Of a stretch of DNA of 64,000 nt, positions 1 to 64,000 are shown in pieces. Position numbers and translations under genes: made by a program. Below the pieces are notes generated by a model. The model was not told where the DNA came from. It was given only the letters and a program-made list of their open reading frames with translations, and searched no databases. The number at the start of each line of letters is the position of its first letter. Position 1 is the stretch's first letter. The stretch is from Oscillospiraceae bacterium. GTDB taxonomy: Bacteria > Bacillota > Clostridia > Oscillospirales > Acutalibacteraceae. The DNA lies in contig JAISXG010000005.1 in assembly GCA_031270605.1 (NCBI GenBank), positions 1-64,000 on the forward strand, given 5' to 3'.

Positions 1-1175
1 TCTACACCGAGGAAGGCAACTGGGACCTGGTGGGCAACAACACCCCCACCTTCTTCATCCGCGACGTGCATAACTTCTCAGACCTCAACCGCGCAGTCAA
101 GCGCGACCCCCGCACGGGCCGCCGTTCATCCCAGAACAACTGGGATTTCTGGACGCTGCTGCCCGAGTGCTTCCACCAGATCACCGTCGTTATGAGCGAC
201 CGCGGCATCCCCGCCTCTTTCCGCAATATGCACTTCTTCGGCGAGCACACCTTCTCGTTCTATAATGAAAAGAACGAGCGCGTGTGGTGCAAATTCCACT
301 TTAAGACCCAGCAGGGCATTAAAAACTTCTCAAACGAAGAGGCCGGAAGGATCAACGGGCTTGATCGCGAATTCCACGGCAAAGACCTGTTTGACGCGAT
401 TGAAAAGGGCGACTTCCCCCGTTGGACAATGTATGTGCAGATCATGACCGAGGAGCAGGCGAAGAACCATTATGAAAATCCCTTCGATATCACAAAAATC
501 TGGCGGCACAAGGAATTCCCGCTGATTGAGGTCGGTGTTCTGGAGCTCAACCGCAACCCCGAAAACTATTTTGCGGAGGTGGAGCAGTCCGCCTTCACGC
601 CCGCCCATGTGGTGCCCGGTATCGGCTTCTCGCCCGACCGCTTTCTGCAGGGCCGCCTGTTTGCCTACGGCGACGCGCAGCGTTACCGTCTGGGCGTGAA
701 CCACAACCAGATTCCCGTAAATCAGGCAAAAGTGCCGGTGCACGACTACCACCGCGACGGCCAGATGCGCGTGGACGGCAACTTTGGCGGTGCGCCCGCT
801 TATTCCCCGAACAGCGCGGGATTTTGGACGGCGCAGCCCGAAGTCGCCGAGCCGCCCCTTGACATCGAGGGCGCGATGTGGCGTTATGACCCGAAAGACG
901 ACCCGACGGACGACTGCTTCCGCGCGGGCGGCGACCTCTGGCGCGTGCTCGAGGAAGACAAAAAGCAGATCCTTATTGACAACACCGCGGGGGACATGGC
1001 GCCGGTGACGAAAAACATTAAATACCGCCACGCCACGCACGCCTATCTTGCCGATGCGGAATACGGCGAGCGGCTCACAGAAGCCCTTGATCTTTCTTTA
1101 GACAAGGTGAAAGAGCTGTCAAAATTCAGCCACCGGGGCTTGGCCGAGGCGACGTTAGACCCTGCAATGGAATAA
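1..1175 (+). CDS. katA: Catalase (heme, clade-type monofunctional), 5' end outside window
   Basis: Dismutates hydrogen peroxide to water and oxygen in the cytoplasm. The reading frame is already open at base 3 and reads [15 protein letters not shown], the canonical catalase stretch that carries the distal-pocket Asn; the catalytic His lies upstream of the window. The proximal heme-ligand motif [14 protein letters not shown] is present, with the ligand Tyr. The C-terminus is complete (about 390 residues are visible of a usual 480-500). The stop is 18 bp before the PerR-like gene, so the two probably form a peroxide-response unit. A GTG at base 30 is internal, not a start. Identification is secure; the symbol is by family. 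Confidence 0.95.
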
Positions 1176-1193
1176 AAAACGGGGGCGAGCCGT

Positions 1194-1592
1194 ATGAAAC
1201 AGCGGCGCAACACGAAGCAAAGGAAAACGGTTTTGGACACGGTGATAACGCGCAAAGACCACCCGAGCGCCGAGCAGGTGTATGAGGAAGTGCGCAGGGA
1301 AAACCCGAGCATCAGCCGCGGGACCGTCTACCGAAACCTGCATCTTCTGGTGGATGAAAACGAGGTGCGGCAGGTCAAAATCCCCGGGGTGGACCGGTAT
1401 GACTGGCGCCGTGAGCCGCACTATCATGTGCTGTGCACCGTTTGCGGCAGGGTCACGGACGTGCCGGTCGCTTACCGCGCGGAGCTGGACCGCTCGCTCG
1501 CGGAGCAGACGGGATATGAAATTGTGGGGCACCGCACGGTGTTTGAGGGCGTTTGCCCGGACTGCCGTAACAAAAAAGAAGACTCTGAATAA
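1194..1592 (+). CDS. perR: Fur-family regulator, PerR-type
   Basis: A 132-residue Fur-superfamily repressor. The winged-helix recognition segment is near residues 40-50 (SRGTVYRNLHLL), and two CxxC pairs (CTVCG, CPDCR) form the structural zinc site. The regulatory-site pattern favours PerR over Fur: an HYH pair, an upstream Asp in RYDW, and an Asp in VTDVP where Fur commonly has Glu. Position 18 bp after catalase supports peroxide sensing by metal-catalysed His oxidation, the mechanism known for PerR. It probably represses the catalase-perR unit, but the promoter lies outside the window. It ends just before a strong terminator. Confidence 0.85.
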   Translation: MKQRRNTKQRKTVLDTVITRKDHPSAEQVYEEVRRENPSISRGTVYRNLHLLVDENEVRQVKIPGVDRYDWRREPHYHVLCTVCGRVTDVPVAYRAELDRSLAEQTGYEIVGHRTVFEGVCPDCRNKKEDSE

Positions 1593-1594
1593 TA

Positions 1595-1641
1595 AAAAAA
1601 ACCTTGCAGGGCGGAATTTTACCGCCTTGCAAGGTTTTTTA
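1595..1641 (+). terminator. Rho-independent terminator after perR
   Basis: A 15-bp stem (AACCTTGCAGGGCGG pairing with CCGCCTTGCAAGGTT, one G-U pair) with a 7-nt loop, followed by TTTTTTATTG. It starts a few bases after the perR stop codon and closes the catalase-perR unit. Confidence 0.9.
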
Positions 1642-1865
1642 TTGTGTTACAAAGCAGTACCCATATTTTTTAATATGTTTATACTAACTCCCGATTAAAA
1701 AACCTCTAAGAAATTAAGCAAAAGCTTTGATTTGTGCGGTTTTGCGCAAATTTTTTAGTAAGGTTTTTATGAGGGATTAGTATTACGCACTGAAAACAAA
1801 CAGAATACCCCTCAAACGAAACGATTGTCTGGCTATTTTTGCTTTTGCAAAAAACGGAGCCTGAT

Positions 1866-2015
1866 TTATTGTTTTTTTGTTAAAATAATCTTGTTGTCGT
1901 CCACGATCATTTCAAGCAGGGAGCCGTTTTTTATCTCTAAGATGTCCCGCAGCTCTTTGGGGATGGAGATTCTTCCGAGCCTGTCTATTTTTCTGATAAA
2001 GCCTGTTGCGTTCAT
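1866..2015 (-). CDS. AbrB/SpoVT-like swapped-hairpin DNA-binding protein, 49 aa
   Basis: A very short gene. The protein begins MNATGFIRKIDRLGRISIPK and continues with ELRDILEI and a D-D-N-K-I-I-L ending. This is the classic AbrB/SpoVT-AbrB fold: R-x-x-D-x-L-G-R-I-x-I-P-K, then a helix starting at E-L-R. Family members are transition-state or antitoxin-type DNA-binding proteins that act as dimers or tetramers. The start is supported by an AGGGGGT ribosome-binding site 5 bases upstream of ATG. It is divergent from the XRE gene at 2216. It lacks a C-terminal oligomerisation domain, so it is a minimal AbrB-domain protein. Targets are unknown. Confidence 0.85.
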   Translation of the reverse strand: MNATGFIRKIDRLGRISIPKELRDILEIKNGSLLEMIVDDNKIILTKKQ

Positions 2016-2146
2016 GCTTACCCCCTGATTTATATCGTTTTAAAATACTTTTTTATTATAAGAAGTAAAAGTAAAAAAGTCAAGAGAAATTCGTGTTTTC
2101 TACGATATTTTATATGTTAAAATGTCATTCTTGTTTTTTGTTTGCC

Positions 2147-2162
2147 ACTGTATAATAACAGT
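2147..2162 (+). promoter_or_regulatory. Promoter -10 with overlapping near-palindrome, XRE gene
   Basis: A TATAAT hexamer at 2151-2156 lies inside the near-palindrome ACTGTATAATAACAGT. A repressor bound here would block the -10. Autoregulation by the downstream XRE protein is the simplest reading. The -35 (TTCTTG, 17-bp spacing) is weak. Confidence 0.45.
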
Positions 2163-2215
2163 ATAAATACGAATAATATCGCTCTTAGGTATAGTTTTGG
2201 TGAGGGGAGTCGCTT

Positions 2216-2545
2216 ATGGACATGGTTGTTTTTGGCGAAAGGCTAAAATATTATCGTAAAAGAGCCGGCCTTACACAAGAGGAGTTTTCGGAGAAAATTG
2301 GCAAGTCTCCACATCACCTTTCGGAAATTGAAAGAGGGCTATCCCTGCCGAGCTTGCCTATATTTTATAACATTTGCAAAATTCTGGATGTGCCTGCGGA
2401 TTGCTTCTTTATGAAAGATGACCGCCTGTTTGCGGAGTTTGCCACATTCCGCGCCGCCGGAATCCTTGAACAGTATAACAGTGAGGATTTGAGAAAAGTA
2501 TTCGACATCATTCATGCAATGCGGGAAATATTTACAGCGGATTAG
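2216..2545 (+). CDS. XRE/Cro-C1-type transcriptional regulator, 109 aa
   Basis: The N-terminal helix-turn-helix (residues about 6-62) has the XRE pattern RLKYYRKRAGLTQEEFSEKIG, a recognition helix around S-P-H-H-L-S-E-I-E-R-G, and LDVPADCFF at the end of the domain. The remaining 45 residues are a short helical tail ending in a conserved-looking DLRKVFDIIHAMREIF segment, typical of small clostridial phage-like or housekeeping XRE regulators. A GAGGGGAG ribosome-binding site lies 7 bases upstream of ATG. It is monocistronic: promoter and near-palindrome upstream, terminator downstream. Target genes cannot be deduced. Confidence 0.85.
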   Translation: MDMVVFGERLKYYRKRAGLTQEEFSEKIGKSPHHLSEIERGLSLPSLPIFYNICKILDVPADCFFMKDDRLFAEFATFRAAGILEQYNSEDLRKVFDIIHAMREIFTAD

Positions 2546-2592
2546 GGCGTGTTTGCAATCCCGCCGCCGCGAAAAAAGACGTAAGAACAAAA

Positions 2593-2630
2593 GCCTTGCC
2601 GAACGGGAGCCGTTCGGCAAGGCCTTTTTG
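2593..2630 (+). terminator. Bidirectional terminator between XRE gene and NifX-like gene
   Basis: A perfect 14-bp stem (GCCTTGCCGAACGG / CCGTTCGGCAAGGC) with a 3-nt loop, then CTTTTTG. A-rich sequence on the other flank lets it serve the convergent minus-strand operon as well. Confidence 0.85.
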
Positions 2631-2647
2631 TTCTTCAGGCACAATTG

Positions 2648-3052
2648 TTATTCGCCGTGATGGTGGCCGCAGCCTTGCTCCCCGCAAATACCCTCATGAC
2701 GCGCGTGTTGATGGTCGCCGTGATGGGTGCAGGCAACCTCGGGGTTATATTGAAGCGTTCCCTGCAGCAGGGCCGCGACGGCTTCATCTGTGTCGCCGCT
2801 CACACCGCCATAAAATTTGATGTTTGTCTCTGTCAGCGCGCGCTTTGCGCCGTCGCCAATGCCGCCGCAAATCAAGGTGTCAACCTGAATTTTTTTGAGG
2901 ATGTCCGCGAGCGCGCCGTGCCCGCTGCCGTTTGTGTTGATGGTGGTCGCCGTGACCACCTGATTGTTTTCCACATCATAAACCTTGAAACGCTTGGTTT
3001 GACCATAGTGCTGAAACACGTTGCCATTGTCATAAGTTACTGCGATTCTCAT
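2648..3052 (-). CDS. NifX/NafY-type dinitrogenase iron-molybdenum cofactor family protein
   Basis: A 134-residue protein of the NifB/NifX/NafY domain family, small carriers of Fe-S or Fe-Mo cluster precursors. The hallmarks are MRIAVTYDNGNVFQHYGQ at the start, ICGGIGDGAKRAL in the middle and FYGGVSGDTDEAV near residue 85. The last 25 residues form a His/Cys-rich tail (HHGDHQHARHEG, CGEQGCGHHH) likely to bind metal. No nif structural genes are visible, so a general Fe-S or metal-cluster role is likelier than nitrogen fixation. It is third in the operon after DUF134 and Mrp, a recurrent grouping in anaerobes. Confidence 0.85.
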   Translation of the reverse strand: MRIAVTYDNGNVFQHYGQTKRFKVYDVENNQVVTATTINTNGSGHGALADILKKIQVDTLICGGIGDGAKRALTETNIKFYGGVSGDTDEAVAALLQGTLQYNPEVACTHHGDHQHARHEGICGEQGCGHHHGE

Positions 3053-3083
3053 ATTAACGCTCCTCTTTCTCTGCTTTTTCTAT

Positions 3084-3181
3084 GGTTGATTAATTTAGAA
3101 AACGGCCGGAAAACACTGCAAAAGTTTTGCCTATGTGGGGTTTCGCATGTGGAGAACGGCTCGTTTTCAAGTTGATTAACC
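3084..3181. repeat. Small inverted-repeat element, copy 1
   Basis: About 98 bp bounded by imperfect inverted ends (GGTTGATTAATTTAGAAAA and TTTTCAAGTTGATTAACC). The interior shares GCAAAAG..TTGC..ATGTGG..GTGGAG..CTCGTTTTCAA with the element at 23573-23664. It sits between the Mrp and NifX-like genes and ends one base before the Mrp stop codon. It codes for nothing and resembles a miniature inverted-repeat or REP-like sequence. Confidence 0.5.
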
Positions 3182-4003
3182 TTATATCACCTGCATCATA
3201 TCATCAAGCCAATTTCCCTCAAACAGCTCCATCATACCGCCGTCACACGCCGCGGCCAGGCGCGGATCGACCGGCAGCCTGGCGAGGGTTTTGATTTGAT
3301 GCTTTTGGGCAATTTCATCGACACGGCTCTCGCCGAAAATTGTGAATTGTTTGCCGCAGTCCGGGCAGGTGACATAGCTCATGTTCTCAACAATCCCCAG
3401 CACGGGAATCTGCATCATTTTTGCCATGTTCACGGCCTTTTCCACAATCATGCCCACCAGCTCCTGCGGTGAGGTCACAATGACAATGCCATCCACGGGA
3501 ATGGACTGAAATACCGTGAGAGGCACGTCCCCCGTGCCGGGCGGCATGTCAATGAACATGATGTCAACATCGCTCCAAATCACATCCGTCCAAAACTGCT
3601 TGACCGTGCCCGCAATGATGGGGCCTCGCCAGACGACAGGGTCGGTTTCGTGTTCAATCAACAGGTTCAGTGACATAACCGAAATGCCTGTTTTGGTCTT
3701 GACAGGGTAAAGCCCCAGCGTGTCACCCTTTGCTTTTTCATGCAGGCCGAACAGTTTCGGGATGGAGGGGCCGGTGATGTCTGCGTCCAAAACCGCGGTT
3801 TTGTTCCCGTTTCTTGCTGAAAGCACAGCCAGCAGGGAGGTCACAAGGGATTTGCCCACGCCACCTTTGCCGCTGACAACACCAATCACTTTTTTGATTT
3901 GGCTGAATTCGTGGGGTGACTCTAAAAAATCGGTTCTTTCCTGTTTTCTGTCTGCGCAGTCGCTCGCGCAGGACGAGCAGCTGCCTGAGCAGGTTTCGCT
4001 CAT
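3182..4003 (-). CDS. Mrp/NBP35-family P-loop ATPase (Fe-S cluster carrier)
   Basis: A 273-residue protein. The deviant Walker A GKGGVGKS near residue 45 marks the SIMIBI/MinD class, and the CPDCG motif around residue 215 is the bridging-cluster site of Mrp/ApbC/Nbp35 proteins, which bind and hand over [4Fe-4S] clusters. The N-terminus adds a Cys-rich segment (CSGSCSSCASDC) as in archaeal/clostridial and Nbp35-like members. Its ATG overlaps the stop of the DUF134 gene by 4 bp (ATGA), so translation is coupled. An AGGAGATG ribosome-binding site lies within the end of the upstream gene. Co-occurrence with NifX and DUF134 points to metal-cofactor assembly. Confidence 0.9.
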   Translation of the reverse strand: MSETCSGSCSSCASDCADRKQERTDFLESPHEFSQIKKVIGVVSGKGGVGKSLVTSLLAVLSARNGNKTAVLDADITGPSIPKLFGLHEKAKGDTLGLYPVKTKTGISVMSLNLLIEHETDPVVWRGPIIAGTVKQFWTDVIWSDVDIMFIDMPPGTGDVPLTVFQSIPVDGIVIVTSPQELVGMIVEKAVNMAKMMQIPVLGIVENMSYVTCPDCGKQFTIFGESRVDEIAQKHQIKTLARLPVDPRLAAACDGGMMELFEGNWLDDMMQVI

Positions 4004-4365
4004 GTTTCTTCATCTCCTGAACAACATCTTCTTTTGTGGCAGTGGCCGCAGGAACAACAAGGCTCTTCCCCTCCGGCGAGGATGTAGTTGCCCCCGCTGA
4101 TGGAAAGGGAAAACCCCTTCACAAGACACTCCGCCAGCTTCATGCGCGCGCTGTTATAGATGGATTGCGCGGTCGTGCGCGCAATTTCCATGCGCTTCGC
4201 GCATTCCTCCTGACTCAGCCCCTCAAGGTCAATCAAACGGATCGTTTCAAATTCTTCAACGCTCATGGTAAGAACCGGAGCAGCTTCTGTGTCACAATCC
4301 AGCGGGCCGAAGCGCTGGATGCCGGGCATGCAGCAAACACGCCGCCATTTTCTTGGTCTGGGAAT
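4000..4365 (-). CDS. DUF134 family HTH regulator, probable ATT start
   Basis: A sigma-70-region-4-like helix-turn-helix (FETIRLIDLEGLSQEECAKRM..RTTAQSIYNSAR) with a Cys/His tail (CCSCGHCHKRRCC), as in DUF134 proteins found beside Mrp/NifX genes. The family begins M-P-R-P-R-K-x-R-R-V-C. Here that exact stretch (PRPRKWRRVCC) is encoded upstream of the first ATG (4329), preceded by ATT at 4365 and then by an in-frame stop. No ATG, GTG or TTG exists between them. I therefore take ATT as the start; GGAAGG lies about 10 bases upstream. The alternative is a shorter protein from 4329 that loses a conserved Cys-containing segment. The gene is first in a three-gene operon. Confidence 0.8.
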   Translation of the reverse strand: MPRPRKWRRVCCMPGIQRFGPLDCDTEAAPVLTMSVEEFETIRLIDLEGLSQEECAKRMEIARTTAQSIYNSARMKLAECLVKGFSLSISGGNYILAGGEEPCCSCGHCHKRRCCSGDEET

Positions 4366-4389
4366 ACCACCACCGCCTTCCGGTTTTTA

Positions 4390-4447
4390 TTAATGGCATA
4401 TGCCATTAACTGTTTGCAAGTATAACATTGTTTTTGGCATATGTCAA
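4390..4447 (-). promoter_or_regulatory. Promoter with two palindromic operators for DUF134-mrp-nifX operon
   Basis: On the minus strand TTGACA (4447-4442), exactly 17 bp, then TATACT (4424-4419). A perfect 20-bp palindrome at 4390-4409 (TTAATGGCATATGCCATTAA) covers the start-site region. A related one-mismatch palindrome (TTGGCATATGTCAA, 4434-4447) overlaps the -35. Both share the core GGCATATG, so one dimeric regulator, plausibly the DUF134 protein itself, could close the promoter. Confidence 0.75.
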
Positions 4448-4494
4448 TAACTTTTTTTAAATGTTTTTTGTTTTGGCGGGTTCGCTTTCCGCGG

Positions 4495-4523
4495 TTGACT
4501 TTTATGATTTGAAATAGTAAGAT
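4495..4523 (+). promoter_or_regulatory. Sigma-A promoter for glycoside hydrolase gene
   Basis: TTGACT (4495-4500), 17 bp, TAAGAT (4518-4523). Transcription would start near 4530, giving a leader of about 75 nt to the ATG at 4607. It is divergent from the DUF134 promoter. Confidence 0.6.
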
Positions 4524-4606
4524 AATTCCAGCAATCCATAAAAAACAAAAAAGTACGCCACCCCATTCCAGGCAGAAAGCAAGCAAACGAAACAGGAGGT
4601 TTTTCA

Positions 4607-6814
4607 ATGATCCATTTTGAAAAAATCGGCGACAGCTCTGCTTCCCTCGGCAAGGAAAAGGATTTTCTCTACACAAGAAAGGGCGCGACTTTCCGCGCTT
4701 CGGCAGCCCCCGAACAGGCGGAGGTTTACACCGTCGGGCTGGAGTTTAAAGACACGGAGCCGAATTTCGCCTATGTTCAGGTGAACGGCCGGGCGGCGGC
4801 CGCCGTTGCGGGCTACACCTGCTGCAACACCGGCAAAACGCGTACGGGCGCTTTTGTGTATTCCCCCGCACCGGGTGAGAGGCTTGACGGCGAAATTACG
4901 CTCACGGTGTTCGGCATGCCCGACATCCAAAGCGTTTGGATGCGTGCGGGCAGGGATGAAACGCTCATCAGCGCGGCGAAGGCCAGCCGCGTCAAGCCGG
5001 GAGAGGTACGCTCACCCCTAACCCTGAAAAAACCGCTGCAGTTGATTTTGTCCATCGGCGCGGACGCGGCCGAAAACACCCCCGAGCACCTTGAGGCCGC
5101 GCTTGAAAATATGCGTGAACAGCTGCCCTATGCCAAAAGCATGGGCTTCGGCGGATTTGAAAGCTATGTGAAATGGAATTTTATCGAATACAACCAGGGC
5201 GTGTATGACTGGAGCTTCTATGACGCGCTGATTGCCCTTGCGGCCGAATTCGGCATGAAGTGGTTCCCGCTTATCATCGGCGGCTCGGCCTATGCCCTGC
5301 CCGAATGGTTCCGTGAGGAGGTGCCGGGCTTTCAGGGCTTTGTGTGCCTGGAGCACGGCGAGGAAAACAACGTGCCCACCGTTTTCAACGAGCATCAAAC
5401 GCCTTATATTATCGACTATCTGCACGCCTTCGGCAAACATTATGAGGGCAGCCCGAATGTGTATGGCGTGCGCCTCGGGCCCACGGGCAACTACGGCGAG
5501 AGCCAATACCCCGCCACGGGCAACTGGGGCTACAAGGGGCGGCGCGAGCACATGCACATCGGCTGGTGGGCAGGCGACGCGGACGCCCACCGCAAATTCT
5601 CGGCGTGGCTGCAAAACAAATATCAAACCGTTGAAGCCCTCTCAGCGGCATGGCGAGAAGAGATCCGCGCTTTTTCTGACATAAAAACATATTTGCCCTA
5701 TCAAACCTCTGTTTTGCGCAAGCGCAAGGATTTTGTGGATTGGTATATGGAAGAAATGACGGACTGGTGCAACCGCTGGGCGGTGTGGACGCGCGACGAG
5801 CTGCGTTCGCACGACATTTATCAGTCCTCAGGCGGCTGGGGCTTTTGCGAGGCGGGCACGGATTTCACAGACCAGACCGCGGGCATGGTTCCCGTGAACG
5901 GCGGCATCCGCGCCACGAATGAGGACGAAAGCTATGAGCTGAATTTCGCCATCACCAGAATGCTCTCGTCCGCCGCGCGCTTTTACGGCGTGCCCTTCGG
6001 CTCGGAGCCCGCGGGCTACGGCACGGCGCGGAGCGTTGTCAACCGCCTGTTCAACATCATTGTCAACAACGGCCAGCACCTGTTTTATTACGGCGGAAAC
6101 TTCCACTGCTGCGATGAGAGCGAGTTGTTCTGGGGCCGTCACGCGCAGCTTCTTGACGAGCGCGCGGAGCCAATCATTGACGTGGCGGTGCTCTACCCCG
6201 ACACTATGACAAAAATTGCCGATTCCTCCATTCGCTGGCTCGATGGCTCCGCGTTTTTCTCGCAGGTTTTTCCCCTGCGCAGAAAGCTTGACTATGATTT
6301 TTGCTCAGAGCGTATGATAGAAGACGGCGCGCTTGAGAAAAACGCCTATAAGGCCCTTGTGTTTCTTGGGCGCAGCCATGACGGAGACTATGTTGAGGAG
6401 TCCGTACTGAACAAAATAGACGGCTATGTGCGCGGGGGCGGCACGGTGATTTATCCGCTGCTGCGCTCAAACGCGAGAATGGGCCCGCAGACCGTTGAGG
6501 GGGATCAGACGGTGTTTACACGCTGGATGGCGGGCGACACGGGCGCGGGCAGGGTGATTTTCATCAACACAATGCGCGAACCGCTTGACCAGTTCATTGA
6601 CGACGCGGCCGACGCGCTCGCGGCGCTGCCGGGCTTCTCGCCTCTCACAAAAGACATGCTGCTCTCAAAAAAGCCGCGCGGGGTTTATATGAGCGCGCTC
6701 ACAACCGGCAAACTCGCGCTTTATAATGATTTGATGACACAGGCGCAAATCGAGCTGCCCGGCGGCGAAATTGTTACCATGAAGCCGGTTTCCATTCAAA
6801 TTATAGAAAGATAA
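4607..6814 (+). CDS. Clan GH-A glycoside hydrolase, GH42-like
   Basis: A 735-residue cytoplasmic protein with no signal peptide. An N-terminal beta domain (about 1-145) precedes a TIM barrel (about 150-500) that begins with a clan-A-like strand (KWNFIEYNQGVYDW) and a Trp-rich segment LPEWF. Candidate catalytic acids are Glu298 in GNYGESQYP and Glu467 in PFGSEPAG. A C-terminal alpha/beta part (about 520-680; VAVLYPDTMT, GGGTVIYPL) resembles the trimerisation domain of GH42 beta-galactosidases. The exact GH family and substrate are not certain. An AGGAGG ribosome-binding site lies 6-7 bases before ATG. The gene stands alone between its own promoter and terminator. Confidence 0.75.
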   Translation: MIHFEKIGDSSASLGKEKDFLYTRKGATFRASAAPEQAEVYTVGLEFKDTEPNFAYVQVNGRAAAAVAGYTCCNTGKTRTGAFVYSPAPGERLDGEITLTVFGMPDIQSVWMRAGRDETLISAAKASRVKPGEVRSPLTLKKPLQLILSIGADAAENTPEHLEAALENMREQLPYAKSMGFGGFESYVKWNFIEYNQGVYDWSFYDALIALAAEFGMKWFPLIIGGSAYALPEWFREEVPGFQGFVCLEHGEENNVPTVFNEHQTPYIIDYLHAFGKHYEGSPNVYGVRLGPTGNYGESQYPATGNWGYKGRREHMHIGWWAGDADAHRKFSAWLQNKYQTVEALSAAWREEIRAFSDIKTYLPYQTSVLRKRKDFVDWYMEEMTDWCNRWAVWTRDELRSHDIYQSSGGWGFCEAGTDFTDQTAGMVPVNGGIRATNEDESYELNFAITRMLSSAARFYGVPFGSEPAGYGTARSVVNRLFNIIVNNGQHLFYYGGNFHCCDESELFWGRHAQLLDERAEPIIDVAVLYPDTMTKIADSSIRWLDGSAFFSQVFPLRRKLDYDFCSERMIEDGALEKNAYKALVFLGRSHDGDYVEESVLNKIDGYVRGGGTVIYPLLRSNARMGPQTVEGDQTVFTRWMAGDTGAGRVIFINTMREPLDQFIDDAADALAALPGFSPLTKDMLLSKKPRGVYMSALTTGKLALYNDLMTQAQIELPGGEIVTMKPVSIQIIER

Positions 6815-6841
6815 CTGAAAACCGTCAGTTATTAAAACAAT

Positions 6842-6880
6842 AAAAGACGGTGGCTGGTTCTGTCAGCCACCGTCTTTTTA
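6842..6880 (+). terminator. Bidirectional terminator between glycoside hydrolase and amidohydrolase genes
   Basis: Stem AAAGACGGTGGCTG / CAGCCACCGTCTTT with a 7-nt loop, flanked by A-rich and T-rich tracts, so it can work in both directions for the two convergent genes. Confidence 0.85.
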
Positions 6881-6890
6881 TGATTCCCTT

Positions 6891-8135
6891 TTATTCCTTG
6901 AATCCATAAAATTCTCTCGGATTGTCATAGAGCATTTTGCGCCCGATTTCCAAGGCGCGGTCTAAGCTCATCGTTTTTTCCGCCACCTTTTTTGCCAGCA
7001 CCCGGGCGATGGTCTCCCGCGCCATGACGAGATGCCCGAACACCTTTTCAACCACATAATAATCCCCGCCGAAGCCGAAAATTTTGTTGTCCGGCAGCAT
7101 TTCGAGCATTTCATCCAGCGCGTCAAAGGCAAAACGCGGGCTGATCAAATACGTCCAGCACATGTTCATACGTACATTCGGCCAGACCTTGCCCAGCATG
7201 ATCGCCTCGCGCACATAAGGGTAACCCGCGTGATACAGGTCGATCTTCACATCCTGATTTTTTATAATAAAAGGCAGCAGGTTTGCGGGTGAAAGCTCGC
7301 GGTAGTCGTTCCAATACCCGGTGTGCACGCAGTTGACAAGGCCGCTGTCGTGCGCCATACTCAGGAGCGTTGTGAGCACAAACTCATTTAAAGGGTTCCT
7401 TCTGGGCAGGGTGAGCGATGGGTCGGCTTTCATTTGCGCGAGTGTGGCCGCAGCGTCCTCTTTCATTGCTCCGTCTATATAAAACGCCATAAACTTCATG
7501 CCCACAGCGCCTTTTTCCTTTGCGTTTGCCGTGAAGTTTTCACACGCGTCTAATACTTCATCAATGGAACCGACGGGCGTTTGACCGTCGCCAAACCGTT
7601 TGAGCACATCTTCATAAGTGCGAAGTTCGTCAAGCGCACGCACGGTTTGCAGAATCCTGCCGCCGTGGGTATCCTCAAGCGGGCCGTCGCAGTTGATGGA
7701 AGCAATGATTTTGCACGCGTCGCGCAGCACGCAGTCATAAAGCCCCGGTTGGTTCGCCGCCGTGATGCGCTCACTGACGGCATGCACATTTGCGGCGGTC
7801 AACTCACCCTCGCCATAAAACTTTTCCATGGTGATGTGCGCGGCGCGGCAATAGCTTGTGTGCTTCATCTGCCTGTAAAACGGCTCGAATGTGCGCCATT
7901 TCCAGTCAAGATCACCGGGCTGCCACAAAACTTTGCCCATGGTCTCTTTGTCCATTCCTCCGGTATACAAATCATGCTGGCAGTAATGGGAGAAGAGTGT
8001 GAACGCGTCGGGCTTTCGTGAAAGCCGGCTGCTCTCGGGCGGCAGGTGCTCGTGGCAGTCATAAATCGAAAGCGTTTCAAGATAAGACACGATTTCCTTC
8101 TCAAGATTGGTTAAAGATTCAAGATAAAACGGCAT
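6891..8135 (-). CDS. Amidohydrolase-superfamily TIM-barrel protein
   Basis: A 414-residue metal-dependent hydrolase-like protein. Visible ligand candidates in superfamily order are the HxH-type motif DCHEHL near residue 27, His in NCVHTGYW, His in DLYHAGYP and Asp in FGFGGDYYV, plus a Lys in GAVGMKFMAF. This layout is that of the amidohydrolase-2/uronate-isomerase-like group; the substrate is unknown. I chose the ATG at 8135 because AAGGAGGG sits 8 bases upstream; an upstream in-frame ATG at 8177 lacks such a site. Convergent to the glycoside hydrolase, it may act on sugar-derived acids, but that is a guess from context. Confidence 0.8.
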   Translation of the reverse strand: MPFYLESLTNLEKEIVSYLETLSIYDCHEHLPPESSRLSRKPDAFTLFSHYCQHDLYTGGMDKETMGKVLWQPGDLDWKWRTFEPFYRQMKHTSYCRAAHITMEKFYGEGELTAANVHAVSERITAANQPGLYDCVLRDACKIIASINCDGPLEDTHGGRILQTVRALDELRTYEDVLKRFGDGQTPVGSIDEVLDACENFTANAKEKGAVGMKFMAFYIDGAMKEDAAATLAQMKADPSLTLPRRNPLNEFVLTTLLSMAHDSGLVNCVHTGYWNDYRELSPANLLPFIIKNQDVKIDLYHAGYPYVREAIMLGKVWPNVRMNMCWTYLISPRFAFDALDEMLEMLPDNKIFGFGGDYYVVEKVFGHLVMARETIARVLAKKVAEKTMSLDRALEIGRKMLYDNPREFYGFKE

Positions 8136-8239
8136 TTGCCGAACCCTCCTTGCAATTAATACAGTAAAGTATAGCACACAAAAAACGCAAAAGCCATAAA
8201 AGCGGGGCTTTTGCGTTAAAAAGTTTCGCCGGCAGCGGG

Positions 8240-8833
8240 CTACTTTCTGTGAGAGATGATCTGGTCGACCAATCCGTATTCTTTTGCCTGTTGCGCCGTC
8301 ATATAATAATCCCGTTCCATGTCAGCCTTGATCTTTTCAATCGGCTGCCCGGTGAGCGCGCTGTAGATTTCATGGAGCTTGTGTTTGGTCCGCTCCATCC
8401 AGTCGCTGTGAATTTTGATGTCTGTGGCCTGCCCCTGAAGCCCGCCTGAGACGGACGGCTGATGGATCAGCACCTCGCTGTTTTGCAGCGCAAAGCGCTT
8501 GCCCTTTGCGCCTGACGCAAGCAGCAGAGAAGCTGCGCTGCCCGACTGCCCGACGCTGATGGTGGAAACGTCGCATTTGATATAATTCATCGTGTCCATC
8601 ACCGCAAACCCGTCGGTCACCGAACCGCCGGGGCTGTTGATATAAAAATAAATATCCCTGCTGCTGTCGGCAGATTCCAGAAAAAGCATCTGCGCGATAA
8701 TCAGGCTCGCCGACTCGTTTGCCACCGGACCGTTAAGCATAATGATCCTGTCGTTCAATAAGCGTGAAAAAATGTCATAAGAACGCTCCCCGCGGGAAGT
8801 CTGTTCAATGACCATTGGCACAAGACTGCTCAT
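8240..8833 (-). CDS. clpP: ATP-dependent Clp protease proteolytic subunit (ClpP)
   Basis: A 197-residue serine protease subunit that forms tetradecameric barrels with Clp ATPases. The catalytic triad is identifiable: Ser in VGQSGSAAS, His in VLIHQPS and Asp in [12 protein letters not shown]. The oxyanion loop SPGGSVTDG is intact. The motif around Ser reads GQSGSA instead of the usual GQAASM/GMAASM, so this may be a second, divergent ClpP. The start at 8833 follows GGAGG by 5 bases; upstream in-frame ATGs are less well placed. No clpX is adjacent. It lies 35 bp downstream of an AraC-type regulator gene and could be cotranscribed with it. Confidence 0.93.
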
Positions 8834-8868
8834 AATTGCCTCCATTTCCATAGGAACATCCCTGCTGT

Positions 8869-9255
8869 TTACGCGGCCGTACGCGCAGCCTGATTGTTAT
8901 ATGCGCAAAAGCTGATGATCTTGCCGGCGGGCTTGTTTATTTTTCTGTATTTTCCGGGCGTGAGGGTGTAAATCCTTGTAAAAGCCCTCGAAAAGGCCTC
9001 CTGAGAACCGTATTGATATTTCAGCGCGATTTCAATAATCGGCTGCTCTGTGTTCACAAGCTCCCCGGCGGCCTTTTCCATGCGCCGTTTGTGGATATAT
9101 TTTGTGAGCGGCTCGCCTGCCGTTTTGTGAAAAAGCCTGTGGTAGTGATATTTTGACAAGTGAGCTTTTTGCGCAAGAAGCTCAAGGGTGATTTTTTCGT
9201 CCAAATGCGCTTCAATAAAATCAAGTGATTCACGAAGCTGTGTGCCATAGCTCAT
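8869..9255 (-). CDS. AraC-family regulator, stand-alone DNA-binding domain
   Basis: 128 residues comprising the double helix-turn-helix of AraC/XylS proteins, with [14 protein letters not shown]-like framework, [19 protein letters not shown] as first HTH and [20 protein letters not shown] as second, ending in TPGKYR. There is no N-terminal ligand-binding domain, so it resembles the short MarA/SoxS/Rob-type activators. ATG at 9255 has an AAGGAGG site 8 bases upstream. Upstream in-frame codons lack this. It is followed after 35 bp by clpP. Confidence 0.88.
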
Positions 9256-9346
9256 GGCAATGCCTCCTTTTTTCGTCAAGGTATTGTTATTATACACCCA
9301 TCCCGCGAGGAATTCTTGATAATTTTTGCTTAAATTTTTGAACAAA

Positions 9347-9374
9347 TTGCATTTGCCTAAAAATCTGCTATACT
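9347..9374 (+). promoter_or_regulatory. Promoter for TfoX-C gene
   Basis: TTGCAT, 16 bp, TATACT, about 70 bp before the ATG of the TfoX-C gene, in an AT-rich divergent intergenic region. Confidence 0.5.
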
Positions 9375-9446
9375 ATAAATATATTATATTATACCGATCT
9401 CCCATTGAAAGGGCGGTTGGTATTCGTTACGGGAGGAGCATTGTTT

Positions 9447-9704
9447 ATGGGAGAGCTTTCTGCGTTGCCAAACATTGGCAAAGAAACAGAGCGCCAGCTG
9501 CATGAGGTTGGCATAGACACCTATGACGAGCTGATGAGGCAGGGGGCGGAGCAGGCCTGGCTCAAAATTCAGGCGATTGACCCGTCTGCGAGCATCAACC
9601 GGCTCTTGGGGCTGGAGGGTGCGATTTTGGGCATCAAAAAAACGCTTTTGCCCGAAGAGCGAAAAGCGCAGTTGAAAGAGTTTTATTATAAAAAGAAAAT
9701 ATAG
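9447..9704 (+). CDS. TfoX C-terminal domain protein, 85 aa
   Basis: A helix-hairpin-helix-like small protein with ELSALPNIGKETERQLHEVG, then DELMRQGAEQAWLKIQ and ending EERKAQLKEFYYKK. This is the stand-alone TfoX/Sxy C-terminal domain common in Firmicutes. In gamma-proteobacteria full-length TfoX controls competence; the role of the short form is not known, and no competence genes are nearby. The start is supported by GGGAGGAG 8 bases upstream. An upstream in-frame codon at 9405 would add residues not found in the family. Confidence 0.85.
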   Translation: MGELSALPNIGKETERQLHEVGIDTYDELMRQGAEQAWLKIQAIDPSASINRLLGLEGAILGIKKTLLPEERKAQLKEFYYKKKI

Positions 9705-9762
9705 TCGATTGCAAGATTGTTTGTTTTATGCTGGGGCGTGTTGACATAGACCGGGATCCATA

Positions 9763-11049
9763 TCACCTTTGATCACTGATTATGGCGGCGCTGTTGCTTG
9801 CAGACAGGGCCGTCAGGGGGTCATACGGGGCGCCCGAAAGCGTCCCCACCAATAAGGCAATATCCACTGCGTTGGCGGGATTTCCCCATGAATTTCCTGA
9901 AAACACAAAGACTGCGCCATCCACGACAAAGCCCCTTGTGTTATAAGTGACATTGTTTAAAATGTTTCCTGTTGAATTGGGGTTCAAATAGGCCGACTGC
10001 CTCATGGAATAAAACAGGTTTTGTTGCGCCAGCAAATTGGTTACGTTGCCTTGGGTCAAAAAACCTCTGTTTACCACCCATCCCGTTGACGGGCCGGCTT
10101 GCGCGGGGCCATAAATCACATTGTTCGTGAGCCTGTGATTCGCGCCGCTCAATTGAATGAATTCAACCGCATAGGGCGCGTTACTTGTTATGGTCAGGCC
10201 GTCTAAGATCACACCTGTTCCGGTTACCAAAAAAGCGATAACCGCAGCCTGCAAGGAGATAACGGTGTTGGCATAGCCCTGTAACGTTATATTTTGTTTA
10301 TTAACGGCAATTGTGCTTGTAACCGGATACACGCCTGCCAGTATATGAACGGTGCCTGTCGGCGAAACGGCGGAAATGCCCGACTGGATCGTGCCGAAGG
10401 GGTTGGCTTGGGTGCCGTTTCCACCGACTGCGCCAGCTTGCACATACACTGAGAACGGGTTGGGCTCAAAAGTGCCAGTCGGGCCAGTCGCACCTGTGGG
10501 GCCTATTGGGCCGGTTGGGCCTGTGCTTCCGGCTAAGCCTGCCGCGCCAGTCGGGCCTGTTGGGCCTGTCGGGCCAGTGGGGCCGGTTGCACCATCGGAG
10601 GGTCCTGTTGGGCCTGTTGGGCCTGTGGGGCCGGTTTCTCCTTCTGTCACCAATTGTGTGACGATGAGCATCCCCTTAAGCGGTGCGGTAGTTGAAAAAT
10701 AAACGTTGGTATCGCCCGCGTTGATTAGCCCAAAGGTCACGGGCGCAGTCTGCACTTCAAGAATGCCTGTGCCATAGACCTCATCGTTTCTTAAAGGGCT
10801 GTTGCCCTCAATGCAGTCGCTCTGAGAGGACTCAATGGCAAACGAGGTCCCGCTCACCGCGCCTGAGAACTGCACGGCAAGCCACCAGTCAACCATATAA
10901 ATTCCGGGGTCCTGCAATGTGATCACCCCTGAAGCGGGGGTATAGGTGATGTTGCCCGCCGAAAAAGTGACGTCGTCAAACAGGACGTTTGCCAAGGGTG
11001 CGACCGGTGTGGCCGTAACCAGCTCGATTTGCAGCAATGCGTTGCTCAT
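9763..11049 (-). CDS. Collagen-like surface protein with C-terminal beta-helix
   Basis: A 428-residue protein with three parts. The N-terminal 135 residues look like a jelly-roll of the BclA C-terminal/TNF-like type ([27 protein letters not shown]). Then come about 18 collagen Gly-X-Thr triplets (GPTGPTGPT style), interrupted once. The C-terminal 230 residues have the repetitive pattern of a right-handed parallel beta-helix ([44 protein letters not shown]). No signal peptide is visible, as with exosporium/spore-surface proteins such as BclA. The start at 11049 has GGGAG 8-9 bases upstream. Spore coat or surface location is inferred. Confidence 0.8.
10474..10641 (-). repeat. Collagen-like (Gly-X-Thr)n coding repeat
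   Basis: Tandem 9-bp-based repeats encoding GPT/GAT/GPI triplets within the surface protein gene, with one phase break (GPSDGAT). Such tracts vary in length between strains through slippage or recombination. Confidence 0.85.
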
Positions 11050-11185
11050 TTTTTTTGCTCCCATGATACAGAATAAATCCACGAAAAGCCGTGCTATTCC
11101 AATATACTCGGTAAATCTGAAAATGGTGCAAAGTTGCGCGCCGCCGCCCAAGTGTTTTTTGTTTGCGGCTGTTCCGTTACGGGAA

Positions 11186-13933
11186 TCACCGTTCGAGCAG
11201 GCCGTATTTCACCTTGATGCGGTCAAGCTTTTCAAGCATGGGCCGCGCGGCGACGGCCAGAAAGAATACGGTTGCAACCGCATGCACCAAATCAAAGGGA
11301 ATGCCCTGCAAATAGGCCAGCAGAAACATTGCACGCGTGGGTTTCGGCTGCAGAATAATCACAGAGGCAGGATTCATGATGCCGCCGTAGATGAAAAATA
11401 CCGCCAGACCCCCAAACACACACAGCGAGGTCTTGCTGCGCAGCAGCAGGCCTTTTTTAAACAAAACACCCGCAAGAAAACCGATGATGCCAAAGGCAAA
11501 CATCTGCCACGGCGTCCAGATGCCCTGGCCGAAAAACAGGTTGCTCACAAAGGCGCTCACAGCGCCCGTCAAAAAGCCGGCCTCGCCGCCGAACGCCACC
11601 GCAGCGATGATGACGATCGCGGCCACGGGCTTGAACTGCGGCAGCATAAAAAACGCGGCGCGCCCGGCAACGGCGATGGCACAGAGCACAGCGAGCACCA
11701 CGAGCTCCCGCGCCTGCGGCCTGCGCCGTTCAAAAACAAGCGCAAAGGGCAGCATGGTTTCAAGCAGAACGAGCATAGATATGAGGTAATATTTTCGGTC
11801 GCCGAAATAAAACGAGCCCACATAGATGGTAAGAGGGATCAAAAACAAAATCATACCCGCCGCCGCAAGCGTGCGTTTTGAAAGCCTGCGTGAGCCGAGC
11901 GGGGTCTGCGCCGTCCATTCCTTCTCCCCCCGTTTCCAGGAAAGGGTCATGACAATTGTGATGATTTCGAGCGTGAAAAGAAGTATCAGCGCGCTGTAGC
12001 GCCACGCCTCCGCGGGGCTTGCGGCCACTTCCGCAGCCTCGCTGCCGCCCGAAATAAAAGACAAAAATCCGCTCCGGTTTTGTATTGCATAAAAAAGCGT
12101 GGCCGCAAACACGACGGCGGACGCCGCAAGAACGCCAAAGCGCAGGGGCGTAAGCTTTTTTATTTTGCTTTTGGGATTTTCGGGAGCAGGGTCTTTTTCA
12201 AGAGAATAGGCGCCGCCGTCAAAAATATGCGGCGGCTCGGGCGCACCGCCTCCCAGCGCGCAGATGACATCCGCCGCGCTCACAGCGCGAGGGAAAACGT
12301 GCCGCGCCATGCGGTTTGCGGCGGATGTATAAAAGCTGTTGCCCGAAAAAAAAGCTTTGGGTGTGTTTTCGGTAACGATACTGCCGTCAAAGAACAAAGC
12401 GCATCGGTCTGCATATTCGGCGCAGAACTCGATGTCGTGGCTCACCATCACCACGGCCGCGCCCGCGGCGGTGAGCTTGCGCAAAATTGCGGCAAAAATA
12501 ATTTTAAACTCAGAGTCAAGCCCCTTTGTCGGCTCGTCCAGCAGCAGAATGCGCGGGCGCAGCAGCAGCACCTTCGCAAGCGCCGCGCGCTGCTGCTCAC
12601 CGCCCGAAAGGTCATAGGGGTGCGTGTTTAAAAGGGGCTCAAGCCGGCACAGGGCGGCCATGTTGCGCAGTTCCTCAAATTTTTGCTCTTTGGGAATCTT
12701 GCGTTCTGAGAGAATTTCCATCAAATCCTCCCGCACGGTTTTCGCAACAAACAAACTCTGCGGATTTTGCGGCAATACGCCGAGCAGCCCCGCAAACAGT
12801 CTGCTTGAAGGGATATTCTGGATCTCCTCTCCCTCAATTCTGATTTTGCCTCGATAGGCGCGGTTGAGTCCCGCAATCAAAGAAAGCATGGTGGTTTTGC
12901 CGGTGCCGTTTCCGCCGAGCACCGCCGTCAGCTCGCCTGCGCGTGCTTCAAAGGACAGGCCCTTGATGATATCGGGGCCGTCTTTTTCATATTTGAACCA
13001 CGCCCCGTCAATAGAAATGGCGGAACCTGTTTTTGCTTTTTCTCTTTTTATCTGCACGGGGGCAGGGGGCGCTTTTGCTGCCCCGCCAGAATGCATTTGC
13101 GAAATCCACGCGCGCCCCTCACGCACCGTAACGGGGCAAGTCAGGGTGTTTTCTACGCCCGCCCACACCCGCATGGGCACGGGCATGGCGGCAAACATGC
13201 CGTGGTTTTGCGCGCGCAGGCGTTCGCCCACCCCGGCGGGCGTGCCCTCGCACAAAATGCGCCCCTGCTCCATCACAACCACACGATCCGCCATGGGCAG
13301 GGCTTCTTCCAAACGGTGATCGGTCAATAGGACCGTCACCCCCAACTCGCGGTTGATTTTTTTCACACTGGCCAAAAAATCCGCCGCGGCGATCGGGTCA
13401 AGCTGGCTTGTGGGTTCGTCCAGCAACAGCAGCGAGGGCTGTAGCGCCATTACGGACGCAAGCGCGAGCAGCTGCTTCTGCCCGCCCGAGAGCTCCGCCA
13501 CATTTTTATAAAACCAGGTCTGCATGCCGAAAAAGCTTGCCATCTCCGCCGTGCGCAGGCGGATGGAAGGGGTGTCAAGCCCCAGGCTTTCCAGCCCGAA
13601 CGCCAACTCGTGCCAGACCTTGTCCGTCACCACCTGATGCTCGGGGCTTTGCATCACAAAGCCGATTTTCGCCGCCGTGTCGCGGGCGGGGAGTTCGTTG
13701 AGGGGGGTTCCTTCAAAAAAAATCCCGCCGCTTTTTGCGCCGTGAGGTGTTAAAGCGGGTTTTAACTGCCGCAAAAGCGTTGTTTTGCCGCAGCCCGAAG
13801 CGCCGCAGAGCACCACAAACTCACCCTGCCCCAGTGTGAGAGTCACGTCCTGCAAAGCGGCCCGCTCGCGCTCCGGGTAGGTAAAATTCAGGTTTTCAAC
13901 GACAATGCTTGCGTTTTTTGCAGGGTTCTCCAA
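11186..13933 (-). CDS. ECF transporter: two ATPase domains fused to an S component
   Basis: A 915-residue fusion. ATPase 1 (about 8-235) has Walker A GASGCGKT (44-51), signature LSGGQKQ and [11 protein letters not shown]. ATPase 2 (about 303-530) has GGNGTGKT (340-347), LSGGEQQ and [11 protein letters not shown]. The C-terminal region from 597 has about eight hydrophobic segments; residues 740-900 look like an ECF S component ([38 protein letters not shown]). S components bind the vitamin; ATPases power EcfT. Separate A and S genes are usual, so the A-A-S fusion is unusual. TTG at 13933 is the likely start: AAGGAGG lies 7 bases upstream, and the gene overlaps ecfT by 46 bp. It is last in the riboswitch operon, hence probably corrinoid-specific. 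Confidence 0.85.
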
Positions 13934-14799
13934 TGCACGTCCTCCTTCATATTCACAACCAAGGGCATGGCGCACAGGGCAAAATACACCGTGAACGCCA
14001 GCAGCTGCCACAGCGTCGGCTCCGCGCCGCCGAGCATGGGGTAATACACAAATTTCAGCGCACCCCCCACCGCACCGGCAAGAGTCGCGCCGCCGCACAG
14101 CAGCAAAAAGAACAGTGCATAAGCGTCGCGGCGGCCGAAGCGGTAAATTGAGAACGCCGTGCGCCCTTTCAGGCCGTAGCCGCGGCTGCGCATGCTGTCC
14201 GCCGTTTCTATGGCGTTTTCCAGCGCCCATGTGATGAGGATGGAAAGAATTTTCATGCCGTGCTTCGCGCGCCTGAAGATGCCGCCGTTCGATACGTCGC
14301 GCCCCACACAGCGCTGCGCGGCTGAAATCACACGGATCTGCGCCCGAAACCGCGGCACAAACCGCAGCGTGAGCGCCAGCAGCAGCGAGAGCGCGGGGGC
14401 GACGCGCCCGAACAAATACACAAACTTGTCGCTGCTCATTACGGCGTTGAAGCATGAAAACCAGAGAATCACCGTGATCAGCATCACCGCCGCCGAAGCG
14501 CCGTAAAGGATGGATTCGAGCGTGAGGGGGTTGCCGTTGGGCAGATAGGTGAGAATCGTCACGCCCTGATGGCTGAACGCGGGGTTCATCAGCGCCGTGA
14601 GCACCAACAGCGGCAACAGGTAAAGCAACTGAAAGCGCAGGGCCTTTTTGCCGTTTAAACAGAGGGAATACGAAACGGCGCACAGCAGGGAAAGGCCTTG
14701 GCAAACAGGGTGCGCGAACACCATACCGCAGCCGATGACCAAGGTGAAATAGAGCATATTGATCAGCGGGTGATAACCCGAAAAACTGTCTTTATTCAT
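13888..14799 (-). CDS. ecfT: ECF transporter transmembrane (T) component
   Basis: 303 residues with about six membrane segments and the EcfT coupling signature ADSMRSRGYG near residue 205, which contacts the ATPases. A second conserved helix (FVPRFRAQIRVISAAQRCVG) precedes it. EcfT links ATP hydrolysis to toppling of the S component in the membrane. ATG at 14799 has AAAGGAT upstream. Its stop lies inside the ATPase-S gene, indicating tight coupling. No separate S gene adjoins it; the S part is fused to the ATPases downstream. Confidence 0.88.
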   Translation of the reverse strand: MNKDSFSGYHPLINMLYFTLVIGCGMVFAHPVCQGLSLLCAVSYSLCLNGKKALRFQLLYLLPLLVLTALMNPAFSHQGVTILTYLPNGNPLTLESILYGASAAVMLITVILWFSCFNAVMSSDKFVYLFGRVAPALSLLLALTLRFVPRFRAQIRVISAAQRCVGRDVSNGGIFRRAKHGMKILSILITWALENAIETADSMRSRGYGLKGRTAFSIYRFGRRDAYALFFLLLCGGATLAGAVGGALKFVYYPMLGGAEPTLWQLLAFTVYFALCAMPLVVNMKEDVHWRTLQKTQALSLKT

Positions 14800-14808
14800 T
14801 TTGATCCT

Positions 14809-15984
14809 TTAAGGCAGTTCGCCCACGGCGTAGCCGCCGCCCACATCCCTGCCGAGGTCGCAGGTGTAGACCCATTCGATCACGTCGCCGTTTTTAAGCA
14901 CATAGCGGCTGCAGCCGTAGTTGGGGAACCAGCCGTTCACCTTATACATCCAGCCGGAAAGGGAGCCGCAGTCGAATTCATATAAATTGTGGATGCCTTC
15001 AATGTAAGCGGAGTTGTACATGGGGGTAAAGACAAACTCCATGTGGATTTTTGAAGCGCGGGTCTCGCGCTGCAGCACGTCAAACACACTCTCGCCCTCA
15101 TAAAATACCACCGTGCGCGTGGGCATGATCACACCGTCTTTGGGCAGCACCGGGAGCTTGTCCTGATTGAACTGGTCCATGTTCTGCAAAATGGTGTCGC
15201 AGCGGATGGAGAGCGTCGCGGTGTGCTTTTTTTCTTTTTCAACCGTCACATCTTCCGGTTCCACAGGCTTCGGTTTGCCCGAGGGCACTTCGTCCGTCAA
15301 ATATTTGTCTTTTGTCGCGGGCTCGGCGACTGTCGGCTTTTTGGTTTCATTTACATAAGCATCCGTCGCTTTGTTGCTTTGCCCTAGCGCTGTTGCGGAC
15401 GCCCCGGGTTCGGAGCCCGCGGCCGCTTCTGTAGTGCTCTGCTCCTGTGTTGTGCGCCCCACCAGATAAAATAGCCCCTTGAAGGTTTGGGGAATGAGGG
15501 TAACAACGGCGTTGGGCACGTTTTCAAGCGCGGCGGTTGCGACAAGCGTCAGGGAGTCTGTCTGCGCGTCATACTGATAGACCTCCGCGCTGTCTGCGTT
15601 CCACGGATAGGTGAAATACACCGAAAGAGAGGGGCCGCCAAGGATCTCTTCGCCGTTTGCAAAGCTGAATTCCTGCACATGCTCCGCTGAAAGCCGCGCT
15701 TTGACCTCCTGCGTTTTTGCGCTTGAAAAGGTCACGAGCAGGTTTTCATCCCTCGGCTCCTCAAGCAGGCTGCCCATAAAGAGCCATTGATAGGTGATGT
15801 CGTTGCTGTTGCCGTTAAAAATGCCGATGTCGCCGCTTTCCTGAATGCCTTTGAACACCGCCCGGGCGACCCTTCCGTCTTCAGGAATCTGCAGCGTGCG
15901 GTTGATTGTTTCTTTTCCGCAGCCAAAAAAAGACAGAAGCAGCAGGGATAAAAGAAGACAGGCAATTCGTTTGATGTGTTTCAT
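14809..15984 (-). CDS. DUF4430 (transcobalamin C-terminal-like) lipoprotein
   Basis: 391 residues. The lipoprotein signal has the lipobox FFGC (Cys22), so the protein is anchored on the outer face of the membrane. The middle carries a Ser/Thr/Ala/Pro-rich linker (about 185-245). The C-terminal 110 residues are a DUF4430 domain: FYEGESVFDVLQRE, GSLSGWMYKVNGWFPNYG and NGDVIEWVYTCDLG match the beta domain of transcobalamin/intrinsic factor. It sits 10 bp before ecfT, in the place of a substrate-capturing partner for the transporter. ATG at 15984 follows AAGGGGAG by 6 bases; the upstream TTG is not needed. Corrinoid binding is inferred from fold and riboswitch. Confidence 0.85.
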   Translation of the reverse strand: MKHIKRIACLLLSLLLLSFFGCGKETINRTLQIPEDGRVARAVFKGIQESGDIGIFNGNSNDITYQWLFMGSLLEEPRDENLLVTFSSAKTQEVKARLSAEHVQEFSFANGEEILGGPSLSVYFTYPWNADSAEVYQYDAQTDSLTLVATAALENVPNAVVTLIPQTFKGLFYLVGRTTQEQSTTEAAAGSEPGASATALGQSNKATDAYVNETKKPTVAEPATKDKYLTDEVPSGKPKPVEPEDVTVEKEKKHTATLSIRCDTILQNMDQFNQDKLPVLPKDGVIMPTRTVVFYEGESVFDVLQRETRASKIHMEFVFTPMYNSAYIEGIHNLYEFDCGSLSGWMYKVNGWFPNYGCSRYVLKNGDVIEWVYTCDLGRDVGGGYAVGELP

Positions 15985-15996
15985 GTTCAACTCCCC

Positions 15997-16656
15997 TTAT
16001 TGCACCACAATTTTTGCGGAATATGCTTTGAGGGTGCGCATGGCGGTTGCAAGGCTGGTGCGGGTTTCTGCGCCGCCGATTGTAGCGATAACCGCGTCGG
16101 TCACGGTGATATCATAAATCTCGCCGACCTGCGCGCTGTCGCGCAAACGAAAGCGCAGGCGCAGCAAAATATCTTTTTCGTCTTTTTGAAAGCCCTCGCG
16201 CACATAGGCGAACTTGCCGCCGGTAACGTCAAGGTACATGGTGTTGAGTTCGCCCGTTTGGTTCGCGAAAGCCGCATCGCTCTTCCAAATGGGGATATTG
16301 TAGGTCACTTCCTCCTGCGTGGAGTCGCCCAGTGTCATCATGGTTCCCTGGCGCGCGCCGAGGAATTCGAGCTTGTTTTTATCAAACCGCACCGAAAGGC
16401 TGGCGGCGGGATAGACGCGGTCGGGCAGGTCTGAAAGCAGCACGTCAACATTGATTTCATCCCGGTTATCGACCGCAACAGGCGCGGGGGACAACAGCGT
16501 GAGCGAGGGGGCGAACAGCTTTTCTGTCGCGCCGCCCATAAGAAGAATCATCATTATGATGATTGCCGCAAACAGCAGGCCTGCGGCAATGAGCAGGATA
16601 CGGTTCCGTTTATTTTGCAAAAAAGCGCTCTCGCGCAGGGATTTGATGGGATCCAT
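15997..16656 (-). CDS. Membrane-anchored cohesin-like protein
   Basis: 219 residues: a short cytoplasmic N-terminus, one membrane helix (about 20-41), then one extracellular beta-rich domain of about 160 residues. This domain has the cohesin/carbohydrate-binding-like pattern: YPAASLSVRFDKNKLEFLGA (strand pair after the first motif), LLRLRFRLRDSAQVGEIYDI and a terminal ITVTDAVI strand. Cohesins bind dockerins; the gene directly upstream encodes a dockerin-ended protein, so this may be its membrane docking partner. ATG at 16656 follows GGAG by 7 bases. It lies 12 bp before the DUF4430 lipoprotein gene. Domain assignment is by pattern and should be confirmed by profile search. Confidence 0.7.
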   Translation of the reverse strand: MDPIKSLRESAFLQNKRNRILLIAAGLLFAAIIIMMILLMGGATEKLFAPSLTLLSPAPVAVDNRDEINVDVLLSDLPDRVYPAASLSVRFDKNKLEFLGARQGTMMTLGDSTQEEVTYNIPIWKSDAAFANQTGELNTMYLDVTGGKFAYVREGFQKDEKDILLRLRFRLRDSAQVGEIYDITVTDAVIATIGGAETRTSLATAMRTLKAYSAKIVVQ

Positions 16657-16739
16657 ACGTTTCTCCGTTCCGCCGCGGCGCGGCATGGCAGTTGTGGACG
16701 GGGGCGCCGCTCATAATTCAGCGCCCCCGCGCTGAAAAA

Positions 16740-19382
16740 TTACCTGCTGAGAATGGCAAGCTCCGCGCCGGAAACATAATGCTCCAGAATCGCGAGCGCG
16801 TCAAAGGTGTTGATGCGCGCGTCGGAGGTGACGTTGTAGGTCAGAATCTGCAAATCGGTGCTGACGGAGGTTTTGCGCAGCCATGCCGAAATCATGTCCA
16901 GCGCGTCCTGCGCGTTGATGACGCTGTTGCCGTCTGTGTCGCCGAACGCGACGACCGACGCCGCCGCACCCTGCAAATGATAGTTTTCCGCCTTTTGCAG
17001 CTCCTCTGCCGCTTCGGTCGGCACGGTGAACAGCACATAGGTGTTCGCGCCCTGCTTCGCCGTCATTTCGGGGGAGAAAATCAGCTCCGCGCCTTTGTAG
17101 TCAAGGCCGCTGCCCGCGGGAATGCCGCTGAACGTCACGGCCACCGCGCGCTTGTCCGCCGGGATGAGGTCAACGCCGTCGCCTGTGAACAGCTCGCGCA
17201 CCGAAACGCCCACGGTTGAGAAAGCAACGCTGAGTGCCGCTTGCGCGACGTCAAACACAAACGCCGCCGCATCTGATTTTTCTTTGAGCGTCAGGCCGCC
17301 CACACTGACGGTTGCGGCCGATGCTTCGTCCATATCAGACTTCAGCTTCAAGGTCACAGTCAGAAGCTCGGCGGGGAAGGAAGTGCCCGAAATGCCGATA
17401 TTCTCAAGGCTGCTGTTCGTGTAAACAAAGCGTAGCTTTTTGTCCGCCGCGTTGTAGTTCCAAGACAGCGCACCCCCGTTGAGGCGGTCAGAGGCCGCGA
17501 CGTTCTCGACGCTGAACGCGTCGGGGATGTTGAGCAGCCCGTCCATGAGCTTAAAATTGCCCTCGGGGAAGGCCTTTGTTTTCACAAGCACATTGAAGGC
17601 GGTGCCCGCCTTGCCAGTGATCTGCCCGGGCCCTTCCAAAATAATGGAAGCTGCCTGCTCCGGCGGCTCTTCTGTGGACGTGAATGCGTCTGTCATGTTA
17701 TAAAGACTGTTTTTGCCTTTTACAAAGCGGTCATAGGCCACAAGGGCATAGGCCGACTGGTCTGTCGCCATGCCGTTGACGCCTGAGCCCGCGCCCGAAC
17801 CGAGAATGTGGGCAAAGCCGCCGCCCTCAACATAGAAGCGCAGCAGAGCCGTCACGGGATTGTTGCCCTCTTTCACAAAGCGGCTGTCCGTCGCAGGATC
17901 GACGCCCAGCGCCGTTAAGGCCACAATAACCTGCGCGATGCTTTCGGCGTTCACCGAGCCCCATGAGGCATAGCCGCCGTCCGTTCTCTGTATGGCGGAC
18001 AAAGCCGTGACCGCGCGCGTGATTACTCCCGCAACGGCGGGCTGTGAGCGGTAGGGCGCCAGCGCCTGCAAAACCATGGCGGTCATATCCGGATCGGGCG
18101 TGGTGCCGGAAAGGGCAAAACCGCCCGCGTCATCCGTGCCTTTTTTGATTTCCCTGTCCAGAATATAATCAATCAGCCTCTGGCGGGTCACCTGGTCGGC
18201 GGCCGTGGCGGTCGAATAACCAGTCATCGCCGCCGTTGCAAGAACATCCGGAATGTCGTAGCCGTTTGTGTCCAGGGCAATCAGGGCGAACACCGGGCCG
18301 TTGATGCCCTGCTTTTGCACCTGGGGCATGCTTGAAAGCCACGCGGTCAGGTCATAGCCGCCCACATCGGTGGAATCCCTGCCAAGCGAGCTTAACGCCA
18401 TAATCAGGCGTGAGTATTCGGTTTTCTTTGAGCTTGAGCTAGGTAGAATGCCGTTGTTTTCTGTGACAACATCTTCGATTCTGCCGTAATAGTCTTCAAA
18501 ATAGCCTTCCGGTACGGCATGCCCGGCGCGCGCAAGAGAGAGCACAGTCCACTCGCCGCCGCCCGTTCCGAACGCCGGGGCTGGGACGGTGCCGAGCATA
18601 TAGTCAAGCGTGGTGCTGAGATGTATGCTGATATCCACACTGCTTGCGGGCGGCTGCGCCTGCAACGCCGTGTTGAGCGCAGTCAGCACGCTGTCAACCG
18701 CCGATTGCTCCGCGCGCAGGTTCCCGAGCACGGTATACGCCGCGTCATAAGCGCTTTGCACACCGCTCTTTGCCAGAAGTTCCGCCTTGTTTGGCGCGGA
18801 ATTGATTTGCGCAACTTTTGCCGTCAATGCGTCCTTGTCGGCCCGTTCATACATCGGATCGGACATAAAGCTTGAGCCGAGGTCCGCGCCGTAGCCGTAG
18901 ACGGTGAACTGCCAGCGGCAGACGTCGCCGTTCTGCGCGTACACCGCGCCGGCGGAGCGGTCGATATAAGTATTGTTGACCGTGATCATCCAACCGGACA
19001 TGCCGTAATAATCAAACTGCCCGAGCGTCTCCCCCTCCGCTTTGCCGGTTTGGTCAAGCGGGCCGGTTTCGTCGAGAATAAACTGCGGGATGTTCACGGT
19101 AATCGCGCGCGGCAGAATAACTGTCTCCATGTAAAACGTGCCGTCGTCGACTGAGCCGCTGTTTTCGTATTTACCGTCCAGAAGACGGTCGGTGATCTGC
19201 GCGAAGCTTTCACCCTCATAGAAGGGAACCTGCACCGGCTCATACAAAAAACCGTTACCCAACGTGTTGATGTCGACCGAAACCGTGACATAGCCCGCAG
19301 GAGCGTCCTGCGCAAAGGCGGGACCCGCAAAGCTCAGAACCAGACTCAAAACGAGAAGAACACTCAAAAATTTTTTCTTCAT
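16740..19382 (-). CDS. Secreted intrinsic-factor/transcobalamin-like protein with cohesin-like and dockerin modules
   Basis: 880 residues. Signal peptide 1-25; DUF4430 domain about 35-170 (PFYEGESFAQITDRLLDG, MSGWMITVNNTYID, NGDVCRWQFT); a helical FIVAR-like stretch 180-245; an alpha/alpha-barrel of prenyltransferase/squalene-cyclase-like repeats 255-565 (DDAGGFALSGTTPDPDMTAM, TDGGYASWGSVNAESIAQV); a cohesin-like beta domain about 580-720; a further beta region; and a dockerin at 812-878 with DTDGNSVINAQDAL and a second, degenerate loop (TSDARINTFDAL). Mammalian B12 carriers combine the same barrel and beta domain in the opposite order. AAAGGAG lies 8 bases before ATG 19382. It is first gene after a cobalamin riboswitch, so corrinoid binding is the leading hypothesis. 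Confidence 0.85.
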   Translation of the reverse strand: MKKKFLSVLLVLSLVLSFAGPAFAQDAPAGYVTVSVDINTLGNGFLYEPVQVPFYEGESFAQITDRLLDGKYENSGSVDDGTFYMETVILPRAITVNIPQFILDETGPLDQTGKAEGETLGQFDYYGMSGWMITVNNTYIDRSAGAVYAQNGDVCRWQFTVYGYGADLGSSFMSDPMYERADKDALTAKVAQINSAPNKAELLAKSGVQSAYDAAYTVLGNLRAEQSAVDSVLTALNTALQAQPPASSVDISIHLSTTLDYMLGTVPAPAFGTGGGEWTVLSLARAGHAVPEGYFEDYYGRIEDVVTENNGILPSSSSKKTEYSRLIMALSSLGRDSTDVGGYDLTAWLSSMPQVQKQGINGPVFALIALDTNGYDIPDVLATAAMTGYSTATAADQVTRQRLIDYILDREIKKGTDDAGGFALSGTTPDPDMTAMVLQALAPYRSQPAVAGVITRAVTALSAIQRTDGGYASWGSVNAESIAQVIVALTALGVDPATDSRFVKEGNNPVTALLRFYVEGGGFAHILGSGAGSGVNGMATDQSAYALVAYDRFVKGKNSLYNMTDAFTSTEEPPEQAASIILEGPGQITGKAGTAFNVLVKTKAFPEGNFKLMDGLLNIPDAFSVENVAASDRLNGGALSWNYNAADKKLRFVYTNSSLENIGISGTSFPAELLTVTLKLKSDMDEASAATVSVGGLTLKEKSDAAAFVFDVAQAALSVAFSTVGVSVRELFTGDGVDLIPADKRAVAVTFSGIPAGSGLDYKGAELIFSPEMTAKQGANTYVLFTVPTEAAEELQKAENYHLQGAAASVVAFGDTDGNSVINAQDALDMISAWLRKTSVSTDLQILTYNVTSDARINTFDALAILEHYVSGAELAILSR

Positions 19383-19466
19383 AAACACAACTCCTTTTAA
19401 TTTTTTCTGTGGGATTGTCCGTCCTTTTCTTTTTTTTCATCACTCCTTTCTATCGTTTTGTGAACA

Positions 19467-19502
19467 AAAAAAGGCTTTACTGAATCCACATCAGTAAAGC
19501 TG
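19467..19502 (-). terminator. Leader terminator between riboswitch and first gene
   Basis: On the minus strand GCTTTACTGA, a 7-nt loop, TCAGTAAAGC and a run of seven T. It lies between the aptamer (ends 19583) and the first ATG (19382), so it can only act as an attenuator: ligand-bound riboswitch would favour termination. Confidence 0.85.
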
Positions 19503-19582
19503 CACATGCTTTCATAAGGCCCCTTTGGAGACCTTTTTTTGAAAACATCTGCTCTCCTCACCGAAAGCGTGTTCACCGTAAT

Positions 19583-19775
19583 ATGGTAGGTCTCCTGACT
19601 TAAAGCTTCAAACCTAATCCATTCGCCTTCCCAGTCCGCACGGCGAGCCGTGGTTTCCAGTGACCTGCGCAGAGCCGTTTTCGCCCTGCGCTGAATGTTT
19701 CGTAGCTTTTACAGTAGGTGTGAGCTGCCCCGGATTCTCACCGGGTTCCCTGTTAGGCACCCGAAGGTGCGCCAT
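19583..19775 (-). promoter_or_regulatory. Cobalamin (B12) riboswitch
   Basis: Read on the minus strand, the segment shows the conserved cobalamin-aptamer boxes in order: a hairpin with GGTGCC, AACAGGGAA, GGTGAGAATCCGGGGCAG, a central domain with CTGCGCAGGTCACTGG and GGGAAGGCG, and the closing B12 box AAGTCAGGAGACCTACC. Adenosylcobalamin-type aptamers with this layout repress B12 uptake and synthesis genes. Here it heads the five-gene DUF4430/cohesin/ECF operon. Confidence 0.95.
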
Positions 19776-19785
19776 ATACACTTTC

Positions 19786-19815
19786 ATTATAAGGCAACGG
19801 CACGCGCAAAGTCAA
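19786..19815 (-). promoter_or_regulatory. Promoter of the riboswitch operon
   Basis: On the minus strand TTGACT (19815-19810), 18 bp, TATAAT (19791-19786). Transcription would begin near 19779, immediately before the aptamer. Confidence 0.8.
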
Positions 19816-20146
19816 TCGTTCTTTTTTGTAAGAAGCGAACACTCATATGAAATAAACAGAAAATTACAGTTTCATAATTCATGTTCGCCAAAGCCATGGT
19901 TTTGGCGGGCGTTCCATTGATTCTATACCTGCTTCAAGGGACGGTTGTCAAACGGTTATACCTGAACACAGCAAAAAATTTTTCAAAGCAATTTTTAGGC
20001 TGTTTTTCAAATTCATCGAGCATAGTTGCCGAATAAAACAGAAAGCGCAGGAAAGGCTCTCATTTTCTGAATGCCGAGCCTTCACGGGCATTTTTAATAA
20101 TTTTCGGTTATAGTGAAATACTAAAAAAGCTAAGGAGGTGAAAAAA
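19816..20146. other. Intergenic region without recognisable gene
   Basis: An AT-rich 330-bp stretch between the riboswitch promoter and the small membrane protein gene. It includes short A/T tracts and a direct TTTTCAAA-like motif, but no coding potential or clear hairpin was found. The AGGAGGTG site at 20133-20140 belongs to the next gene. Confidence 0.5.
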
Positions 20147-20413
20147 ATGGGCATTGTTGGTTGGATTATTATTGGTGCGGTCGCCGGCTGGCTTGCAAGT
20201 ATTGTGACCCACAACAACAGAAAAATGGGCGCCGGAATGAATATTCTTGTCGGCGTTGTCGGCGGCTTTCTCGGCGGACTTGTGATGAACCTGGTCGGTG
20301 GCTATGGCATAACGGGCTTTAATGCTTGGAGTCTGCTTGTGGCGACCGGCGGCGCAATTCTTTTGCTGCTGATCGTGAACGCCGTGAGAAAAGACCCGGT
20401 TGAAACAACGTGA
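20147..20413 (+). CDS. GlsB/YeaQ/YmgE-family small membrane protein
   Basis: 88 residues, three hydrophobic helices with Gly zippers (GWIIIGAVAGWLAS, NILVGVVGGFLGGL, GGAILLLLIVNAV). This is the pattern of transglycosylase-associated/GlsB stress membrane proteins, widespread and linked to general stress in Gram-positives. ATG 20147 follows AGGAGG by 8 bases; the GTG at 20138 overlaps the ribosome-binding site and is unlikely. It appears monocistronic. Biochemical function is not established. Confidence 0.9.
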   Translation: MGIVGWIIIGAVAGWLASIVTHNNRKMGAGMNILVGVVGGFLGGLVMNLVGGYGITGFNAWSLLVATGGAILLLLIVNAVRKDPVETT

Positions 20414-20562
20414 TTTGAATGCGATCAATATGCGTTATTTTTGTCTTTATCAATTGCCTTCTTTATTCTGCATCTTTTTACAAAATATTACAACCTTCAT
20501 TAGCAATATAAAATGTATTGCTATACCAAGAATATAGATAGGCATATGATTTGTTCATTGAA

Positions 20563-20757
20563 GAAAAGCTGGTAACAGCGAAAGATGTGTAGGAAATGCT
20601 AAAGGATCTCTTCCCGGAAATACTGCAGGAGATGCTGGAAGCGGAACTGGACACAGAGTGGGTATCCCAAGAACGGGACGCCGCCCGAGGGCAGCGAAAC
20701 CCGCAGCAACGGCGACACCCAAAAGCAGTACGGGAAGCGAAGGAACCTCTGATTTAA
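20563..20757 (+). pseudogene. IS256-family transposase N-terminal remnant
   Basis: Sixty-five codons in frame read EKLVTAKDV, a stop codon, EMLKDLFPEILQEMLEAEL, then degenerate sequence with ARGQRNPQQRRHP. IS256 (mutator-type) transposases start with a T-A-K-D-I-x-E-x-L-K-x-L-F...L-Q-E-M-L-E-A-E-L segment. The rest of the transposase (catalytic DDE domain) is absent and an internal TAG breaks the frame. No terminal inverted repeats were seen. Confidence 0.75.
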
Positions 20758-20797
20758 TCCGTTCTTCTCTCGAGGCGAGAAATCTGGTAAAATAGAA

Positions 20798-21123
20798 CCA
20801 TCTGGAGGAGAACGGTCTGAACAAGCTGTTCTTTGACGCCATCAACCGCGTTATGGTGGCTACCGGGCACATAATGAAAGGTGGCACGATCGTAGACGCC
20901 GCGATCATGAACGCGCCCTGCTCCACAAAAAATGAGGAGAAAGCATGTGACCCAGAGATGCATCAGACGAAAAAGGGTAATAAATGGCGTTTTAGAATGA
21001 AGTGCCATATCGGCATGGACGCCGGCGACAGGTCGGTTCACAGGTTGAAGTCATAATGTGACCGTGGCATCAAAGCTCATCCGTGAGGATGACGAGGTCG
21101 TTTACGGTGATTCCAGCGTTTGA
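20798..21123 (+). pseudogene. IS5-family transposase internal remnant
   Basis: One frame gives LNKLFFDAINRVMVATGH, MKGGTIVDAAIMNAPCSTKN, DPEMHQTKKGNKWRFRMKCH and IGMDAGDRSVHR. After a frameshift the continuation is NVTVASKLIREDDEVVYGDS. These are the core DDE-region motifs of IS5-type transposases (GGTIVDA with catalytic Asp; YGDSGY with catalytic Asp). Both ends and the C-terminal Glu region are missing. It follows the IS256 remnant directly, suggesting serial insertion and decay. Confidence 0.8.
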
Positions 21124-21183
21124 GCATTGCTCATGCCCTTTGTTCAGAGGTTTCTTATAGATTGAGCAACCGTCAGTGTGGAA

Positions 21184-21221
21184 AAAATCACGCCCCTGCG
21201 CAAAGGCAGAGGCGTGATTTT
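21184..21221 (-). terminator. Terminator downstream of the PII remnant
   Basis: Stem AAAATCACGCC / GGCGTGATTTT with a 16-nt loop; on the minus strand it is followed by TTTTTTCC. It fits the original 3' end of the truncated PII gene. Confidence 0.65.
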
Positions 21222-21324
21222 AAAAGTCGTCATGGCCCGGCGTGGATTCAAAAATGAAGCGCCTGCGCCCTTCTCAAGGGGAAGCGAGTTAAAACATGAT
21301 AAAAGATTTATTCCATGGAAACGC

Positions 21325-21459
21325 TTATTCGTCCTGCAAGGCGGCATAACCCTCTTCGTTGGTGCCGATGCGGTAAACATTTTCAATATCATAAACAAAG
21401 ATTTTACCGTCACCCATTTTGCCGCCATAATTGTTTTTGCAAATGTACGCTATCTTCTT
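21325..21459 (-). pseudogene. C-terminal remnant of a PII (GlnB/GlnK) nitrogen-regulatory protein
   Basis: About 44 codons read KKIAYICKNNYGGKMGDGKI, FVYDIENVYRIGTNEEGY and AALQDE, then stop. This is the diagnostic C-terminal block of PII proteins (G-x-x-G-D-G-K-I-F-V-x-D-I-x-x-x-x-R-I-R-T-x-E), although the Arg of R-I-R-T has become Gly. There is no upstream start, and the T-loop half is gone. A terminator-like hairpin adjoins the break point upstream. A full PII copy probably exists elsewhere. Confidence 0.8.
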
Positions 21460-21463
21460 AAAT

Positions 21464-21508
21464 AAAAAAAGCCGGATGGCTGCGGGATGCAGCTGTTCGG
21501 CTTTTTTA
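21464..21508. terminator. Terminator-like hairpin, both strands
   Basis: AAAAAAGCCG..GCTGC / GCAGC..CGGCTTTTTT around a short loop. It lies exactly at the broken 5' side of the PII remnant and looks like a relic from another gene brought alongside. Confidence 0.65.
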
Positions 21509-21799
21509 ACATTGTATCGTCAATTGGCATTCGTGGCCGTGAAACGCAACGGCTTTTTCCCAAAGGTTATCTGACCATCCCTTGCAAAAATAAAAAAGAC
21601 AAAAACATAGCAGTAACTGCATTTTGCCTTCTTGATAAGCTGCATAAACATATAAAAGCATGTTGCCTGCGCACTTGATGTACACAATAATGTAATATGA
21701 CAATTTTTGAAAGTTAAGATGTTTTGCCAGATGTGTGTTCTTTTGAAAAAGAAGGTAATTGCTGATTTTTAAACTATTTGCTGTTATTATACCTTGATG

Positions 21800-21861
21800 T
21801 TCATGAATATTAATATTTATTCACGAAATTGCTTGACAATCGTTAATAATCAGGATATGCT
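21800..21861 (+). promoter_or_regulatory. Promoter and upstream palindrome of the deoR-type gene
   Basis: TTGACA (21833-21838), 17 bp, TATGCT (21856-21861). Directly upstream, arms TTCATGAATA (21800) and TATTCACGAA (ends 21827) form an imperfect palindrome, a likely operator for the DeoR-family protein encoded next. Confidence 0.65.
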
Positions 21862-21924
21862 ATGAGCAAAGATGAATGAAGGTCGACATTCTTTGTCTTT
21901 CATTTTGAAATTTGAGGTGGAACC

Positions 21925-22707
21925 ATGTTTATTGAAGAACGGCATCAGGCGATTCTTGGCATCCTTTCAGAACAGGGGCGTATTTCTATCGGAGAAATTC
22001 AGGAGCAATTCGGCGTTTCAGTGGATTCCGCGCGGCGCGACCTGCGGCTGATGGAGGAACAGGGCCTGCTCAAGCGCACCCACGGCGGCGCGATTCCTCT
22101 GCTTCAGGTTGCCACGGGGAAGCCGCCAAAAACCACCCCGAAGGATATTGTTGAAATCAAAGAAAATTATTTGGCGGTGGCCCAAAGGGCGGTTTCGGAA
22201 ATTTGCATGAACGACGTTGTTTTTATCATTTCCGCGACGGTGGGTTATTTTATGCTGCAGAACCTGCCTGAGCACCTCAGAATCCGGATTGTAACCAATT
22301 CCATTGTTCTTGCGGAAGAATTAAGAACGAGGGACAATATTTCTGTGATTCTTCTCGGCGGCGAGATGGACCAAAAAGGCAACTGCTACGACGGTTTTGC
22401 GGTGAATATGATCAGGGAGCTTCGGTTTGATAAATGCTTTCTAACGGCGGCCTGCATCTCGGCCGAGTTCGGGCTTTCAATCCAGCACTCAAGCGCAAAG
22501 GCCTTTTGGAACGCCGTGATTGACAGCTCAAAAAAAGCCTATGGTTTATTTCCCACAGAAAAAATCGGCATTGACTCCATTGTTAGCATTTGCCCTGCAA
22601 GCAGGCTTGACACGTTAATCACAGACTGGGACGCACCCGAAGAGGAGCTAAAAAAATTTGACGAGCTTGGCATTGAAGTCGTGGTGGTTGAAAAAGAAGC
22701 GGATTGA
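21925..22707 (+). CDS. DeoR-family transcriptional regulator
   Basis: 260 residues. N-terminal DeoR winged HTH (EERHQAILGILSEQGRISI, FGVSVDSARRDLRLMEEQGL, KRTHGGAI) followed by the sugar-phosphate-isomerase-like effector domain (about 75-245), with VVFIISATVGYFML, IVTNSIVLAEEL, VILLGGEMD and FDKCFLTAACIS. DeoR proteins usually sense phosphosugars and repress carbohydrate operons. GAGGTGG ribosome-binding site before ATG. The next gene, a histidine phosphatase, starts 29 bp downstream and is probably cotranscribed. Confidence 0.93.
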   Translation: MFIEERHQAILGILSEQGRISIGEIQEQFGVSVDSARRDLRLMEEQGLLKRTHGGAIPLLQVATGKPPKTTPKDIVEIKENYLAVAQRAVSEICMNDVVFIISATVGYFMLQNLPEHLRIRIVTNSIVLAEELRTRDNISVILLGGEMDQKGNCYDGFAVNMIRELRFDKCFLTAACISAEFGLSIQHSSAKAFWNAVIDSSKKAYGLFPTEKIGIDSIVSICPASRLDTLITDWDAPEEELKKFDELGIEVVVVEKEAD

Positions 22708-22736
22708 TTTTTTATAAAACAAAGGAGGATTTTTGG

Positions 22737-23396
22737 ATGCATCTTTATATTTCAAGGCACGGGCAGTCTATGGGAAACATCGGGGAATATTCGGGGCCTG
22801 ACCCCGTCCTTACGCCGCGCGGTTTTGCGCAGGCGCGGGCTCTGGGCGAGCGGCTGGCCGCCATAAAGTTTGACGCGGTTTTTGCGAGCCCGACCATGCG
22901 GGCGCTTGCAACCGCAAATGAAGTTGCCGTGCGCCAGAGCGGCGGCCCCACACCCGTTTTCTGGCTGACGGAGCTTGCGGAGGTTGACCGCAAAGGGGGA
23001 AGCCAGCGGATGTCTCCGCCCGCGGAGCTTGTCAAAGCCTGCCCAAGCGCCCGCCCCTATCCCGAGCCGGGGCCTTTGGGGCTGACGGATACCGTGCCGC
23101 CGGATGAAGACGGCGGAATCGCCCGGGGCTACGCCGCGGCGAACTTTTTGCGCGAGCGGTATACGGGTGAGGATACAACGATCTTGGTGGTTGCCCTCGG
23201 CGTGTTCAACTCGCGTTTTATCTCGGCCGCGCTCGGGGGCGAATACCCCTTTTTCTGCCGCCACCTGAGCAGCAACGCCATGCTTTCGTGCGTGTCATAC
23301 CAGCCCGACCTTGACGGCGTGGTGCGCCCCCTGTTCCGTTTTCATAACGACATTTCGCACCTCGTTGCCGCCGGCGTGGGCGACGACAGGCCATGA
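22737..23396 (+). CDS. Histidine phosphatase superfamily protein
   Basis: 219 residues of the phosphoglycerate-mutase-like fold. The catalytic RHG motif lies at the N-terminus (LYISRHGQSMGN) and FASPTMRALATANEV gives the second conserved Arg. A conserved-late His is not obvious in the C-terminal region; ILVVALGVFNSRFISAALGG occupies the place of the usual GH..VI motif, with no His there. That makes catalytic competence uncertain. ATG 22737 follows AAAGGAGG by about 8 bases. The pairing with a DeoR regulator suggests a sugar-phosphate substrate. Confidence 0.85.
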   Translation: MHLYISRHGQSMGNIGEYSGPDPVLTPRGFAQARALGERLAAIKFDAVFASPTMRALATANEVAVRQSGGPTPVFWLTELAEVDRKGGSQRMSPPAELVKACPSARPYPEPGPLGLTDTVPPDEDGGIARGYAAANFLRERYTGEDTTILVVALGVFNSRFISAALGGEYPFFCRHLSSNAMLSCVSYQPDLDGVVRPLFRFHNDISHLVAAGVGDDRP

Positions 23397-23572
23397 TGAA
23401 CACGATTCTATAACTCATAAGAACAATATGGTTCTCGGTGGTTTGTGTGATTTGTTAGCCTCCTGCAATCCAAAAATTACACGGCAAGGCACAAAAGTTA
23501 CATTCGGTTCTTTCTTTTTCGGCGATACTGTAAAATACTAACATAAGAGATTTTGTTATTTTTTATCATAGC

Positions 23573-23664
23573 GAATTCACTTGGAACCCGTCCGAAATAC
23601 GCGCGCAAAAGCCTTGCAAATGTGGACTTCTGCGCGTGGAGGCCACTCGTTTTCAAATTAATTT
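23573..23664. repeat. Small inverted-repeat element, copy 2
   Basis: About 92 bp, ends GAATTCACTTGGAA and TTTTCAAATTAATTT. It shares the interior words GCAAAAG, TTGC, ATGTGG, GTGGAG and CTCGTTTTCAA with the element at 3084-3181. It fills most of the 305-bp gap before the membrane protein gene; the rest of that gap (23397-23572) shows no gene. Confidence 0.5.
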
Positions 23665-23701
23665 ACTATGTTATACATCGAAAAAGGGGAAGGTGAGACG
23701 C

Positions 23702-24163
23702 ATGGAGCATAACAAAAATGAAAGCGCTTCGCTTGATGTGATTATGACATTGCTGTTTCTTTATACGATTGGCGCGCTTGTAACAATTTACGGCCATGTG
23801 CTGCTGATGAGCGGCGAGCGGGGAGAACTGAACGGTAAAACACTTGCGATTTCTGTTGTGGGCGTTTGCGCGGTCATGGCCTTTTCGTTTATTACGGGAC
23901 TGTTAAAAAGAAAAACGGCGTTTTACGGCCTTGCGGCGGCTCTGGCGCTGAATGTTACCGTTCTCCCCCTTGCCATTTACACCGCGCCGGTTTACGCGCT
24001 CGCTTCTTTCATCGGCCAGAGAACCGGGCTGCATTATATCGCGGGTTATGTGCTTTATGCGGCGTTTCAGTTTGCGTTTTTCGGCTGCGGCTACATTCTT
24101 TCAAGGCTTCCCGTCTTTTCGCGCTTGCAGCTTCGCTTTGCGGCGAGAGGCGGCGTTGCCTGA
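23702..24163 (+). CDS. Four-helix membrane protein of unknown function
   Basis: 153 residues with four predicted transmembrane segments (about 16-38, 50-70, 77-97 and 110-135) separated by short loops, and a basic C-terminal tail. I do not recognise a family. ATG 23702 has GGGAAGGTGAG upstream; an open frame extends further upstream through the small repeat element but has no better start. Followed by a terminator, so monocistronic. Confidence 0.7.
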   Translation: MEHNKNESASLDVIMTLLFLYTIGALVTIYGHVLLMSGERGELNGKTLAISVVGVCAVMAFSFITGLLKRKTAFYGLAAALALNVTVLPLAIYTAPVYALASFIGQRTGLHYIAGYVLYAAFQFAFFGCGYILSRLPVFSRLQLRFAARGGVA

Positions 24164-24204
24164 CAAAATAATATATCATAAAACCGGTTTAAACAAGGCC
24201 TGAA

Positions 24205-24238
24205 AGAGGACTCCTATTTTTAGAGTCTTCTTTTTTTG
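24205..24238 (+). terminator. Terminator after four-helix membrane protein gene
   Basis: Stem AGAGGACTC / GAGTCTTCT (one G-U pair) followed by TTTTTTT. Confidence 0.75.
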
Positions 24239-24241
24239 CGA

Positions 24242-24307
24242 TTGCGTAAACGGTTTCGGTATGTTACAATTTAAATAAAGATTGTCTGATTTATCGATAA
24301 CAGACAA
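24242..24307 (+). promoter_or_regulatory. Promoter with downstream palindromic operator, esterase gene
   Basis: TTGCGT (24242-24247), 17 bp, TACAAT (24265-24270). A palindrome with arms TTGTCTG (24282) and CAGACAA (ends 24307) around an ATCGAT core lies from about +6 to +31, an arrangement suited to repression. No regulator gene is adjacent apart from distant ones. Confidence 0.6.
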
Positions 24308-24340
24308 AATGGCCTGAAAAACTGTTTTGGTGGTGGTTTT

Positions 24341-25435
24341 TTGAAGCATTGTCGAAAAGCTTTCTCTGGTATGTTATCTTGCTGCATTATATTCTGCATG
24401 GTAATTCTTCCCGCACCCTCAGCGCAAGCGGGTGATCTTCTACCCCAGCTTCAGATTTTTGACCAAAAAAAGGTTGATGCTTCAATGATAAACACTGAAC
24501 TGCAAACCGCAGGGCGTATTTTTCGTTTTTTTCTGCCATCTTTTACACCTGCAGTGTTTAAAATAGCGAACCGGATGAGCCGTTTCCTGAGCGGATTCCA
24601 TAGCTTTGGTCTGCAATATGAGCAGAAATATATTACCCGCGCGGACGGCACCATGCTACGCATCTGCGTTTATTACCCGCGCGAGAAAAGAGACGGCGTT
24701 CCCGGCCTGCTTTGGCTTCATGGCGGCGGCTATGCCCTTGGTGTGCCGGAGCAGGATGAAAGCTTCATCAAACGCTTTGTGGAGGCAAGCGGCTGCGTGG
24801 TGGTTGCGCCGGATTATACGCTCTCGCTTCAAAAACCCTATCCCGCGGCGTTGGAAGACAGCTATGCCGCTTTGCTGTGGCTGCGTGACAACGGCGCGCA
24901 ATACGGCATGCGTTCTGACCAGATTTTTGTCGGCGGGGAAAGCGCCGGCGGCGGACTCACCGCGGCGCTCTCACTGTATGCGCGTGACAAAGCGGAGGTT
25001 GCCATTGCGTTTCAAATGCCGCTTTATCCCATGCTTGACGATCGTCCCACCGAATCCTCCGCAAACAATGATGCGCCTGTTTGGAACACAACGTCCAACA
25101 ACCTTGCCTGGCAGCTTTATCTGGGCGATGCTTACGGCACAGATGATGTGCCTATATATGCGGCGCCCGCCCGGGCTGCGGATTATTCGGGTTTGCCGCC
25201 GGCCTGTACCTATGTGGGAAGCATCGAACCGTTTTTTGCGGAAACGCAGACCTATGTTGAGAAGTTGAGAAACAGCGGCGTGAGCGTGGATTTTAAAGTT
25301 TTTGACGGCGCTTTTCATGGGTTTGATATTATTTGTCCGAATACAAAAATTGCAAAGGACGCAAGGTCATTTTTGATGGATTGTTTTAAGTATGCCGTGG
25401 AAAACTATTTTGCGGAGCAGCCCGCGGGGGTCTGA
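24341..25435 (+). CDS. Secreted alpha/beta hydrolase (HSL-type esterase/lipase)
   Basis: 364 residues. Signal peptide of about 30 residues with a basic start and cleavage after AQA. The catalytic domain has the oxyanion motif LHGGGYALG and nucleophile elbow GGESAGGG, the HSL/GDXG family pair; Asp and His are likely in PFFAETQTY-distal and AFHGFDI. Acts on short-chain esters outside the cell. The TTG at 24341 gives the complete signal sequence (KHCRK n-region); the first ATG (M11) would leave a signal with no basic residues. Controlled by a single promoter with a palindrome. Confidence 0.88.
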   Translation: MKHCRKAFSGMLSCCIIFCMVILPAPSAQAGDLLPQLQIFDQKKVDASMINTELQTAGRIFRFFLPSFTPAVFKIANRMSRFLSGFHSFGLQYEQKYITRADGTMLRICVYYPREKRDGVPGLLWLHGGGYALGVPEQDESFIKRFVEASGCVVVAPDYTLSLQKPYPAALEDSYAALLWLRDNGAQYGMRSDQIFVGGESAGGGLTAALSLYARDKAEVAIAFQMPLYPMLDDRPTESSANNDAPVWNTTSNNLAWQLYLGDAYGTDDVPIYAAPARAADYSGLPPACTYVGSIEPFFAETQTYVEKLRNSGVSVDFKVFDGAFHGFDIICPNTKIAKDARSFLMDCFKYAVENYFAEQPAGV

Positions 25436-25611
25436 CCTTTCTTTGCAGAAATATGAAGGATAAGGATCGGTAATGACGCTGTATACTTCTAGATATAAGA
25501 GGGACGCTTTTAATGCTGACGCTATACTTCTTTGGCTCGGTTATGAAACCGGGCTTGCATCGCGGTGTTCATTTCGAAGAGAATAGACGGACGGATTCGA
25601 ACTGAAAATTA

Positions 25612-25648
25612 CGGTGCGGGCTTCATGGAAAGCCCGCACCGTTTTTAT
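25612..25648 (+). terminator. Terminator between esterase and methyltransferase genes
   Basis: Stem CGGTGCGGGCTT / AAGCCCGCACCG with a short loop, then TTTTTATTTT. It lies 175 bp after the esterase stop; the intervening sequence holds two copies of TGACGCT(G)TATACTTCT about 40 bp apart but no gene. Confidence 0.8.
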
Positions 25649-25671
25649 TTTATATAAAAATAGGAGGAACT

Positions 25672-26542
25672 ATGATGTTTCAAAGAGAAAGCGTTGCAAA
25701 ATTTTATGACGAATACGGCATCAAAGAATGGGAGCGGCTTGATCAAGTCGCTTATCACCGCTTGCTTTACCTGCTGCATTGCGACTTTTTGAAAAGCCAT
25801 GTGGGAGAGGGCTTTCGCGTGCTTGACGCGGGCTGCGGCGGCGGGCGGTTCAGCATTTTTTGCGCGTCACAGGGCAGCGACGTCACCCTGCTTGACGTTT
25901 CTGAACAGCAGCTGCGCATCGCAAAGACGAAATGCGAACAGGCGGGCGTTGCGAATAAAATCGGCGGCTCTATCCAAGCGAGCGTCACCGACATGCGCAC
26001 GATACCCGACAACAGTTTTGACACGGTTGTCTGCTACGGTGGCGTTTTGAATTATCTTCACGAGGAGGCGGAAAAAGCCATAGAAGAGCTTTGCCGCATA
26101 ACCAAAAACAACGGCACTGTTTTCGCCAGCGTGAATAACCGTTTCGGTATTCTGCGTACCTGCGCCACAGAACAGCGAATGCCCTTGTGCGATTTTTGGG
26201 GCAAGCCCGAACAATGGGGCATCTATGAGGTGCTTGACACGGACAACGAAACGGCCTACCCCGGGGCGAAGCACCCGCCGCGCCACTTTTTCACGAGCGC
26301 CGAAATAAAAAACGCTGTTTGCAAAAAGCGGGCTCGCAGATATTACTTTGGCCGCCGCGCCTGCGATTGTCACGGGTCTGCGGGAAAACATGGAAATCCT
26401 CGCGCAAAACAAAACTGCCTGGCAGGTCATTGAACATATGGAAAAAGCGCAGTATCAAAACCCCGCGCTTGTGGACTGCGGCGAGTTTTTGCTTGCGCGG
26501 GCGACAGTCAAACAACAGGACAGATCTTGCTCTTTTGCGTAA
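25672..26542 (+). pseudogene. SAM-dependent methyltransferase, frameshifted near 3' end
   Basis: Class I methyltransferase with SAM motif I RVLDAGCGGGRFSIF near residue 45, acidic end of strand 2 (VTLLDVSEQQL) and motif IV-like FDTVVCYGGVLNYL. The first frame runs to a late stop at 26433, but after about residue 210 it becomes nonsense. The +1 frame from there reads SGLADITLAAAPAIVTGLRE and continues to 26542 as a plausible C-terminus. The switch falls at the run CAAAAAG near 26323; removing one A restores one 289-residue frame. TAGGAGGAA precedes ATG 25672/25675. Sequencing or assembly error is possible. Confidence 0.75.
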
Positions 26543-26551
26543 ACAGGCAAA

Positions 26552-26590
26552 AACAGAGGGCCTCCCGAGAAAGGGAGGCCCTCTGTTTCA
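26552..26590 (+). terminator. Terminator after methyltransferase gene
   Basis: Stem ACAGAGGGCCTCCC / GGAGGCCCTCTGT, 7-nt loop, then TTTC. It starts 9 bases after the restored stop codon, supporting the frameshift-corrected gene end. Confidence 0.75.
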
Positions 26591-26673
26591 CGACAGCTTC
26601 TTTACATAAATAGATAGAAGCCTTTTAGTAATGTTCAGTATAATTTTTATGATTATTAAATCTTAATAAATGA

Positions 26674-27006
26674 TTATTGTCTTCTTTGTGAAATAATGAG
26701 ACGGATAATTCCCTCTATAAGTTTTTTTTCTTCAGGCGTGCAGATTTTAAGTATATTGTCTAAATCACTGACCATGTATGATGGCGAAGTCGTCGCTGTT
26801 CCAACAAGCAAGTCGTTTGGAGTAATTTCTAGGGCCTCACATAACTTTATAAGGGTTTCGAGGCTTGGAATTGAACGTCCGTTTTCAATATTTGATATAT
26901 AATTATTTGCCAGATTCGTTTTTTCAGCAAGCTTTTCCTGTGTAAGTTTTTGTTGCTTTCTAATATTCGAGAGACGAAGTCCCAACAGTTCATAGTCGAT
27001 ATCCAT
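26674..27006 (-). CDS. XRE-family transcriptional regulator
   Basis: 110 residues. HTH at about 5-60 (LSNIRKQQKLTQEKLAEKTN, NYISNIENGRSIPSLETLIK, ITPNDLL) plus a short helical C-terminus (TPEEKKLIEGIIRLIISQRR). ATG 27006 is preceded by AAAGGA about 10 bases away; the GTG at 27015 directly abuts that site. It lies in an AT-rich island and is divergent from the small Cys-rich protein gene. Probably an autoregulator or controller of that neighbour. Confidence 0.9.
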   Translation of the reverse strand: MDIDYELLGLRLSNIRKQQKLTQEKLAEKTNLANNYISNIENGRSIPSLETLIKLCEALEITPNDLLVGTATTSPSYMVSDLDNILKICTPEEKKLIEGIIRLIISQRRQ

Positions 27007-27146
27007 CCTTGTCACATCCTTTGTAAAAAGAATAACAAATATAGAAAAACATAAAAACCAATTATAAGTGTAATTACACTTGACATTGTATTATTTATGG
27101 TTTAAAATATACTTGAGGTTACATTCACAAGAGAGGAGCTCTGGGT

Positions 27147-27281
27147 ATGGCAGAAAAAGAATGCTGTAAAAACTGTTATCATTCGTACTATGACACAAGC
27201 AATAAAGGCAATTGGTATTGCAAACAAAAAAACACACACAAAGAAAGCTATGAACATTGCGGCTATTGGAAGGCAGAATAA
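27147..27281 (+). CDS. Tiny Cys-rich protein, 44 aa
   Basis: Starts MAEKECCKNCYHSYY and contains five cysteines in CCxxC and a C-x(14)-C spacing, plus a final EHCGYWKAE. This resembles small zinc-knuckle proteins, but no family is recognised. An AGAGGAG site lies 10 bases before ATG. The gene is divergent from the XRE regulator and upstream of the Sel1 protein gene. Base composition is AT-rich like its neighbours, pointing to acquisition as a unit. Confidence 0.6.
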   Translation: MAEKECCKNCYHSYYDTSNKGNWYCKQKNTHKESYEHCGYWKAE

Positions 27282-27354
27282 GGCTGCGCCCAAAAGGGGG
27301 ATACTTCAACTAAAAAGAAATGTCCCCCGACTTGTAACAACAAGGAGTATAGCT

Positions 27355-27834
27355 ATGTTTAAAAAAAGACAAAGGCATCTTTCTCTGATTAAAAGAATCC
27401 CAATTACAGAAAAAGATCATAAGCGTATTACCGTTACCTGCTTCCCAAAAAATTCATATGAGGCTGACTTATACGACACTTTAAAAATAGCTGAAACCAA
27501 ACGGGAAGTCGCATATTGGATAGGTCTTTCTTCTTGTAATGGGACTGATGGCGTTCCGAAAGATGAAAAAAGAGGTTTTTATTTTATCCTTATTGCTGCC
27601 AATGCCGGTAATGCTCATGCACAATATCTTATAGGTTTACATTTTTCTAATAAAACATCTCCGATTGTCAGAAAGGATACGAAAAAAGCGGCTTACTGGT
27701 TTGAAAAAGCGGCGGATCAGGAACATAAAGAAGCACAATATTATTTGGGCTGTTATTACTTGGGATATAAAAACAACTATTTATACGCGCAAAAACAAAT
27801 AAATCGAATTAAAACCAGGCATTTGTGTATATAG
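27355..27834 (+). CDS. Sel1-repeat protein, 159 aa
   Basis: Sel1-like tetratricopeptide repeats are visible: GFYFILIAANAGNAHAQYLI, KKAAYWFEKAADQEHKEAQY and YYLGCYYLGY. Such repeats mediate protein-protein contacts. The sequence ends soon after the second or third repeat (KTRHLCI), so it may be a shortened form; its stop overlaps the first base of an inverted-repeat element at 27834, which could have truncated it. AAGGAG lies 7 bases before ATG 27355. An upstream in-frame extension overlaps the Cys-rich gene and is not credible. Confidence 0.7.
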   Translation: MFKKRQRHLSLIKRIPITEKDHKRITVTCFPKNSYEADLYDTLKIAETKREVAYWIGLSSCNGTDGVPKDEKRGFYFILIAANAGNAHAQYLIGLHFSNKTSPIVRKDTKKAAYWFEKAADQEHKEAQYYLGCYYLGYKNNYLYAQKQINRIKTRHLCI

Positions 27835-27900
27835 CCAATTAACTTGAAACTGCACTGAATCTTGCGGCCTATTTTATAGCCCATTTTCAAGTTAATTGGC
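27834..27900. repeat. Perfect inverted-repeat element, 67 bp
   Basis: Arms GCCAATTAACTTGAAA and TTTCAAGTTAATTGGC are perfect inverted copies around a 34-bp centre. The ends resemble those of elements at 3084 and 23573 (TTTTCAAGTT(G)ATTA). It marks the right boundary of the AT-rich island. Confidence 0.65.
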
Positions 27901-27903
27901 TGT

Positions 27904-27941
27904 AAAAAAGCAGGCGGTCTTTAAAAACCGTCTGCTTTTTT
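27904..27941. terminator. Bidirectional terminator before SCP2-like gene end
   Basis: AAAAAAGCAGGCGGT / ACCGTCTGCTTTTTT with a short loop; A and T tracts on both sides let it end the minus-strand six-gene operon. Confidence 0.8.
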
Positions 27942-27954
27942 GTGTATCCATAAT

Positions 27955-28761
27955 TTATTTCGCGAAGTCGCCGACCTTGAGCATAAAGTCGCCGATTTGC
28001 GCGCCGAACTCGGGTGCGCCGTCCATGATCAGCTTTGCCTGCCGTGTGTATTGCAGCATATCGCCTGTGCCGAGCAAAATCGCCAGCGCGCTGTCAAGGC
28101 TGTCAAACCGCATGGTGAAAAATGAAAGCGCGCGCTTATAGGTGCCGCGACCGGCCCGTGTTTTGCCCGCTTTCACGCGCAGGTAAGCCGAGCAGGTGGG
28201 TTCGCCGTCGACAGCCCAGGAATACACGCGGTCGGGGCTTTTGAGCGCCCAGGCGTGCACCTCCTCATCGCCGTGCTTGTTGAGCTGGCTGATACCCGAA
28301 GAAAGCAGATAAAAATAGCATTTTACGAGAAGCCGCTTTGTCTCTTCGTCCTCGGGGGCGGCCGTGGCGCCGAGTAGGCCCGACATTTTCAACAGCGCCA
28401 TCAGAAAAGCGGCGAAATCTTTCGGGTGTTTTGCGATACCCTTCATTTTCGGCAGGGTCGCCGGGCTCATCTGCCCTTTAAAAAAGCCATTCATCGCTTC
28501 CACGCTCTTGAACTCCAGTTCCACAAAGGGCTTTGCATCCACCTTGTCGGCGTGAATGACCCATTCGTCGCCGTTCACCTGAAAGTGGGTGGCATATTTG
28601 CCCCCCGGCGCTTCGGGGTCGCGGGCGCTGACCTGATAGATGCAGTGCACCTTTTTGAACTTTTTTTGCAGGCTCGGCACATCGGCGACAATCACTTTCA
28701 AAAGAGGCAGGGCGGCATTCAAAAATATCTTGTTGGTCAGAATCTGTGTTTTGTCTGCCAT
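27955..28761 (-). CDS. SCP2-like (sterol-carrier-fold) protein, operon-distal paralog
   Basis: 268 residues with two halves that each resemble the SCP2 fold: FQVNGDEWVIHADKVDAKPF, LEFKSVEAMNGFFKGQM in the first, and MRFDSLDSALAILLGTGDML, AKLIMDGAPEFGAQIGDFML in the second. SCP2-fold proteins bind lipids or other hydrophobic ligands. It is a clear paralog of the protein at 32702-33463, with matching order of blocks. It is last in the six-gene operon. Start chosen at 28761; the ATG at 28773 abuts the AAAGGA site. Family assignment is by pattern and only moderately sure; role unknown. Confidence 0.6.
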   Translation of the reverse strand: MADKTQILTNKIFLNAALPLLKVIVADVPSLQKKFKKVHCIYQVSARDPEAPGGKYATHFQVNGDEWVIHADKVDAKPFVELEFKSVEAMNGFFKGQMSPATLPKMKGIAKHPKDFAAFLMALLKMSGLLGATAAPEDEETKRLLVKCYFYLLSSGISQLNKHGDEEVHAWALKSPDRVYSWAVDGEPTCSAYLRVKAGKTRAGRGTYKRALSFFTMRFDSLDSALAILLGTGDMLQYTRQAKLIMDGAPEFGAQIGDFMLKVGDFAK

Positions 28762-28814
28762 AGAAATACTCATTCCTTTCGTTCAAAGTAAACAACCGCA
28801 GGGGAAACAAAGGC

Positions 28815-29825
28815 TTACACCTCGTCGTCCCAGTCGTCGTCTTCTTCGAAATCTTTACCCATAACCTCTTTCACGCCTTCAATGATGCCGTTTGCGTCAA
28901 TTTTGAGAATGGACATAATGTCTTCATGCAGGCCGATCGGCGCGAACTCGTCGGGCACGCCGAGCATTTTGAACGCGCAGGCCTTGCCGGTGTCGACCAC
29001 CACTTCAGAAACGGCGGAGCCAAGGCCGCCCACAACGCTGTGATCCTCAACCGTGATCAGGCGGCGGGTGTCGCTCACGGCCTTGATAATGGCCTCGCGG
29101 TCAATCGGTTTGATCGTGTGCATATCGAGCACGCGGATTTTCAGGCCCTCGCTTTCTTCAAGGAAGTTCGCCGCCTCAAGCGCCTGAAACACGCAGGAGC
29201 CGCAGGCGATGATCGTGAGGTCGGAGCCGTCGCGCAGCTGAATCGCTTTGCCGATTTCAAAATCATAATTTGTGTCTTTATAGAGCACGCGGTCAAAGCC
29301 GCGGTTCATGCGGATGTAGTAGGGGCCGGGATTCTCATAAGCAGCCATAACGGCTTTATAGGTTTCGTGGCCGTCCGCCGGAACGACAACCGTCAGGTTC
29401 GGGATCGAGCGCACAAGCGCAACGTCGCAGATGGCGTGATGGGTGGAGCCCGCCTGACCGAACGAGGTGCCGGCATGGGTCGCAATGACTTTCACATTCA
29501 CGTTTTGATAGCAGATGTCTGAATGCAGCTGGTCAGCCACGCGGAAGGAGGCAAACTGCGCAAAGGTCGAAACAAAGGGCGTCAAGCCCGCCTTTGCCAT
29601 GCCCGCGGCGATGCCGAACATGTTCTGCTCCGCAATGCCCACATTGAAGAAGCGCTCAGGGAACTGCTTCATGAACTCCACCATTTTTGTGGATTTTGCG
29701 AGGTCTGCGGTGAGGGCCACAACATCGGGGTGGTTTTTGCCAAGCTCAACCAGAGCTTCGCCGTATTTTTCGGATGTGGATAATTCCGTCGAGTCAACGC
29801 TCGTATAAGTCAATCCGCCTGCCAT
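28815..29825 (-). CDS. Transketolase-like protein, C-terminal subunit
   Basis: 336 residues comprising the pyrimidine-binding and C-terminal domains of a split transketolase. Recognisable blocks are FFNVGIAEQNMFGIAAGMA (catalytic Glu for thiamine diphosphate activation), HAGTSFGQAGSTHHAICD and VEDHSVVGGLGSAV. It pairs with the N-terminal subunit encoded 2 bp upstream to transfer two-carbon ketol units. The C-terminus is acidic (EEDDDWDDEV). In this operon it may make or break a ketose linked to the aminotransferase product; the actual sugar is unknown. Confidence 0.93.
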   Translation of the reverse strand: MAGGLTYTSVDSTELSTSEKYGEALVELGKNHPDVVALTADLAKSTKMVEFMKQFPERFFNVGIAEQNMFGIAAGMAKAGLTPFVSTFAQFASFRVADQLHSDICYQNVNVKVIATHAGTSFGQAGSTHHAICDVALVRSIPNLTVVVPADGHETYKAVMAAYENPGPYYIRMNRGFDRVLYKDTNYDFEIGKAIQLRDGSDLTIIACGSCVFQALEAANFLEESEGLKIRVLDMHTIKPIDREAIIKAVSDTRRLITVEDHSVVGGLGSAVSEVVVDTGKACAFKMLGVPDEFAPIGLHEDIMSILKIDANGIIEGVKEVMGKDFEEDDDWDDEV

Positions 29826-29827
29826 AC

Positions 29828-30697
29828 TTATGCACCCTCCTTTTCTGCCCTTGCCACACGCTTTTTGTAGTGCTCGTCAAGCGCCTTATGGCATTTATTA
29901 AAGTTGTTTTCGTCGACCGCGCCGTAGTGCCAGACATAGTCGCCCTCCATAAAGCCGATGCCCTCGGCTTTTTTGGTGTTGGCGACGATCATTACGGGCT
30001 TTTCGGGGTGGTCATAGGCATAGTCAATTGCTTCGGCAAGCTCTTTGAAGTTGTTGCCGTCAATGTCTTTCACTTCAAAACCGAAGGCCTTCCATTTGTC
30101 AACGAATGGCTCGAGCTTCATGATGTCTTCTGTTTTGCCGTCGATCATGCAGCCGTTGCGGTCAACAAATGAAATCACGCTTGAGATGTTATAGTGCGCG
30201 ATGCTCATCGCGGCCTCCCAGTTGGAGCCCTCGTGGCATTCGCCGTCGCCGAGAATGCAGAAGGTTTTGAAGTTTTTGCCCTGCACCCTTGCGGCAAGCC
30301 CAGAGCCCGCGGCCATAGAGAGGCCGTGGCCGAGCGACCCTGTTGAAAAATCGACGCCCTCAACCTTGTTGGAGTCAAGATGAATGCCCATTTTGGAATT
30401 GGTGTGGTTGAAGGTTTTGAGCTGCTCTTTGTCGTTCCAGCCGAGGTCGACAAGCACGGGCGCATAGGCGATGCCGGCGTGGCCCTTGCTGACAATCACG
30501 CGGTCGCGGTCCGCCCACTCCGGGTCCTCCAGTTTGATGTTGGCATATTTGTGATAGATGATCGTGAGCATGTCAAGCACGCTCATGCCGCCGCCGATGT
30601 GGCCGCTGCCGGCCCAGTGGACTGTGTCAAGCGTCAGCTTTCTCAGTTCATAAACCTTTTTCTCAAGAGAAAGCCATTCCTGCTTTGTGAGTGGCAT
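29828..30697 (-). CDS. Transketolase-like protein, N-terminal subunit
   Basis: 289 residues with the thiamine-diphosphate binding domain: HWAGSGHIGGGMSVLDML, STGSLGHGLSMAAGSGLA and the GDGE...N motif ILGDGECHEGSNWEAA that holds the Mg-diphosphate. It works with the adjacent C-terminal subunit; split transketolases are common in Clostridia and Archaea and can be dedicated to side pathways. TAGGGGGAATT precedes ATG 30697. It lies 87 bp after the HAD gene within the operon. Confidence 0.93.
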   Translation of the reverse strand: MPLTKQEWLSLEKKVYELRKLTLDTVHWAGSGHIGGGMSVLDMLTIIYHKYANIKLEDPEWADRDRVIVSKGHAGIAYAPVLVDLGWNDKEQLKTFNHTNSKMGIHLDSNKVEGVDFSTGSLGHGLSMAAGSGLAARVQGKNFKTFCILGDGECHEGSNWEAAMSIAHYNISSVISFVDRNGCMIDGKTEDIMKLEPFVDKWKAFGFEVKDIDGNNFKELAEAIDYAYDHPEKPVMIVANTKKAEGIGFMEGDYVWHYGAVDENNFNKCHKALDEHYKKRVARAEKEGA

Positions 30698-30784
30698 ACA
30701 ATTCCCCCTATTCTGAATGTTAGATTTTTAAACGGCAGATGCGCGCCAAGAGGGCTTTGCCGGTTGCACCGCCCGTTTTTGCTG

Positions 30785-31423
30785 CTATGTGTAAAACAAT
30801 CGCGGTAGATCCGCCAGGGATTCTATTTGGTAGTCGGGAACAGACTCCGCAGACCGAGGCGACTGCAGCGCACCGAAGCCCTGTTTGCACCAAACGGTCT
30901 TCATGCCGGTTTTCTTTGCCGGCTCAATGTCATTGTCCAGCCGGTCGCCCACCATAACGGCCTGCTGCGGGGCGCAGCCCGCCTGCTCCAGCGCAATTGT
31001 AAACAGCCGGACATCGGGCTTCATGATTTTGTGATCCCAAGACGAAACAACAAGCGAAAAATATTCTGCGATACCCCACGCACGCAATCTTTCTGAAAGC
31101 CCGTCCGTCTGGTTTGCGATCACCCCAAGACAAAAGGCTTCCGACAGCGTTTGCAAAACCCCGGGCGCTTCGTCATAGAGCTTTTCAAGGGCGTGCCGAT
31201 AGGGCGCGGGGTGTGAAAAGCCGAATTTGCGCACAACCGTTCTGTATTGAGGCAGATAGTTTTGGGATGCCTGAACGATTTCCGCATAAATCTGTTCGGC
31301 GCTCAGGCCCAAAGCCCTCGCTTCGTCTGTTTGCGCCTGCTCGCGGCAGCGTTGCGCCCAAACGGCGGTTTCGTCAACAAGGGTGTAGCCGATATCAAAA
31401 AATATCCATTTTATATCTTCCAT
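30785..31423 (-). CDS. HAD-superfamily phosphatase
   Basis: 212 residues. HAD motif I FFDIGYTLVDE (here D-I-G-Y-T; the usual second Asp is Gly, as the motif reads D-I-G rather than D-x-D), motif II VIANQTDG (Thr replacing Ser is allowed), Lys in KIMKPDVRLF and motif IV MVGDRLDNDIEPA. The missing general-acid Asp may change activity toward phosphatase, dehalogenase-like or none. ATG 31423 lies 2 bases after the aminotransferase stop, so expression is coupled. An open frame upstream of this ATG is antisense noise. Confidence 0.85.
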   Translation of the reverse strand: MEDIKWIFFDIGYTLVDETAVWAQRCREQAQTDEARALGLSAEQIYAEIVQASQNYLPQYRTVVRKFGFSHPAPYRHALEKLYDEAPGVLQTLSEAFCLGVIANQTDGLSERLRAWGIAEYFSLVVSSWDHKIMKPDVRLFTIALEQAGCAPQQAVMVGDRLDNDIEPAKKTGMKTVWCKQGFGALQSPRSAESVPDYQIESLADLPRLFYT

Positions 31424-31425
31424 TA

Positions 31426-32688
31426 TCAGCCGATTTCGGGGTGCCTTTTTTTCACGGTTTTGAACGCGTCCTCCGCGACGTCGACGGTGAACTGAATGTC
31501 TTCGTCCGAAAGGGACGCGTTGATGAAGTGGTTGTGGTGGTTGGTGATGAACACGCCGCGCTTGACGCATTCCTGCACCCAGTCCTGATGAATGAACAGC
31601 GAGTCGTCGTTCGCGATGCGCAAATAGAACAGCGCCGGTTCGCCCGAAACCACAAGGTCAAAGCCGTTGTTTGCGGCGGCGGCTTTCAGCCCGTCTGTGA
31701 GCTTGACAGCCTTTTCGCGGAACAGCTTCGGCGCGTCGAGCGCCTTGAGCTTGTTGATGCAGGCAATGCCCGCCGCAAAGGGAACCGCGCTCATCCAGTA
31801 GCTGCCGGTATAGGTCATGCCGCTGACGGTGTTTTTGAGAAAGTCCTTGCCGCACAGGGCCGAAACGTTCCAGCCGTTTGCGATGGCCTTGCAGAAGCAG
31901 ATCAAATCCGCCTCGAAGCCGTAATGATGGTCGCTGCCCGCCGTGTCAAGGCGGAAGCCGCAGCGCACATCGTCGATAATCAGAATGATGCCCTTTTCGG
32001 TGCAGAGCTTTCTGATTTTTTGCCAATAGCCTTCCGCGGGAAGTTCATTGTCGATAAAGTTGCCGTGCATATAGGGTGTTGCGATATAGGCCGCGATTTC
32101 GCCCTCGTTCTCATTCACGATTTTTTCAAATGCGTCAAAGTCGTTCCAAGGCATGTAAATGTTGTTTGCCACGTCCTCAGGAAGCACGCCGGGGTAGTCC
32201 ACTTTTTGCGTCCAGGGCGCGACGCCGTGATAAAAGCCCTTGGCAAATACGATTTTTTTGCGGTGTGTCGCCGCGCGGGCGGTCATGATGGCGAGGGTCG
32301 TGACGTCGCCGCCGTTTTTGGCAAAAAACGCCCAGTCCGCGGTTGCGACGGTGTCAACCATCAGCTCCGCAAGCTCCACCATTTTGACAGAAGGGGAGGT
32401 GGTGCAGTTGCCGTATTCCATCTGCTTTTTGGCGGCCGCGTCAACATCCGCGTCGCGGTAGCCGAGCACATTCGGGCCGTATGCGCACATATAGTCCACA
32501 AAACGGTTGCCGTCCAGATCCCAAAAATAGGAGCCCTCTGCGCGCTCGCTGAACAGCGGGAAGGAAGAAACGGGAATCATGCAGCCTTCGCCCGGGCCGA
32601 GATGGCCGTAGACGCCGGCGGGAATCACTTTTGTCGCGCGCTCAAACATCGCGCGGTTTTTGTCGTATTTGTATGTTTTCATGGCCAT
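31426..32688 (-). CDS. Class-III PLP aminotransferase (glutamate-1-semialdehyde aminomutase-like)
   Basis: 420 residues. PLP fold type I: ICFCKAIANGW contains the likely Schiff-base Lys, LIIDDVRCGFRL holds the PLP-stacking Asp, FFAKNGGDVTTLAIMTARA the phosphate-binding loop, and NRFVDYMCAYGPNVLGY the N-terminal part. Closest in style to GSA aminomutases and their sugar-aminotransferase relatives. As no other heme gene is nearby, a role in an amino-sugar or amino-ketose pathway with the adjoining transketolase is likelier than tetrapyrrole synthesis. AAGGGAG precedes ATG 32688 by 8 bases. It is second gene of the operon. Confidence 0.85.
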   Translation of the reverse strand: MAMKTYKYDKNRAMFERATKVIPAGVYGHLGPGEGCMIPVSSFPLFSERAEGSYFWDLDGNRFVDYMCAYGPNVLGYRDADVDAAAKKQMEYGNCTTSPSVKMVELAELMVDTVATADWAFFAKNGGDVTTLAIMTARAATHRKKIVFAKGFYHGVAPWTQKVDYPGVLPEDVANNIYMPWNDFDAFEKIVNENEGEIAAYIATPYMHGNFIDNELPAEGYWQKIRKLCTEKGIILIIDDVRCGFRLDTAGSDHHYGFEADLICFCKAIANGWNVSALCGKDFLKNTVSGMTYTGSYWMSAVPFAAGIACINKLKALDAPKLFREKAVKLTDGLKAAAANNGFDLVVSGEPALFYLRIANDDSLFIHQDWVQECVKRGVFITNHHNHFINASLSDEDIQFTVDVAEDAFKTVKKRHPEIG

Positions 32689-32701
32689 TTCACACGCTCC
32701 C

Positions 32702-33463
32702 TTAAGCAAGATACAGGCCTACTCTGTCGAGTATCCTGTTAATATTGTCAATAATCGAAATCATGCCGCCCATCACAATGTCGCCCTTGCCGATGCAGTC
32801 CAGCGCGTTGATCTTGCCCGCGAACAGTTTTGCCGCAAGCTCGAGCGAGCCGAACTCCATGAGAGCACGGGGGGATTCAGGCGCCTTTTTAATGGCCACA
32901 AGCCGATGGTTGCGCACGCGCAATGTGACATAAAGCTCGTCCTTAATGCCCATTTTGACATCACCGTCCATCATCTGGCTTGCGCTGAAGCGGCCGATTT
33001 CGTCCTGGTTGCCGATTTGTGCGATTGCAACGGCAACCACATTCAAGGTGAGAAGAGTGCTTTTTTTGAAAAACTCAGGGTTTTTCATGTCCTCTTCAGT
33101 CGGGCGGAGGTATTTTGTTAAAATATCCGTCAGCGGAAGAAACACTTTGAGAAGGAATTTGATTTTTGTGAAGCCTTTTGATGGCAGGGGCGTTGTTGTG
33201 CCCTCAAACAGCCCGTTGAACTTCTCGCACGAAGAGAAGGGGAGCTTCACGTCGCAGTCTTTTTTGCAGCCGTCGTCAAGGCGGCATTTGCTGTTTTTGA
33301 AGGTCAGGGTTGCGCCGGGGCCGCCCTTCACCTCAATGCCGATGCTGATCGGTTTTTTGTTCGCCAGTAATGCTTTGGCGTCATCATCGAGTTCACACAG
33401 ATTCTCAAGCGCGCCGAAAATTGCATAAAGGTTGATGTAGGCCATTGTTTTTTGGTCTTTCAA
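32702..33463 (-). CDS. SCP2-like (sterol-carrier-fold) protein, operon-proximal paralog
   Basis: 253 residues, two halves of SCP2-like pattern: LPFSSCEKFNGLFEGTTTPL and MEFGSLELAAKLFAGKINAL, GDIVMGGMISIIDNINRIL. It shares block order with the protein at 27955-28761. An insert with CRLDDGCKKDCDV adds Cys residues absent from the paralog. TTG at 33463 is preferred as start because AGGAGG lies 8 bases upstream; the first ATG (seventh codon) has no site. It is the first gene after the operon promoter. Ligand unknown. Confidence 0.6.
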   Translation of the reverse strand: MKDQKTMAYINLYAIFGALENLCELDDDAKALLANKKPISIGIEVKGGPGATLTFKNSKCRLDDGCKKDCDVKLPFSSCEKFNGLFEGTTTPLPSKGFTKIKFLLKVFLPLTDILTKYLRPTEEDMKNPEFFKKSTLLTLNVVAVAIAQIGNQDEIGRFSASQMMDGDVKMGIKDELYVTLRVRNHRLVAIKKAPESPRALMEFGSLELAAKLFAGKINALDCIGKGDIVMGGMISIIDNINRILDRVGLYLA

Positions 33464-33875
33464 AGCGTTTTCCTCCTATCTGTAACAGGGTTCTCACCTC
33501 ATTGTGGGGACACGTCCCTGTAAGTTCTTGATACATTATTTTACCAAAAAAACATTGCAAAGTCAACGGAGAGTTGTAGAAAATAGACATTATGACTAGA
33601 ACTGGCATATTTATTCTATAAGTGTTCAGGTGTTTCAGAAAATATTTTGACAATAGCTTGATTTTTTAAAAATATTTTTCTTGTTGTGGGATATTTCCGA
33701 ATATAAACTATAAAATTTCGTTCTTTGCCGCCCTTTTTAGTGCGTGAAAGCTTGTGGATGCCGCAAAGAAAAACATTCTGAACAGGATTTTAAGCTTGCT
33801 TTTTCTTTCACTCCCTCTTATAATTTTTGTTATATGGTGAACTTACAATAGAATGCCATGATAAAGGGTGGTTTA
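33464..33875. other. Divergent intergenic region, 412 bp
   Basis: Holds the minus-strand operon promoter (33538-33566) near its left end. The remainder to 33875 is very AT-rich, with TTTTT and AAAATA tracts and no coding pattern; the phosphotransferase promoter must lie here but is not distinct. Confidence 0.6.
33538..33566 (-). promoter_or_regulatory. Promoter of the SCP2-aminotransferase-transketolase operon
   Basis: Minus strand TTGACT (33566-33561), 17 bp, TAAAAT (33543-33538). The leader is about 65 nt and includes a GGGACGTGTCCCC hairpin before the AGGAGG site. Confidence 0.75.
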
Positions 33876-34814
33876 ATGACGCAGCAACTCTCGCTTGACA
33901 AAAAGCGGCTGCTTGCGTGCCTGCCGCAAATTGCGCGGCAGCATTTGCATGAGGATGTGAAAGACCTGCGCTATTTAGGCGGCGGCAGCTATGGCCGCGC
34001 CTTTCGTGCGCGGCTTGCAGGCGGCGGGCAGGTTGTTCTCAAGGCATACCGCGTGCCGGGCATGCATGAAAAAGAGGCGTTTCAGCTCAAGCTGCTGGCA
34101 GAGCACACCCGCGTGAGCATGCCCCGGGTGCTGTTTTTGCACACGGATGAATCCACCGCGGTGCTGGGCATGAGCCTGATCGCGGGCAAAAATGTGCTGA
34201 ACCCGCTGTTTTTGCTCAAAAACAAAAGTCTGCGCGCTGCTTTTGCCAAAGATGTTGTGGATGGAGTTTTGGATCTGCACAGTGTGCGGGGTGAACAGTA
34301 TGGTGATGCGCAGCAGCCTTCTCACACCCGCTGGCTGGAATATTACAGGGAAAACAAGGTGGAAGAGGCGCTCACGGGTTTGAAGAGGCTTGTGGGGGAA
34401 GGGCGGTTCAACTCAAAGCAGTACGACACCATCCAAAGGGGGACAGAATGCTTTGACCGCTTTGCCGAAGAGCCGGAACACCCCGTGCTGATCCACGGCG
34501 ACCTGAACATCATGAACATTATGGCGGACCCGAGAACCTTTCGGCTCACGGGGTTTATTGACCCCTGCGATACCATGTGGGCGGACAGGGAGTATGATTT
34601 GTTTCAGCTGCAAAACATGTGGGGCAACCGCTTCGGGCTTTATGAGCGCTATCGGTCAAACTGTACGCTCTCGCCCCATTGCGATTTGAAAATCGCGTAT
34701 TACGGCGCGGTGAACGAGGGCTTGGCCTATTTGCATTCGGGTATGAAGTTTGAGCCGTGGCATCGCCTTTGGGACAGCCGCCTGCGGGCACAAATCGCCC
34801 GATACTCAATATGA
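33876..34814 (+). CDS. Aminoglycoside-phosphotransferase-fold kinase
   Basis: 312 residues of the APH/choline-kinase-like fold: a nucleotide-loop GGGSYGRAFRARLAGG, Lys in VVLKAYR, the catalytic loop VLIHGDLNIMNIM (Asp and Asn) and metal-binding Asp in TGFIDPCDTMW. Such kinases phosphorylate small alcohols, sugars or aminoglycosides; substrate not predictable. ATG 33876 with AAAGGGTGG upstream is preferred over 33858. It is monocistronic and closed by a terminator. Confidence 0.88.
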   Translation: MTQQLSLDKKRLLACLPQIARQHLHEDVKDLRYLGGGSYGRAFRARLAGGGQVVLKAYRVPGMHEKEAFQLKLLAEHTRVSMPRVLFLHTDESTAVLGMSLIAGKNVLNPLFLLKNKSLRAAFAKDVVDGVLDLHSVRGEQYGDAQQPSHTRWLEYYRENKVEEALTGLKRLVGEGRFNSKQYDTIQRGTECFDRFAEEPEHPVLIHGDLNIMNIMADPRTFRLTGFIDPCDTMWADREYDLFQLQNMWGNRFGLYERYRSNCTLSPHCDLKIAYYGAVNEGLAYLHSGMKFEPWHRLWDSRLRAQIARYSI

Positions 34815-34822
34815 ATAAATTG

Positions 34823-34866
34823 CAAACTCCCTGCTTTCACAAAACCGAAAGCAGGGAGTTTTTTGT
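34823..34866. terminator. Bidirectional terminator between kinase and epimerase operon
   Basis: Perfect stem AAACTCCCTGCTTTC / GAAAGCAGGGAGTTT, 8-nt loop, then TTTT; serves both convergent units. Confidence 0.9.
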
Positions 34867-34873
34867 TATGGAT

Positions 34874-35839
34874 TTACGCCCACCACATCTCGGCGGTGCC
34901 CTCTTTGAGGATCAGGCTCTGCAGCAGCGCCACGGCCTTTGAAAGGCCCTCGTTCTGGCTCATGAGGGAATCCTCATGCTCGATCGAAATCGCATAGTCA
35001 TAGCCCACCATGCGCAGGTTGCTGACAATATCTTTCCAATAGAGCGCGTCATGGCCGTAGCCCACGGTGCGGAACACCCAGGAGCGGTTGAGTTCATCGC
35101 CGTAGGGCTTGACGTCCAGCACGCCGTTGACGGCGGTGTTATAGGCGTCGATTTTTGTGTCTTTCGCGTGGAAGTGGAAAATTGCGTCGCCCAGCTTGCG
35201 GATGGCGGCGACCGGGTCGATGCCCTGCCACACAAGGTGGCTGGGGTCAAAGTTCGCGCCGATTTCGGGGCCGACTGCCTCGCGCAGTCTGAGGAGGGAA
35301 TCGGTGTTATACACGCAGAAGCCCGGGTGCAGCTCAAGCGCGATTTTGTTCACGCCGTGCTCTTTTGCGAAGGCCACAAGGTTTTTCCAATAAGGGATCA
35401 GCACGGTGTTCCATTGATAGTCGAGAATTTCAAGATAGTCGGGCGGCCACGCGCAGGTGACCCAGTTGGGGAACTTCGCGCCCTCATAGTCGCCGGGGCA
35501 GCCCGAGAAGGTGTTGATTTGCGAAAGGCCGAGCTTCTCCGCCAGCAAAATGCCTTTGCGGATGGATTCGTCGCCCTTTGCGGCAATTTCTTTATTCGGA
35601 TGAACGGGGTTGCTGTGGCAGCTCAACGCGCTGATTGTGACGTTGTATTTCGCAATCAATGCCTTGAATTCTGCAAGCTTCTGCTCGTCATTCAGCAAAA
35701 CATCAGGGTCCGCATGGGCGTTGCCGGGGTAGCCGCCGCAGCCGATTTCCACCATTTCAATGCCGAGAGATGTAAAATATTTTAATGCTTCTTCAAGAGA
35801 GAGATTGCTCAGAAGCGTTGTGAATACGCCGAGTTTCAT
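34874..35839 (-). CDS. Sugar phosphate isomerase/epimerase-like TIM barrel (AP endonuclease 2 family), third
   Basis: 321 residues with the xylose-isomerase-like barrel: GIEMVEIGCGGYPGN near residue 30, INTFSGCPGDYEG, KIALELHPGFCVYN (metal Glu and His), NFDPSHLVWQGID (Asp/His) and IFHFHAKDTKID (His). Metal ligands of the family are all present. Its length and the ELHPG motif resemble IolE/IolI-type or hexulose epimerases. It is last in the Gfo/Idh operon. Confidence 0.88.
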   Translation of the reverse strand: MKLGVFTTLLSNLSLEEALKYFTSLGIEMVEIGCGGYPGNAHADPDVLLNDEQKLAEFKALIAKYNVTISALSCHSNPVHPNKEIAAKGDESIRKGILLAEKLGLSQINTFSGCPGDYEGAKFPNWVTCAWPPDYLEILDYQWNTVLIPYWKNLVAFAKEHGVNKIALELHPGFCVYNTDSLLRLREAVGPEIGANFDPSHLVWQGIDPVAAIRKLGDAIFHFHAKDTKIDAYNTAVNGVLDVKPYGDELNRSWVFRTVGYGHDALYWKDIVSNLRMVGYDYAISIEHEDSLMSQNEGLSKAVALLQSLILKEGTAEMWWA

Positions 35840-35862
35840 ACTGGTATCATCCTTTCCACTGT

Positions 35863-36597
35863 TTATGCGTTTGCTTTCAGATAAACCATGCTGCGGGCGA
35901 TGTCCTCAAGGCCCGTGGGTTGCGGGTCGTCGTTTTCAAGCACCATGAAATCAAGGCCGATGTCTTTCGCGCCTTTGATGACCGCCGCGAGGTCGCAGTT
36001 GCCCTCGCCGAGCGCCTTCGGCTTGCCGTCAATGCCGTCTTTGATATGAACGGCGACGATGCGGTCTTTGTTTTCTGTGAGGAACTGATAATTGTCCATG
36101 CCCGCGTGGAAGCTCCAATAGGTGTCAACCTGCAAATAGCAGGCCTCTTTGAGGCGGTCGATGATCATCCTGCCGCCGGAGGTGTCGTCCTCCGTTGTGA
36201 GGAATTCGCGGCCGTGGTTGTGGAAATAGACCTTCATGCCCTCTTTCTCAGCCACTTCGTTGGCGTGGCCGAGAATCTGCATGACTTCGGCAAGACTCTC
36301 TTCGTCAGAGGTGTGCGCGCCGCCGATGCCGATTTGTTTGCAGCCGAGCACCTTGTGGAAGCGGATGGTTTCGGCAAGCTGGGGTTCGTCATAGTTCTGC
36401 AGCCCCGTGTGGGTGCCCACGCACACAAGCCCGAGCTCGTCAAGGCGCGCCTTGAGAGTTTCGGCGTCAAGGCCGAAATAGCCTGCGAACTCCACGCCGT
36501 CGAAGCCGATTTCCTTGACTTTTCCGAGGATTTCAAGCATGTCCTCGCCTGTTTGGATGTGATGCCTTAAAGAATACATTTGAACAGCAAATTTCAT
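35863..36597 (-). CDS. Sugar phosphate isomerase/epimerase-like TIM barrel, second
   Basis: 244 residues: FAVQMYSLRHHIQTGEDML at the start, GFDGVEFAGYFG, VYFHNHGREF (metal-binding region), YLQVDTYW and VHIKDGIDGK. It is the shortest of three paralogous barrels in this operon. ATG 36597 has no strong ribosome-binding site; upstream in-frame codons lie in the intergenic hairpin region and are unlikely. It probably acts in the same sugar or cyclitol route. Confidence 0.87.
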   Translation of the reverse strand: MKFAVQMYSLRHHIQTGEDMLEILGKVKEIGFDGVEFAGYFGLDAETLKARLDELGLVCVGTHTGLQNYDEPQLAETIRFHKVLGCKQIGIGGAHTSDEESLAEVMQILGHANEVAEKEGMKVYFHNHGREFLTTEDDTSGGRMIIDRLKEACYLQVDTYWSFHAGMDNYQFLTENKDRIVAVHIKDGIDGKPKALGEGNCDLAAVIKGAKDIGLDFMVLENDDPQPTGLEDIARSMVYLKANA

Positions 36598-36671
36598 AGG
36601 GTTTGGGGCGCCGCGTCTGAAAACAACACGCGCGCCCGCGTCACCGCCTTCCTGTCTGTTTTTAGTTTGAA

Positions 36672-36708
36672 GCGTGCCGGCAGGTTTCAAAAAACGGTGC
36701 CGGCACGC
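36672..36708. other. Intercistronic hairpin
   Basis: Perfect arms GCGTGCCGGC and GCCGGCACGC around 17 nt, in the 120-bp gap between the first and second barrel genes. No T-run follows on the minus strand, so processing or stability control is likelier than termination. Confidence 0.55.
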
Positions 36709-36717
36709 CTCATCTTT

Positions 36718-37521
36718 TTAGTTTTCGGAATAGATCATGGGGGAGATGTAGTCGATGGTGTATTTGACGCCCCATTCGCCCAAATCGCCGCGCCATGTGC
36801 TGGAATGCGGCTCAATGCTGAGCATGCCGGCATATTTGTGCTTGTAAAGCAGGCCCATGATTGCACGCCAATCCACCATGTCAAGCCCCGCCGGCGGGTC
36901 GTCGAGATGGTCGCCGTTAAAGTTGAGGGTGCCCTTGATGTGGAAGTGATAAATGCGGCTGCCCCATTCGGCGATCTCTTCCAGATATTTGCCGCTGCCG
37001 GTGTTGATGCAGTGGGACGGGTCAAATTTAATGCCAAGCTCGGGCAGACGCTTGTGAACCAGCTCCCAAGCCTTCGGCTCGCGCACAAAGTTGTTCCAGT
37101 GGCAGTTATAGGTGGCGATTTTCACGCCGCGCTCCTTGCCGTATGCAATGACTTTCTCCAAAAATGCGACCGCGTTGTTGCAGTTTTCGAGATAGCTCTG
37201 GTTTTCAAGATAGTTGACGCCCGTCACAAAAACCGGTGTGCCGAGCTTTTGGCACACGTCGAGGATCATATAGGTGCCCTGCAGCTCTTCTTCAATCATG
37301 TTGCCGTCTTCGTCAAACTTATCTGTGCCCCAGCGGCCGATGGACATGACCTGAACGCCGTATTGCGCGATCAAGTCTTTGATTTTATCGGCTTCTTCCA
37401 CCAGATCCTCGGGGTCGTTGCCCACGTTATAAGTAAATTCCACAGCCTTCAGGCCAAAGGACGCCACTCTCTGAAAGCACTCCTCGCCCCAGCCTTCGAT
37501 CATTCCCAATGTCATTGGCAT
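36718..37521 (-). CDS. Sugar phosphate isomerase/epimerase-like TIM barrel, first
   Basis: 267 residues: GLKAVEFTYNVGNDPEDL, VFVTGVNYLENQSY, KIATYNCHWNNF (metal region), IKFDPSHCINTGSG (Asp/His) and IYHFHIKGTLNF (His). ATG 37521 has AAAGGAG 8 bases upstream; GTG at 37530 overlaps that site. Together with two downstream paralogs and an upstream dehydrogenase it forms a typical sugar-acid or inositol-like degradation set. Confidence 0.88.
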   Translation of the reverse strand: MPMTLGMIEGWGEECFQRVASFGLKAVEFTYNVGNDPEDLVEEADKIKDLIAQYGVQVMSIGRWGTDKFDEDGNMIEEELQGTYMILDVCQKLGTPVFVTGVNYLENQSYLENCNNAVAFLEKVIAYGKERGVKIATYNCHWNNFVREPKAWELVHKRLPELGIKFDPSHCINTGSGKYLEEIAEWGSRIYHFHIKGTLNFNGDHLDDPPAGLDMVDWRAIMGLLYKHKYAGMLSIEPHSSTWRGDLGEWGVKYTIDYISPMIYSEN

Positions 37522-37624
37522 ATGTGTCACTCCTTTTATAAAAATTTAATCTAAATCTGTAAGATTATAAAAAAGGAACAGCGGCGCCGGTCTGCGTGCG
37601 GCGCTGTTCCCGCCTGTTGCGCAA

Positions 37625-38707
37625 TTAATCAAAGAAAACGGGCTGGCCTGTTTTCGCCGACGTGTAAATCGCCTCAAGAATCTGCGTGACGCACAGTGCC
37701 TGTTCGGGAAGCACGCAGGGGTCTGTGTCGTTCAAAACGGCGTGAATCCATTTTGCCGCGTCAAGGTCGGAGGGCTTCTGGCTCACGCCTTCATAAAAAG
37801 CCACGCCGCCATGTTTGAGGTCGGGCTTTTCAATGACCTGACGGCCGTGCTTGACATAGTTCACGCGCACGCCGTCCAGCGTGTCGATGCCGCCGTTGAC
37901 GCCCGCGAGCGCAAACTCCGCTTCGTGCGGGTCGGCAAGGTTGATGGCCCAGCTTGTGTCAAGAGAAACGACAGCGCCGTTTTTCATGACTATGTAGCCG
38001 AACGCGGAGTCCTCAACCGTGAATTCCTTCGGGTCCCAGTCGCCCCACGCGTTTGCGGTTTGCGTTTGGTCGCCGAGTTTTTTGAAGGTGTTGCCCACGA
38101 CCATTTTCGGCTCGTAGTTGTTCATCATCCACAGCGTGAGGTCAAGGGCATGGGTGCCGATGTCGATCAGCGGGCCGCCGCCCTGCTCATATTCGTTGAG
38201 GAACACGCCCCATGTGGGCACGGCCCTGCGGCGAATGGCATAGGCGCGGGCAAAATAAATATCGCCCAGCACGCCGCTTTCGCAGACGGCTTTGGAATAC
38301 AGCGCCTCGCCCGTCTGGCGGTTTTGATAGCCGATGGTGAGCTTTTTGCCGGTTCTTTTTGAAGCGTCGAGCATCGCCTTGGCTTCTTCATATGTTTTTG
38401 CCATGGGTTTCTCGCACATAACGTGCTTGCCGGCCTCAAGGGAGTCAATGGTGATAAAGCTGTGAGAACGGTTGGGTGTGCAGACATGCACAACGTCAAT
38501 GCTTTCGTCCTTCAGCAGTTCTTTGTAGTCTGTATAAACCTTTGCGTCGTCTGTGCCGAACCTGTCGGCGGCCTTGACTGCGCGCTCTTCGACGATGTCA
38601 CAAAAAGCGACGAGCTCGACTTCTTTCAGCGTTGAAAGGGCGGGCATGTGCTTGCCGTTGGCGATGCCGCCGCAGCCGATAATGCCGATTTTTAATTTTT
38701 TGTCCAT
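37625..38707 (-). CDS. Gfo/Idh/MocA-family NAD(P)-dependent oxidoreductase
   Basis: 360 residues. N-terminal Rossmann nucleotide loop IGIIGCGGIANGKH, the family EKPMAKT motif (catalytic Lys) near residue 97, and GGGPLIDIGTHALDL with the conserved Asp/His pair near residue 180. Oxidises sugars, cyclitols or similar. AGGAGG precedes ATG 38707. It is the first gene of the four-gene operon, behind a promoter with TTTTGCA palindromes. Confidence 0.92.
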   Translation of the reverse strand: MDKKLKIGIIGCGGIANGKHMPALSTLKEVELVAFCDIVEERAVKAADRFGTDDAKVYTDYKELLKDESIDVVHVCTPNRSHSFITIDSLEAGKHVMCEKPMAKTYEEAKAMLDASKRTGKKLTIGYQNRQTGEALYSKAVCESGVLGDIYFARAYAIRRRAVPTWGVFLNEYEQGGGPLIDIGTHALDLTLWMMNNYEPKMVVGNTFKKLGDQTQTANAWGDWDPKEFTVEDSAFGYIVMKNGAVVSLDTSWAINLADPHEAEFALAGVNGGIDTLDGVRVNYVKHGRQVIEKPDLKHGGVAFYEGVSQKPSDLDAAKWIHAVLNDTDPCVLPEQALCVTQILEAIYTSAKTGQPVFFD

Positions 38708-38740
38708 ATTTGTTTCCTCCTATGATGATGAGCCAAAATC

Positions 38741-38866
38741 TTTTGCAACCCGCATATGAAGCGGATCCCGGTTGCAAAAACGCAGGAAAGAGCCTGCCCG
38801 CACAACCTTTTGCACCGGCTGCAAAACTCCCATCCATCATTATAAAACATTGAAGCGATAATACAA
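38741..38866 (-). promoter_or_regulatory. Promoter and TTTTGCA palindromic operators of the Gfo/Idh-epimerase operon
   Basis: Minus strand TTGTAT (38866-38861), 16 bp, TATAAT (38844-38839). Downstream of the start site lie a tight palindrome TTTTGCACCGGCTGCAAAA (38808-38826) and a wide pair TTTTGCAACC (38741-38750) / GGTTGCAAAA (38770-38779). Four TTTTGCA half-sites in under 90 bp suggest cooperative or looping repression, for instance by a LacI-type protein not in this window. Confidence 0.6.
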
Positions 38867-38877
38867 GCAAAACAAAT

Positions 38878-38912
38878 AAAAAAGAGCCGTAAAATTTAAA
38901 CGGCTCTTTTTA
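38878..38912. terminator. Terminator of the phosphoesterase gene (minus strand)
   Basis: Stem AAAAAGAGCCGT / ACGGCTCTTTTT with an AT-rich loop, next to the metallophosphoesterase stop. A-rich and T-rich flanks permit either direction. Confidence 0.8.
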
Positions 38913-38927
38913 GCTAAAGTGCACAAT

Positions 38928-39851
38928 TTATACCAAAGCTACAATAAATTCAAGAGTTTTCCACTGCGAAACGGCAAAGTTTCTTGCACGCAGCACGACC
39001 CGGCCCTCATAAACCTCGACAATATAGCCGATGCCCGCGCTCTCACCCTCATGGAACGCCGGCAGGTCAACAAAAAACACGTTGCCCACCTGCGTCACGC
39101 CGGAACTGTCATAGGGCGCGTGCAGGTGCCCCGAGAAGAAAAAGACATTGTTATACCGCTGCAAAATCGCCATGATTTCATCTGACTGTTCGCCCGCGGA
39201 GCCGCCGTCCGGCCAGCGGGTGTCCACATTGTTGGTGCCCTTGAGGGGGTTGTGGTTCATCACAAACACGGGCTTGCCGGGCGCGTTTTGCGCGGCAAGC
39301 GTGAGCATGTAGTCAAGCCAGTCAAGCTGCGCCTGGCTGAAGGTCTGCTCTGTTCCCGCAATGCTTTCAGAGCCGAGCACAAGGAAATAATAGCCGTCTA
39401 TCACAGTCGCATAATAGACCTTGTCAATGTCCCTTCCCGTGAGCTTGTTGAGATTTGAGGTGAAGCGGCTTTGCGCTTTGGTGTAATCGTTTTCTTTAAT
39501 GCAGATGTCATGATTGCCCGCCGCGAGCAGCAGATTGTTTGTTTTGAATTCGGAGCCGAGCACCGAATTGAGAAAAAAGTATTCTATGTTCTGGCCGTTC
39601 ATCGTCAGGTCGCCCGCGATCAGCAGCGCGTCGGGCTGCACGGCGGCGGCCTCCATATCGCGCAGGCCGCGAATGAGCTGCCGCGCCTGTTTTTGGTTGT
39701 TTCCCTGCAGGTGCGTGTCTGAAATCGCGGCAAAGCTCAGCCGCAGATTTTCGCTGTCGCCGACTTCATAGGGGCGGATGGGCGCGGGTGACGAAAAGAA
39801 CATCAGAACCGCAAGAAAAAAGACGGCAAGCTTTGTTAAGATTGTTGTCAC
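38928..39851 (-). CDS. Exported calcineurin-like metallophosphoesterase
   Basis: 307 residues. N-terminal hydrophobic segment (about 5-22) acts as signal peptide or membrane anchor. The dinuclear-metal motifs are complete: SDTHLQG, AGDLTMNG, AAGNHDI, FVMNHNPLKG and FSGHLHAPYD. It would hydrolyse phosphomono- or diesters outside the membrane. It lies 57 bp after glyA on the same strand and may be read from the glyA transcript. Confidence 0.9.
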   Translation of the reverse strand: MTTILTKLAVFFLAVLMFFSSPAPIRPYEVGDSENLRLSFAAISDTHLQGNNQKQARQLIRGLRDMEAAAVQPDALLIAGDLTMNGQNIEYFFLNSVLGSEFKTNNLLLAAGNHDICIKENDYTKAQSRFTSNLNKLTGRDIDKVYYATVIDGYYFLVLGSESIAGTEQTFSQAQLDWLDYMLTLAAQNAPGKPVFVMNHNPLKGTNNVDTRWPDGGSAGEQSDEIMAILQRYNNVFFFSGHLHAPYDSSGVTQVGNVFFVDLPAFHEGESAGIGYIVEVYEGRVVLRARNFAVSQWKTLEFIVALV

Positions 39852-39908
39852 AGGAACCCCTCCTTCTTATAGGTCATGCCGCAGAACCGCAAGCTGTGAA
39901 AACGCGCT

Positions 39909-41156
39909 CTAATACAGCGGGTATTTTTCACACATTTCGGTTACCTGCGCGCGGATATAATCCGCTTTGTTTTCGAAATCTGTCGCGGCAAGCACGATGC
40001 ACTCCGCGATTTTGTCCATCTCAACGGGAGTGAAGCCGCGTGTGGTGCTCGCCGGAGTGCCCAGACGGATGCCGCTTGTGACAAACGGCTTTTCAGGGTC
40101 GTTGGGAATCGCGTTTTTGTTGACGGTGATATACACTTCGTCAAGCCTGTGCTCAAGCTCCTTGCCCGTGATGCCCAGAGAGCGCAGGTCGACAAGCATC
40201 AAATGATTGTCAGACCCTCCTGAAACAAGGTTCACGCCGTGGCTTGTCAAGCCCTTTGCGAGTGCCCGGCAGTTTTCGACCACGCGCTTTTGATATTCCT
40301 TGAATTCGGGCTTCAGCGCTTCGCCGAAGCAAACGGCTTTGGATGCGATCACATGCATCAGCGGGCCGCCCTGCGTGCCGGGGAACACCGCTTTGTTGAC
40401 CGCGGGGCCGAACTCCTCTTTGCACAAAATCATGCCGCCGCGGGGGCCGCGCAGGGTTTTGTGGGTGGTGGTCGTCACAATGTCCGCATGCGGCACGGGG
40501 GAGGGATGCAGCCCCGCCGCCACAAGGCCGGCAATGTGCGCCATGTCCACCATAAACAGGGCGTTCACCTGTTTTGCAATTTGCGCGATGCGCTCAAAAT
40601 CAATGATTCTCGGGTAAGCCGAAGCGCCCGCGACGATCATTTTGGGCCGCACTTCTTTTGCCTGGGCTTCGAGTGCGTCATAATCAATAAAGCCGTCGTC
40701 GTTGATGCCGTAAGAAACAAAATTATAATATTTGCCTGACATGTTCACGGGCGAGCCGTGTGTCAGGTGGCCGCCGTGGGCGAGGCTCATGCCCAGCACG
40801 GTGTCGCCGGGGTTCAAAAAGGCAAAATACACCGCAAGGTTTGCCTGCGCGCCCGAGTGAGGCTGCACGTTCACGAACTCCGCGCCGAACAGCTCTTTTG
40901 CGCGCGCGATCGCGATATCCTCCGCGATGTCAACGCATTCGCAGCCGCCGTAATAGCGTTTGCCCGAATAGCCCTCGGCATATTTATTCGTTAAAACGCT
41001 GGCCATGGCCGCCATCACGGCGGGGGACACAACGTTTTCAGACGCAATCAATTCGATGTTGCGCTTCTGGCGCTTGTGTTCTTTTTCGACTGCCGCCGCA
41101 ACCTCCGGGTCAATGTCCTTTAAGAACGCGGCGGCGTTAAAAAAGTCTTCATACAT
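39909..41156 (-). CDS. glyA: Serine hydroxymethyltransferase
   Basis: 415 residues, PLP-dependent; interconverts serine and glycine while loading tetrahydrofolate with a one-carbon unit. The PLP-lysine motif [44 protein letters not shown] and [12 protein letters not shown] are canonical. ATG 41156 follows GAAGGAAG; an in-frame extension of 64 codons upstream is non-homologous leader sequence. It is preceded by a leader of nearly 300 nt with hairpins. Confidence 0.96.
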
Positions 41157-41486
41157 AACAGTTCTTCCTTCCCGCGCCCGTGGGGCTGACTGCCCGGACG
41201 CCCTCCGCTCTTTTGGCGGAACAATAGTTTTTTGGGGGAAGTCCCCCGGGGCAGTTGCGCCCTCTTTTTCACGCACATGAAAAACCGCCGAAGACTGCTT
41301 TAAGCACACAGCTTTTGCCGTGCGCCGCAGGTCAAAAAAGGCTCGCATGCGGTGAAATGATTCTCACCCAGCATATCAGGAAGTTTGCGAGGCAGCATGC
41401 CTGCACTGTAAACTACAAAAGCATGCTTTCAATTAGGCATAAATACCTATAATAGTATTATGACATACCGCAGCGGGCCGTGTCAA
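41157..41486 (-). promoter_or_regulatory. glyA promoter and long structured leader
   Basis: Minus strand TTGACA (41486-41481), 18 bp, CATAAT (41462-41457), so transcripts carry about 290 nt before glyA. In the leader are nested inverted repeats: AGCATGC..GCATGCT near 41385-41432 and ATGC..GGTGA..TTCACC..GCAT near 41345-41383, plus GC-rich sequence before the start. No known riboswitch consensus could be matched by eye. Confidence 0.5.
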
Positions 41487-41550
41487 GAGATTTATAACAA
41501 ACCGTGTATAATTTATTACTTGTTTATTACTTGTTCGGGAGAACAATCAA

Positions 41551-41593
41551 CGCAAATTGAGCCATGCGGTTTTGTCGCATGGCTCAATTTGCG
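41551..41593. terminator. Strong hairpin after bofA
   Basis: Perfect 18-bp stem CGCAAATTGAGCCATGCG / CGCATGGCTCAATTTGCG, 7-nt loop. It lies beyond the bofA stop and upstream of the glyA promoter, insulating the two units. The T-run is weak on the minus strand. Confidence 0.75.
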
Positions 41594-41614
41594 TTTCGTT
41601 TCCTGCACATACTA

Positions 41615-41878
41615 TTATGTTTTTGTGATAAATGAGTTAAAGAGCAGCATCAAGATGACTCCAGCCGTGCCCAGCACGCCGCTGAGCGTCAATGAAAACG
41701 CGTTGACGTTAATGTGAATATTGATAAAGCTCCCGAGTATATTCACGGCAAAGAGCGCCGCGATTCCCTGCAGCGCGGTCAAAAAAACGCACAACAGAAA
41801 GCGCTTGCTTCTGTAGGCCGAAACCAGAACACAGATGCCCGCAATGCCCAGACACGCATAAAACAAAACCAATCCCAT
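41615..41878 (-). CDS. BofA-like pro-sigma-K processing inhibitor family protein
   Basis: 87 residues, the same length as Bacillus subtilis BofA, with two to three membrane helices and the family C-terminus NILGSFINIHINVNAFSLTL, SGVLGTAGVILML. BofA holds back SpoIVFB cleavage of pro-sigma-K during sporulation; in Clostridia lacking SpoIVFB its role is unclear. AAGGA precedes ATG 41878. An upstream extension in frame has no site. It supports a spore-forming host. Confidence 0.75.
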   Translation of the reverse strand: MGLVLFYACLGIAGICVLVSAYRSKRFLLCVFLTALQGIAALFAVNILGSFINIHINVNAFSLTLSGVLGTAGVILMLLFNSFITKT

Positions 41879-42152
41879 AGTCCTTCTGCCTTTCCGCTTT
41901 GAGTGAAGCTGTCCTTTTGCCATAATAATTCTTATGAAAAAAAGCGGACAAATATTCATCAGAAACCGACCCCCGCAAAATTTCTCCGCGGTCTGCTGGA
42001 CATCGTTTATTCTCGCGCATGTGTGAATATACTTTTAGTGTTTCGTCTTTTGCGCGGCACTTTTGTTTATTTTTTGTGCAGCGGGCAAAGATATAGTCAA
42101 AGCGTGAAGCAGACAGTTTTGCTTTTGCGCGGCAGAGAGGATGGTCCTGACA

Positions 42153-42365
42153 ATGAAAAAACACTCCAATACCTATGAGCAATATTGCTGTGTGCTCAAC
42201 AAAAATGTGATTATGGAGGAAATTGTGTATCACAACGGCCAAAAGGCGCTTCGGTGCACCAATGCCGTGGCCTGCGGCGCCACAGGCGGCTGCCGTAACC
42301 GCATTATCAAAAAAGCGATTGTTGATATTGAAAAAACAGACACCTGCCTGAATGCGCCGGTGTGA
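42153..42365 (+). CDS. Small Cys-rich protein, 70 aa
   Basis: Begins MKKHSNTYEQYCCVLNKNV and has a second cluster RCTNAVACGATGGCRNR, six cysteines in all, suggesting one bound zinc or Fe-S centre. I do not recognise a family. The start at 42153 is chosen because AGAGAGG abuts an earlier ATG (42141). It stands between bofA (divergent) and manA, about 70 bp before the manA promoter. Confidence 0.6.
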   Translation: MKKHSNTYEQYCCVLNKNVIMEEIVYHNGQKALRCTNAVACGATGGCRNRIIKKAIVDIEKTDTCLNAPV

Positions 42366-42431
42366 AGCGACGGGGCACGACTCTTTTGAGGCTTGTGAAC
42401 AAAGTCCTTTGAAGACTGCGGATAAAGTGAA

Positions 42432-42460
42432 TTGACAGGGCGGGTGAATTCGCCTATAAT
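42432..42460 (+). promoter_or_regulatory. Consensus sigma-A promoter of manA
   Basis: TTGACA (42432-42437), exactly 17 bp, TATAAT (42455-42460): both hexamers match consensus, so strong constitutive transcription is expected. The leader is about 110 nt. Confidence 0.85.
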
Positions 42461-42575
42461 CTAAGGGAATGCCCATGGGCGCATGCGGCAGTTCCCTTTT
42501 TGCTTTGCCCGGCCCGATTATTCCGTGCCGGACGAAGTAAAACATCCCGGATTTTGCGAGAGGATGACAACAGCA

Positions 42576-43535
42576 ATGAAACCCTTAAAACTCAAACCCG
42601 CTTTAAAAGAAATCATCTGGGGCGGGCAAAAATTGAAACAGCTGTATCATAACGATGCAATGGATAATATTGCCGAAGCGTGGGTGCTCTCTTGCCACAA
42701 GGACGGGCAGAGCGTGGTGGACGGCGGCGAATTTGACGGCCGCCCGCTGGGCGAGGCGCTCGTAAACGCGGGGGCGGAGGCGCTTGGCACACATTGGGAA
42801 GAGAACGGCGGGTTCCCGATCCTGATCAAGCTCATCGATGCGAAGGAACGCCTTTCCGTTCAGGTGCACCCGGATGATGACTATGCCCGTGAGCACGAAA
42901 ACGACAGCGGAAAAACAGAGGCGTGGTATCTTCTTGACTGCGATGCGGGCGCCGAGCTGATTTTTGGCTTTCGCGAGCGGCTTTCAAAAGAGGCGCTGCG
43001 AAAAGAGATTGCGGCGGGCACGCTGCTGCCCCATGTGAACGCCGTGAGCGTGAAGGCGGGCGACGTGGCGTTCATCCCCGCGGGCACGCTGCATGCCATC
43101 GGCGGCGGCATTCTGCTTGCCGAGGTGCAGCAAAGCTCCAACACGACTTACCGCGTGTTTGACTACAACCGCAAGGACAAAACCGGCAACACGCGCGAGC
43201 TGCATGTGGAAAAGGCGCTGGATGTGCTGAACACAGAGCCTATCCATGCGGATTTTTCGCCGCTGGGGCAAAGAGAAGCACATACGGGCTATGCCAAAAC
43301 CCTGCTCGCACAGTGCGACTATTTTTCAATGACCTTGCTTGAAATTACAAATACATATGAATCGGTCGCGGACGAAACCTCCTTTGTGTCCCTGCTGGCG
43401 CTCTCGGGAGGGGGGGCGCTCACGGCGGCGGGCGAAGCCCTGCCGCTTTACACGGGCGACAGTATTTTTATTCCCGCAGGCACGGGAGCCTTTTCCCTGC
43501 AAGGAGCTTTGCAGGTGCTGGAAACAAGGATCTGA
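42576..43535 (+). CDS. manA: Mannose-6-phosphate isomerase, class I
   Basis: 319 residues, the short Firmicutes form. Zinc-site motifs: LSVQVHPDDDYAREH (His pair), KTEAWYLLDCD (Glu) and GTLHAIGGGILLAEVQQSSN (His plus the active-site Arg region TTYRVFDYNR). Interconverts mannose-6-phosphate and fructose-6-phosphate. ATG 42576 gives the family N-terminus (LKLKPALKEIIWGG). It is 33 bp before the ABC-F gene and probably shares its transcript. Confidence 0.95.
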   Translation: MKPLKLKPALKEIIWGGQKLKQLYHNDAMDNIAEAWVLSCHKDGQSVVDGGEFDGRPLGEALVNAGAEALGTHWEENGGFPILIKLIDAKERLSVQVHPDDDYAREHENDSGKTEAWYLLDCDAGAELIFGFRERLSKEALRKEIAAGTLLPHVNAVSVKAGDVAFIPAGTLHAIGGGILLAEVQQSSNTTYRVFDYNRKDKTGNTRELHVEKALDVLNTEPIHADFSPLGQREAHTGYAKTLLAQCDYFSMTLLEITNTYESVADETSFVSLLALSGGGALTAAGEALPLYTGDSIFIPAGTGAFSLQGALQVLETRI

Positions 43536-43568
43536 TTTGGTTTTTGCCGCGATAGTTGAGGATAAACA

Positions 43569-45476
43569 ATGGCAGTATTAAACGTGAACAACTTAAAAAT
43601 GGCGTTTGTGGAGCACCTTCTGTTTGCAAACGCCTCTTTTGAAATCGGCGACACGGACAAGGTGGGGTTAATCGGCGCGAACGGCGCGGGCAAGACCACG
43701 CTGTTTAAACTGATTATGGGCGAGCTTTCTCCAACCGAGGGGGGAGTGTTTCTCTCGCGGGACGCGCATATCGGTTTTGTGGAGCAGCACACCTGCTCTG
43801 ACGCTTCCGTCACGGCCTATGAAGAGATCCTGAAAGTGTTTTCACCACTCATAGAGATGGAGAAGGAGCTGGAAAACCTGCCCGGGCAAATCCATCTTGC
43901 CTCGGGCGACGCGCGTGAGCTGCTGATTCACCGGCAGTCCGCGCTGCTGGATGAATTTCAGCGCAAAGACGGTTTGACGTTTCGCGCCCGCGCGCGCTCC
44001 ATGCTTTTGGGGCTCGGGTTTTCTGAGCAGGAAATCACGCTTTCGGTGGGTGCTTTGAGCGGCGGGCAAAAAACAAAAATCAGCCTTGGCAAGCTGCTGC
44101 TTTCAGATGCGAACTTCGTTTTGCTCGACGAGCCGACGAACCACCTTGACATCAAAAGCGTGGAGTGGCTTGAAGACTTCCTTTCAAAATACACGGGCGC
44201 GGCCATCGTCATTTCTCATGACCGCTATTTTCTTGACCGTATCACCAATAAAACGATGCAGATCACGAATAAAAAGTTTTATGTCACCAAGGGGAATTAC
44301 TCCACCTTTATACGCATCCGCGAGGAGCAAAAGCTCTATGAAGCGCGGGAATATGAAAAGGCTACCAAGGAGATCAAGCGCATTGAGGGCATTATCGAGC
44401 AGCAAAAGCAGTTCGGCCGCGAGCGCAACTTCATCACCATTGCCAGCAAGCAAAAGCAAATTGGCCGCATTGCGGAAACCCTCGTCCCGCCGGACAGGGA
44501 CGAAAAGCAGATCCGTGTTCGTTTTGACATCAAGGTGCAGAGCGGCAACGAGGTGGTTTTTGCCGAAAACCTCTGCAAATCCTTTGACGGCAAGACGCTG
44601 TTTTCGGGGGTGAACCTTGATATCCGCCGGGGCGAAAAGGTGTTTTTGATCGGCCCGAACGGCTGCGGCAAAACCACGCTTTTGAAGGTGCTCATGCGCA
44701 GAATGGTGCAGGACAGCGGGTTGTGCCGTTTTGGCGTGAATGTGCGCCCGGGCTATTTTGAGCAGAGCCACGGCGGCATTCTTTCTGAAAAAACCGTCAT
44801 AGACGAGATGCTTGACTGCGCCCCCGCTTACACGGTTGCGGAACTGCGCAACATGCTTGCCGCCTTTTTGTTTCGCGGCGAAGAGATTTATAAAAAGATG
44901 AACGAACTCAGCGGCGGCGAACGCGCGCGGGTGGCCCTTTTGGAGATTATGCTCAAAGACTCAAACCTTTTGCTTTTGGACGAGCCTACGAACCATCTGG
45001 ACATCGCCTCGCGCGAGGTGCTGGAAGAAGCGCTTGAGGAATATGAGGGCACGATCCTCTGCGTGTCGCACGACCGCTACTTGATCAACCGCCTTGCTTC
45101 AAAAATCATTGCGTTTACCCCCGATGGCGTGGTGCCCTATGAGGGGAATTATGATGAGTATCTTGCCTCTCTCGCCGCGTTTTCAGACCGGCAAAGCACG
45201 GGGGAGAAAAAAGAAAAGGGCGGCAGCGAATATAAACAGCGCAAGGAGCAGGAAAAAGAGGAACGCCGCAGGCTGTCGCGGATTGCGAAAATTGAAGCTG
45301 AAATTGCGGAGATTGACAAGAAAAAGGTGGCGCTGGAAAGTATGCTGATGAACGGGGCCAACGCCGCCGACCATGAAATGATTCTGGAGTTATCAAACGC
45401 GCTGGAAGAGCTTTCTCACAGCCAGGACGCGCTTTATGAGGAATGGGCGGATTTGGAAACGGCGGGCGGTGAATAG
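43569..45476 (+). CDS. ABC-F family ATPase
   Basis: 635 residues, two ABC domains without membrane parts. ABC1: GANGAGKTTLF, LSGGQKTKISL, VLLDEPTNHLDI; linker around 240-310 rich in Arg/Lys/Glu (the P-site tRNA interaction motif of ABC-F); ABC2: [36 protein letters not shown]-terminal coiled coil (about 545-630) is typical of Uup/YdiF-type members. These act on ribosomes as translation or resistance factors. It may follow manA in one transcript. Confidence 0.93.
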   Translation: MAVLNVNNLKMAFVEHLLFANASFEIGDTDKVGLIGANGAGKTTLFKLIMGELSPTEGGVFLSRDAHIGFVEQHTCSDASVTAYEEILKVFSPLIEMEKELENLPGQIHLASGDARELLIHRQSALLDEFQRKDGLTFRARARSMLLGLGFSEQEITLSVGALSGGQKTKISLGKLLLSDANFVLLDEPTNHLDIKSVEWLEDFLSKYTGAAIVISHDRYFLDRITNKTMQITNKKFYVTKGNYSTFIRIREEQKLYEAREYEKATKEIKRIEGIIEQQKQFGRERNFITIASKQKQIGRIAETLVPPDRDEKQIRVRFDIKVQSGNEVVFAENLCKSFDGKTLFSGVNLDIRRGEKVFLIGPNGCGKTTLLKVLMRRMVQDSGLCRFGVNVRPGYFEQSHGGILSEKTVIDEMLDCAPAYTVAELRNMLAAFLFRGEEIYKKMNELSGGERARVALLEIMLKDSNLLLLDEPTNHLDIASREVLEEALEEYEGTILCVSHDRYLINRLASKIIAFTPDGVVPYEGNYDEYLASLAAFSDRQSTGEKKEKGGSEYKQRKEQEKEERRRLSRIAKIEAEIAEIDKKKVALESMLMNGANAADHEMILELSNALEELSHSQDALYEEWADLETAGGE

Positions 45477-45644
45477 GCGGGAGTCTTTTTTAATGAACAG
45501 CGGCCGGAAATGTTACTGAAAGATAATTTCTGACTGTTTGCTTTCATTTTGCCTGATCCCCAATTTTATAGCAGAAAATGAGAAGAAATATTTTGTAAAA
45601 GATGATATTTTGTCTTTGCAATATGCTTGAAGGGGGCTGGACTG

Positions 45645-46520
45645 GTGAAGCCGACTGCTGCGATTCTTGCTGCGATACGCTATATTGATGCACATCAGAA
45701 TGAAGAGATTACATGTGATTCTCTTGCGGGGCAATTTCATTACTCACCGTTTCATTTTAACAGGTTGTTCTGTGCTGTCAGCAGTTTGACTGTGGCGGAG
45801 TTTGTGAGAAAGCGCCGGCTTGAGTTTGCCGCGGTCTTGCTTTTGGCAACAGAAAAGACGGTGACAGAAATCTGTTTTGACTGCGGTTTCGGCAGCCTGC
45901 AAACGTTTCATCGGGCGTTTAAAAACGCTTTTGGTCATTCACCCAAACGGTTTCGAAAAAAAGGATTTTTGCCCAAAATCAAAACACCTGACGAAATGAT
46001 TGCGGATTATTTTTGGAGAGTTGAGGGAGGAATCACAATGAAACCAACATTTGTGTACAGAAATAGCTTTAAAATCGTCGGAATCGAGGTTTTTACCGGT
46101 GACGGCGGAGATGTGATCAAAAAGGCATGGAAAGAGATGCTGGACAGATACACACAGGTAAGCGAAGTTGTTATGCCGGAAAGACTGTATGGCTATGAGG
46201 ATTATGCGCGCAACCTTGATAACCCGCGGGTGTTTCATTATACGGCGGGAATAGAGGTTTCTGATTTTTGCAACATTCCGAAGGGTATGGTGCAAATTTC
46301 TGTGCCTGAAAGCGAATATGCGGTGTTTACGGTGAAGGGCAATAACAGCAACGGTGAAATCGGCAAAACATTTCGGTATATTTATGACATCTGGTTTCCT
46401 CACTCAGAATATGAATATCCTGACGGAATGTTTTTCGACTTTGAATATTATGACGAGCGTTGGAATTCAGAAGACGCAACGAATTCAGAAGTTGATATTT
46501 ATATTCCTGTAAAAAAGTGA
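45645..46520 (+). CDS. AraC-type regulator fused to GyrI-like effector-binding domain
   Basis: 291 residues. N-terminal AraC double HTH (LAGQFHYSPFHFNRLF, TEICFDCGFGSLQTFHRAF, HSPKRFRKKG) and a C-terminal GyrI/BacR-like domain from about 130 (PTFVYRNSFKIVGIEVFTGD, YEYPDGMFFDFEYYDE, VDIYIPVKK). The family senses small ligands, as in Rob/BltR-type regulators. GTG 45645 is preferred since AAGGGGG lies 8 bases upstream; TTG 45627 has no site. Closed by a terminator. Confidence 0.88.
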   Translation: MKPTAAILAAIRYIDAHQNEEITCDSLAGQFHYSPFHFNRLFCAVSSLTVAEFVRKRRLEFAAVLLLATEKTVTEICFDCGFGSLQTFHRAFKNAFGHSPKRFRKKGFLPKIKTPDEMIADYFWRVEGGITMKPTFVYRNSFKIVGIEVFTGDGGDVIKKAWKEMLDRYTQVSEVVMPERLYGYEDYARNLDNPRVFHYTAGIEVSDFCNIPKGMVQISVPESEYAVFTVKGNNSNGEIGKTFRYIYDIWFPHSEYEYPDGMFFDFEYYDERWNSEDATNSEVDIYIPVKK

Positions 46521-46551
46521 AGTAGAAGCGTTTTGCAGATGCAGAGGTAAT

Positions 46552-46598
46552 ACGGCAGAAAGATGCGGTTTAAAAAAATGGCCGCATCTTTCTGCCGT
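46552..46598. terminator. Bidirectional terminator between AraC-GyrI and hcp genes
   Basis: Perfect 17-bp stem ACGGCAGAAAGATGCGG / CCGCATCTTTCTGCCGT with a 13-nt loop, between convergent genes. Confidence 0.8.
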
Positions 46599-46615
46599 TC
46601 TGCAATGTAAATATT

Positions 46616-48202
46616 TTAACCCAGAATTTTTTTAAGATCCGCTTCGGGTGTGCTGATGGGGGTAAGATTGAAATTCTCAACGAGGAAGTTGAGGATATTC
46701 GGGGAAATAAACGCGGGCAGGCTAGGCCCGATGAGAATGTTTTTGATGCCCAGCGAGAGCAGCGTCAACAGGATCGCGACGGCTTTCTGCTCATACCACG
46801 AAAGCACGAGCGTAAGCGGCAGGTCGTTTACGCCGCATGCGAACGCTTCCGCAAGGGCAATCGCCACTTTAATGGCGGAATAAGCGTCGTTGCACTGGCC
46901 CATGTCCATGATGCGCGGCAAACCGCCGATGGAGCCGATGTCGAGGTCGTTAAAGCGGTATTTGCCGCAGGCGAGGGTCAGAATCACGGTGTCGGCGGGG
47001 GACTGTTTGACAAACTCGGTGTAATAGTTGCGCCCGGGCTTCGCGCCGTCGCAGCCGCCCACGAGGAAAAAGTGTTTGATTGCGCCGGCCTTGACCGCGT
47101 CAATGACCGTATCCGCAACCGAAAGCACCGTGCCGTGCGAGAAGCCGGTTGTGACGGTCGTACCGCCGTTGATGCCCGTCATCGCGTGATTCTCGGGGTA
47201 TCCTCCCAATGCAAGCGCCTTTTCAATGACGGGTGTGAAATCCTTGTCTTCATCAATATGCACCATTTCGGGATATGCTACCACAGCGGTGGTGAAAATG
47301 CGGTCGCGGTAATTTTCTTTCGGAGGCATCAGGCAGTTTGTGGTGAACAGAACGGGGGCGGGAATGTCGATAAATTCTTTTTGCTGGCTCTGCCATGCCG
47401 TGCCGAAATTGCCCTTGAGGTGGGGGTATGCTTTCAGTTTCGGATAGGCATGGGCGGGCAGCATCTCGCCGTGGGTATAAATGTTAATATTTTTATCCTT
47501 GGTCTGTTCAAGGAGCTGCTTGAGGTCGTGCAGGTCGTGGCCGCTGATGACGATAAACGGGCCTTTTTCAATCGTGAGCGGAACGGTGGTGGGCACGGGC
47601 GTGCCGTAGGTTTCGGTGTTTGCGCGGTCAAGCAGCTCCATGCATTTGAGGTTTGCCTGCCCCGTTTCCATCACGACGGGCAGCAATTCGTCCATGCCCG
47701 TGTTGCTGCCGACAGTCAGCAGCGCCTTATAGAAAAAGTCTGAGACCTCGCGGGACTGATAGCCGAGCACATAAGCGTGGTACGCATACGCCGCCATGCC
47801 GCGGATGCCGAACAAAATCAGCGCTTTGAGCGAGCGGATGTCTTCATCTTCATCCCACACGGTTTTTACGTCAAAGGCTTTCGGCCCGCAGCCCGCGCAG
47901 CCGCCGCAGCGGGGATTGATGTTGCTTTTTACATGCTCAATTTCATCAATCAGGTCTTGAATGGAGTCGTCGTCAAAGCTGACGTTGGTGACGGTGGTGA
48001 ACAGGCCCTCCATCACAAGGCGGTCGGTTTCAGATGTCGCCTGTGTTTCATGCACGGACTGCGCAAGGCCGATGAGGGCGGTTGTCAATGCGTCCTGCCT
48101 GTGAGCGGTGTGGTCGGGCTTGCCGCAAACGCCCGCTTTGCCCGTGCACCCTTTTCCTCCTGCTGTTTGCTCGCATTGAAAACAAAACATGTTGGTTGAC
48201 AT
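46616..48202 (-). CDS. hcp: Hydroxylamine reductase / hybrid-cluster protein
   Basis: 528 residues. N-terminal Cys cluster CFQCEQT, GCTGKAGVC coordinates the [4Fe-4S] centre; later cysteines in RCGGCAGC, FTTNCLMPP, VGGCDGAKPGRNYYT and LACGKYRFN belong to the hybrid [4Fe-2S-2O] cluster region. Hcp reduces NO or hydroxylamine and protects anaerobes against nitrosative stress. The partner ferredoxin gene lies 63 bp upstream. ATG 48202 has AAGGAAG upstream. Confidence 0.96.
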   Translation of the reverse strand: MSTNMFCFQCEQTAGGKGCTGKAGVCGKPDHTAHRQDALTTALIGLAQSVHETQATSETDRLVMEGLFTTVTNVSFDDDSIQDLIDEIEHVKSNINPRCGGCAGCGPKAFDVKTVWDEDEDIRSLKALILFGIRGMAAYAYHAYVLGYQSREVSDFFYKALLTVGSNTGMDELLPVVMETGQANLKCMELLDRANTETYGTPVPTTVPLTIEKGPFIVISGHDLHDLKQLLEQTKDKNINIYTHGEMLPAHAYPKLKAYPHLKGNFGTAWQSQQKEFIDIPAPVLFTTNCLMPPKENYRDRIFTTAVVAYPEMVHIDEDKDFTPVIEKALALGGYPENHAMTGINGGTTVTTGFSHGTVLSVADTVIDAVKAGAIKHFFLVGGCDGAKPGRNYYTEFVKQSPADTVILTLACGKYRFNDLDIGSIGGLPRIMDMGQCNDAYSAIKVAIALAEAFACGVNDLPLTLVLSWYEQKAVAILLTLLSLGIKNILIGPSLPAFISPNILNFLVENFNLTPISTPEADLKKILG

Positions 48203-48265
48203 AATACTCTTCTTCCTTTCTGTGAGGGTGAAAGTTTGCTTGCAAACCGCATCCTCAAAAATCAT

Positions 48266-48997
48266 TTATTGTTCTAGAATTCGCCCGTCTGTGGATATGG
48301 TGACAACCTGCCACGGAATCATTTTGCCGCAGTTTTGCAGCGCGCGGACGGCTGCGTCCGAAAGCCCGCCGCAGCAGGGAACCTCCATGCGCGCCACGGT
48401 GACGCTTTTGATTGGGTTTTCTTTTAAAATCGCGGTGAGCTTTTCACTGTAATCGCCGGCGTCCAGCTTCGGGCAGCCGATGAGGGTTATTTTGTTGCGC
48501 ATGAATTCGCTGTGGAAGTTGCCGTATGCGAACGCCGTGCAGTCAGCCGCAACCAGAAGATGTGCATTGCGGAAATAGGGCGCGTTCGGCGGCACGAGCT
48601 TGATTTGCACAGGCCATTGGTTGAGCATGCTTTCGGGGGCATCGGCAGAAACGCTTGATGCAACCGCGGGGGTCACATGGACAGCGGGGGCGTGCTTGCG
48701 TTCAATGGATTTTGCGTTGGTGCCCGGGCAGCCGCAGGGCAAGGGTGTATTGGCGATCTTTTCCGCCATACCGCGCTGCACCGCTTCTTCGTCGTAGGCG
48801 GCGGCTTCGCGCTCTTCAAAGGTGATCGCTCCCGTGGGGCAGACCGGCAGGCAGTCGCCGAGGCCGTCGCAGTAGTCGTCGCGCAGCAGCTTTGCCTTTC
48901 CGTTCACCATGCCGATGGCTCCTTCGTGGCAGGCGTCGGCGCACAGGCCACATCCGTTGCACAGGTCTTCATTTATTTTTATGATTTTTCGTTTCAT
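48266..48997 (-). CDS. Two-[4Fe-4S] ferredoxin-like protein, Hcp partner
   Basis: 243 residues. Two ferredoxin Cys motifs, CNGCGLCADACHEGAI (about 15-30) and CDGLGDCLPVCPTGAI (about 44-59), then a 170-residue C-terminal domain with LIGCPKLDAGDY and VPCCGGLSDAAV, an arrangement common in genes next to hcp in Clostridia. It probably delivers electrons to Hcp. AAAGGACAG precedes ATG 48997. First gene of the operon. Confidence 0.9.
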   Translation of the reverse strand: MKRKIIKINEDLCNGCGLCADACHEGAIGMVNGKAKLLRDDYCDGLGDCLPVCPTGAITFEEREAAAYDEEAVQRGMAEKIANTPLPCGCPGTNAKSIERKHAPAVHVTPAVASSVSADAPESMLNQWPVQIKLVPPNAPYFRNAHLLVAADCTAFAYGNFHSEFMRNKITLIGCPKLDAGDYSEKLTAILKENPIKSVTVARMEVPCCGGLSDAAVRALQNCGKMIPWQVVTISTDGRILEQ

Positions 48998-49064
48998 AAC
49001 ACTCTGTCCTTTCTGTTTTTCGACGCAGTTTATGCGGCGGATTGTTGCTTGAGGTTACAGGCAC

Positions 49065-49106
49065 ATTGTACAACAGTTAAAATCACAAATCGGTTGTTAT
49101 AACAAC
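49065..49106 (-). promoter_or_regulatory. Promoter with FNR/HcpR-like palindrome for the ferredoxin-hcp operon
   Basis: Perfect palindrome GTTGTTATAACAAC at 49093-49106 and a -10 TACAAT at 49070-49065 on the minus strand. With no good -35, the palindrome centre falls about 41 bp upstream of the expected start site, the class II activator position for Crp/FNR-family proteins. HcpR-type regulators of nitrosative stress use related sites. Confidence 0.6.
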
Positions 49107-49133
49107 GCAATGAAAAAAATTCAAAAAATTAAA

Positions 49134-49164
49134 ATGCCGCACAAAGGAAAATCCTCGGTGCGGC
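49134..49164 (-). terminator. Terminator after the sigma-fusion gene
   Basis: GCCGCAC / GTGCGGC stem with an internal loop, followed on the minus strand by ATTTTAATTTTTT. It separates the sigma-fusion gene from the ferredoxin-hcp operon. Confidence 0.6.
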
Positions 49165-49177
49165 TGTGCAAATTTTT

Positions 49178-50500
49178 TTAAATAAAAGATATATTACTAT
49201 AAGTGTTCAGCAGTATTTCTCCGCCAACTGATATCTGCGGACGTTGAGCATCTTGAAAACAGGAATCATGAAAGCGTAAAATAAGCTTTTTGTTAAACTG
49301 CCGCACCAGCACCGTTCTGCCGTTTTCATTGATATACCGTTCTGAGAGCCACGTGCTGTGTTCGTTTTTTTGAAAAGAAACATAGCAGGAGGTTTTATAG
49401 GTCTTATCCCCGATTTTCACATTGTAACAGCCCGTCAGGCCATGGGCTTCGTCCTGCTCACAGGCATATCCCCCGTCTGTAATGAAGATTTTTGTTGTGG
49501 GCTGATAATGTGTGTCGATGCCGCTGTTGTGACCGCCGGTTTCCCATTTTTTGTTAAAGCCTTCGTCCAGAAATGTGGTTTGTGTTTTGATGCCGGTCTT
49601 AAAAATTCTCGAAAAGCTGTCTTGATAATCGGCGGGGTTGGGTTTTTCGCTCTCACCCCAGACATAGTGGGTTTCAGAAAGCCAACGCACGCGGTCATCC
49701 TGTTTCTGGCACACCAGCCACCGTTTCACCTCTTTGTCATGGTCACCGCGAACCCATTGACGGACTGCAAGCGCAACCCCCTCGATGCCATGTACGGATG
49801 CTCGCCCCTCGGCCTCAACATGAACTTCTTCGCTGAGCCGGCCGCTGCTCGCCTCATATGCGCCCCAACGCAAATCTTCATCTAACGCGGGCACAAAGCA
49901 CCACGCTCCCAATTCCTTGCAAATAATCGGCTTGACGGGTTCCTCGACCTTGGTGATGTGAAATTCCGGCAGGATTTTCGGCATTGCTTTCATAAGATAT
50001 GCTCCTTTCGTTTGTGAGGTTTGGGGATAAACTTTTTTGAAATTCTGTTTTGCGGCGTGCAGCCTGCTTTTGACCGTTCCCACGGGAACGCCCAAAATGC
50101 CGGCAAGCTCTCGCTGGTTATAGCCGTGAAAATAAAACAGTTTAATCAGCTTTCGATCTTTTTCGCAAAGAGTTTCCAATGCTTCTCTGACGGTTTCTGT
50201 TTCGCTTTCAAAAAAGGCAGAGCCCGAAAAAGCAAAGGCATATATCTCTTCGCTGTTTTCTGTGGGCTGCTTCATCTTTTTGCGGTAATAATCATGAAGC
50301 TTGTGCCGTGCAACAGAAAGAATCCATGCTTTGAAGGATGCTTCCTCTTTTAAAGTATGAAAGCTCTGAATGGCGGCCAAAAAGGTTTCTTGAATCACAT
50401 CCTGCGCATCCGAACGGTTGCTGATTTTATAATACAGCAGTCGTTCAACGCATTCGCTATATACTGCAAGCAGCCCCTCAAATCGTTCTTGCTGTGTCAA
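49178..50500 (-). CDS. ECF sigma factor fused in frame to an uncharacterised C-terminal protein
   Basis: 440 residues. The first 160 are an ECF sigma-70 factor: region 2 (RSDAQDVIQETFLAAIQSF, KAWILSVARHKLHDYYR) and region 4 (KLIKLFYFHGYNQRELAGIL, VPVGTVKSRLHAAKQNFKKVY). The rest (about 170-440) is a soluble domain of unknown family. At the junction the codons KGAYLM coincide with AAAGGAGCATATCTTATG: a good ribosome-binding site and ATG (49993). So a separate 271-residue product can also be started, and the fusion may derive from loss of the sigma stop. TTG 50500 follows AAAGGAGG by 7 bases. Confidence 0.8.
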   Translation of the reverse strand: MTQQERFEGLLAVYSECVERLLYYKISNRSDAQDVIQETFLAAIQSFHTLKEEASFKAWILSVARHKLHDYYRKKMKQPTENSEEIYAFAFSGSAFFESETETVREALETLCEKDRKLIKLFYFHGYNQRELAGILGVPVGTVKSRLHAAKQNFKKVYPQTSQTKGAYLMKAMPKILPEFHITKVEEPVKPIICKELGAWCFVPALDEDLRWGAYEASSGRLSEEVHVEAEGRASVHGIEGVALAVRQWVRGDHDKEVKRWLVCQKQDDRVRWLSETHYVWGESEKPNPADYQDSFSRIFKTGIKTQTTFLDEGFNKKWETGGHNSGIDTHYQPTTKIFITDGGYACEQDEAHGLTGCYNVKIGDKTYKTSCYVSFQKNEHSTWLSERYINENGRTVLVRQFNKKLILRFHDSCFQDAQRPQISVGGEILLNTYSNISFI

Positions 50501-50563
50501 AATATCCCCTCCTTTCACAAGAATAGTCGCAGAAATGCCCGCAAAGGTTCATACTTTTATAAA

Positions 50564-50597
50564 ACATAAAACCCCGGTTTGAAGCCGGGATTTTATG
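50564..50597 (-). terminator. Terminator after the second Gfo/Idh gene
   Basis: CATAAAATCCCGG / CCGGGGTTTTATG hairpin on the minus strand with TTTTAT tract, 28 bp after the oxidoreductase stop. Confidence 0.7.
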
Positions 50598-50624
50598 TGA
50601 AAATAATATGATAAAATGAAAAGC

Positions 50625-51785
50625 TTAATATGTCCCGGACAAATCCGCGGCCTTTGCGGGCGCGGCTGCCGCTTTTTCTTTTGAGCCCGCAATTTTTTTG
50701 TTCAGCTCAGAAAGGAACAGCTCCTCGTCAAGCGGCAGGGTGACTGCCCTGTCAAGCCATGAGGAAAGGTGCGCCGCGTTTGAAATCGTCAGGCCGTTAA
50801 TACCCTCCTCGCCGTTTGCCACAAGCGTCTCGCCGCGCAGAATGTGCGCCGCGAACGCGTTCAGAACGCCCACATGCTGCGGGTTTTCGCCCTCATAGTC
50901 AACCTCCGCAAACTTGCCTTTGGCCTTGCCGAAGCCGTTGGGGGAGGTGGCGCAGAAGGTGGAGGTTTTTTCGTCAAGCTCATAAATTTGCAGGTTATCG
51001 TCCTCGCACACGATTTTTGCGCCGTCCAGCGTGATTTCAAGGCGGTTGGTGCCGGGGCAGTCGCCCGTCGTCGTCACAAACACGCCCGTGGCGCCGTTTT
51101 CATATTCGGCGTAAATCGTCACATCGTCCTCAACCTCAATGTCGTGCCATTTGCCCTCATGGCAGAACGCGCGCACCTTTGAGGGCATGCCGCAGATCCA
51201 CTGCCACAAATCAAGGTTGTGGGGGCACTGGTTGATCAGCACGCCGCCGCCCTCGCCCGCCCATGTGGCGCGCCAGCCGCCGGAGTTATAATAGGACTGT
51301 GTGCGGAACCAATCGGTGATGATCCAATTAAAACGGCGCATTTCACCGTAGACGCCGCTTTTCACCAGCTCACGGATTTTGATATAAAGCGGGTTTGTGC
51401 GCTGGTTATACATGATGGCGAACACCTTGTCTGACTTTGCGGCAAACTCGTTCATTTCACGCACCTGCTTTGTGAAAACGCCCGCGGGCTTTTCAATGAA
51501 CACATGCAGCCCCGCGCCGAGCGCTTCCATGGCGAGGGGCGGGTGGGCATAGTGGGGCGTGGCGATCAAAACGGCCTCGCACAGCCCGCTGCCTATCAGC
51601 TCGCTTGCGCTTGAGAAGGTTTTGATTTCCGGCATATCGTCCTCTATCCACTCAAGCCGTTCGGGGTTGATGTCCGCGACCGCTGTCAGCTCCAGCTCCG
51701 GCAGCTTGCCTTCATTAAAAAACCGAATGTGGCTTGCGCCCATGTTGCCCACGCCGATAATGCCGTATTTCACTTTCTTTTCCAT
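50625..51785 (-). CDS. Gfo/Idh/MocA-family oxidoreductase, second
   Basis: 386 residues. Nucleotide loop YGIIGVGNMGASHI, FIEKPAGVFTK (catalytic Lys motif) and GGGVLINQCPHNLDLWQ (conserved His). The last 20 residues (EKAAAAPAKAADLSGTY) are a low-complexity tail. Not close to the epimerase-operon dehydrogenase. GAGG before ATG 51785. It stands alone; the substrate cannot be named. Confidence 0.92.
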   Translation of the reverse strand: MEKKVKYGIIGVGNMGASHIRFFNEGKLPELELTAVADINPERLEWIEDDMPEIKTFSSASELIGSGLCEAVLIATPHYAHPPLAMEALGAGLHVFIEKPAGVFTKQVREMNEFAAKSDKVFAIMYNQRTNPLYIKIRELVKSGVYGEMRRFNWIITDWFRTQSYYNSGGWRATWAGEGGGVLINQCPHNLDLWQWICGMPSKVRAFCHEGKWHDIEVEDDVTIYAEYENGATGVFVTTTGDCPGTNRLEITLDGAKIVCEDDNLQIYELDEKTSTFCATSPNGFGKAKGKFAEVDYEGENPQHVGVLNAFAAHILRGETLVANGEEGINGLTISNAAHLSSWLDRAVTLPLDEELFLSELNKKIAGSKEKAAAAPAKAADLSGTY

Positions 51786-51888
51786 CTTAATTCCTCCATT
51801 GCTAAATATTGCCTGTTGTTTTTTATAGTATCACACAGGGCGAAAAAAGTCCATCCTGAAAACAAGACAGGCAGGCGCTTTGCAAAAA

Positions 51889-51915
51889 AAGAACCGGTGC
51901 GAAAACACCGGTTCA
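51889..51915 (-). terminator. Terminator after the dockerin-bearing protein gene
   Basis: GAACCGGTG / CACCGGTTC hairpin, 6-nt loop, followed on the minus strand by TTTTTTTGC. Confidence 0.8.
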
Positions 51916-51941
51916 AAATACTGTTGTGTTATGACTTGGGC

Positions 51942-52949
51942 TTAATAAGTAAAGTCAAACCATTCATAGGTGCTGTAAATGTTTTGCATCAGCCCCATTG
52001 AAGAACCATCGCCCAAATCCATGTTGATAAGCATGGAGATGTTGACATCGTGCCGCAAGCTTTCGATTTGCTTTGTTACGGGGTCATACTCAATGGTTGC
52101 CGTGCAGTTGAAGTGGCGGAAAGAGATCGTAACCGCAAAAGGCAACTCCTCAAACGGATTGCTGTCACCAAACATCATTTCCTCTGTCAAAGGGAGAAAG
52201 ATCGCACTTGTAAAGCTCTCGATCTGACCGTTTTCATCTTCGGGCAGCAGCTGGGGGTTGAGCTCGTCGTTCAAAACAAATTGGATTTTCTTGTTGCCGT
52301 CTGCAGTGGTGACAGAGGCGGATTTCAGCACCTCAGGCCCGATTCCCGCCGATAAGGCGCCTTCGCCGCGGTCAAACAGGGGAAATCTGCTCATGTCGGA
52401 GCCTTTCGCAACAACGGTTTTATCCTTCATGGCATCCTCCCTCGTTGTTGTCGGAAACTCCTCGGGAAAAAGGTCGTCAAGGTCCTCCGTCACTTCCCCG
52501 TCAAGCAAAACCTGCCTGTTCTCTTTATCAGAAGGCATGTTCATATAATAAATCGTAGAGAATCCGGGTTTGTCTGCCTTACCGTTGTTCATGATCTCAG
52601 CATAAAGATTCAGCGCTTCTGAAAACGCCTTTTCATCATAAGGGCGTTTCTCAAGGCTGGCGGAAACGCGCAGAATCTTCCTGGCGTCAGCGGCCGTAAC
52701 CTCTGCGTCACCGTCATAATTCGCGGCGAGCTTCATGAACCCGGTCACGTTCTTCTCAATGCGGGCAGACATTCTCAGGGCGGTTCGCGCGTCGCTCGCC
52801 GTGATTTTGCCGTTGCCGTCAACGTCGCCGAGGTGATAGGGGTATAAAAAAGTCTTTTCTTCTGCCGCAGCGGCGGGAATATTTGCGCACAGGGCAATAA
52901 GAACCAAAGAAAGCGTGAATACTAAAGCGGAACGGAATTTTTTTCGCAT
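51942..52949 (-). CDS. Exported protein with N-terminal dockerin domain
   Basis: 335 residues. Signal peptide (about 1-28, ending AAAAE), then directly a dockerin: two calcium-loop repeats, GDVDGNGKITASDARTALRM and NYDGDAEVTAADARKILRVS. The remaining 220 residues are a mixed domain of unknown family. A dockerin at the N-terminus just after the signal is less usual than at the C-terminus. It may attach to the same class of cohesin as the B12-operon protein at 15997. ATG 52949 chosen; an upstream ATG (52958) is possible. Confidence 0.8.
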   Translation of the reverse strand: MRKKFRSALVFTLSLVLIALCANIPAAAAEEKTFLYPYHLGDVDGNGKITASDARTALRMSARIEKNVTGFMKLAANYDGDAEVTAADARKILRVSASLEKRPYDEKAFSEALNLYAEIMNNGKADKPGFSTIYYMNMPSDKENRQVLLDGEVTEDLDDLFPEEFPTTTREDAMKDKTVVAKGSDMSRFPLFDRGEGALSAGIGPEVLKSASVTTADGNKKIQFVLNDELNPQLLPEDENGQIESFTSAIFLPLTEEMMFGDSNPFEELPFAVTISFRHFNCTATIEYDPVTKQIESLRHDVNISMLINMDLGDGSSMGLMQNIYSTYEWFDFTY

Positions 52950-53106
52950 CTCCAACATCCTTTCAACATCCAAAGCACGTCCATAAAACAGCGGTGCATC
53001 ACGGCCGCGCAAAGAGCTGTTTTGTTTTTACAATATCACTTTTTCGCAATTTTGTCAAGGTGAGCAAGCAGAGAATCTCTGGCAACGCCTTGCAGCTGCC
53101 CTTAGG

Positions 53107-53134
53107 TTGCATTTTTTGTAAAATATAGTATACT
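53107..53134 (+). promoter_or_regulatory. Promoter of glycogen phosphorylase gene
   Basis: TTGCAT (53107-53112), 16 bp, TATACT (53129-53134); leader about 50 nt. Confidence 0.55.
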
Positions 53135-53191
53135 ATGTATAATATCACTTTCAGAAAGGGATATTTTTGTGAAGACATTTGGAGGTTTTGT

Positions 53192-55609
53192 ATGAATTAT
53201 GCTTTAAATAAAGACCAGGCAAACGAGCTGCTTGAGAACAAGCTCTCGCATTTTTTCGGCGTCACACCCGAAAGTGCGACCTATGAGCATTATTACCGCA
53301 GCATCGCCATGATCCTGCGCGACATGATGGTTGCCGGCCGCGCGGAATTCAAGCAAAAGGGCCTTGAACGGCAGTCAAAAAGAATCAATTACCTCTCCAT
53401 GGAGTTTTTGATGGGGCGGTCTTTGAAAAACAATCTTTATAATTTAAATTTGCAGACGGTGTTTGAATCTTTGCTGACCGATTTGGGCATTTCGCTTGAG
53501 CGGCTCTATGACTGCGAGCCGGACGCGGGCCTCGGCAACGGCGGCTTGGGGCGGCTTGCGGCCTGTTATCTCGACAGCCTCGCGACGCAGGGCTATGTGG
53601 CGCGGGGGTATTCGATTCTGTATGAATACGGCATCTTCAAGCAAAAAATCGTGGACGGCTGGCAGACGGAGCTGCCCGATTTCTGGCTGCCGGGCGGCGA
53701 CGTCTGGCTTGTGCCGCGCGAGGAAAGCGCCGTGGATGTGCGTTTTGAGGGGCATGTGGAGGACACATGGGATGAGCATTACCACCATGTTGAATTGGCG
53801 GACGCGACGCCCATCCGCGCGATCCCCTATGACATGTTTGTTTCGGGCAAAGACGGCGGGGGCATCAGCGTGCTGCGGCTTTGGAGCGCCTCCGCCCCGG
53901 GGCTTGACATGGCGCTGTTCAATCAGGGCGACTATCTGAGAGCCATGGAGCGCAGCGCGATGGCGGAGGCGATCAGCAAGGTGCTTTATCCGGCGGACAA
54001 TCACCCCGAGGGCAAGAGCCTGCGTTTAAAACAGCAGTATTTTCTTGTGTCCGCATCGGTGCAGGATATTGTGCGTTCACACCTGAGCACCCACGGCACA
54101 CTTGAAAATTTCGCCGAGGCCACAGCCATTCACATCAACGACACCCACCCCACTCTGGCTATTCCCGAGCTGATGCGCATTTTGCTGGACGAATGCGGCT
54201 ACGGCTGGGACGACGCGTGGAGCGTGGTGACAAAAACTGTGGCCTACACCAACCACACCGTCATGAAAGAGGCGCTCGAATGCTGGGACACCGCGCTCAT
54301 GGAGCGGCTGCTGCCCCGGATTTTTCAGATCATCCGCGAAATTGACAACCGCGCGCGGAGCGCCGCGTGGGAGGCCACGCACGACGCGGATTATGTGGAG
54401 CGCACGGCTGTGATTTCCAATCACATTGTGCGCATGGCGAACCTCTGCGTGACCGCTTCGCACAGCGTCAACGGCGTATCTTCTTTGCACAGCCAGATTT
54501 TAAAAGATACCGTGTTCCATGATTTCTACCGTCTGACCCCCGAAAAATTTAAGAACGTGACGAACGGCATTGCCCACCGCCGCTGGATAGGCCAGGCAAA
54601 CCCCGCCCTGACGGCGTTTCTCACCGGGCTCATCGGCGACAAATTCCTTTATGACGCAGATGCGTTGGAAAAACTGAAAAAATATGCGAACGACCAGAGT
54701 GTTTTGCAGGAGCTGATGCGCATCAAGCTGCAAAACAAAGAGCGGCTGGCGCAGCACATTGAAAAAGCCACGGGCACAAGGCTTGACCCGCATTCGATTT
54801 TTGACGTTCAGGTCAAGCGCCTGCATGAATATAAGCGGCAGCACCTTAACGCGCTGAACATTTTAACGCAGTATTTAAAAATCAAAGAAAACCCGGGCAC
54901 ATTCCACACCCCGCACACCTATATTTTCGGCGCGAAGGCCGCGCCCGGTTATTTTGTGGCAAAAAAAATCATCAGTTTCATCATCGCCCTTTCCGAGCTG
55001 ATCAACAATGACCCCGACGTGAACAAATACCTCAAGGTGTTTTATTATGAGGATTATAATGTGACGGCGGCCGAGCTGCTGATGCCCGCCGCGGACATCA
55101 GCGAGCAAATCTCCCTTGCGGGCACGGAGGCTTCGGGCACGGGCAACATGAAGCTCATGCTGAACGGCGCAATTACCCTCGGCACCATGGACGGCGCAAA
55201 TGTGGAAATTTTTGAAGCCGTGGGCAAAGAAAACATCCTCATTTTCGGCATGAACACCGAAGAGGTCAGCCAGCTTTGCCATGAGGGCTATGTGCCGAAG
55301 AATTATGTGCAGAATAACCCCGAGCTGCGCAAAACCATTGATTTCATTGATCGGCAGGGGGTCCTCGGCAGGAATTTTTCAGAGATCAGCGGCACGATCG
55401 TGCATCATGACCCCTATATGGTGCTCGCCGACTTTGCCGATTACCGCAAGGCTCAGCTTTTGGCCGAAAAACTGTTTGGCGACCGCACGACGTGGGCGAA
55501 AATGTCTTTGATGAACACGGCCGGAGCGGGCCGCTTTGCCGCTGACCGCGCAATCAATGATTATGCGCGCGACATCTGGCACACAAAATCCGTGTTTGAA
55601 AAAGAATAG
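53192..55609 (+). CDS. glgP: Glycogen/maltodextrin phosphorylase
   Basis: 805 residues, full length for the family. Releases glucose-1-phosphate from alpha-1,4-glucans with PLP as cofactor. Motifs: YLSMEFLMGRSLKNNL, DAGLGNGGLGRLAACYLDS, IHINDTHPTLAIPELMR and the PLP-lysine block EASGTGNMKLMLNGAITLGT (Lys in NMK). ATG 53192 follows TGGAGG by 7 bases; the longer frame upstream is not conserved. No other glycogen gene is adjacent. Confidence 0.97.
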   Translation: MNYALNKDQANELLENKLSHFFGVTPESATYEHYYRSIAMILRDMMVAGRAEFKQKGLERQSKRINYLSMEFLMGRSLKNNLYNLNLQTVFESLLTDLGISLERLYDCEPDAGLGNGGLGRLAACYLDSLATQGYVARGYSILYEYGIFKQKIVDGWQTELPDFWLPGGDVWLVPREESAVDVRFEGHVEDTWDEHYHHVELADATPIRAIPYDMFVSGKDGGGISVLRLWSASAPGLDMALFNQGDYLRAMERSAMAEAISKVLYPADNHPEGKSLRLKQQYFLVSASVQDIVRSHLSTHGTLENFAEATAIHINDTHPTLAIPELMRILLDECGYGWDDAWSVVTKTVAYTNHTVMKEALECWDTALMERLLPRIFQIIREIDNRARSAAWEATHDADYVERTAVISNHIVRMANLCVTASHSVNGVSSLHSQILKDTVFHDFYRLTPEKFKNVTNGIAHRRWIGQANPALTAFLTGLIGDKFLYDADALEKLKKYANDQSVLQELMRIKLQNKERLAQHIEKATGTRLDPHSIFDVQVKRLHEYKRQHLNALNILTQYLKIKENPGTFHTPHTYIFGAKAAPGYFVAKKIISFIIALSELINNDPDVNKYLKVFYYEDYNVTAAELLMPAADISEQISLAGTEASGTGNMKLMLNGAITLGTMDGANVEIFEAVGKENILIFGMNTEEVSQLCHEGYVPKNYVQNNPELRKTIDFIDRQGVLGRNFSEISGTIVHHDPYMVLADFADYRKAQLLAEKLFGDRTTWAKMSLMNTAGAGRFAADRAINDYARDIWHTKSVFEKE

Positions 55610-55689
55610 CGCAACAACAAAGCCGCAGAAGGCCGCACGGTCTTTTGCGGTTTTGTCAAGGCTGTGGCACTTTTGACACAAAGAAGCTA

Positions 55690-55718
55690 TTGACGGTTTT
55701 TATAAAGTAGGATAAAAT
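55690..55718 (+). promoter_or_regulatory. Promoter of the zinc-type ABC operon
   Basis: TTGACG (55690-55695), 17 bp, TAAAAT (55713-55718). No convincing Zur palindrome was found around it. Confidence 0.7.
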
Positions 55719-55793
55719 AAGTATTGCAAAAAAATAAAAATCATGGTGCGTTCCCCGTTTTTGAGAAAGGCTCCGGTTTGGGTGGTTATGAAA

Positions 55794-56726
55794 ATGTTTC
55801 GCAAATTTGCTTGTTGTTTCGTCGTGCTTACGCTGCTGCTTTCCGCCGGCTGCGTCAGGCAGCCGCGGGAGGAGGAAGATGCGACCTATCACATTGTCGC
55901 CTCCTTTTATCCTGTTTATATTTTCACGTTGAATCTGATTGAAAACGTGCAGGGGGTTTCGCTTTCGAATATGACGGACGGCACGGGCGGCTGCCTGCAC
56001 GACTACCAGCTCACAACAAAAGACATGCGCCTGCTCGCAGGGGCGGACATGCTGGTGATCAACGGCGCGGGCATGGAAAAATTCATTGACAAGGCCGTTG
56101 GCGGCGCGAAAGACTTGACGGTGGTGGATTCCTCGGCGGGTGTGACGATCCTTGAAGAGGCGGAGGATGCCCACGAGGATGAAGAAGAGGCGCAAGCGGG
56201 TGAGCATTCGCATGAAGCGGCGGCGCACATCTGGCTTTCCGTGCCGAACGCCGTCAGGCAGGTCGACAATATTTATCAAGCCCTGAGGGAGGCGTTGCCC
56301 GCGCAGGCTGAAACGCTCAGCGCAAACCGTGACGCTTATGCGGCGAGGCTGAATGCGCTTGACGCCGAATTGAAGGCGGACGCGGCGGCGCTCACTGAGC
56401 CGATCGTCACCTTCCACAGCGCCTATGCATATTTTTCACAGGAATACGGCTTGCCGGTGCTCGCGAGCATCGAAACAGAAGAGGGTGCGGAGCCTTCGGC
56501 AAAAGAGCTGGCCGGGCTGAAAGAAATCATGCGGCGGGAGCAGGTGGGCTCTTTGTTTGTGGAGCCTGAATACGCGGGCACCTCCGCAGGTGTTCTCGCA
56601 ACTGAAACAGGGGCAAAGATATATACGCTCAACCCGATTACGAGCGGTGAAAACATAAAAACAGCCTATGAAGACCTGATGCGCAATAATATGCGCACAC
56701 TCCTCGACGCGGAAGGACGGTCATAA
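55794..56726 (+). CDS. Metal ABC transporter substrate-binding lipoprotein (ZnuA/AdcA type)
   Basis: 310 residues. Lipobox LLSAGC anchors it outside the membrane. Cluster A-1 metal-binding protein pattern: ASFYPVYIFTLNL, GCLHDYQLT (first His), AAHIWLSVPN (second His), TFHSAYAYFSQEYGL (third His) and EPEYAGTSAGVLA (acidic ligand). A His/Glu-rich loop (EDAHEDEEEAQ, GEHSHEAAAH) is diagnostic of zinc rather than manganese binders. Upstream ATGs are possible; 55794 fits the ribosome-binding-site spacing. First of three genes. Confidence 0.9.
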   Translation: MFRKFACCFVVLTLLLSAGCVRQPREEEDATYHIVASFYPVYIFTLNLIENVQGVSLSNMTDGTGGCLHDYQLTTKDMRLLAGADMLVINGAGMEKFIDKAVGGAKDLTVVDSSAGVTILEEAEDAHEDEEEAQAGEHSHEAAAHIWLSVPNAVRQVDNIYQALREALPAQAETLSANRDAYAARLNALDAELKADAAALTEPIVTFHSAYAYFSQEYGLPVLASIETEEGAEPSAKELAGLKEIMRREQVGSLFVEPEYAGTSAGVLATETGAKIYTLNPITSGENIKTAYEDLMRNNMRTLLDAEGRS

Positions 56727-56728
56727 TA

Positions 56729-57469
56729 ATGGCAAAAAAAGACAGCGGCGGCCTGTGCAATGTGAACATCAAAAATTTGTCTGTGCGCAAGGGCGGGGAC
56801 GTGTTGCTTGACAACATTAACATTTCTTTCAATTGCGGGGAGCTGACCGCACTCATAGGCGCGAACGGCGCAGGCAAGACCACGCTGCTGCGCGCGGTGC
56901 TGGGTGAAATTCGCCATGACGGCGAGATTCTGCATGAAGACCACGTGGGCAAAAACATTGAAAAAGTCACCGTGGGCTATGTGCCGCAGCACCTGGAGTT
57001 TGACCGCGGCTCACCCGTGAGCGTTTATGACTTTCTCGCACTCGGCAGAACGAAAAAGCCCACCTGTTTTTTTAGCAGCAAAAAGGGGCCGCTGAAAACG
57101 GACATTGACGCCGCGCTGCAGGCTGTGGGCGGCGAACACATTGCGAACAGGCGCATCGGCGAGCTTTCGGGCGGCGAGCTGCAGCGGGTGCTGCTCGCGC
57201 AGGCGCTTTATCCGATGCCCGAGCTGATGGTGCTGGACGAGCCCGTTTCGGGTGTGGACTATGCGGCCACCGAGCAGTTTTACAAAATGATTGCCAAGCT
57301 GCGCAGTGAAAACCACATTGCCATCGCCATGGTGTCGCACGACCTTGAGCTTGTGCGACGGTATGCGGACAAGGTCATTCTGCTCAACAAGCAGGTGCTC
57401 ACCCAGGGCACGCCCGAGGAGGTCTATAATACTGAGGCGTTCCGCAAGATTTTTTATCAAAACGCGTGA
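56729..57469 (+). CDS. Metal ABC transporter ATP-binding protein
   Basis: 246 residues: Walker A GANGAGKTTLLRA, signature LSGGELQRVLLAQAL, Walker B LMVLDEPVSGVD, and the H-loop MVSHDLELV. It powers import by the adjacent lipoprotein and permease. It begins 3 bases after the lipoprotein stop. ZnuC type by context. Confidence 0.92.
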   Translation: MAKKDSGGLCNVNIKNLSVRKGGDVLLDNINISFNCGELTALIGANGAGKTTLLRAVLGEIRHDGEILHEDHVGKNIEKVTVGYVPQHLEFDRGSPVSVYDFLALGRTKKPTCFFSSKKGPLKTDIDAALQAVGGEHIANRRIGELSGGELQRVLLAQALYPMPELMVLDEPVSGVDYAATEQFYKMIAKLRSENHIAIAMVSHDLELVRRYADKVILLNKQVLTQGTPEEVYNTEAFRKIFYQNA

Positions 57470-57493
57470 CACGGCGAACCGGAAAGGATTTTT

Positions 57494-58327
57494 ATGGAAG
57501 CTGTTTATGCCGTGCTTGAAAAACTGATTCCGTTTTCGTTTATCGAGCATGATTTTATGAAAAACGCATTGATTGCAGTGGTGCTGATCGCGCCGCTGTT
57601 CGGCGTTTTGGGCACGATGGCGGTCAACAACAGCATGGCCTTTTTTTCAGACGCGCTCGGCCACTCGGCGCTCACGGGCATTGCGCTCGGCGTGTTGTTT
57701 GGGTTGAAAAACCAGCTGGTTTCCATGCTGGCGTTCGGTGTTTTGCTGTCGCTGTTCATCACAAAGGTCAAGCGCGCCAAAACCGCCTCGGCGGACACGA
57801 TCATCGGCGTTTTTTCCTCCGCCGCGGTGGCGCTGGGGTTGTTTATTCTTTCTGTCGGCGGCGGATTCAACCGCTATTCACAGTATTTGATCGGCGACAT
57901 TCTGAGCATTACGCCCCTTGAAATCGTGATGCTGGCCGTTGTGTTTGTGGTTGTGTTTGTTGTTTGGGCATTGATCTGGAACAAGCTGCTGCTTGTCAGC
58001 ATCAACACAGACCTCGCGGCAAGCCGCGGTGTTCGCGTGGCGCTTGTTGAAAATGTGTTTGTCGTGCTGGTCGCGGTTGTTGTGATGCTTTCTATTAAAT
58101 GGATCGGATTGTTGCTGATCAACTCTTTGCTGATCCTTCCGGCCGCCGCTTCGCGCAACATTGCCAAAAACACAAAACAATATCTTGCCTGCTCGGTGCT
58201 GCTCGCGCTGTTTTCGTGCGTTGCGGGCCTGGTGTTATCCTATTATGTAAACGCCTCCGCCGGCTCCACCATCGTGCTGGTTTGTGCGGGCGTGTTCTTT
58301 GCCACTTATTTTTTCAGAAAAAAGTGA
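57494..58327 (+). CDS. Metal ABC transporter permease (ABC-3 family)
   Basis: 277 residues with about eight hydrophobic helices, e.g. AVNNSMAFFSDALGHSALTG (conserved ABC-3 motif), SADTIIGVFSSAAVALGLF and LLLINSLLILPAAASRNIAK. Completes a ZnuABC-like importer. ATG 57494 has GGAAAGGA upstream. The operon ends here; no regulator is attached. Confidence 0.92.
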   Translation: MEAVYAVLEKLIPFSFIEHDFMKNALIAVVLIAPLFGVLGTMAVNNSMAFFSDALGHSALTGIALGVLFGLKNQLVSMLAFGVLLSLFITKVKRAKTASADTIIGVFSSAAVALGLFILSVGGGFNRYSQYLIGDILSITPLEIVMLAVVFVVVFVVWALIWNKLLLVSINTDLAASRGVRVALVENVFVVLVAVVVMLSIKWIGLLLINSLLILPAAASRNIAKNTKQYLACSVLLALFSCVAGLVLSYYVNASAGSTIVLVCAGVFFATYFFRKK

Positions 58328-58602
58328 GGCTTTCTGTGAAAAGGCGTGCAAAAGCCGGAAAATGCCTGCGCTGTTCTTTTTGACGTGTTTGTAAATACTG
58401 TCGAATTTTTGAATCAATGCTTGACTTTTGCGGATTGTTTCATATATAATTAAAATGAATCTAATTGTAATTCGTTTGGGGCAAAACAGAAGAGGGCGTC
58501 GTCTTTTTAGCGGCCGTCGGCGGCAGAAGCGATGCTTTTTGGAAAAAGATTTTGTGTTTTTTTGGAGCACAGGGTCTGCACAGAAAGGAAATGAAAAATA
58601 CA

Positions 58603-59427
58603 ATGAAAAAAACAGTATCTGTATTGTTGGCGCTTGTGGTTCTTTTTGCGCTTCCGTTTTCACTTTCCGCTTCGGCAAGCGAAACGTTCGCGCTCACGCT
58701 GACTCTGCCCGAGGGCAGAACGGCAGAAGACCTTTGGCTGATTTATGACGAAGAGGCGTTCCCGGATTTGAGCGCCATTCCCGTCGGTCAGGTGTTTGTG
58801 TTTGAGCTTGGGCTGCACGAAAAATATGACCCTTATTTCACAACTCTGTTTGCCAACGGCGTTGTTCTTACACCGCAGCCCGACGGTAAATATACCATTT
58901 TGATGGACCGTAACATTGAAATCACCTGCCCGCTGAGCGGCGGCCTGAATTTTCGTTTAAAGACATTTGCCGTGTCGAACCCCAGCGGCGACGGCTATCG
59001 CGTTCGTCCTGAGGCGGCGCTCGGTTTCCAGAACTACAGAGTCGAATGGGGCGGCGACTATGTGTTCCGCGTAATTCTTCTTGATGATTACAAGGGCGCG
59101 TATGTTGACGGCGACTATGAAAACAGCAGGATTTCTGTTTCTGTTTATTACTATGTGACGGTGAACGGCGAGCAGGAGGAAGTTGAGATTCTGGCCGGCG
59201 AAGAGGGCCTTGAATTTTTGGGAACAGACACAGACGGCAGCCCGCTGTTCAGGGTTTCTAACATAAAAAATGATATGTATGTAAGAGTGGGCATGATGAT
59301 GTCTGACAGCATGACGAACATTATAAAATGGATGAAAGACATCCTGCGTCTTCTCATGAACCTGTTCACCGGCGGCGGCAGCCTGAGCGACATCATCGGC
59401 GGTCTTGGCGGCCTTATGGGCAACTGA
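58603..59427 (+). CDS. Secreted protein of unknown function
   Basis: 274 residues. Clear signal peptide (MKKTVSVLLALVVLFALPFS, cleavage after SAS). The mature part is beta-rich with repeated Tyr/Asp-Gly turns (GGDYVFRVILLDDYKGAYVD, DGDYENSRISVSVYYYVTV). The last 35 residues hold an amphipathic helix (TNIIKWMKDILRLLMNLF) and a Gly-rich end, which could sit in the membrane. Start ambiguous between 58591 and 58603. No family recognised. Followed by a terminator. Confidence 0.7.
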   Translation: MKKTVSVLLALVVLFALPFSLSASASETFALTLTLPEGRTAEDLWLIYDEEAFPDLSAIPVGQVFVFELGLHEKYDPYFTTLFANGVVLTPQPDGKYTILMDRNIEITCPLSGGLNFRLKTFAVSNPSGDGYRVRPEAALGFQNYRVEWGGDYVFRVILLDDYKGAYVDGDYENSRISVSVYYYVTVNGEQEEVEILAGEEGLEFLGTDTDGSPLFRVSNIKNDMYVRVGMMMSDSMTNIIKWMKDILRLLMNLFTGGGSLSDIIGGLGGLMGN

Positions 59428-59468
59428 TTGTGTTTAGATTTCTAAAATTGTTGTTGATTTAAATGGCT

Positions 59469-59520
59469 TTGGGGCTGAATTGCAAAATTATACGCAACAT
59501 AATTTTGCAGCAGCCCCTTT
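59469..59520 (+). terminator. Terminator after secreted protein gene
   Basis: Long stem GGGGCTG..TTGCAAAATTA / TAATTTTGCA..AGCCCC with a short loop, then TTTGTTTTGTTTT. Confidence 0.85.
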
Positions 59521-59540
59521 GTTTTGTTTTAATATTAGCG

Positions 59541-59637
59541 AGTGTTTATACGAGATGGATTTAGCCGGATTTTTTTGTCCGGCACCGCCGGGCGGAAAAA
59601 GACGCAAAATCCGCGCAAACAGCTCTCGTGTCAACAC
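59541..59637. repeat. Inverted-repeat element upstream of DUF2804 gene
   Basis: Ends AGTGTTTATACGAGA and TCTCGTGTCAACACT pair with two mismatches; a nested GGATTT..AAATCC and a CCGGA..TCCGG hairpin lie inside. It ends 20 bp before the GTG start. Non-coding; a transposable-element-like or regulatory hairpin. Confidence 0.55.
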
Positions 59638-59656
59638 TCTCTAGGGGGGAACAATC

Positions 59657-60676
59657 GTGAAACAGGTGCAAATTACAAAAAAGACCCCGCTGCTGGGGCC
59701 TGACGGCAGCGTTCTTGTGCCCGGCTATTGCAAAACGAACCTTTTTGAATATGACCGGGCGGCGATCAGGGCCAATCCCACAAGAATCAAAGAGTGGGAT
59801 TTTTATCAAATTTCAGATTCACGCTACACCCTGCAAATGGTGTTCGCGGACATTTCTTTGGGCGGTATGGGCAATTTTACGCTCTTCGACCGCAAAACAG
59901 GTGAACGGTTTGAGCAGCTTTCCGTTTCGCCGCTCACCTTCGGCAGGCTGGGGTTGGAGCCGAACACCGAGGAGGACCATTCGCTTTCCAAAAAGGGCAG
60001 GGGTTTTTCAATGGGGCTTGTCAAGCGCGGCAGAAAACGCTGGCTGACTTATGAGGGGCGTATTCGCGGCAGTGCGGCCAATGCACACATAGAACTGATC
60101 GAAGCGCCCGGCCATGAATCGCTTGTGATGGCCGTGCCCTTTGACACGCCCGGCTATTTTTATTATAATCAAAAAATGAACTGCCTGCCCGCAAAAGGGG
60201 TCGTCACGATCGGCGGCAGGCACATTGTGTTCTCACCGGACGATGCTTTTTGTGTGCTCGACTGGGGGCGCGGCGTCTGGCCCTATCGGGGCAGCTGGTA
60301 TTGGGGCAACGGCAGCACGTGGTTCGACGGCAGGCTGTTCGGCTTTGAAATCGGCTGGGGCTTCGGCGACATGTCCGCGGCGACGGAAAACATGCTGTTT
60401 TATGACGGCAGGGCTCACAAAATCGGTGCGGTTTTTTTGCAAAAGGATGCCGACGACTGGATGAAGCCCTGGGTGTTTTCATCTGACGACGGCCGCTTTT
60501 CGTTCACAATGACGCCGGCATACGACAATTTCACATCCAGCCGTGTGGGCCCTGTGGGCAACGTCTGCCATCAGGTGTTCGGTGATTGGTGTGGCGCGGC
60601 GGTTCTGGATGACGGTACGGTGCTCAGGGTTGAGAAGATGCTTGCGTTCTGCGAATTTTCTGACAACCGCTGGTGA
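59657..60676 (+). CDS. DUF2804 family protein
   Basis: 339 residues matching the DUF2804 pattern: YCKTNLFEYDRAAI, IKEWDFYQI, GRGFSMGLVKRG, YFYYNQKMNCLPAKG, DWGRGVWPYRGSWYWG and FGFEIGWGFGD. Family members are often likened to lipocalin/hydroxysteroid-type beta barrels; no reaction is established. GTG 59657 follows AGGGGGGA. It stands alone between two small repeat elements. Confidence 0.88.
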   Translation: MKQVQITKKTPLLGPDGSVLVPGYCKTNLFEYDRAAIRANPTRIKEWDFYQISDSRYTLQMVFADISLGGMGNFTLFDRKTGERFEQLSVSPLTFGRLGLEPNTEEDHSLSKKGRGFSMGLVKRGRKRWLTYEGRIRGSAANAHIELIEAPGHESLVMAVPFDTPGYFYYNQKMNCLPAKGVVTIGGRHIVFSPDDAFCVLDWGRGVWPYRGSWYWGNGSTWFDGRLFGFEIGWGFGDMSAATENMLFYDGRAHKIGAVFLQKDADDWMKPWVFSSDDGRFSFTMTPAYDNFTSSRVGPVGNVCHQVFGDWCGAAVLDDGTVLRVEKMLAFCEFSDNRW

Positions 60677-60695
60677 AAAAATAATGTTATACTAG

Positions 60696-60859
60696 GCCTT
60701 GTTTGTAAAATGACAACTTGCCCAAAAGACGGATATTTTTCCGCAAAACAAGGCAGACGACGCGGCTTTACTGGCGTAAGGCAAGGAGGATAACGCAGCG
60801 GCACGGAAAATAGACCGCAAAGATATCGACTGTTTCATTAGAGATTCGTATTAAACAGG
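60696..60859. repeat. Repeat-like intergenic element
   Basis: About 160 bp with ends GCCTTGTTTGTAAAATGAC and, inverted, GCCTGTTTAATACGA; includes GGCTTTACTGGCGTAAGGCA, a small palindromic stretch, and GCAAGGAGGATAACGCAGC. It fills the gap between DUF2804 and the next gene. Such sequences recur in clostridial genomes, but other copies are not in this window. Confidence 0.4.
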
Positions 60860-60867
60860 CTTTTGAG

Positions 60868-61143
60868 TCACATTGTCAGCAGCAGGCAGACAATGGCCGA
60901 AACGGCGGCCCCGGCCGAGCCGACGGCCGCAAACTTGATCCAGGTCAGCAGCTTTTCACTGGATTCTTCACGTTTTGTTCTGGGCGGATTGCCTGCGTTT
61001 TTCATCACGATTTTCGCGCGCTCGCGCAGCTTGCCCTCCCCCAAACCGGAGTATTCGGGCTTGACAAAGAAAATCGCTTTTTCAAAATATTCATTTCCGG
61101 TGTCGTTCAGTTCAAGAACCTGCCGGTTTACACCTTTTATCAT
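60868..61143 (-). CDS. Small membrane-tethered protein of unknown function
   Basis: 91 residues: a soluble N-terminal part (KGVNRQVLELNDTGNEYFEK, GLGEGKLRERAKIVMKNAG), a basic stretch (PPRTKREESSEK), and one C-terminal transmembrane helix (IKFAAVGSAGAAVSAIVCLL). This tail-anchored layout is often seen in small sporulation or signalling proteins. GGGAGG lies 8 bases before ATG 61143. No family recognised. Confidence 0.65.
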   Translation of the reverse strand: MIKGVNRQVLELNDTGNEYFEKAIFFVKPEYSGLGEGKLRERAKIVMKNAGNPPRTKREESSEKLLTWIKFAAVGSAGAAVSAIVCLLLTM

Positions 61144-61180
61144 AAGCATGGCCTCCCTTGCGGATGTTTTTGGACGTCGG

Positions 61181-61238
61181 TTGACTTGAAAGCCGTGCAA
61201 GCAAGCGCTTTTCGGCGTGCATATTTCAAGTGTGTCAG
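61181..61238. repeat. Small inverted-repeat element, related ends
   Basis: TTGACTTGAAA and ATTTCAAGTGTGTCA ends with a GCCG..CGGC hairpin between; ends resemble the CTTGAAA/TTTCAAG arms at 27834-27900. Confidence 0.4.
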
Positions 61239-61701
61239 CTCTGTCTTGCCGCTGTTGGCATAAGAAATTGTATTTTGTGCTGATTAATATCAGTTTTTCC
61301 TTTCAAGGGAAATCTATGCAGGGGTTTGCGGGGTGCCAAAAAATACATTTTATTTGAAGGCAGGCTTGTTTTATGATAAAATTCGGCGGTTTTATTCTGT
61401 AAAGGGCAGCGTGGCAGGAAAGCGGTTATTACATTTTGTATACTCTAAAAGTGTTGACAATTGTTGAAAACCCTGTTGAAAATGTTGAAAAGTCCTTGCA
61501 TTTAAGCGCTTTTCAACACGAATCCTTCAACATTTTCAGTGAAATAATGCGAAACACAAAATAATGTTTATATACAGATTGTTTTATTGTCTTTACGATT
61601 ATACAGATGGTAGTTAAATATTACAAAAATCATGCTGATTTTTTGGATATTTTTTCTATTGATTTTTTTTCGTTTCTGTGTTCTTCTTTTTATGCTGAAA
61701 A
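61239..61701. other. Long AT-rich intergenic region with TTGAAAA motif cluster
   Basis: No coding potential. The stretch 61459-61538 has four direct GTTGA(A/C)AA-type copies followed by inverted TTTTCAACA and TTCAACATTTTCA. The remainder (61540-61700) is T-rich. It must contain the glycosylase promoter. Confidence 0.55.
61459..61538. promoter_or_regulatory. Cluster of TGTTGAAAA direct and inverted repeats
   Basis: TTGTTGAAAA (61461), CTGTTGAAAA (61474), ATGTTGAAAA (61482), then inverted GCTTTTCAACA (61508) and CCTTCAACATTTTCA (61524). The outer arms TGAAAATGTTGAA and TTCAACATTTTCA pair perfectly. The pattern suggests a multi-site operator or initiator-like binding array. Confidence 0.5.
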
Positions 61702-62595
61702 GTGTGGCTGAAAATGTGCTTGCAGAAGAAAACAAGTCTTTTGGCGCACGCGGCGGGGCATTTTGGGGGTGCTGTTATTCAGATTTTTGAAAACGGATTC
61801 GGTGTGCGCGTTTCAGAATTCGGTCAAATCAACCTGCCGCTCACGCTTGACTGCGGGCAGGCCTTCCGTTGGACGCCGCTTTCGGACGGCGCATGGGCGG
61901 GCGGCAGCGCCGGCCACGGCACACGTATTGTGAAAGACGGCGAGGATTTGCTGTTTTTGGGTGCGGATAAACGCGCCGTTGAAACGGTTTGGGCGCAATA
62001 TTTTGATTTCGCAACAGACTACGGCGCGATTCTTGCCCGGTTTTGTGAGGATGAAACGCTGCGCGAAGCGGTGGAGCGCTATGGCTGCATCCGCATTTTG
62101 CGGCAGGACCCATGGGAGACGCTTTGTTCGTTCATCATTTCATCCTGTAATAATATTCCGCGCATCAAGGGGATTATCCATCGCTTGTGCACGGTGTTCG
62201 GCGAGCAGGGCGCGGACGGTTTTTTTGCCTTTCCCCGGCCGGAACGGCTTGCGGTTTTGTGCGAGGAAGACCTCGAGGTGCTGCGGGCGGGCTACCGCGC
62301 CAAAAGCATTCTTGACGCGGCGCGAAACTTTGCCGGCGGTGAGCTGATCATCAGCGAGCTGGAGCAACTGCCCGATGATGAGCTGCTTGCAAAATTAACG
62401 ACTGTGTCCGGCGTGGGGCAAAAGGTTGCGGACTGCGCGATGCTGTTCGGCTTTGGGCGGCACGCGGTCTTTCCCGTTGACCGCCACATTAAGAGGATCA
62501 CCGAAGTGCTTTATCCCGGCGGGCTGCCGGAATGCGTGAGGGGCTGTGAGGGCATTGCCCAGCAATACCTGTTCTGCTTGGCGAGAGGGTTATAA
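61702..62595 (+). CDS. 8-oxoguanine DNA glycosylase (OGG1-type, HhH-GPD)
   Basis: Up to 297 residues. N-terminal OGG domain (LTLDCGQAFRWTPL) and helix-hairpin-helix VSGVGQKVADCAMLF with the catalytic Lys in GQK, followed by the essential Asp in PVDRHIKRI. It excises 8-oxoguanine and nicks the strand. The start is uncertain: GTG 61702, ATG 61714 or a TTG a few codons on; none has a strong ribosome-binding site, and the family N-terminus begins near residue 25. Its stop is 43 bp before the phosphomutase gene. Confidence 0.9.
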   Translation: MWLKMCLQKKTSLLAHAAGHFGGAVIQIFENGFGVRVSEFGQINLPLTLDCGQAFRWTPLSDGAWAGGSAGHGTRIVKDGEDLLFLGADKRAVETVWAQYFDFATDYGAILARFCEDETLREAVERYGCIRILRQDPWETLCSFIISSCNNIPRIKGIIHRLCTVFGEQGADGFFAFPRPERLAVLCEEDLEVLRAGYRAKSILDAARNFAGGELIISELEQLPDDELLAKLTTVSGVGQKVADCAMLFGFGRHAVFPVDRHIKRITEVLYPGGLPECVRGCEGIAQQYLFCLARGL

Positions 62596-62637
62596 TTTCT
62601 TTGCGATGATTGCTTTCACCTTTGAAAGGAGACATAT

Positions 62638-64000
62638 ATGGATTTACAATATTTAAAAAGCGGAACGGACATTCGCGGCACGGCGCTCGGCGAGAGCTGC
62701 GATTTGCGCGATGAGGTTGTTTGCGGCATCATTTCCGCTTTTGTCGCCTATCTTGAAAAAAAGCTCGCAACGTCCCCTTTTGCAATGTCGATTTCTGTAG
62801 GGCACGATTCTCGCCTTTCTTCCCGGCGCATCAAAAAAGCTGTTATCAAGACGCTGAGTTCGCACGGCGTAAAAGTATATGATTGCTCGCTTTCTTCAAC
62901 GCCCGCAATGTTCATGACCTGTGTGGCGCTCGGCTGCTCGGCGGCGGTGCAGATCACCGCCAGCCATCACCCGAAAGACAAAAACGGCCTGAAATTTTTC
63001 ACAAGGCAGGGCGGGTTCGAGGCCGCCGAAATCACTGAGATCCTTGAAGATGCGCCGAAGTATATGACGCTGGAATTTATTCGCCCGGGCAGCGTGGAGG
63101 CGATTGACTTCATGGCGCGCTATGCGCTGACGCTGCGCGAGATGATCTGCCGCGGTGTGAACAGCGAAGAGGACTATCACGCTCCCCTCAAAGGATTTCA
63201 TATCGTGGTGGACGCGGGCAACGGCGTGGGCGGTTTTTATGCCACGCATGTGCTGCAGTCGCTCGGGGCGGACATCACGGGCAGCCAGTTTTTGGAGCCT
63301 GACGGCAGTTTTCCAAACCACACCCCGAACCCCGAAAACGCAGAGGCCATGCGCTCAATCTGCGGCGCGGTTGTGCGTGTCAAGGCCGACCTCGGCGTGA
63401 TCTTTGACACAGACGTCGACCGCGCGGCCTGCGTTGGCCCCGACGGCAAAGAGATCAACCGCAACCGCCTTGTTGCGCTCGCCTCGGTCATTGCGCTGGA
63501 AAAATGCCCCGGCGGCACGATCGTGACTGATTCCGTGACCTCCGACGGGTTGAAAACCTTTATTGAGCAAACGCTCGGCGGCAAGCACCACCGCTTCAAA
63601 CGGGGCTATAAAAATGTCATCAACGAGGCAATCCGCTTGAATCAGGAGGGCGTCGCCTGCCCGCTCGCGATTGAAACCTCGGGCCACGCCGCAATGAAAG
63701 AAAATTATTTTTTGGACGACGGCGCTTATCTCGTCACCAAAATCATCATCAAGGCCGCAGAGCTGCGCAGGCAGGGCAAAACGCTTGACGACCTCATCGC
63801 CGCGCTCGGCGAACCGGCGGAAGAAAAAGAGCTGCGGCTGAAGATTTTGGCGGAGGATTTCAAAGCCTGCGGCGAGCGGATTATTCAAGATCTGCGGGAC
63901 TACGCGGCGGCGCAAAACGGCTGGGAGATCGCGCCCGACAACCATGAGGGCATCCGCATTTCTTTCGTGCCGGAGCAAGGGGACGGCTGGCTGCTGCTGC
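62638..64000 (+). CDS. Alpha-D-phosphohexomutase (phosphomannomutase/phosphoglucomutase), cut by window end
   Basis: 454 codons visible. Domain 1 SGTDIRGTALG and the phosphoserine loop VQITASHHPKDKNGLKFF (HHP where most members have HNP); metal loop VIFDTDVDRAACVG (D-T-D-V-D-R); sugar-binding loop LAIETSGHAAMKENYFLDDG. The C-terminal phosphate-binding domain begins (EGIRISF) before the edge. Interconverts hexose-1- and hexose-6-phosphates. AAAGGAG lies 8 bases before ATG 62638. It is adjacent to, but unlikely functionally tied to, the glycosylase. Confidence 0.93.
   Translation, partial: MDLQYLKSGTDIRGTALGESCDLRDEVVCGIISAFVAYLEKKLATSPFAMSISVGHDSRLSSRRIKKAVIKTLSSHGVKVYDCSLSSTPAMFMTCVALGCSAAVQITASHHPKDKNGLKFFTRQGGFEAAEITEILEDAPKYMTLEFIRPGSVEAIDFMARYALTLREMICRGVNSEEDYHAPLKGFHIVVDAGNGVGGFYATHVLQSLGADITGSQFLEPDGSFPNHTPNPENAEAMRSICGAVVRVKADLGVIFDTDVDRAACVGPDGKEINRNRLVALASVIALEKCPGGTIVTDSVTSDGLKTFIEQTLGGKHHRFKRGYKNVINEAIRLNQEGVACPLAIETSGHAAMKENYFLDDGAYLVTKIIIKAAELRRQGKTLDDLIAALGEPAEEKELRLKILAEDFKACGERIIQDLRDYAAAQNGWEIAPDNHEGIRISFVPEQGDGWLLL

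Follow-up and report, generated by a model that had tools for sequence, protein, structure and literature searches.

A candidate riboswitch-controlled operon for surface capture and ECF import of corrinoids, with a putative cohesin-dockerin tether, in an Oscillospiraceae bacterium

Background

The ECF-CbrT transporter of Lactobacillus delbrueckii (6FNP) has been shown experimentally to transport cobalamin, its CbrT component also binds cobinamide, and the same paper reports no capture partner (PMC5997447). The human carrier transcobalamin consists of alpha and beta halves which, when expressed apart, assemble only upon the addition of cobalamin, and the isolated beta half (TC-beta) binds both CNCbl and cobinamide (PMC5599065). 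In Bacteroides, high-affinity capture of B12 is performed at the cell surface by the lipoproteins BtuG and BtuH, and BtuG, a beta-propeller, is partnered by BtuB. Surface anchoring through cohesins and dockerins is a feature of cellulosomes, and a single anchoring cohesin has been proposed for Ruminococcus albus (PMC6118326). For many genomes of the gut microbiome, identifying how B12 is transported has been called an open problem (PMC6593275).

The locus described here lies within a 64,000-nucleotide stretch of the genome of an Oscillospiraceae bacterium (hereafter the window). It shares the general ECF module with ECF-CbrT, including a homologous S-component (E 3e-18), an EcfT, two ATPases, and a link to B12, and differs from it in that the S-component is fused behind two ATPase domains and is accompanied by its own EcfT, a cobalamin riboswitch, and putative surface capture proteins. 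It resembles transcobalamin, intrinsic factor, and haptocorrin in the beta-domain fold of one lipoprotein (protein C) and in a barrel that belongs to the broad alpha/alpha-toroid fold class, whereas the putative bacterial counterparts of the two halves are mostly carried on separate, surface-anchored proteins. The likeness to BtuG and BtuH is one of predicted working, surface-exposed capture that would feed an importer; the folds are unrelated, the Bacteroides system is Gram-negative, and BtuB is not an ECF transporter. As in cellulosome anchoring, one protein (A) ends in a cohesin-X-dockerin series and another (B) is a membrane-bound cohesin, and solved cohesins and dockerins are their best structural relatives; the cargo here, however, is a putative vitamin-capture protein in a one-to-one arrangement within a single operon, and its dockerin belongs to a different class from those found elsewhere in the genome.

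Organization and regulation of the locus

The promoter, riboswitch, leader terminator, and five genes that had been listed in the first-pass annotation were all found in place, and are given below with their domains.

19786-19815, minus strand: sigma-70-type promoter, TTGACT-18-TATAAT, 11 of 12 consensus positions (0.7 sites expected by chance, from shuffles of the region)
19568-19791, minus strand: cobalamin riboswitch aptamer RF00174, 76.6 bits, E 4.2e-17 (gathering score of the covariance model, 31.5 bits)
19474-19500, minus strand: intrinsic terminator of the leader (expression platform), 10-bp stem with a CTTTTTTTG tail (U-tract)
16740-19382, minus strand: gene A, secreted protein of 880 aa from ATG, based on ORF, Pfam, orthologue, and AlphaFold model
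18873-19301, minus strand: A, DUF4430-like (transcobalamin beta-like) domain, PF14478 at 1.9e-4
17658-18641, minus strand: A, alpha/alpha-toroid barrel, from a 22-member alignment (A2) and terpene-cyclase and prenyltransferase toroid families
17244-17642, minus strand: A, cohesin module, PF00963 at 1.2e-3 and Foldseek matches to solved cohesins
16965-17225, minus strand: A, X-like beta module beside the dockerin, conserved across an alignment of 8 proteins and modelled with beta strands
16779-16949, minus strand: A, dockerin of a private class (INAQDAL..WLR / INTFDAL), whose profile matches in the PDB are dockerins
15997-16656, minus strand: gene B, 219 aa, N-terminal transmembrane segment followed by a cohesin
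14809-15984, minus strand: gene C, lipoprotein of 391 aa with a C-terminal DUF4430 (transcobalamin beta-domain-like)
14863-15096, minus strand: C, DUF4430 domain, PF14478 at 4e-17
13888-14799, minus strand: gene D, EcfT transmembrane coupling subunit, CbiQ at 1.7e-7 (Pfam)
11186-13891, minus strand: gene E, EcfA-EcfA-S (ATPase-ATPase-S) fusion, two ABC_tran matches, ECF ATPase TIGR04520, and ECF S-component families
11189-11932, minus strand: E, CbrT-like corrinoid S-component domain, family profile (A8) to the 6FNP chain at E 3.1e-18

Genes A through E are closely packed downstream of the riboswitch leader, and gene E starts within the final 4 bases of EcfT. The aptamer, which is the sole Rfam match in the window, lies upstream of the operon start and is followed by an expression platform (terminator at 19500-19474) with a folding energy of -14.4 kcal/mol and a z-score of -2.4. 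Riboswitches of this class sense cobalamin, and by analogy with other members of the class the leader would be open when cobamide is low. The locus is not an artefact, and every single part of it comes from a known family.

Distribution of the operon

A genome search, which had been put forward in the first-pass annotation as a check, showed dozens of genomes with this gene order, which is more than chance. Within the same order, 68 of the 197 genomes searched encode a relative of A, mostly of its barrel, and most of the 20 neighbourhoods inspected contained clustered genes for the barrel, DUF4430, EcfT, and EcfA-A(-S), in that order. With each species represented by a single genome, a scan found at least 571 relatives of DUF4430. 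Among 80 named loci, which included Paenibacillus, Clostridia, and Oscillospiraceae, DUF4430 adjoins EcfT in 71, the barrel adjoins both in 62, and the full barrel-DUF4430-EcfT-EcfA order is present in 58, with several others cut by contig ends. The barrel and DUF4430 are separate genes in most loci, and are fused in A, in its counterparts at two other loci (L135 and L177), and in large Paenibacillus proteins. A two-motif regular expression missed known aptamers, and therefore riboswitches were counted using covariance-model matches placed by contig position; these lie directly upstream of the operon in at least about 20 of the 50 loci that were mapped. Among the 20 loci from the same order, about 11 have a riboswitch close to the operon.

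The barrel-DUF4430-EcfT-EcfA cluster is a conserved and widespread operon of Bacillota, which is only rarely combined with a cohesin-dockerin part. A bacterial B12 operon containing DUF4430 was not found in the open-access literature, which was searched largely by title and does not thereby establish novelty; the assembled surface capture system is seemingly undescribed.

Protein C

Protein C has a lipobox-like FFGC, and its orthologues have a canonical lipobox. Its DUF4430 domain scored 62.7 bits against a cut-off of 23.8 in the protein scan and 66.4 bits in a search of its own genome, and most of the domain was modelled at a pLDDT exceeding 90. When this model was compared with the PDB using Foldseek, the top 17 matches were all transcobalamin, intrinsic factor, or haptocorrin of human, rat, or bovine origin, the leading one being an isolated transcobalamin beta domain, and 5no0 was matched with a TM score (target) of 0.77. 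A sequence-profile search of DUF4430 against the PDB missed transcobalamin, so that the relationship was found by fold search only. The predicted fold is that of the transcobalamin beta domain, and C is a putative corrinoid-binding lipoprotein.

Cohesins, dockerin, and possible exchange of the anchor

The modelled cohesin of A matched solved cohesins with TM scores (target) of up to 0.74 (e.g., 2jh2), and also matched 3kcp_A, which is annotated as interacting multimodular components of C. thermocellum. In protein B, the hydrophobic N-terminal segment is evident in the sequence, and the cohesin of the window's own copy is under the Pfam cut-off; all four of the B members scanned match Cohesin, with a best value of 6.6e-7, and the PDB matches of the B profile are cellulosomal cohesins. 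The identity given to the cohesin and transcobalamin-like modules in the first-pass annotation agrees with structure prediction, in which the cohesin of A resembles solved cohesins and the DUF4430 of C resembles B12 carriers. The dockerin of A, which consists of two EF-hand-like repeats with altered ligand positions in the second, scored 24.7 bits against PF00404 in the own-genome search (over the cut-off), and the corresponding protein at L177 exceeds the cut-off for Dockerin_1 in Pfam. Against 29 further dockerins encoded in the genome its median identity is 30%, compared with 52-65% against five operon orthologues, and those 29 share the pattern ITAADAR..SAKL; the pair consequently looks private.

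The dockerin form of the operon (cohesin-X-dockerin) was found at six loci (the window, G034, G251, G388, L099, and L135), and B adjoins A at all six. Among 394 genomes of the order, B is strongly matched in just 4, and nothing was found outside dockerin-form operons save one weak partial match. In related operons the barrel protein almost invariably has a surface anchor: SLH repeats form the C-terminus in 44 of 65 cases (by motif), and sortase-type (LPxTG) or transmembrane tails also occur. Pfam confirmed SLH in all four of the SLH-type proteins scanned (L131, L077, L057, and L067), and the one sortase-type protein scanned (L087) matched no Pfam family. The dockerin form is most naturally read as one in which a dedicated dockerin-cohesin pair has taken the place of the wall anchor, the pairing of B with A being read from their co-occurrence in genomes. 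In a tree of DUF4430 and EcfT, dockerin loci fall close to sortase-type loci in two or more separate positions; since L135 is incomplete in this tree, repeated exchange of the anchor is only suggested.

Alternatively, the cohesins and dockerin may not tether A to B at all, with A self-assembling or docking elsewhere and B serving other dockerins, which would leave B12 uptake unchanged. Such an arrangement would suit a protein that bears both a cohesin and a dockerin in a genome that holds about 34 dockerins and another stand-alone cohesin protein of 231 aa (at C66), and is nevertheless unlikely, because, one weak partial match among the 394 genomes apart, B is confined to operons with the private-dockerin form of A, the dockerin of A is unlike all others in the genome, and homologous operons have an ordinary surface anchor in the same C-terminal place. 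A cellulosome was rejected, as the operon is without a glycan enzyme and the dockerin class differs.

ECF transporter and probable cobalamin requirement

The profile of the S domain in E had CbrT (6FNP) as its sole confident match in the PDB, the next S-component being matched at E 0.014. Together with an EcfT of the CbiQ family and two ABC_tran stretches, this CbrT-like domain has the composition of a CbrT-type ECF transporter, and D and E would therefore be predicted to import corrinoid. CbiC and CobS, the two biosynthetic families that were searched, had no match in the genome, which is 95% complete, so that the absent genes are not proven missing. Three proteins with a B12-binding domain are encoded, one of which is possibly methionine synthase, as it lies within an 806-aa frame. 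Given the lack of CbiC and CobS and the presence of B12-binding proteins, the host probably consumes B12 and has to import it.

The main ligand could also be a corrinoid precursor or variant, such as cobinamide or a pseudo-cobamide, or free cobalt, rather than B12 itself; EcfT belongs to the CbiQ 'cobalt transport' family of Pfam, and cobinamide is bound by both CbrT and human TC-beta (PMC5997447, PMC5599065). This appears quite improbable, as the S domain is CbrT-like, and completion of a precursor is doubtful because CobS is absent. Neither CbiM nor CbiN was matched among the operon proteins, and cobalt uptake by CbiMNQO was rejected on these grounds and on that of the S domain. The riboswitch, moreover, is of a class that senses cobalamin.

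N-terminal domain and barrel of protein A

Protein A consists of a signal peptide, a DUF4430-like domain, a helical linker, the alpha/alpha barrel, the cohesin, the X-like module, and the dockerin. Its AlphaFold model has a mean pLDDT of 80.6, mostly above 90 in the barrel and low in part of the DUF4430-like domain. In a whole-protein scan, DUF4430 (22.2 bits, below the cut-off of 23.8), the SQHop-like barrel, Cohesin, and Dockerin_1 fall a little short of the Pfam cut-off when taken singly, and become firm through orthologue matches and predicted folds: DUF4430 is matched at 1.1e-8 by the orthologue at L135 (53% identity over its length), and the predicted structure supports the barrel and the cohesin. 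The DUF4430 of A also passed the cut-off, at 25.8 bits, in the own-genome search.

By profile comparison, the barrel sequence is nearest to squalene-hopene cyclase and other terpene-cyclase toroids. PF01122, the family of the transcobalamin alpha domain, was matched by only 1 of the 22 barrel members (E 0.053), and terpene-cyclase toroids scored higher; pairwise profile comparisons with the transcobalamin halves gave a probability of about 19%. Foldseek matches of full-length A were dominated by cohesin and complement structures. The transcobalamin alpha domain is itself an alpha/alpha toroid, and the putative kinship of the barrel with it is a resemblance of fold class. The chain of transcobalamin runs from alpha to beta, whereas A has the beta-like domain first and the barrel after it, and membership of A as a whole in the transcobalamin family is therefore not claimed. 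Protein A departs from the 'intrinsic-factor-like carrier' proposed in the first-pass annotation in its domain order and in the closest sequence relatives of its barrel. The barrel protein could instead be a surface adhesin or bind glycans and merely share the regulon, with corrinoid left to C and the ECF transporter. This is distinctly improbable: the barrel resembles enzyme toroids by sequence and cohesin-dockerin systems elsewhere display enzymes and adhesins, yet it stands beside DUF4430 and EcfT in 62 of 80 loci and is repeatedly fused to DUF4430, and the transcobalamin alpha domain is a toroid too.

Proposed mechanism and significance

The locus is best read, with a probability of about 0.72, as a cobalamin-repressed operon for surface capture and uptake in which A is tethered to B, corrinoid is captured in a transcobalamin-like manner, and import is of the CbrT type. 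When internal cobamide is low, the riboswitch leader would let transcription through the terminator. Protein A would be exported, and its C-terminal dockerin would plug into the membrane-anchored cohesin of B in place of an SLH or sortase anchor. The barrel and DUF4430 of A, with the transcobalamin-beta-like domain of C at the membrane, may then hold corrinoid in the way that the halves of transcobalamin do, after which C would hand it to the CbrT-like S domain for import by EcfT and the fused ATPases. The first-pass annotation chiefly proposed that the operon serves B12 acquisition in a Gram-positive cell and combines transcobalamin-like carriers with a cohesin-dockerin tether and an ECF importer. 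The completeness of such a machine is an inference, and the proposal is supported by the CbrT homology of the S domain combined with the transcobalamin, intrinsic factor, and haptocorrin fold in C; by profile and fold matches of the cohesins and dockerin, with the strict co-occurrence of B and the dockerin form of A; and by the absence of CbiC and CobS from a genome with B12-binding-domain proteins.

The location of the transcobalamin-like halves on separate proteins in most genomes suggests a split clamp. A broader proposal, held tentatively and at slightly less than even odds, is that a 'split transcobalamin' is widespread in Bacillota, in which one corrinoid is gripped between a barrel protein at the wall and a beta-like lipoprotein at the membrane and is delivered to an ECF transporter of the CbrT type, the wall anchor having been swapped in rare lineages for a private cohesin-dockerin pair encoded in the operon. 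If the halves do clamp B12 separately, the system would parallel transcobalamin assembly in bacteria, and might be related to it. In its dockerin form it would be a rare case of cohesin-dockerin anchoring for nutrient capture and not polysaccharide breakdown, which would extend this type of assembly from glycan enzymes to a vitamin.

The operon is a widespread candidate surface capture system resembling the human B12 carrier, and is testable because SLH-type relatives occur in cultured species, among them Flavonifractor plautii, Sporobacter termitidis, and many Paenibacillus. The whole genome contains two cobalamin riboswitches, that of the operon being one, and the second lies upstream of a further DUF4430 protein together with a membrane protein that resembles an S-component.

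Dockerins and related modules elsewhere

Whole-genome Pfam matches gave approximately 34 dockerins versus only about four recognisable cohesins in the own genome, and this excess of dockerins over receptors resembles that described in Ruminococcus albus and R. bromii (PMC6118326). An entry of the dockerin set within the window is:

52680-52832, (-), dockerin-set entry

A cohesin-X-dockerin end resembling that of A, the secreted 880-aa operon protein, was also found in two genomes on proteins of 1173 and 1176 aa that lack the barrel:

L178 1175-4696, barrel-less protein with A-like end
L179 4426-7956, barrel-less protein with A-like end

The neighbours of these proteins are huge cohesin proteins of approximately 2,500 aa, with which they possibly form a further private pair. 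At L057, L058, L060, L069, and other loci, DUF4430 and the barrel are fused in 1,500-2,500-aa proteins adjoining the operon, i.e., a single wall protein holds both transcobalamin-like halves; the L057 fusion additionally contains SLH repeats.

The operon copies of L063 and L135 were clearly of the Bacillota type and came from metagenome bins labelled Nitrososphaerota and Bifidobacteriaceae, which are unlikely assignments and probably binning errors.

Second riboswitch and downstream gene

L036 6179-7629 (own-genome contig C21: 42178-43628), second cobalamin riboswitch locus

Two proteins are encoded downstream of this riboswitch: a DUF4430 protein of 158 aa, and a membrane protein of 210 aa that resembles an ECF S-component but had no Pfam S-family match.

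A collagen-like gene directly follows the operon and shares its strand:

9763-11151, (-), collagen-like protein with GPTGPTGP repeats

Follow-up and report, generated by a model that had tools for sequence, protein, structure and literature searches.

Does a bacterial protein that unites the two folds of the animal vitamin B12 carriers serve in acquiring that vitamin? The question arises from a minus-strand gene in a 64,000-nt stretch of Oscillospiraceae bacterium DNA (contig JAISXG010000005.1; hereafter, the window), whose product a first-pass annotation, made from the letters alone, had described as a domain-permuted counterpart of intrinsic factor and transcobalamin. The open reading frame comprises 882 codons and runs from a GTG at 19388 to 16740, but the likelier start is the ATG at 19382, which is preceded by AGGAG and opens a clean signal peptide ending at AFA/Q, confirming the gene boundaries given in that annotation. 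The N-terminal DUF4430 domain scores 22.2 bits when the whole protein is searched against Pfam, just below the cut-off of 23.8 bits, and clears that cut-off in a genome scan (25.8 bits); in a profile–profile comparison with the second DUF4430 protein of the operon, hhalign returns a probability of 98.8% (E 1.4e-16). The barrel has weak Pfam matches only (SQHop_cyclase_C and squalene-cyclase-type repeats) and was modelled together with the DUF4430 domain by AlphaFold2 (residues 26–590, 68 sequences; pLDDT 93.1, pTM 0.78), residues 245–559 forming an α6/α6 toroid in the model. In the whole-protein search the dockerin (19.6 bits) is sub-threshold, as is the cohesin-like module; searched alone, the dockerin piece passes Pfam Dockerin_1 (25.1 bits, cut-off 22.9), and it matches PDB dockerins at E 3e-5. 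The four-module arrangement recurs unchanged in a relative at locus L040, whose cohesin (37.2 bits) and dockerin (40.8 bits) both exceed the cut-off. The annotation was thus right that a β domain and an α6/α6 barrel share one bacterial protein, and right about the added cohesin-like and dockerin modules.

Table 1 Features of the capture-protein locus, with positions in the window
Feature	Position	Strand	Basis
Cobalamin riboswitch RF00174, full length	19568–19791	minus	cmscan 76.6 bits against a 31.5-bit cut-off, E 4.2e-17
Presumed B12 capture protein, secreted, DUF4430–barrel–cohesin–dockerin	16740–19382	minus	Open reading frame, ribosome binding site, signal peptide, domains
DUF4430 β domain of capture protein, residues 32–172 (882-codon numbering)	18873–19295	minus	Pfam near cut-off, hhalign, β-β-α-β order in model
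α6/α6 barrel of capture protein, residues 245–568	17685–18656	minus	AlphaFold2 pLDDT mostly >90; VIA fold matches
Cohesin-like module of capture protein, residues 589–705	17274–17624	minus	Pfam Cohesin 19.5 bits, sub-threshold
Dockerin type I module, two EF-hand-like loops, residues 806–882	16743–16973	minus	Pfam Dockerin_1, PDB dockerins
Membrane-anchored cohesin (N-terminal transmembrane helix and cohesin), presumed dockerin tether	15997–16686	minus	Pfam Cohesin in family; co-occurrence
Exported DUF4430 protein, probable lipoprotein (DUF4430 at 14851–15111)	14809–15990	minus	Pfam DUF4430 62.7 bits
ECF T-component, CbiQ type	13888–14799	minus	Pfam CbiQ 31.5 bits, over cut-off; relatives in most loci
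Two ECF ATPases and S-component fused, one gene	about 11186–13933	minus	NCBIfam ECF_ATPase_1 332.7 bits, over cut-off
S-component region, CbrT-related	11186–11950	minus	phmmer to 6fnp_A

A cobalamin riboswitch, the sole Rfam match in the window, lies directly upstream of the capture gene, and the genes that follow encode further surface proteins and a transporter (Table 1). The second DUF4430 protein of the operon is strongly conserved, with about 80% column identity across genera; a lipobox scan of DUF4430-only genes found 14 of 62 to be lipobox-like, and many apparently start with a transmembrane helix instead. The two ATPases and the S-component form a single open frame with a TTG start behind AAGGAGGA. 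Over its full length the S-component matches that of ECF-CbrT from Lactobacillus delbrueckii (6fnp_A; phmmer E 6.8e-13, residues 75–250 against 4–177), its only strong PDB relative, and by homology the importer is a CbrT-type ECF system. CbrT imports cobalamin and cobinamide, as demonstrated experimentally (PMC5997447). The first-pass annotation was silent on the riboswitch and the remaining operon genes and had drawn its B12 link from the folds; the riboswitch and the CbrT-type S-component support that link. The S-component is fused to both ATPases here and in many related loci, although, according to the abstracts of recent work (PMC10368641, PMC12075633), it joins and leaves the ECF module during the transport cycle. 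A gene with collagen-like triple-helix repeats adjoins the transporter (9763–11151, minus strand; Pfam Collagen 29.3 bits).

The association extends well beyond this locus. Cobalamin riboswitches number exactly two in the genome itself, and behind each lie a DUF4430 gene and ECF components. The genome also encodes three proteins with B12-binding domains (B12-binding enzymes), and CbiD was not found in it, a combination that fits a B12 consumer. The second riboswitch (G000:C21:42178-43650; loci L002 and L005) controls a short membrane-anchored DUF4430 protein, behind which comes an ECF-type S-component of another kind. Small DUF4430 proteins placed directly after a riboswitch are common in the order and perhaps serve another corrinoid-related substrate. 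Mapping across 98 genomes of the order gave 72 cobalamin riboswitches and 115 DUF4430 domains. For 48 of the 72 riboswitches a DUF4430 domain follows on the same strand at a distance of at most 8 kb, and for none does one lie upstream, against 0.18 expected from density; 28 of the 32 barrel matches have a DUF4430 within 5 kb. A separate set comprised 79 loci of named genomes, chosen by barrel similarity only. Under a strict rule based on Rfam, the barrel gene has a riboswitch ahead of it in 32 of the 40 loci tested; a regular-expression scan proved overly stringent, detecting 11 of 79 and missing the riboswitch of the window itself. In two loci beyond these 32 (L073 and L098) it overlaps the start of the open frame, and for L036 and L066 the DNA preceding the gene is short or missing. 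When the window is added to give 80 loci, T-component relatives were found in 57, ATPase relatives in 57 and S-component relatives in 53, and 77 encode a DUF4430, either as part of the barrel protein or by its own gene further downstream. The barrel/DUF4430 family is widespread in Firmicutes; the viral-classified contig IMGVR_UViG_2799112468 also bears a DUF4430 relative with 51% identity (L115 3001-3129).

The system occurs in the genomes of CbiD-positive as well as CbiD-negative species. This breadth, together with the transport of cobinamide by CbrT (PMC5997447), would suit a substrate that is a precursor or relative of cobalamin (cobinamide, other cobamides, α-ribazole or a lower-ligand base) in place of cobalamin itself. 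We regard such a substrate as unlikely; it is CbrT and the cobalamin carriers that the proteins resemble, and the change would alter the substrate while leaving the mechanism as it is.

Whether the barrel is that of a carrier was addressed by structural comparison. The comparison with human carriers that the first-pass annotation had proposed gave a match, the barrel of the capture protein superposing on the α domain of human transcobalamin (7qbg_C) with a VIA Z of 18.6 (rmsd 3.2 over 251 residues). The same barrel is closer, however, to terpene cyclases, drimenyl-PP synthase reaching Z 21.9; it also matches sugar epimerases and glucuronyl hydrolases (Z 19–20), and in a Foldseek search with the capture-protein model rat transcobalamin appears at rank 23. 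In the profile searches that were likewise proposed, hhalign linked the N-terminal domain to DUF4430; against PDB sequences the barrel profile found cyclases, prenyltransferases and macroglobulins but no animal carriers, and the DUF4430 profile found nothing meaningful and no animal carriers. Among the Pfam matches of the capture protein there is no eukaryotic cobalamin-binding family.

These matches raise the possibility that the barrel acts outside the cell as an enzyme, either like a terpenoid cyclase or on polysaccharides, and shares the operon by accident, its best profile and VIA matches being squalene-hopene and drimenyl-diphosphate synthases. The catalytic acids of a class II terpenoid cyclase, whose presence in a barrel with no cleft facing the β domain would, by the first-pass annotation, have refuted its reading, are retained in part: the DXDD motif reads DxD(M/I/L)T in the window and in most relatives, so that two aspartates are kept and the third is replaced by methionine, isoleucine or leucine. 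The signal peptide and surface anchors place the protein outside the cell, where prenyl diphosphate is not expected, and control by a B12 riboswitch and the CbrT-type neighbours argue in the same direction. With the DXDD motif incomplete and the protein secreted, a terpenoid cyclase was rejected, and an enzymatic role of either kind seems highly improbable.

The comparison that separates carriers from other barrels came from a relative in Tissierella simiarum (L039), which has the order barrel–linker–DUF4430 and a riboswitch 273 bases upstream. In a Foldseek search with its AlphaFold2 model (pLDDT 92.6, pTM 0.71), ranks 1–15 are taken up entirely by transcobalamin, intrinsic factor and haptocorrin (E 1.1e-11 to 5.7e-9), the next match standing at 2e-5. 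Its β domain alone superposes on the human transcobalamin β domain with cyanocobalamin (5np4; TM 0.74, rmsd 2.6, 21% identity) and also matches 5no0; the fold match of the β domain thus rests on this relative and not on the β domain of the capture protein itself. When both domains are superposed on transcobalamin, the rmsd rises to 12–13, which suggests that in these ligand-free models the domains are placed unlike those of the closed animal clamp.

The DUF4430 proteins might instead bind the corrinoid by themselves, the barrel binding a glycan, a wall polymer or a host or prey B12-carrier protein that is stripped of its B12. In 28 loci the barrel protein lacks a DUF4430 of its own and relies on a separate one, barrels of this type match the sugar epimerases and glucuronyl hydrolases noted above, and the isolated human β domain was crystallised with cyanocobalamin (5np4). 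The barrel is nevertheless under the B12 riboswitch and nearly always near DUF4430 (28 of 32 barrels; 77 of 80 loci), and barrel and DUF4430 are repeatedly combined, as they are in the animal carriers. Its invariant polar residues, moreover, resemble a conserved ligand pocket; the conserved positions (W, R, QGxNG, DxDxT, ES, DxRF, the histidine of GGFxH and ATxQ) are candidates for such a pocket. We consider a division of binding of this sort improbable and favour joint binding by the two domains.

The reversed order of the two folds, which the first-pass annotation had singled out, proved not to be distinctive. Among 109 barrels, DUF4430 stands just before the barrel in 25, just after it in 17 and on both sides in 6, and in 61 the barrel is alone within reach in its protein; the arrangement changes about 25 times on the barrel tree. 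The family includes DUF4430–barrel, barrel–DUF4430, two-sided and tandem forms, and the DUF4430-first order of the window is therefore one of several. The animal order, barrel and then DUF4430, is also present in bacteria; TCN proteins have DUF4430 at their C terminus (PMC4350170).

The C-terminal modules bear on where the protein resides. In all 19 loci (19 of 19) where the barrel protein bears this dockerin subtype, a membrane-cohesin gene of its own stands nearby, and neither was found in the other 61 (0 of 61). All 16 members tested of the membrane-cohesin family match Pfam Cohesin (best 1.2e-9), the copy in the window scoring 17.5 bits, under the cut-off, and all 16 dockerin relatives match Dockerin_1. 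The dockerin label changes about six times on the barrel tree, indicating that the dockerin/cohesin pair is not one inherited block. Relatives without a dockerin have S-layer homology domains (L038, L041 and L099) or a C-terminal membrane or sorting-like tail, and we read dockerin, S-layer and membrane anchors, as predicted from sequence, as exchangeable means of retaining the carrier at the surface. Because its dockerin is matched by a neighbouring membrane-cohesin gene, the capture protein is probably tethered and not free, and the mobile extracellular carrier originally envisaged is unlikely in any simple sense. This leaves unexplained four loci (L040, L052, L073 and L081) in which the barrel protein ends in dockerin-like repeats and no cohesin neighbour was detected; those dockerins may dock on a cohesin encoded elsewhere. 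In 18 of the 19 dockerin loci the barrel protein has its own cohesin-like module beside the dockerin, which would permit chain formation; by BLASTP this module shows no similarity to the membrane cohesin.

The riboswitch, the operon, the folds, the relatives and the co-occurrence of anchors, all computed here, argue that the protein is quite probably the part of a cobalamin uptake system that captures its substrate at the cell surface, for which we infer the following binding, clamp geometry, cohesin–dockerin contact and handover. At low cellular B12 the riboswitch would permit expression, and the barrel/DUF4430 protein would be secreted and bind corrinoid, most likely held between the barrel (α-like) and DUF4430 (β-like) as in transcobalamin and intrinsic factor. 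Docking of its C-terminal dockerin on the membrane cohesin, the product of the adjacent gene, would keep the carrier close to the transporter. The corrinoid would pass to the second DUF4430 protein, itself attached to the membrane, or that protein would complete the clamp with the barrel, and the corrinoid would then be delivered to the CbrT-type S-component for ATP-driven import. Counted against the capture reading are the nearness of the capture protein's own barrel to cyclases, the domain placement (rmsd 12–13) and the 28 loci with a separate DUF4430. ECF S-components alone bind their substrate with nM affinity (PMC5997447), which suggests that capture proteins would not be strictly needed.

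We predict from sequence and models that the capture protein works like a carrier of the intrinsic factor/transcobalamin type; kinship by descent is more tentative, since no sequence-level match links its barrel to the carriers and the domain order in this copy differs. A stronger proposal, that these are true Firmicutes homologues of the animal B12 clamp, with shuffled order, tethered and feeding an ECF importer, and that the animal carriers descend from such a protein, is conceivable, and we hold it only tentatively. If the proposed function is correct, many proteins now labelled DUF4430 or terpene cyclase-like would become a B12-capture family, ECF transporters would gain dedicated extracellular receptors, cohesin–dockerin pairs would gain a role outside cellulose degradation, the origin of intrinsic factor and transcobalamin would become testable, and there would be a bearing on microbe–host competition for B12.

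B12 capture by Gram-positive gut bacteria has been little described, whereas the route in Bacteroides is known. There, BtuG and BtuH capture B12 at the surface and feed an importer; their folds are unrelated to the barrel and DUF4430, and they operate in a TonB/BtuB outer-membrane setting. Surface B12 lipoproteins of this type are described for B. thetaiotaomicron (PMC12751083). A search of the open-licence PMC literature found no description of a bacterial barrel/DUF4430 system, which may have been published elsewhere; one paper there handles cohesin–dockerin and cobalamin as separate topics (PMC10553843). With ECF-CbrT (6FNP, PMC5997447) the present system shares a homologous S-component, a T-component, two ECF-type ATPases and the link to cobalamin, but here the ECF module is dedicated and encoded in one operon, the S-component is fused to the ATPases and there are dedicated extracellular proteins, whereas the consulted part of PMC5997447 describes no extracellular binding protein for ECF-CbrT. 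With cellulosomes it shares Pfam Cohesin and Dockerin_1 domains on different proteins, a predicted pairing in which a surface cohesin is presumed to hold a secreted dockerin protein; the cargo is here a presumed vitamin carrier and not a carbohydrate-active enzyme, with one dedicated pair per operon. Transcobalamin, intrinsic factor and haptocorrin (2bb5, 2pmv, 4kki) have in common with the window protein an α6/α6 barrel and a DUF4430-type β domain. In contrast to them, the window protein is bacterial, has DUF4430 first and carries an extra cohesin and dockerin, its barrel has no detectable sequence similarity to theirs and its modelled domain placement is not transcobalamin-like. The riboswitch, the CbrT-type transporter and the fold matches of the family support the reading of this protein as a counterpart of intrinsic factor and transcobalamin that serves bacterial B12 acquisition, and animal-style B12 carriers thus appear to have bacterial counterparts.
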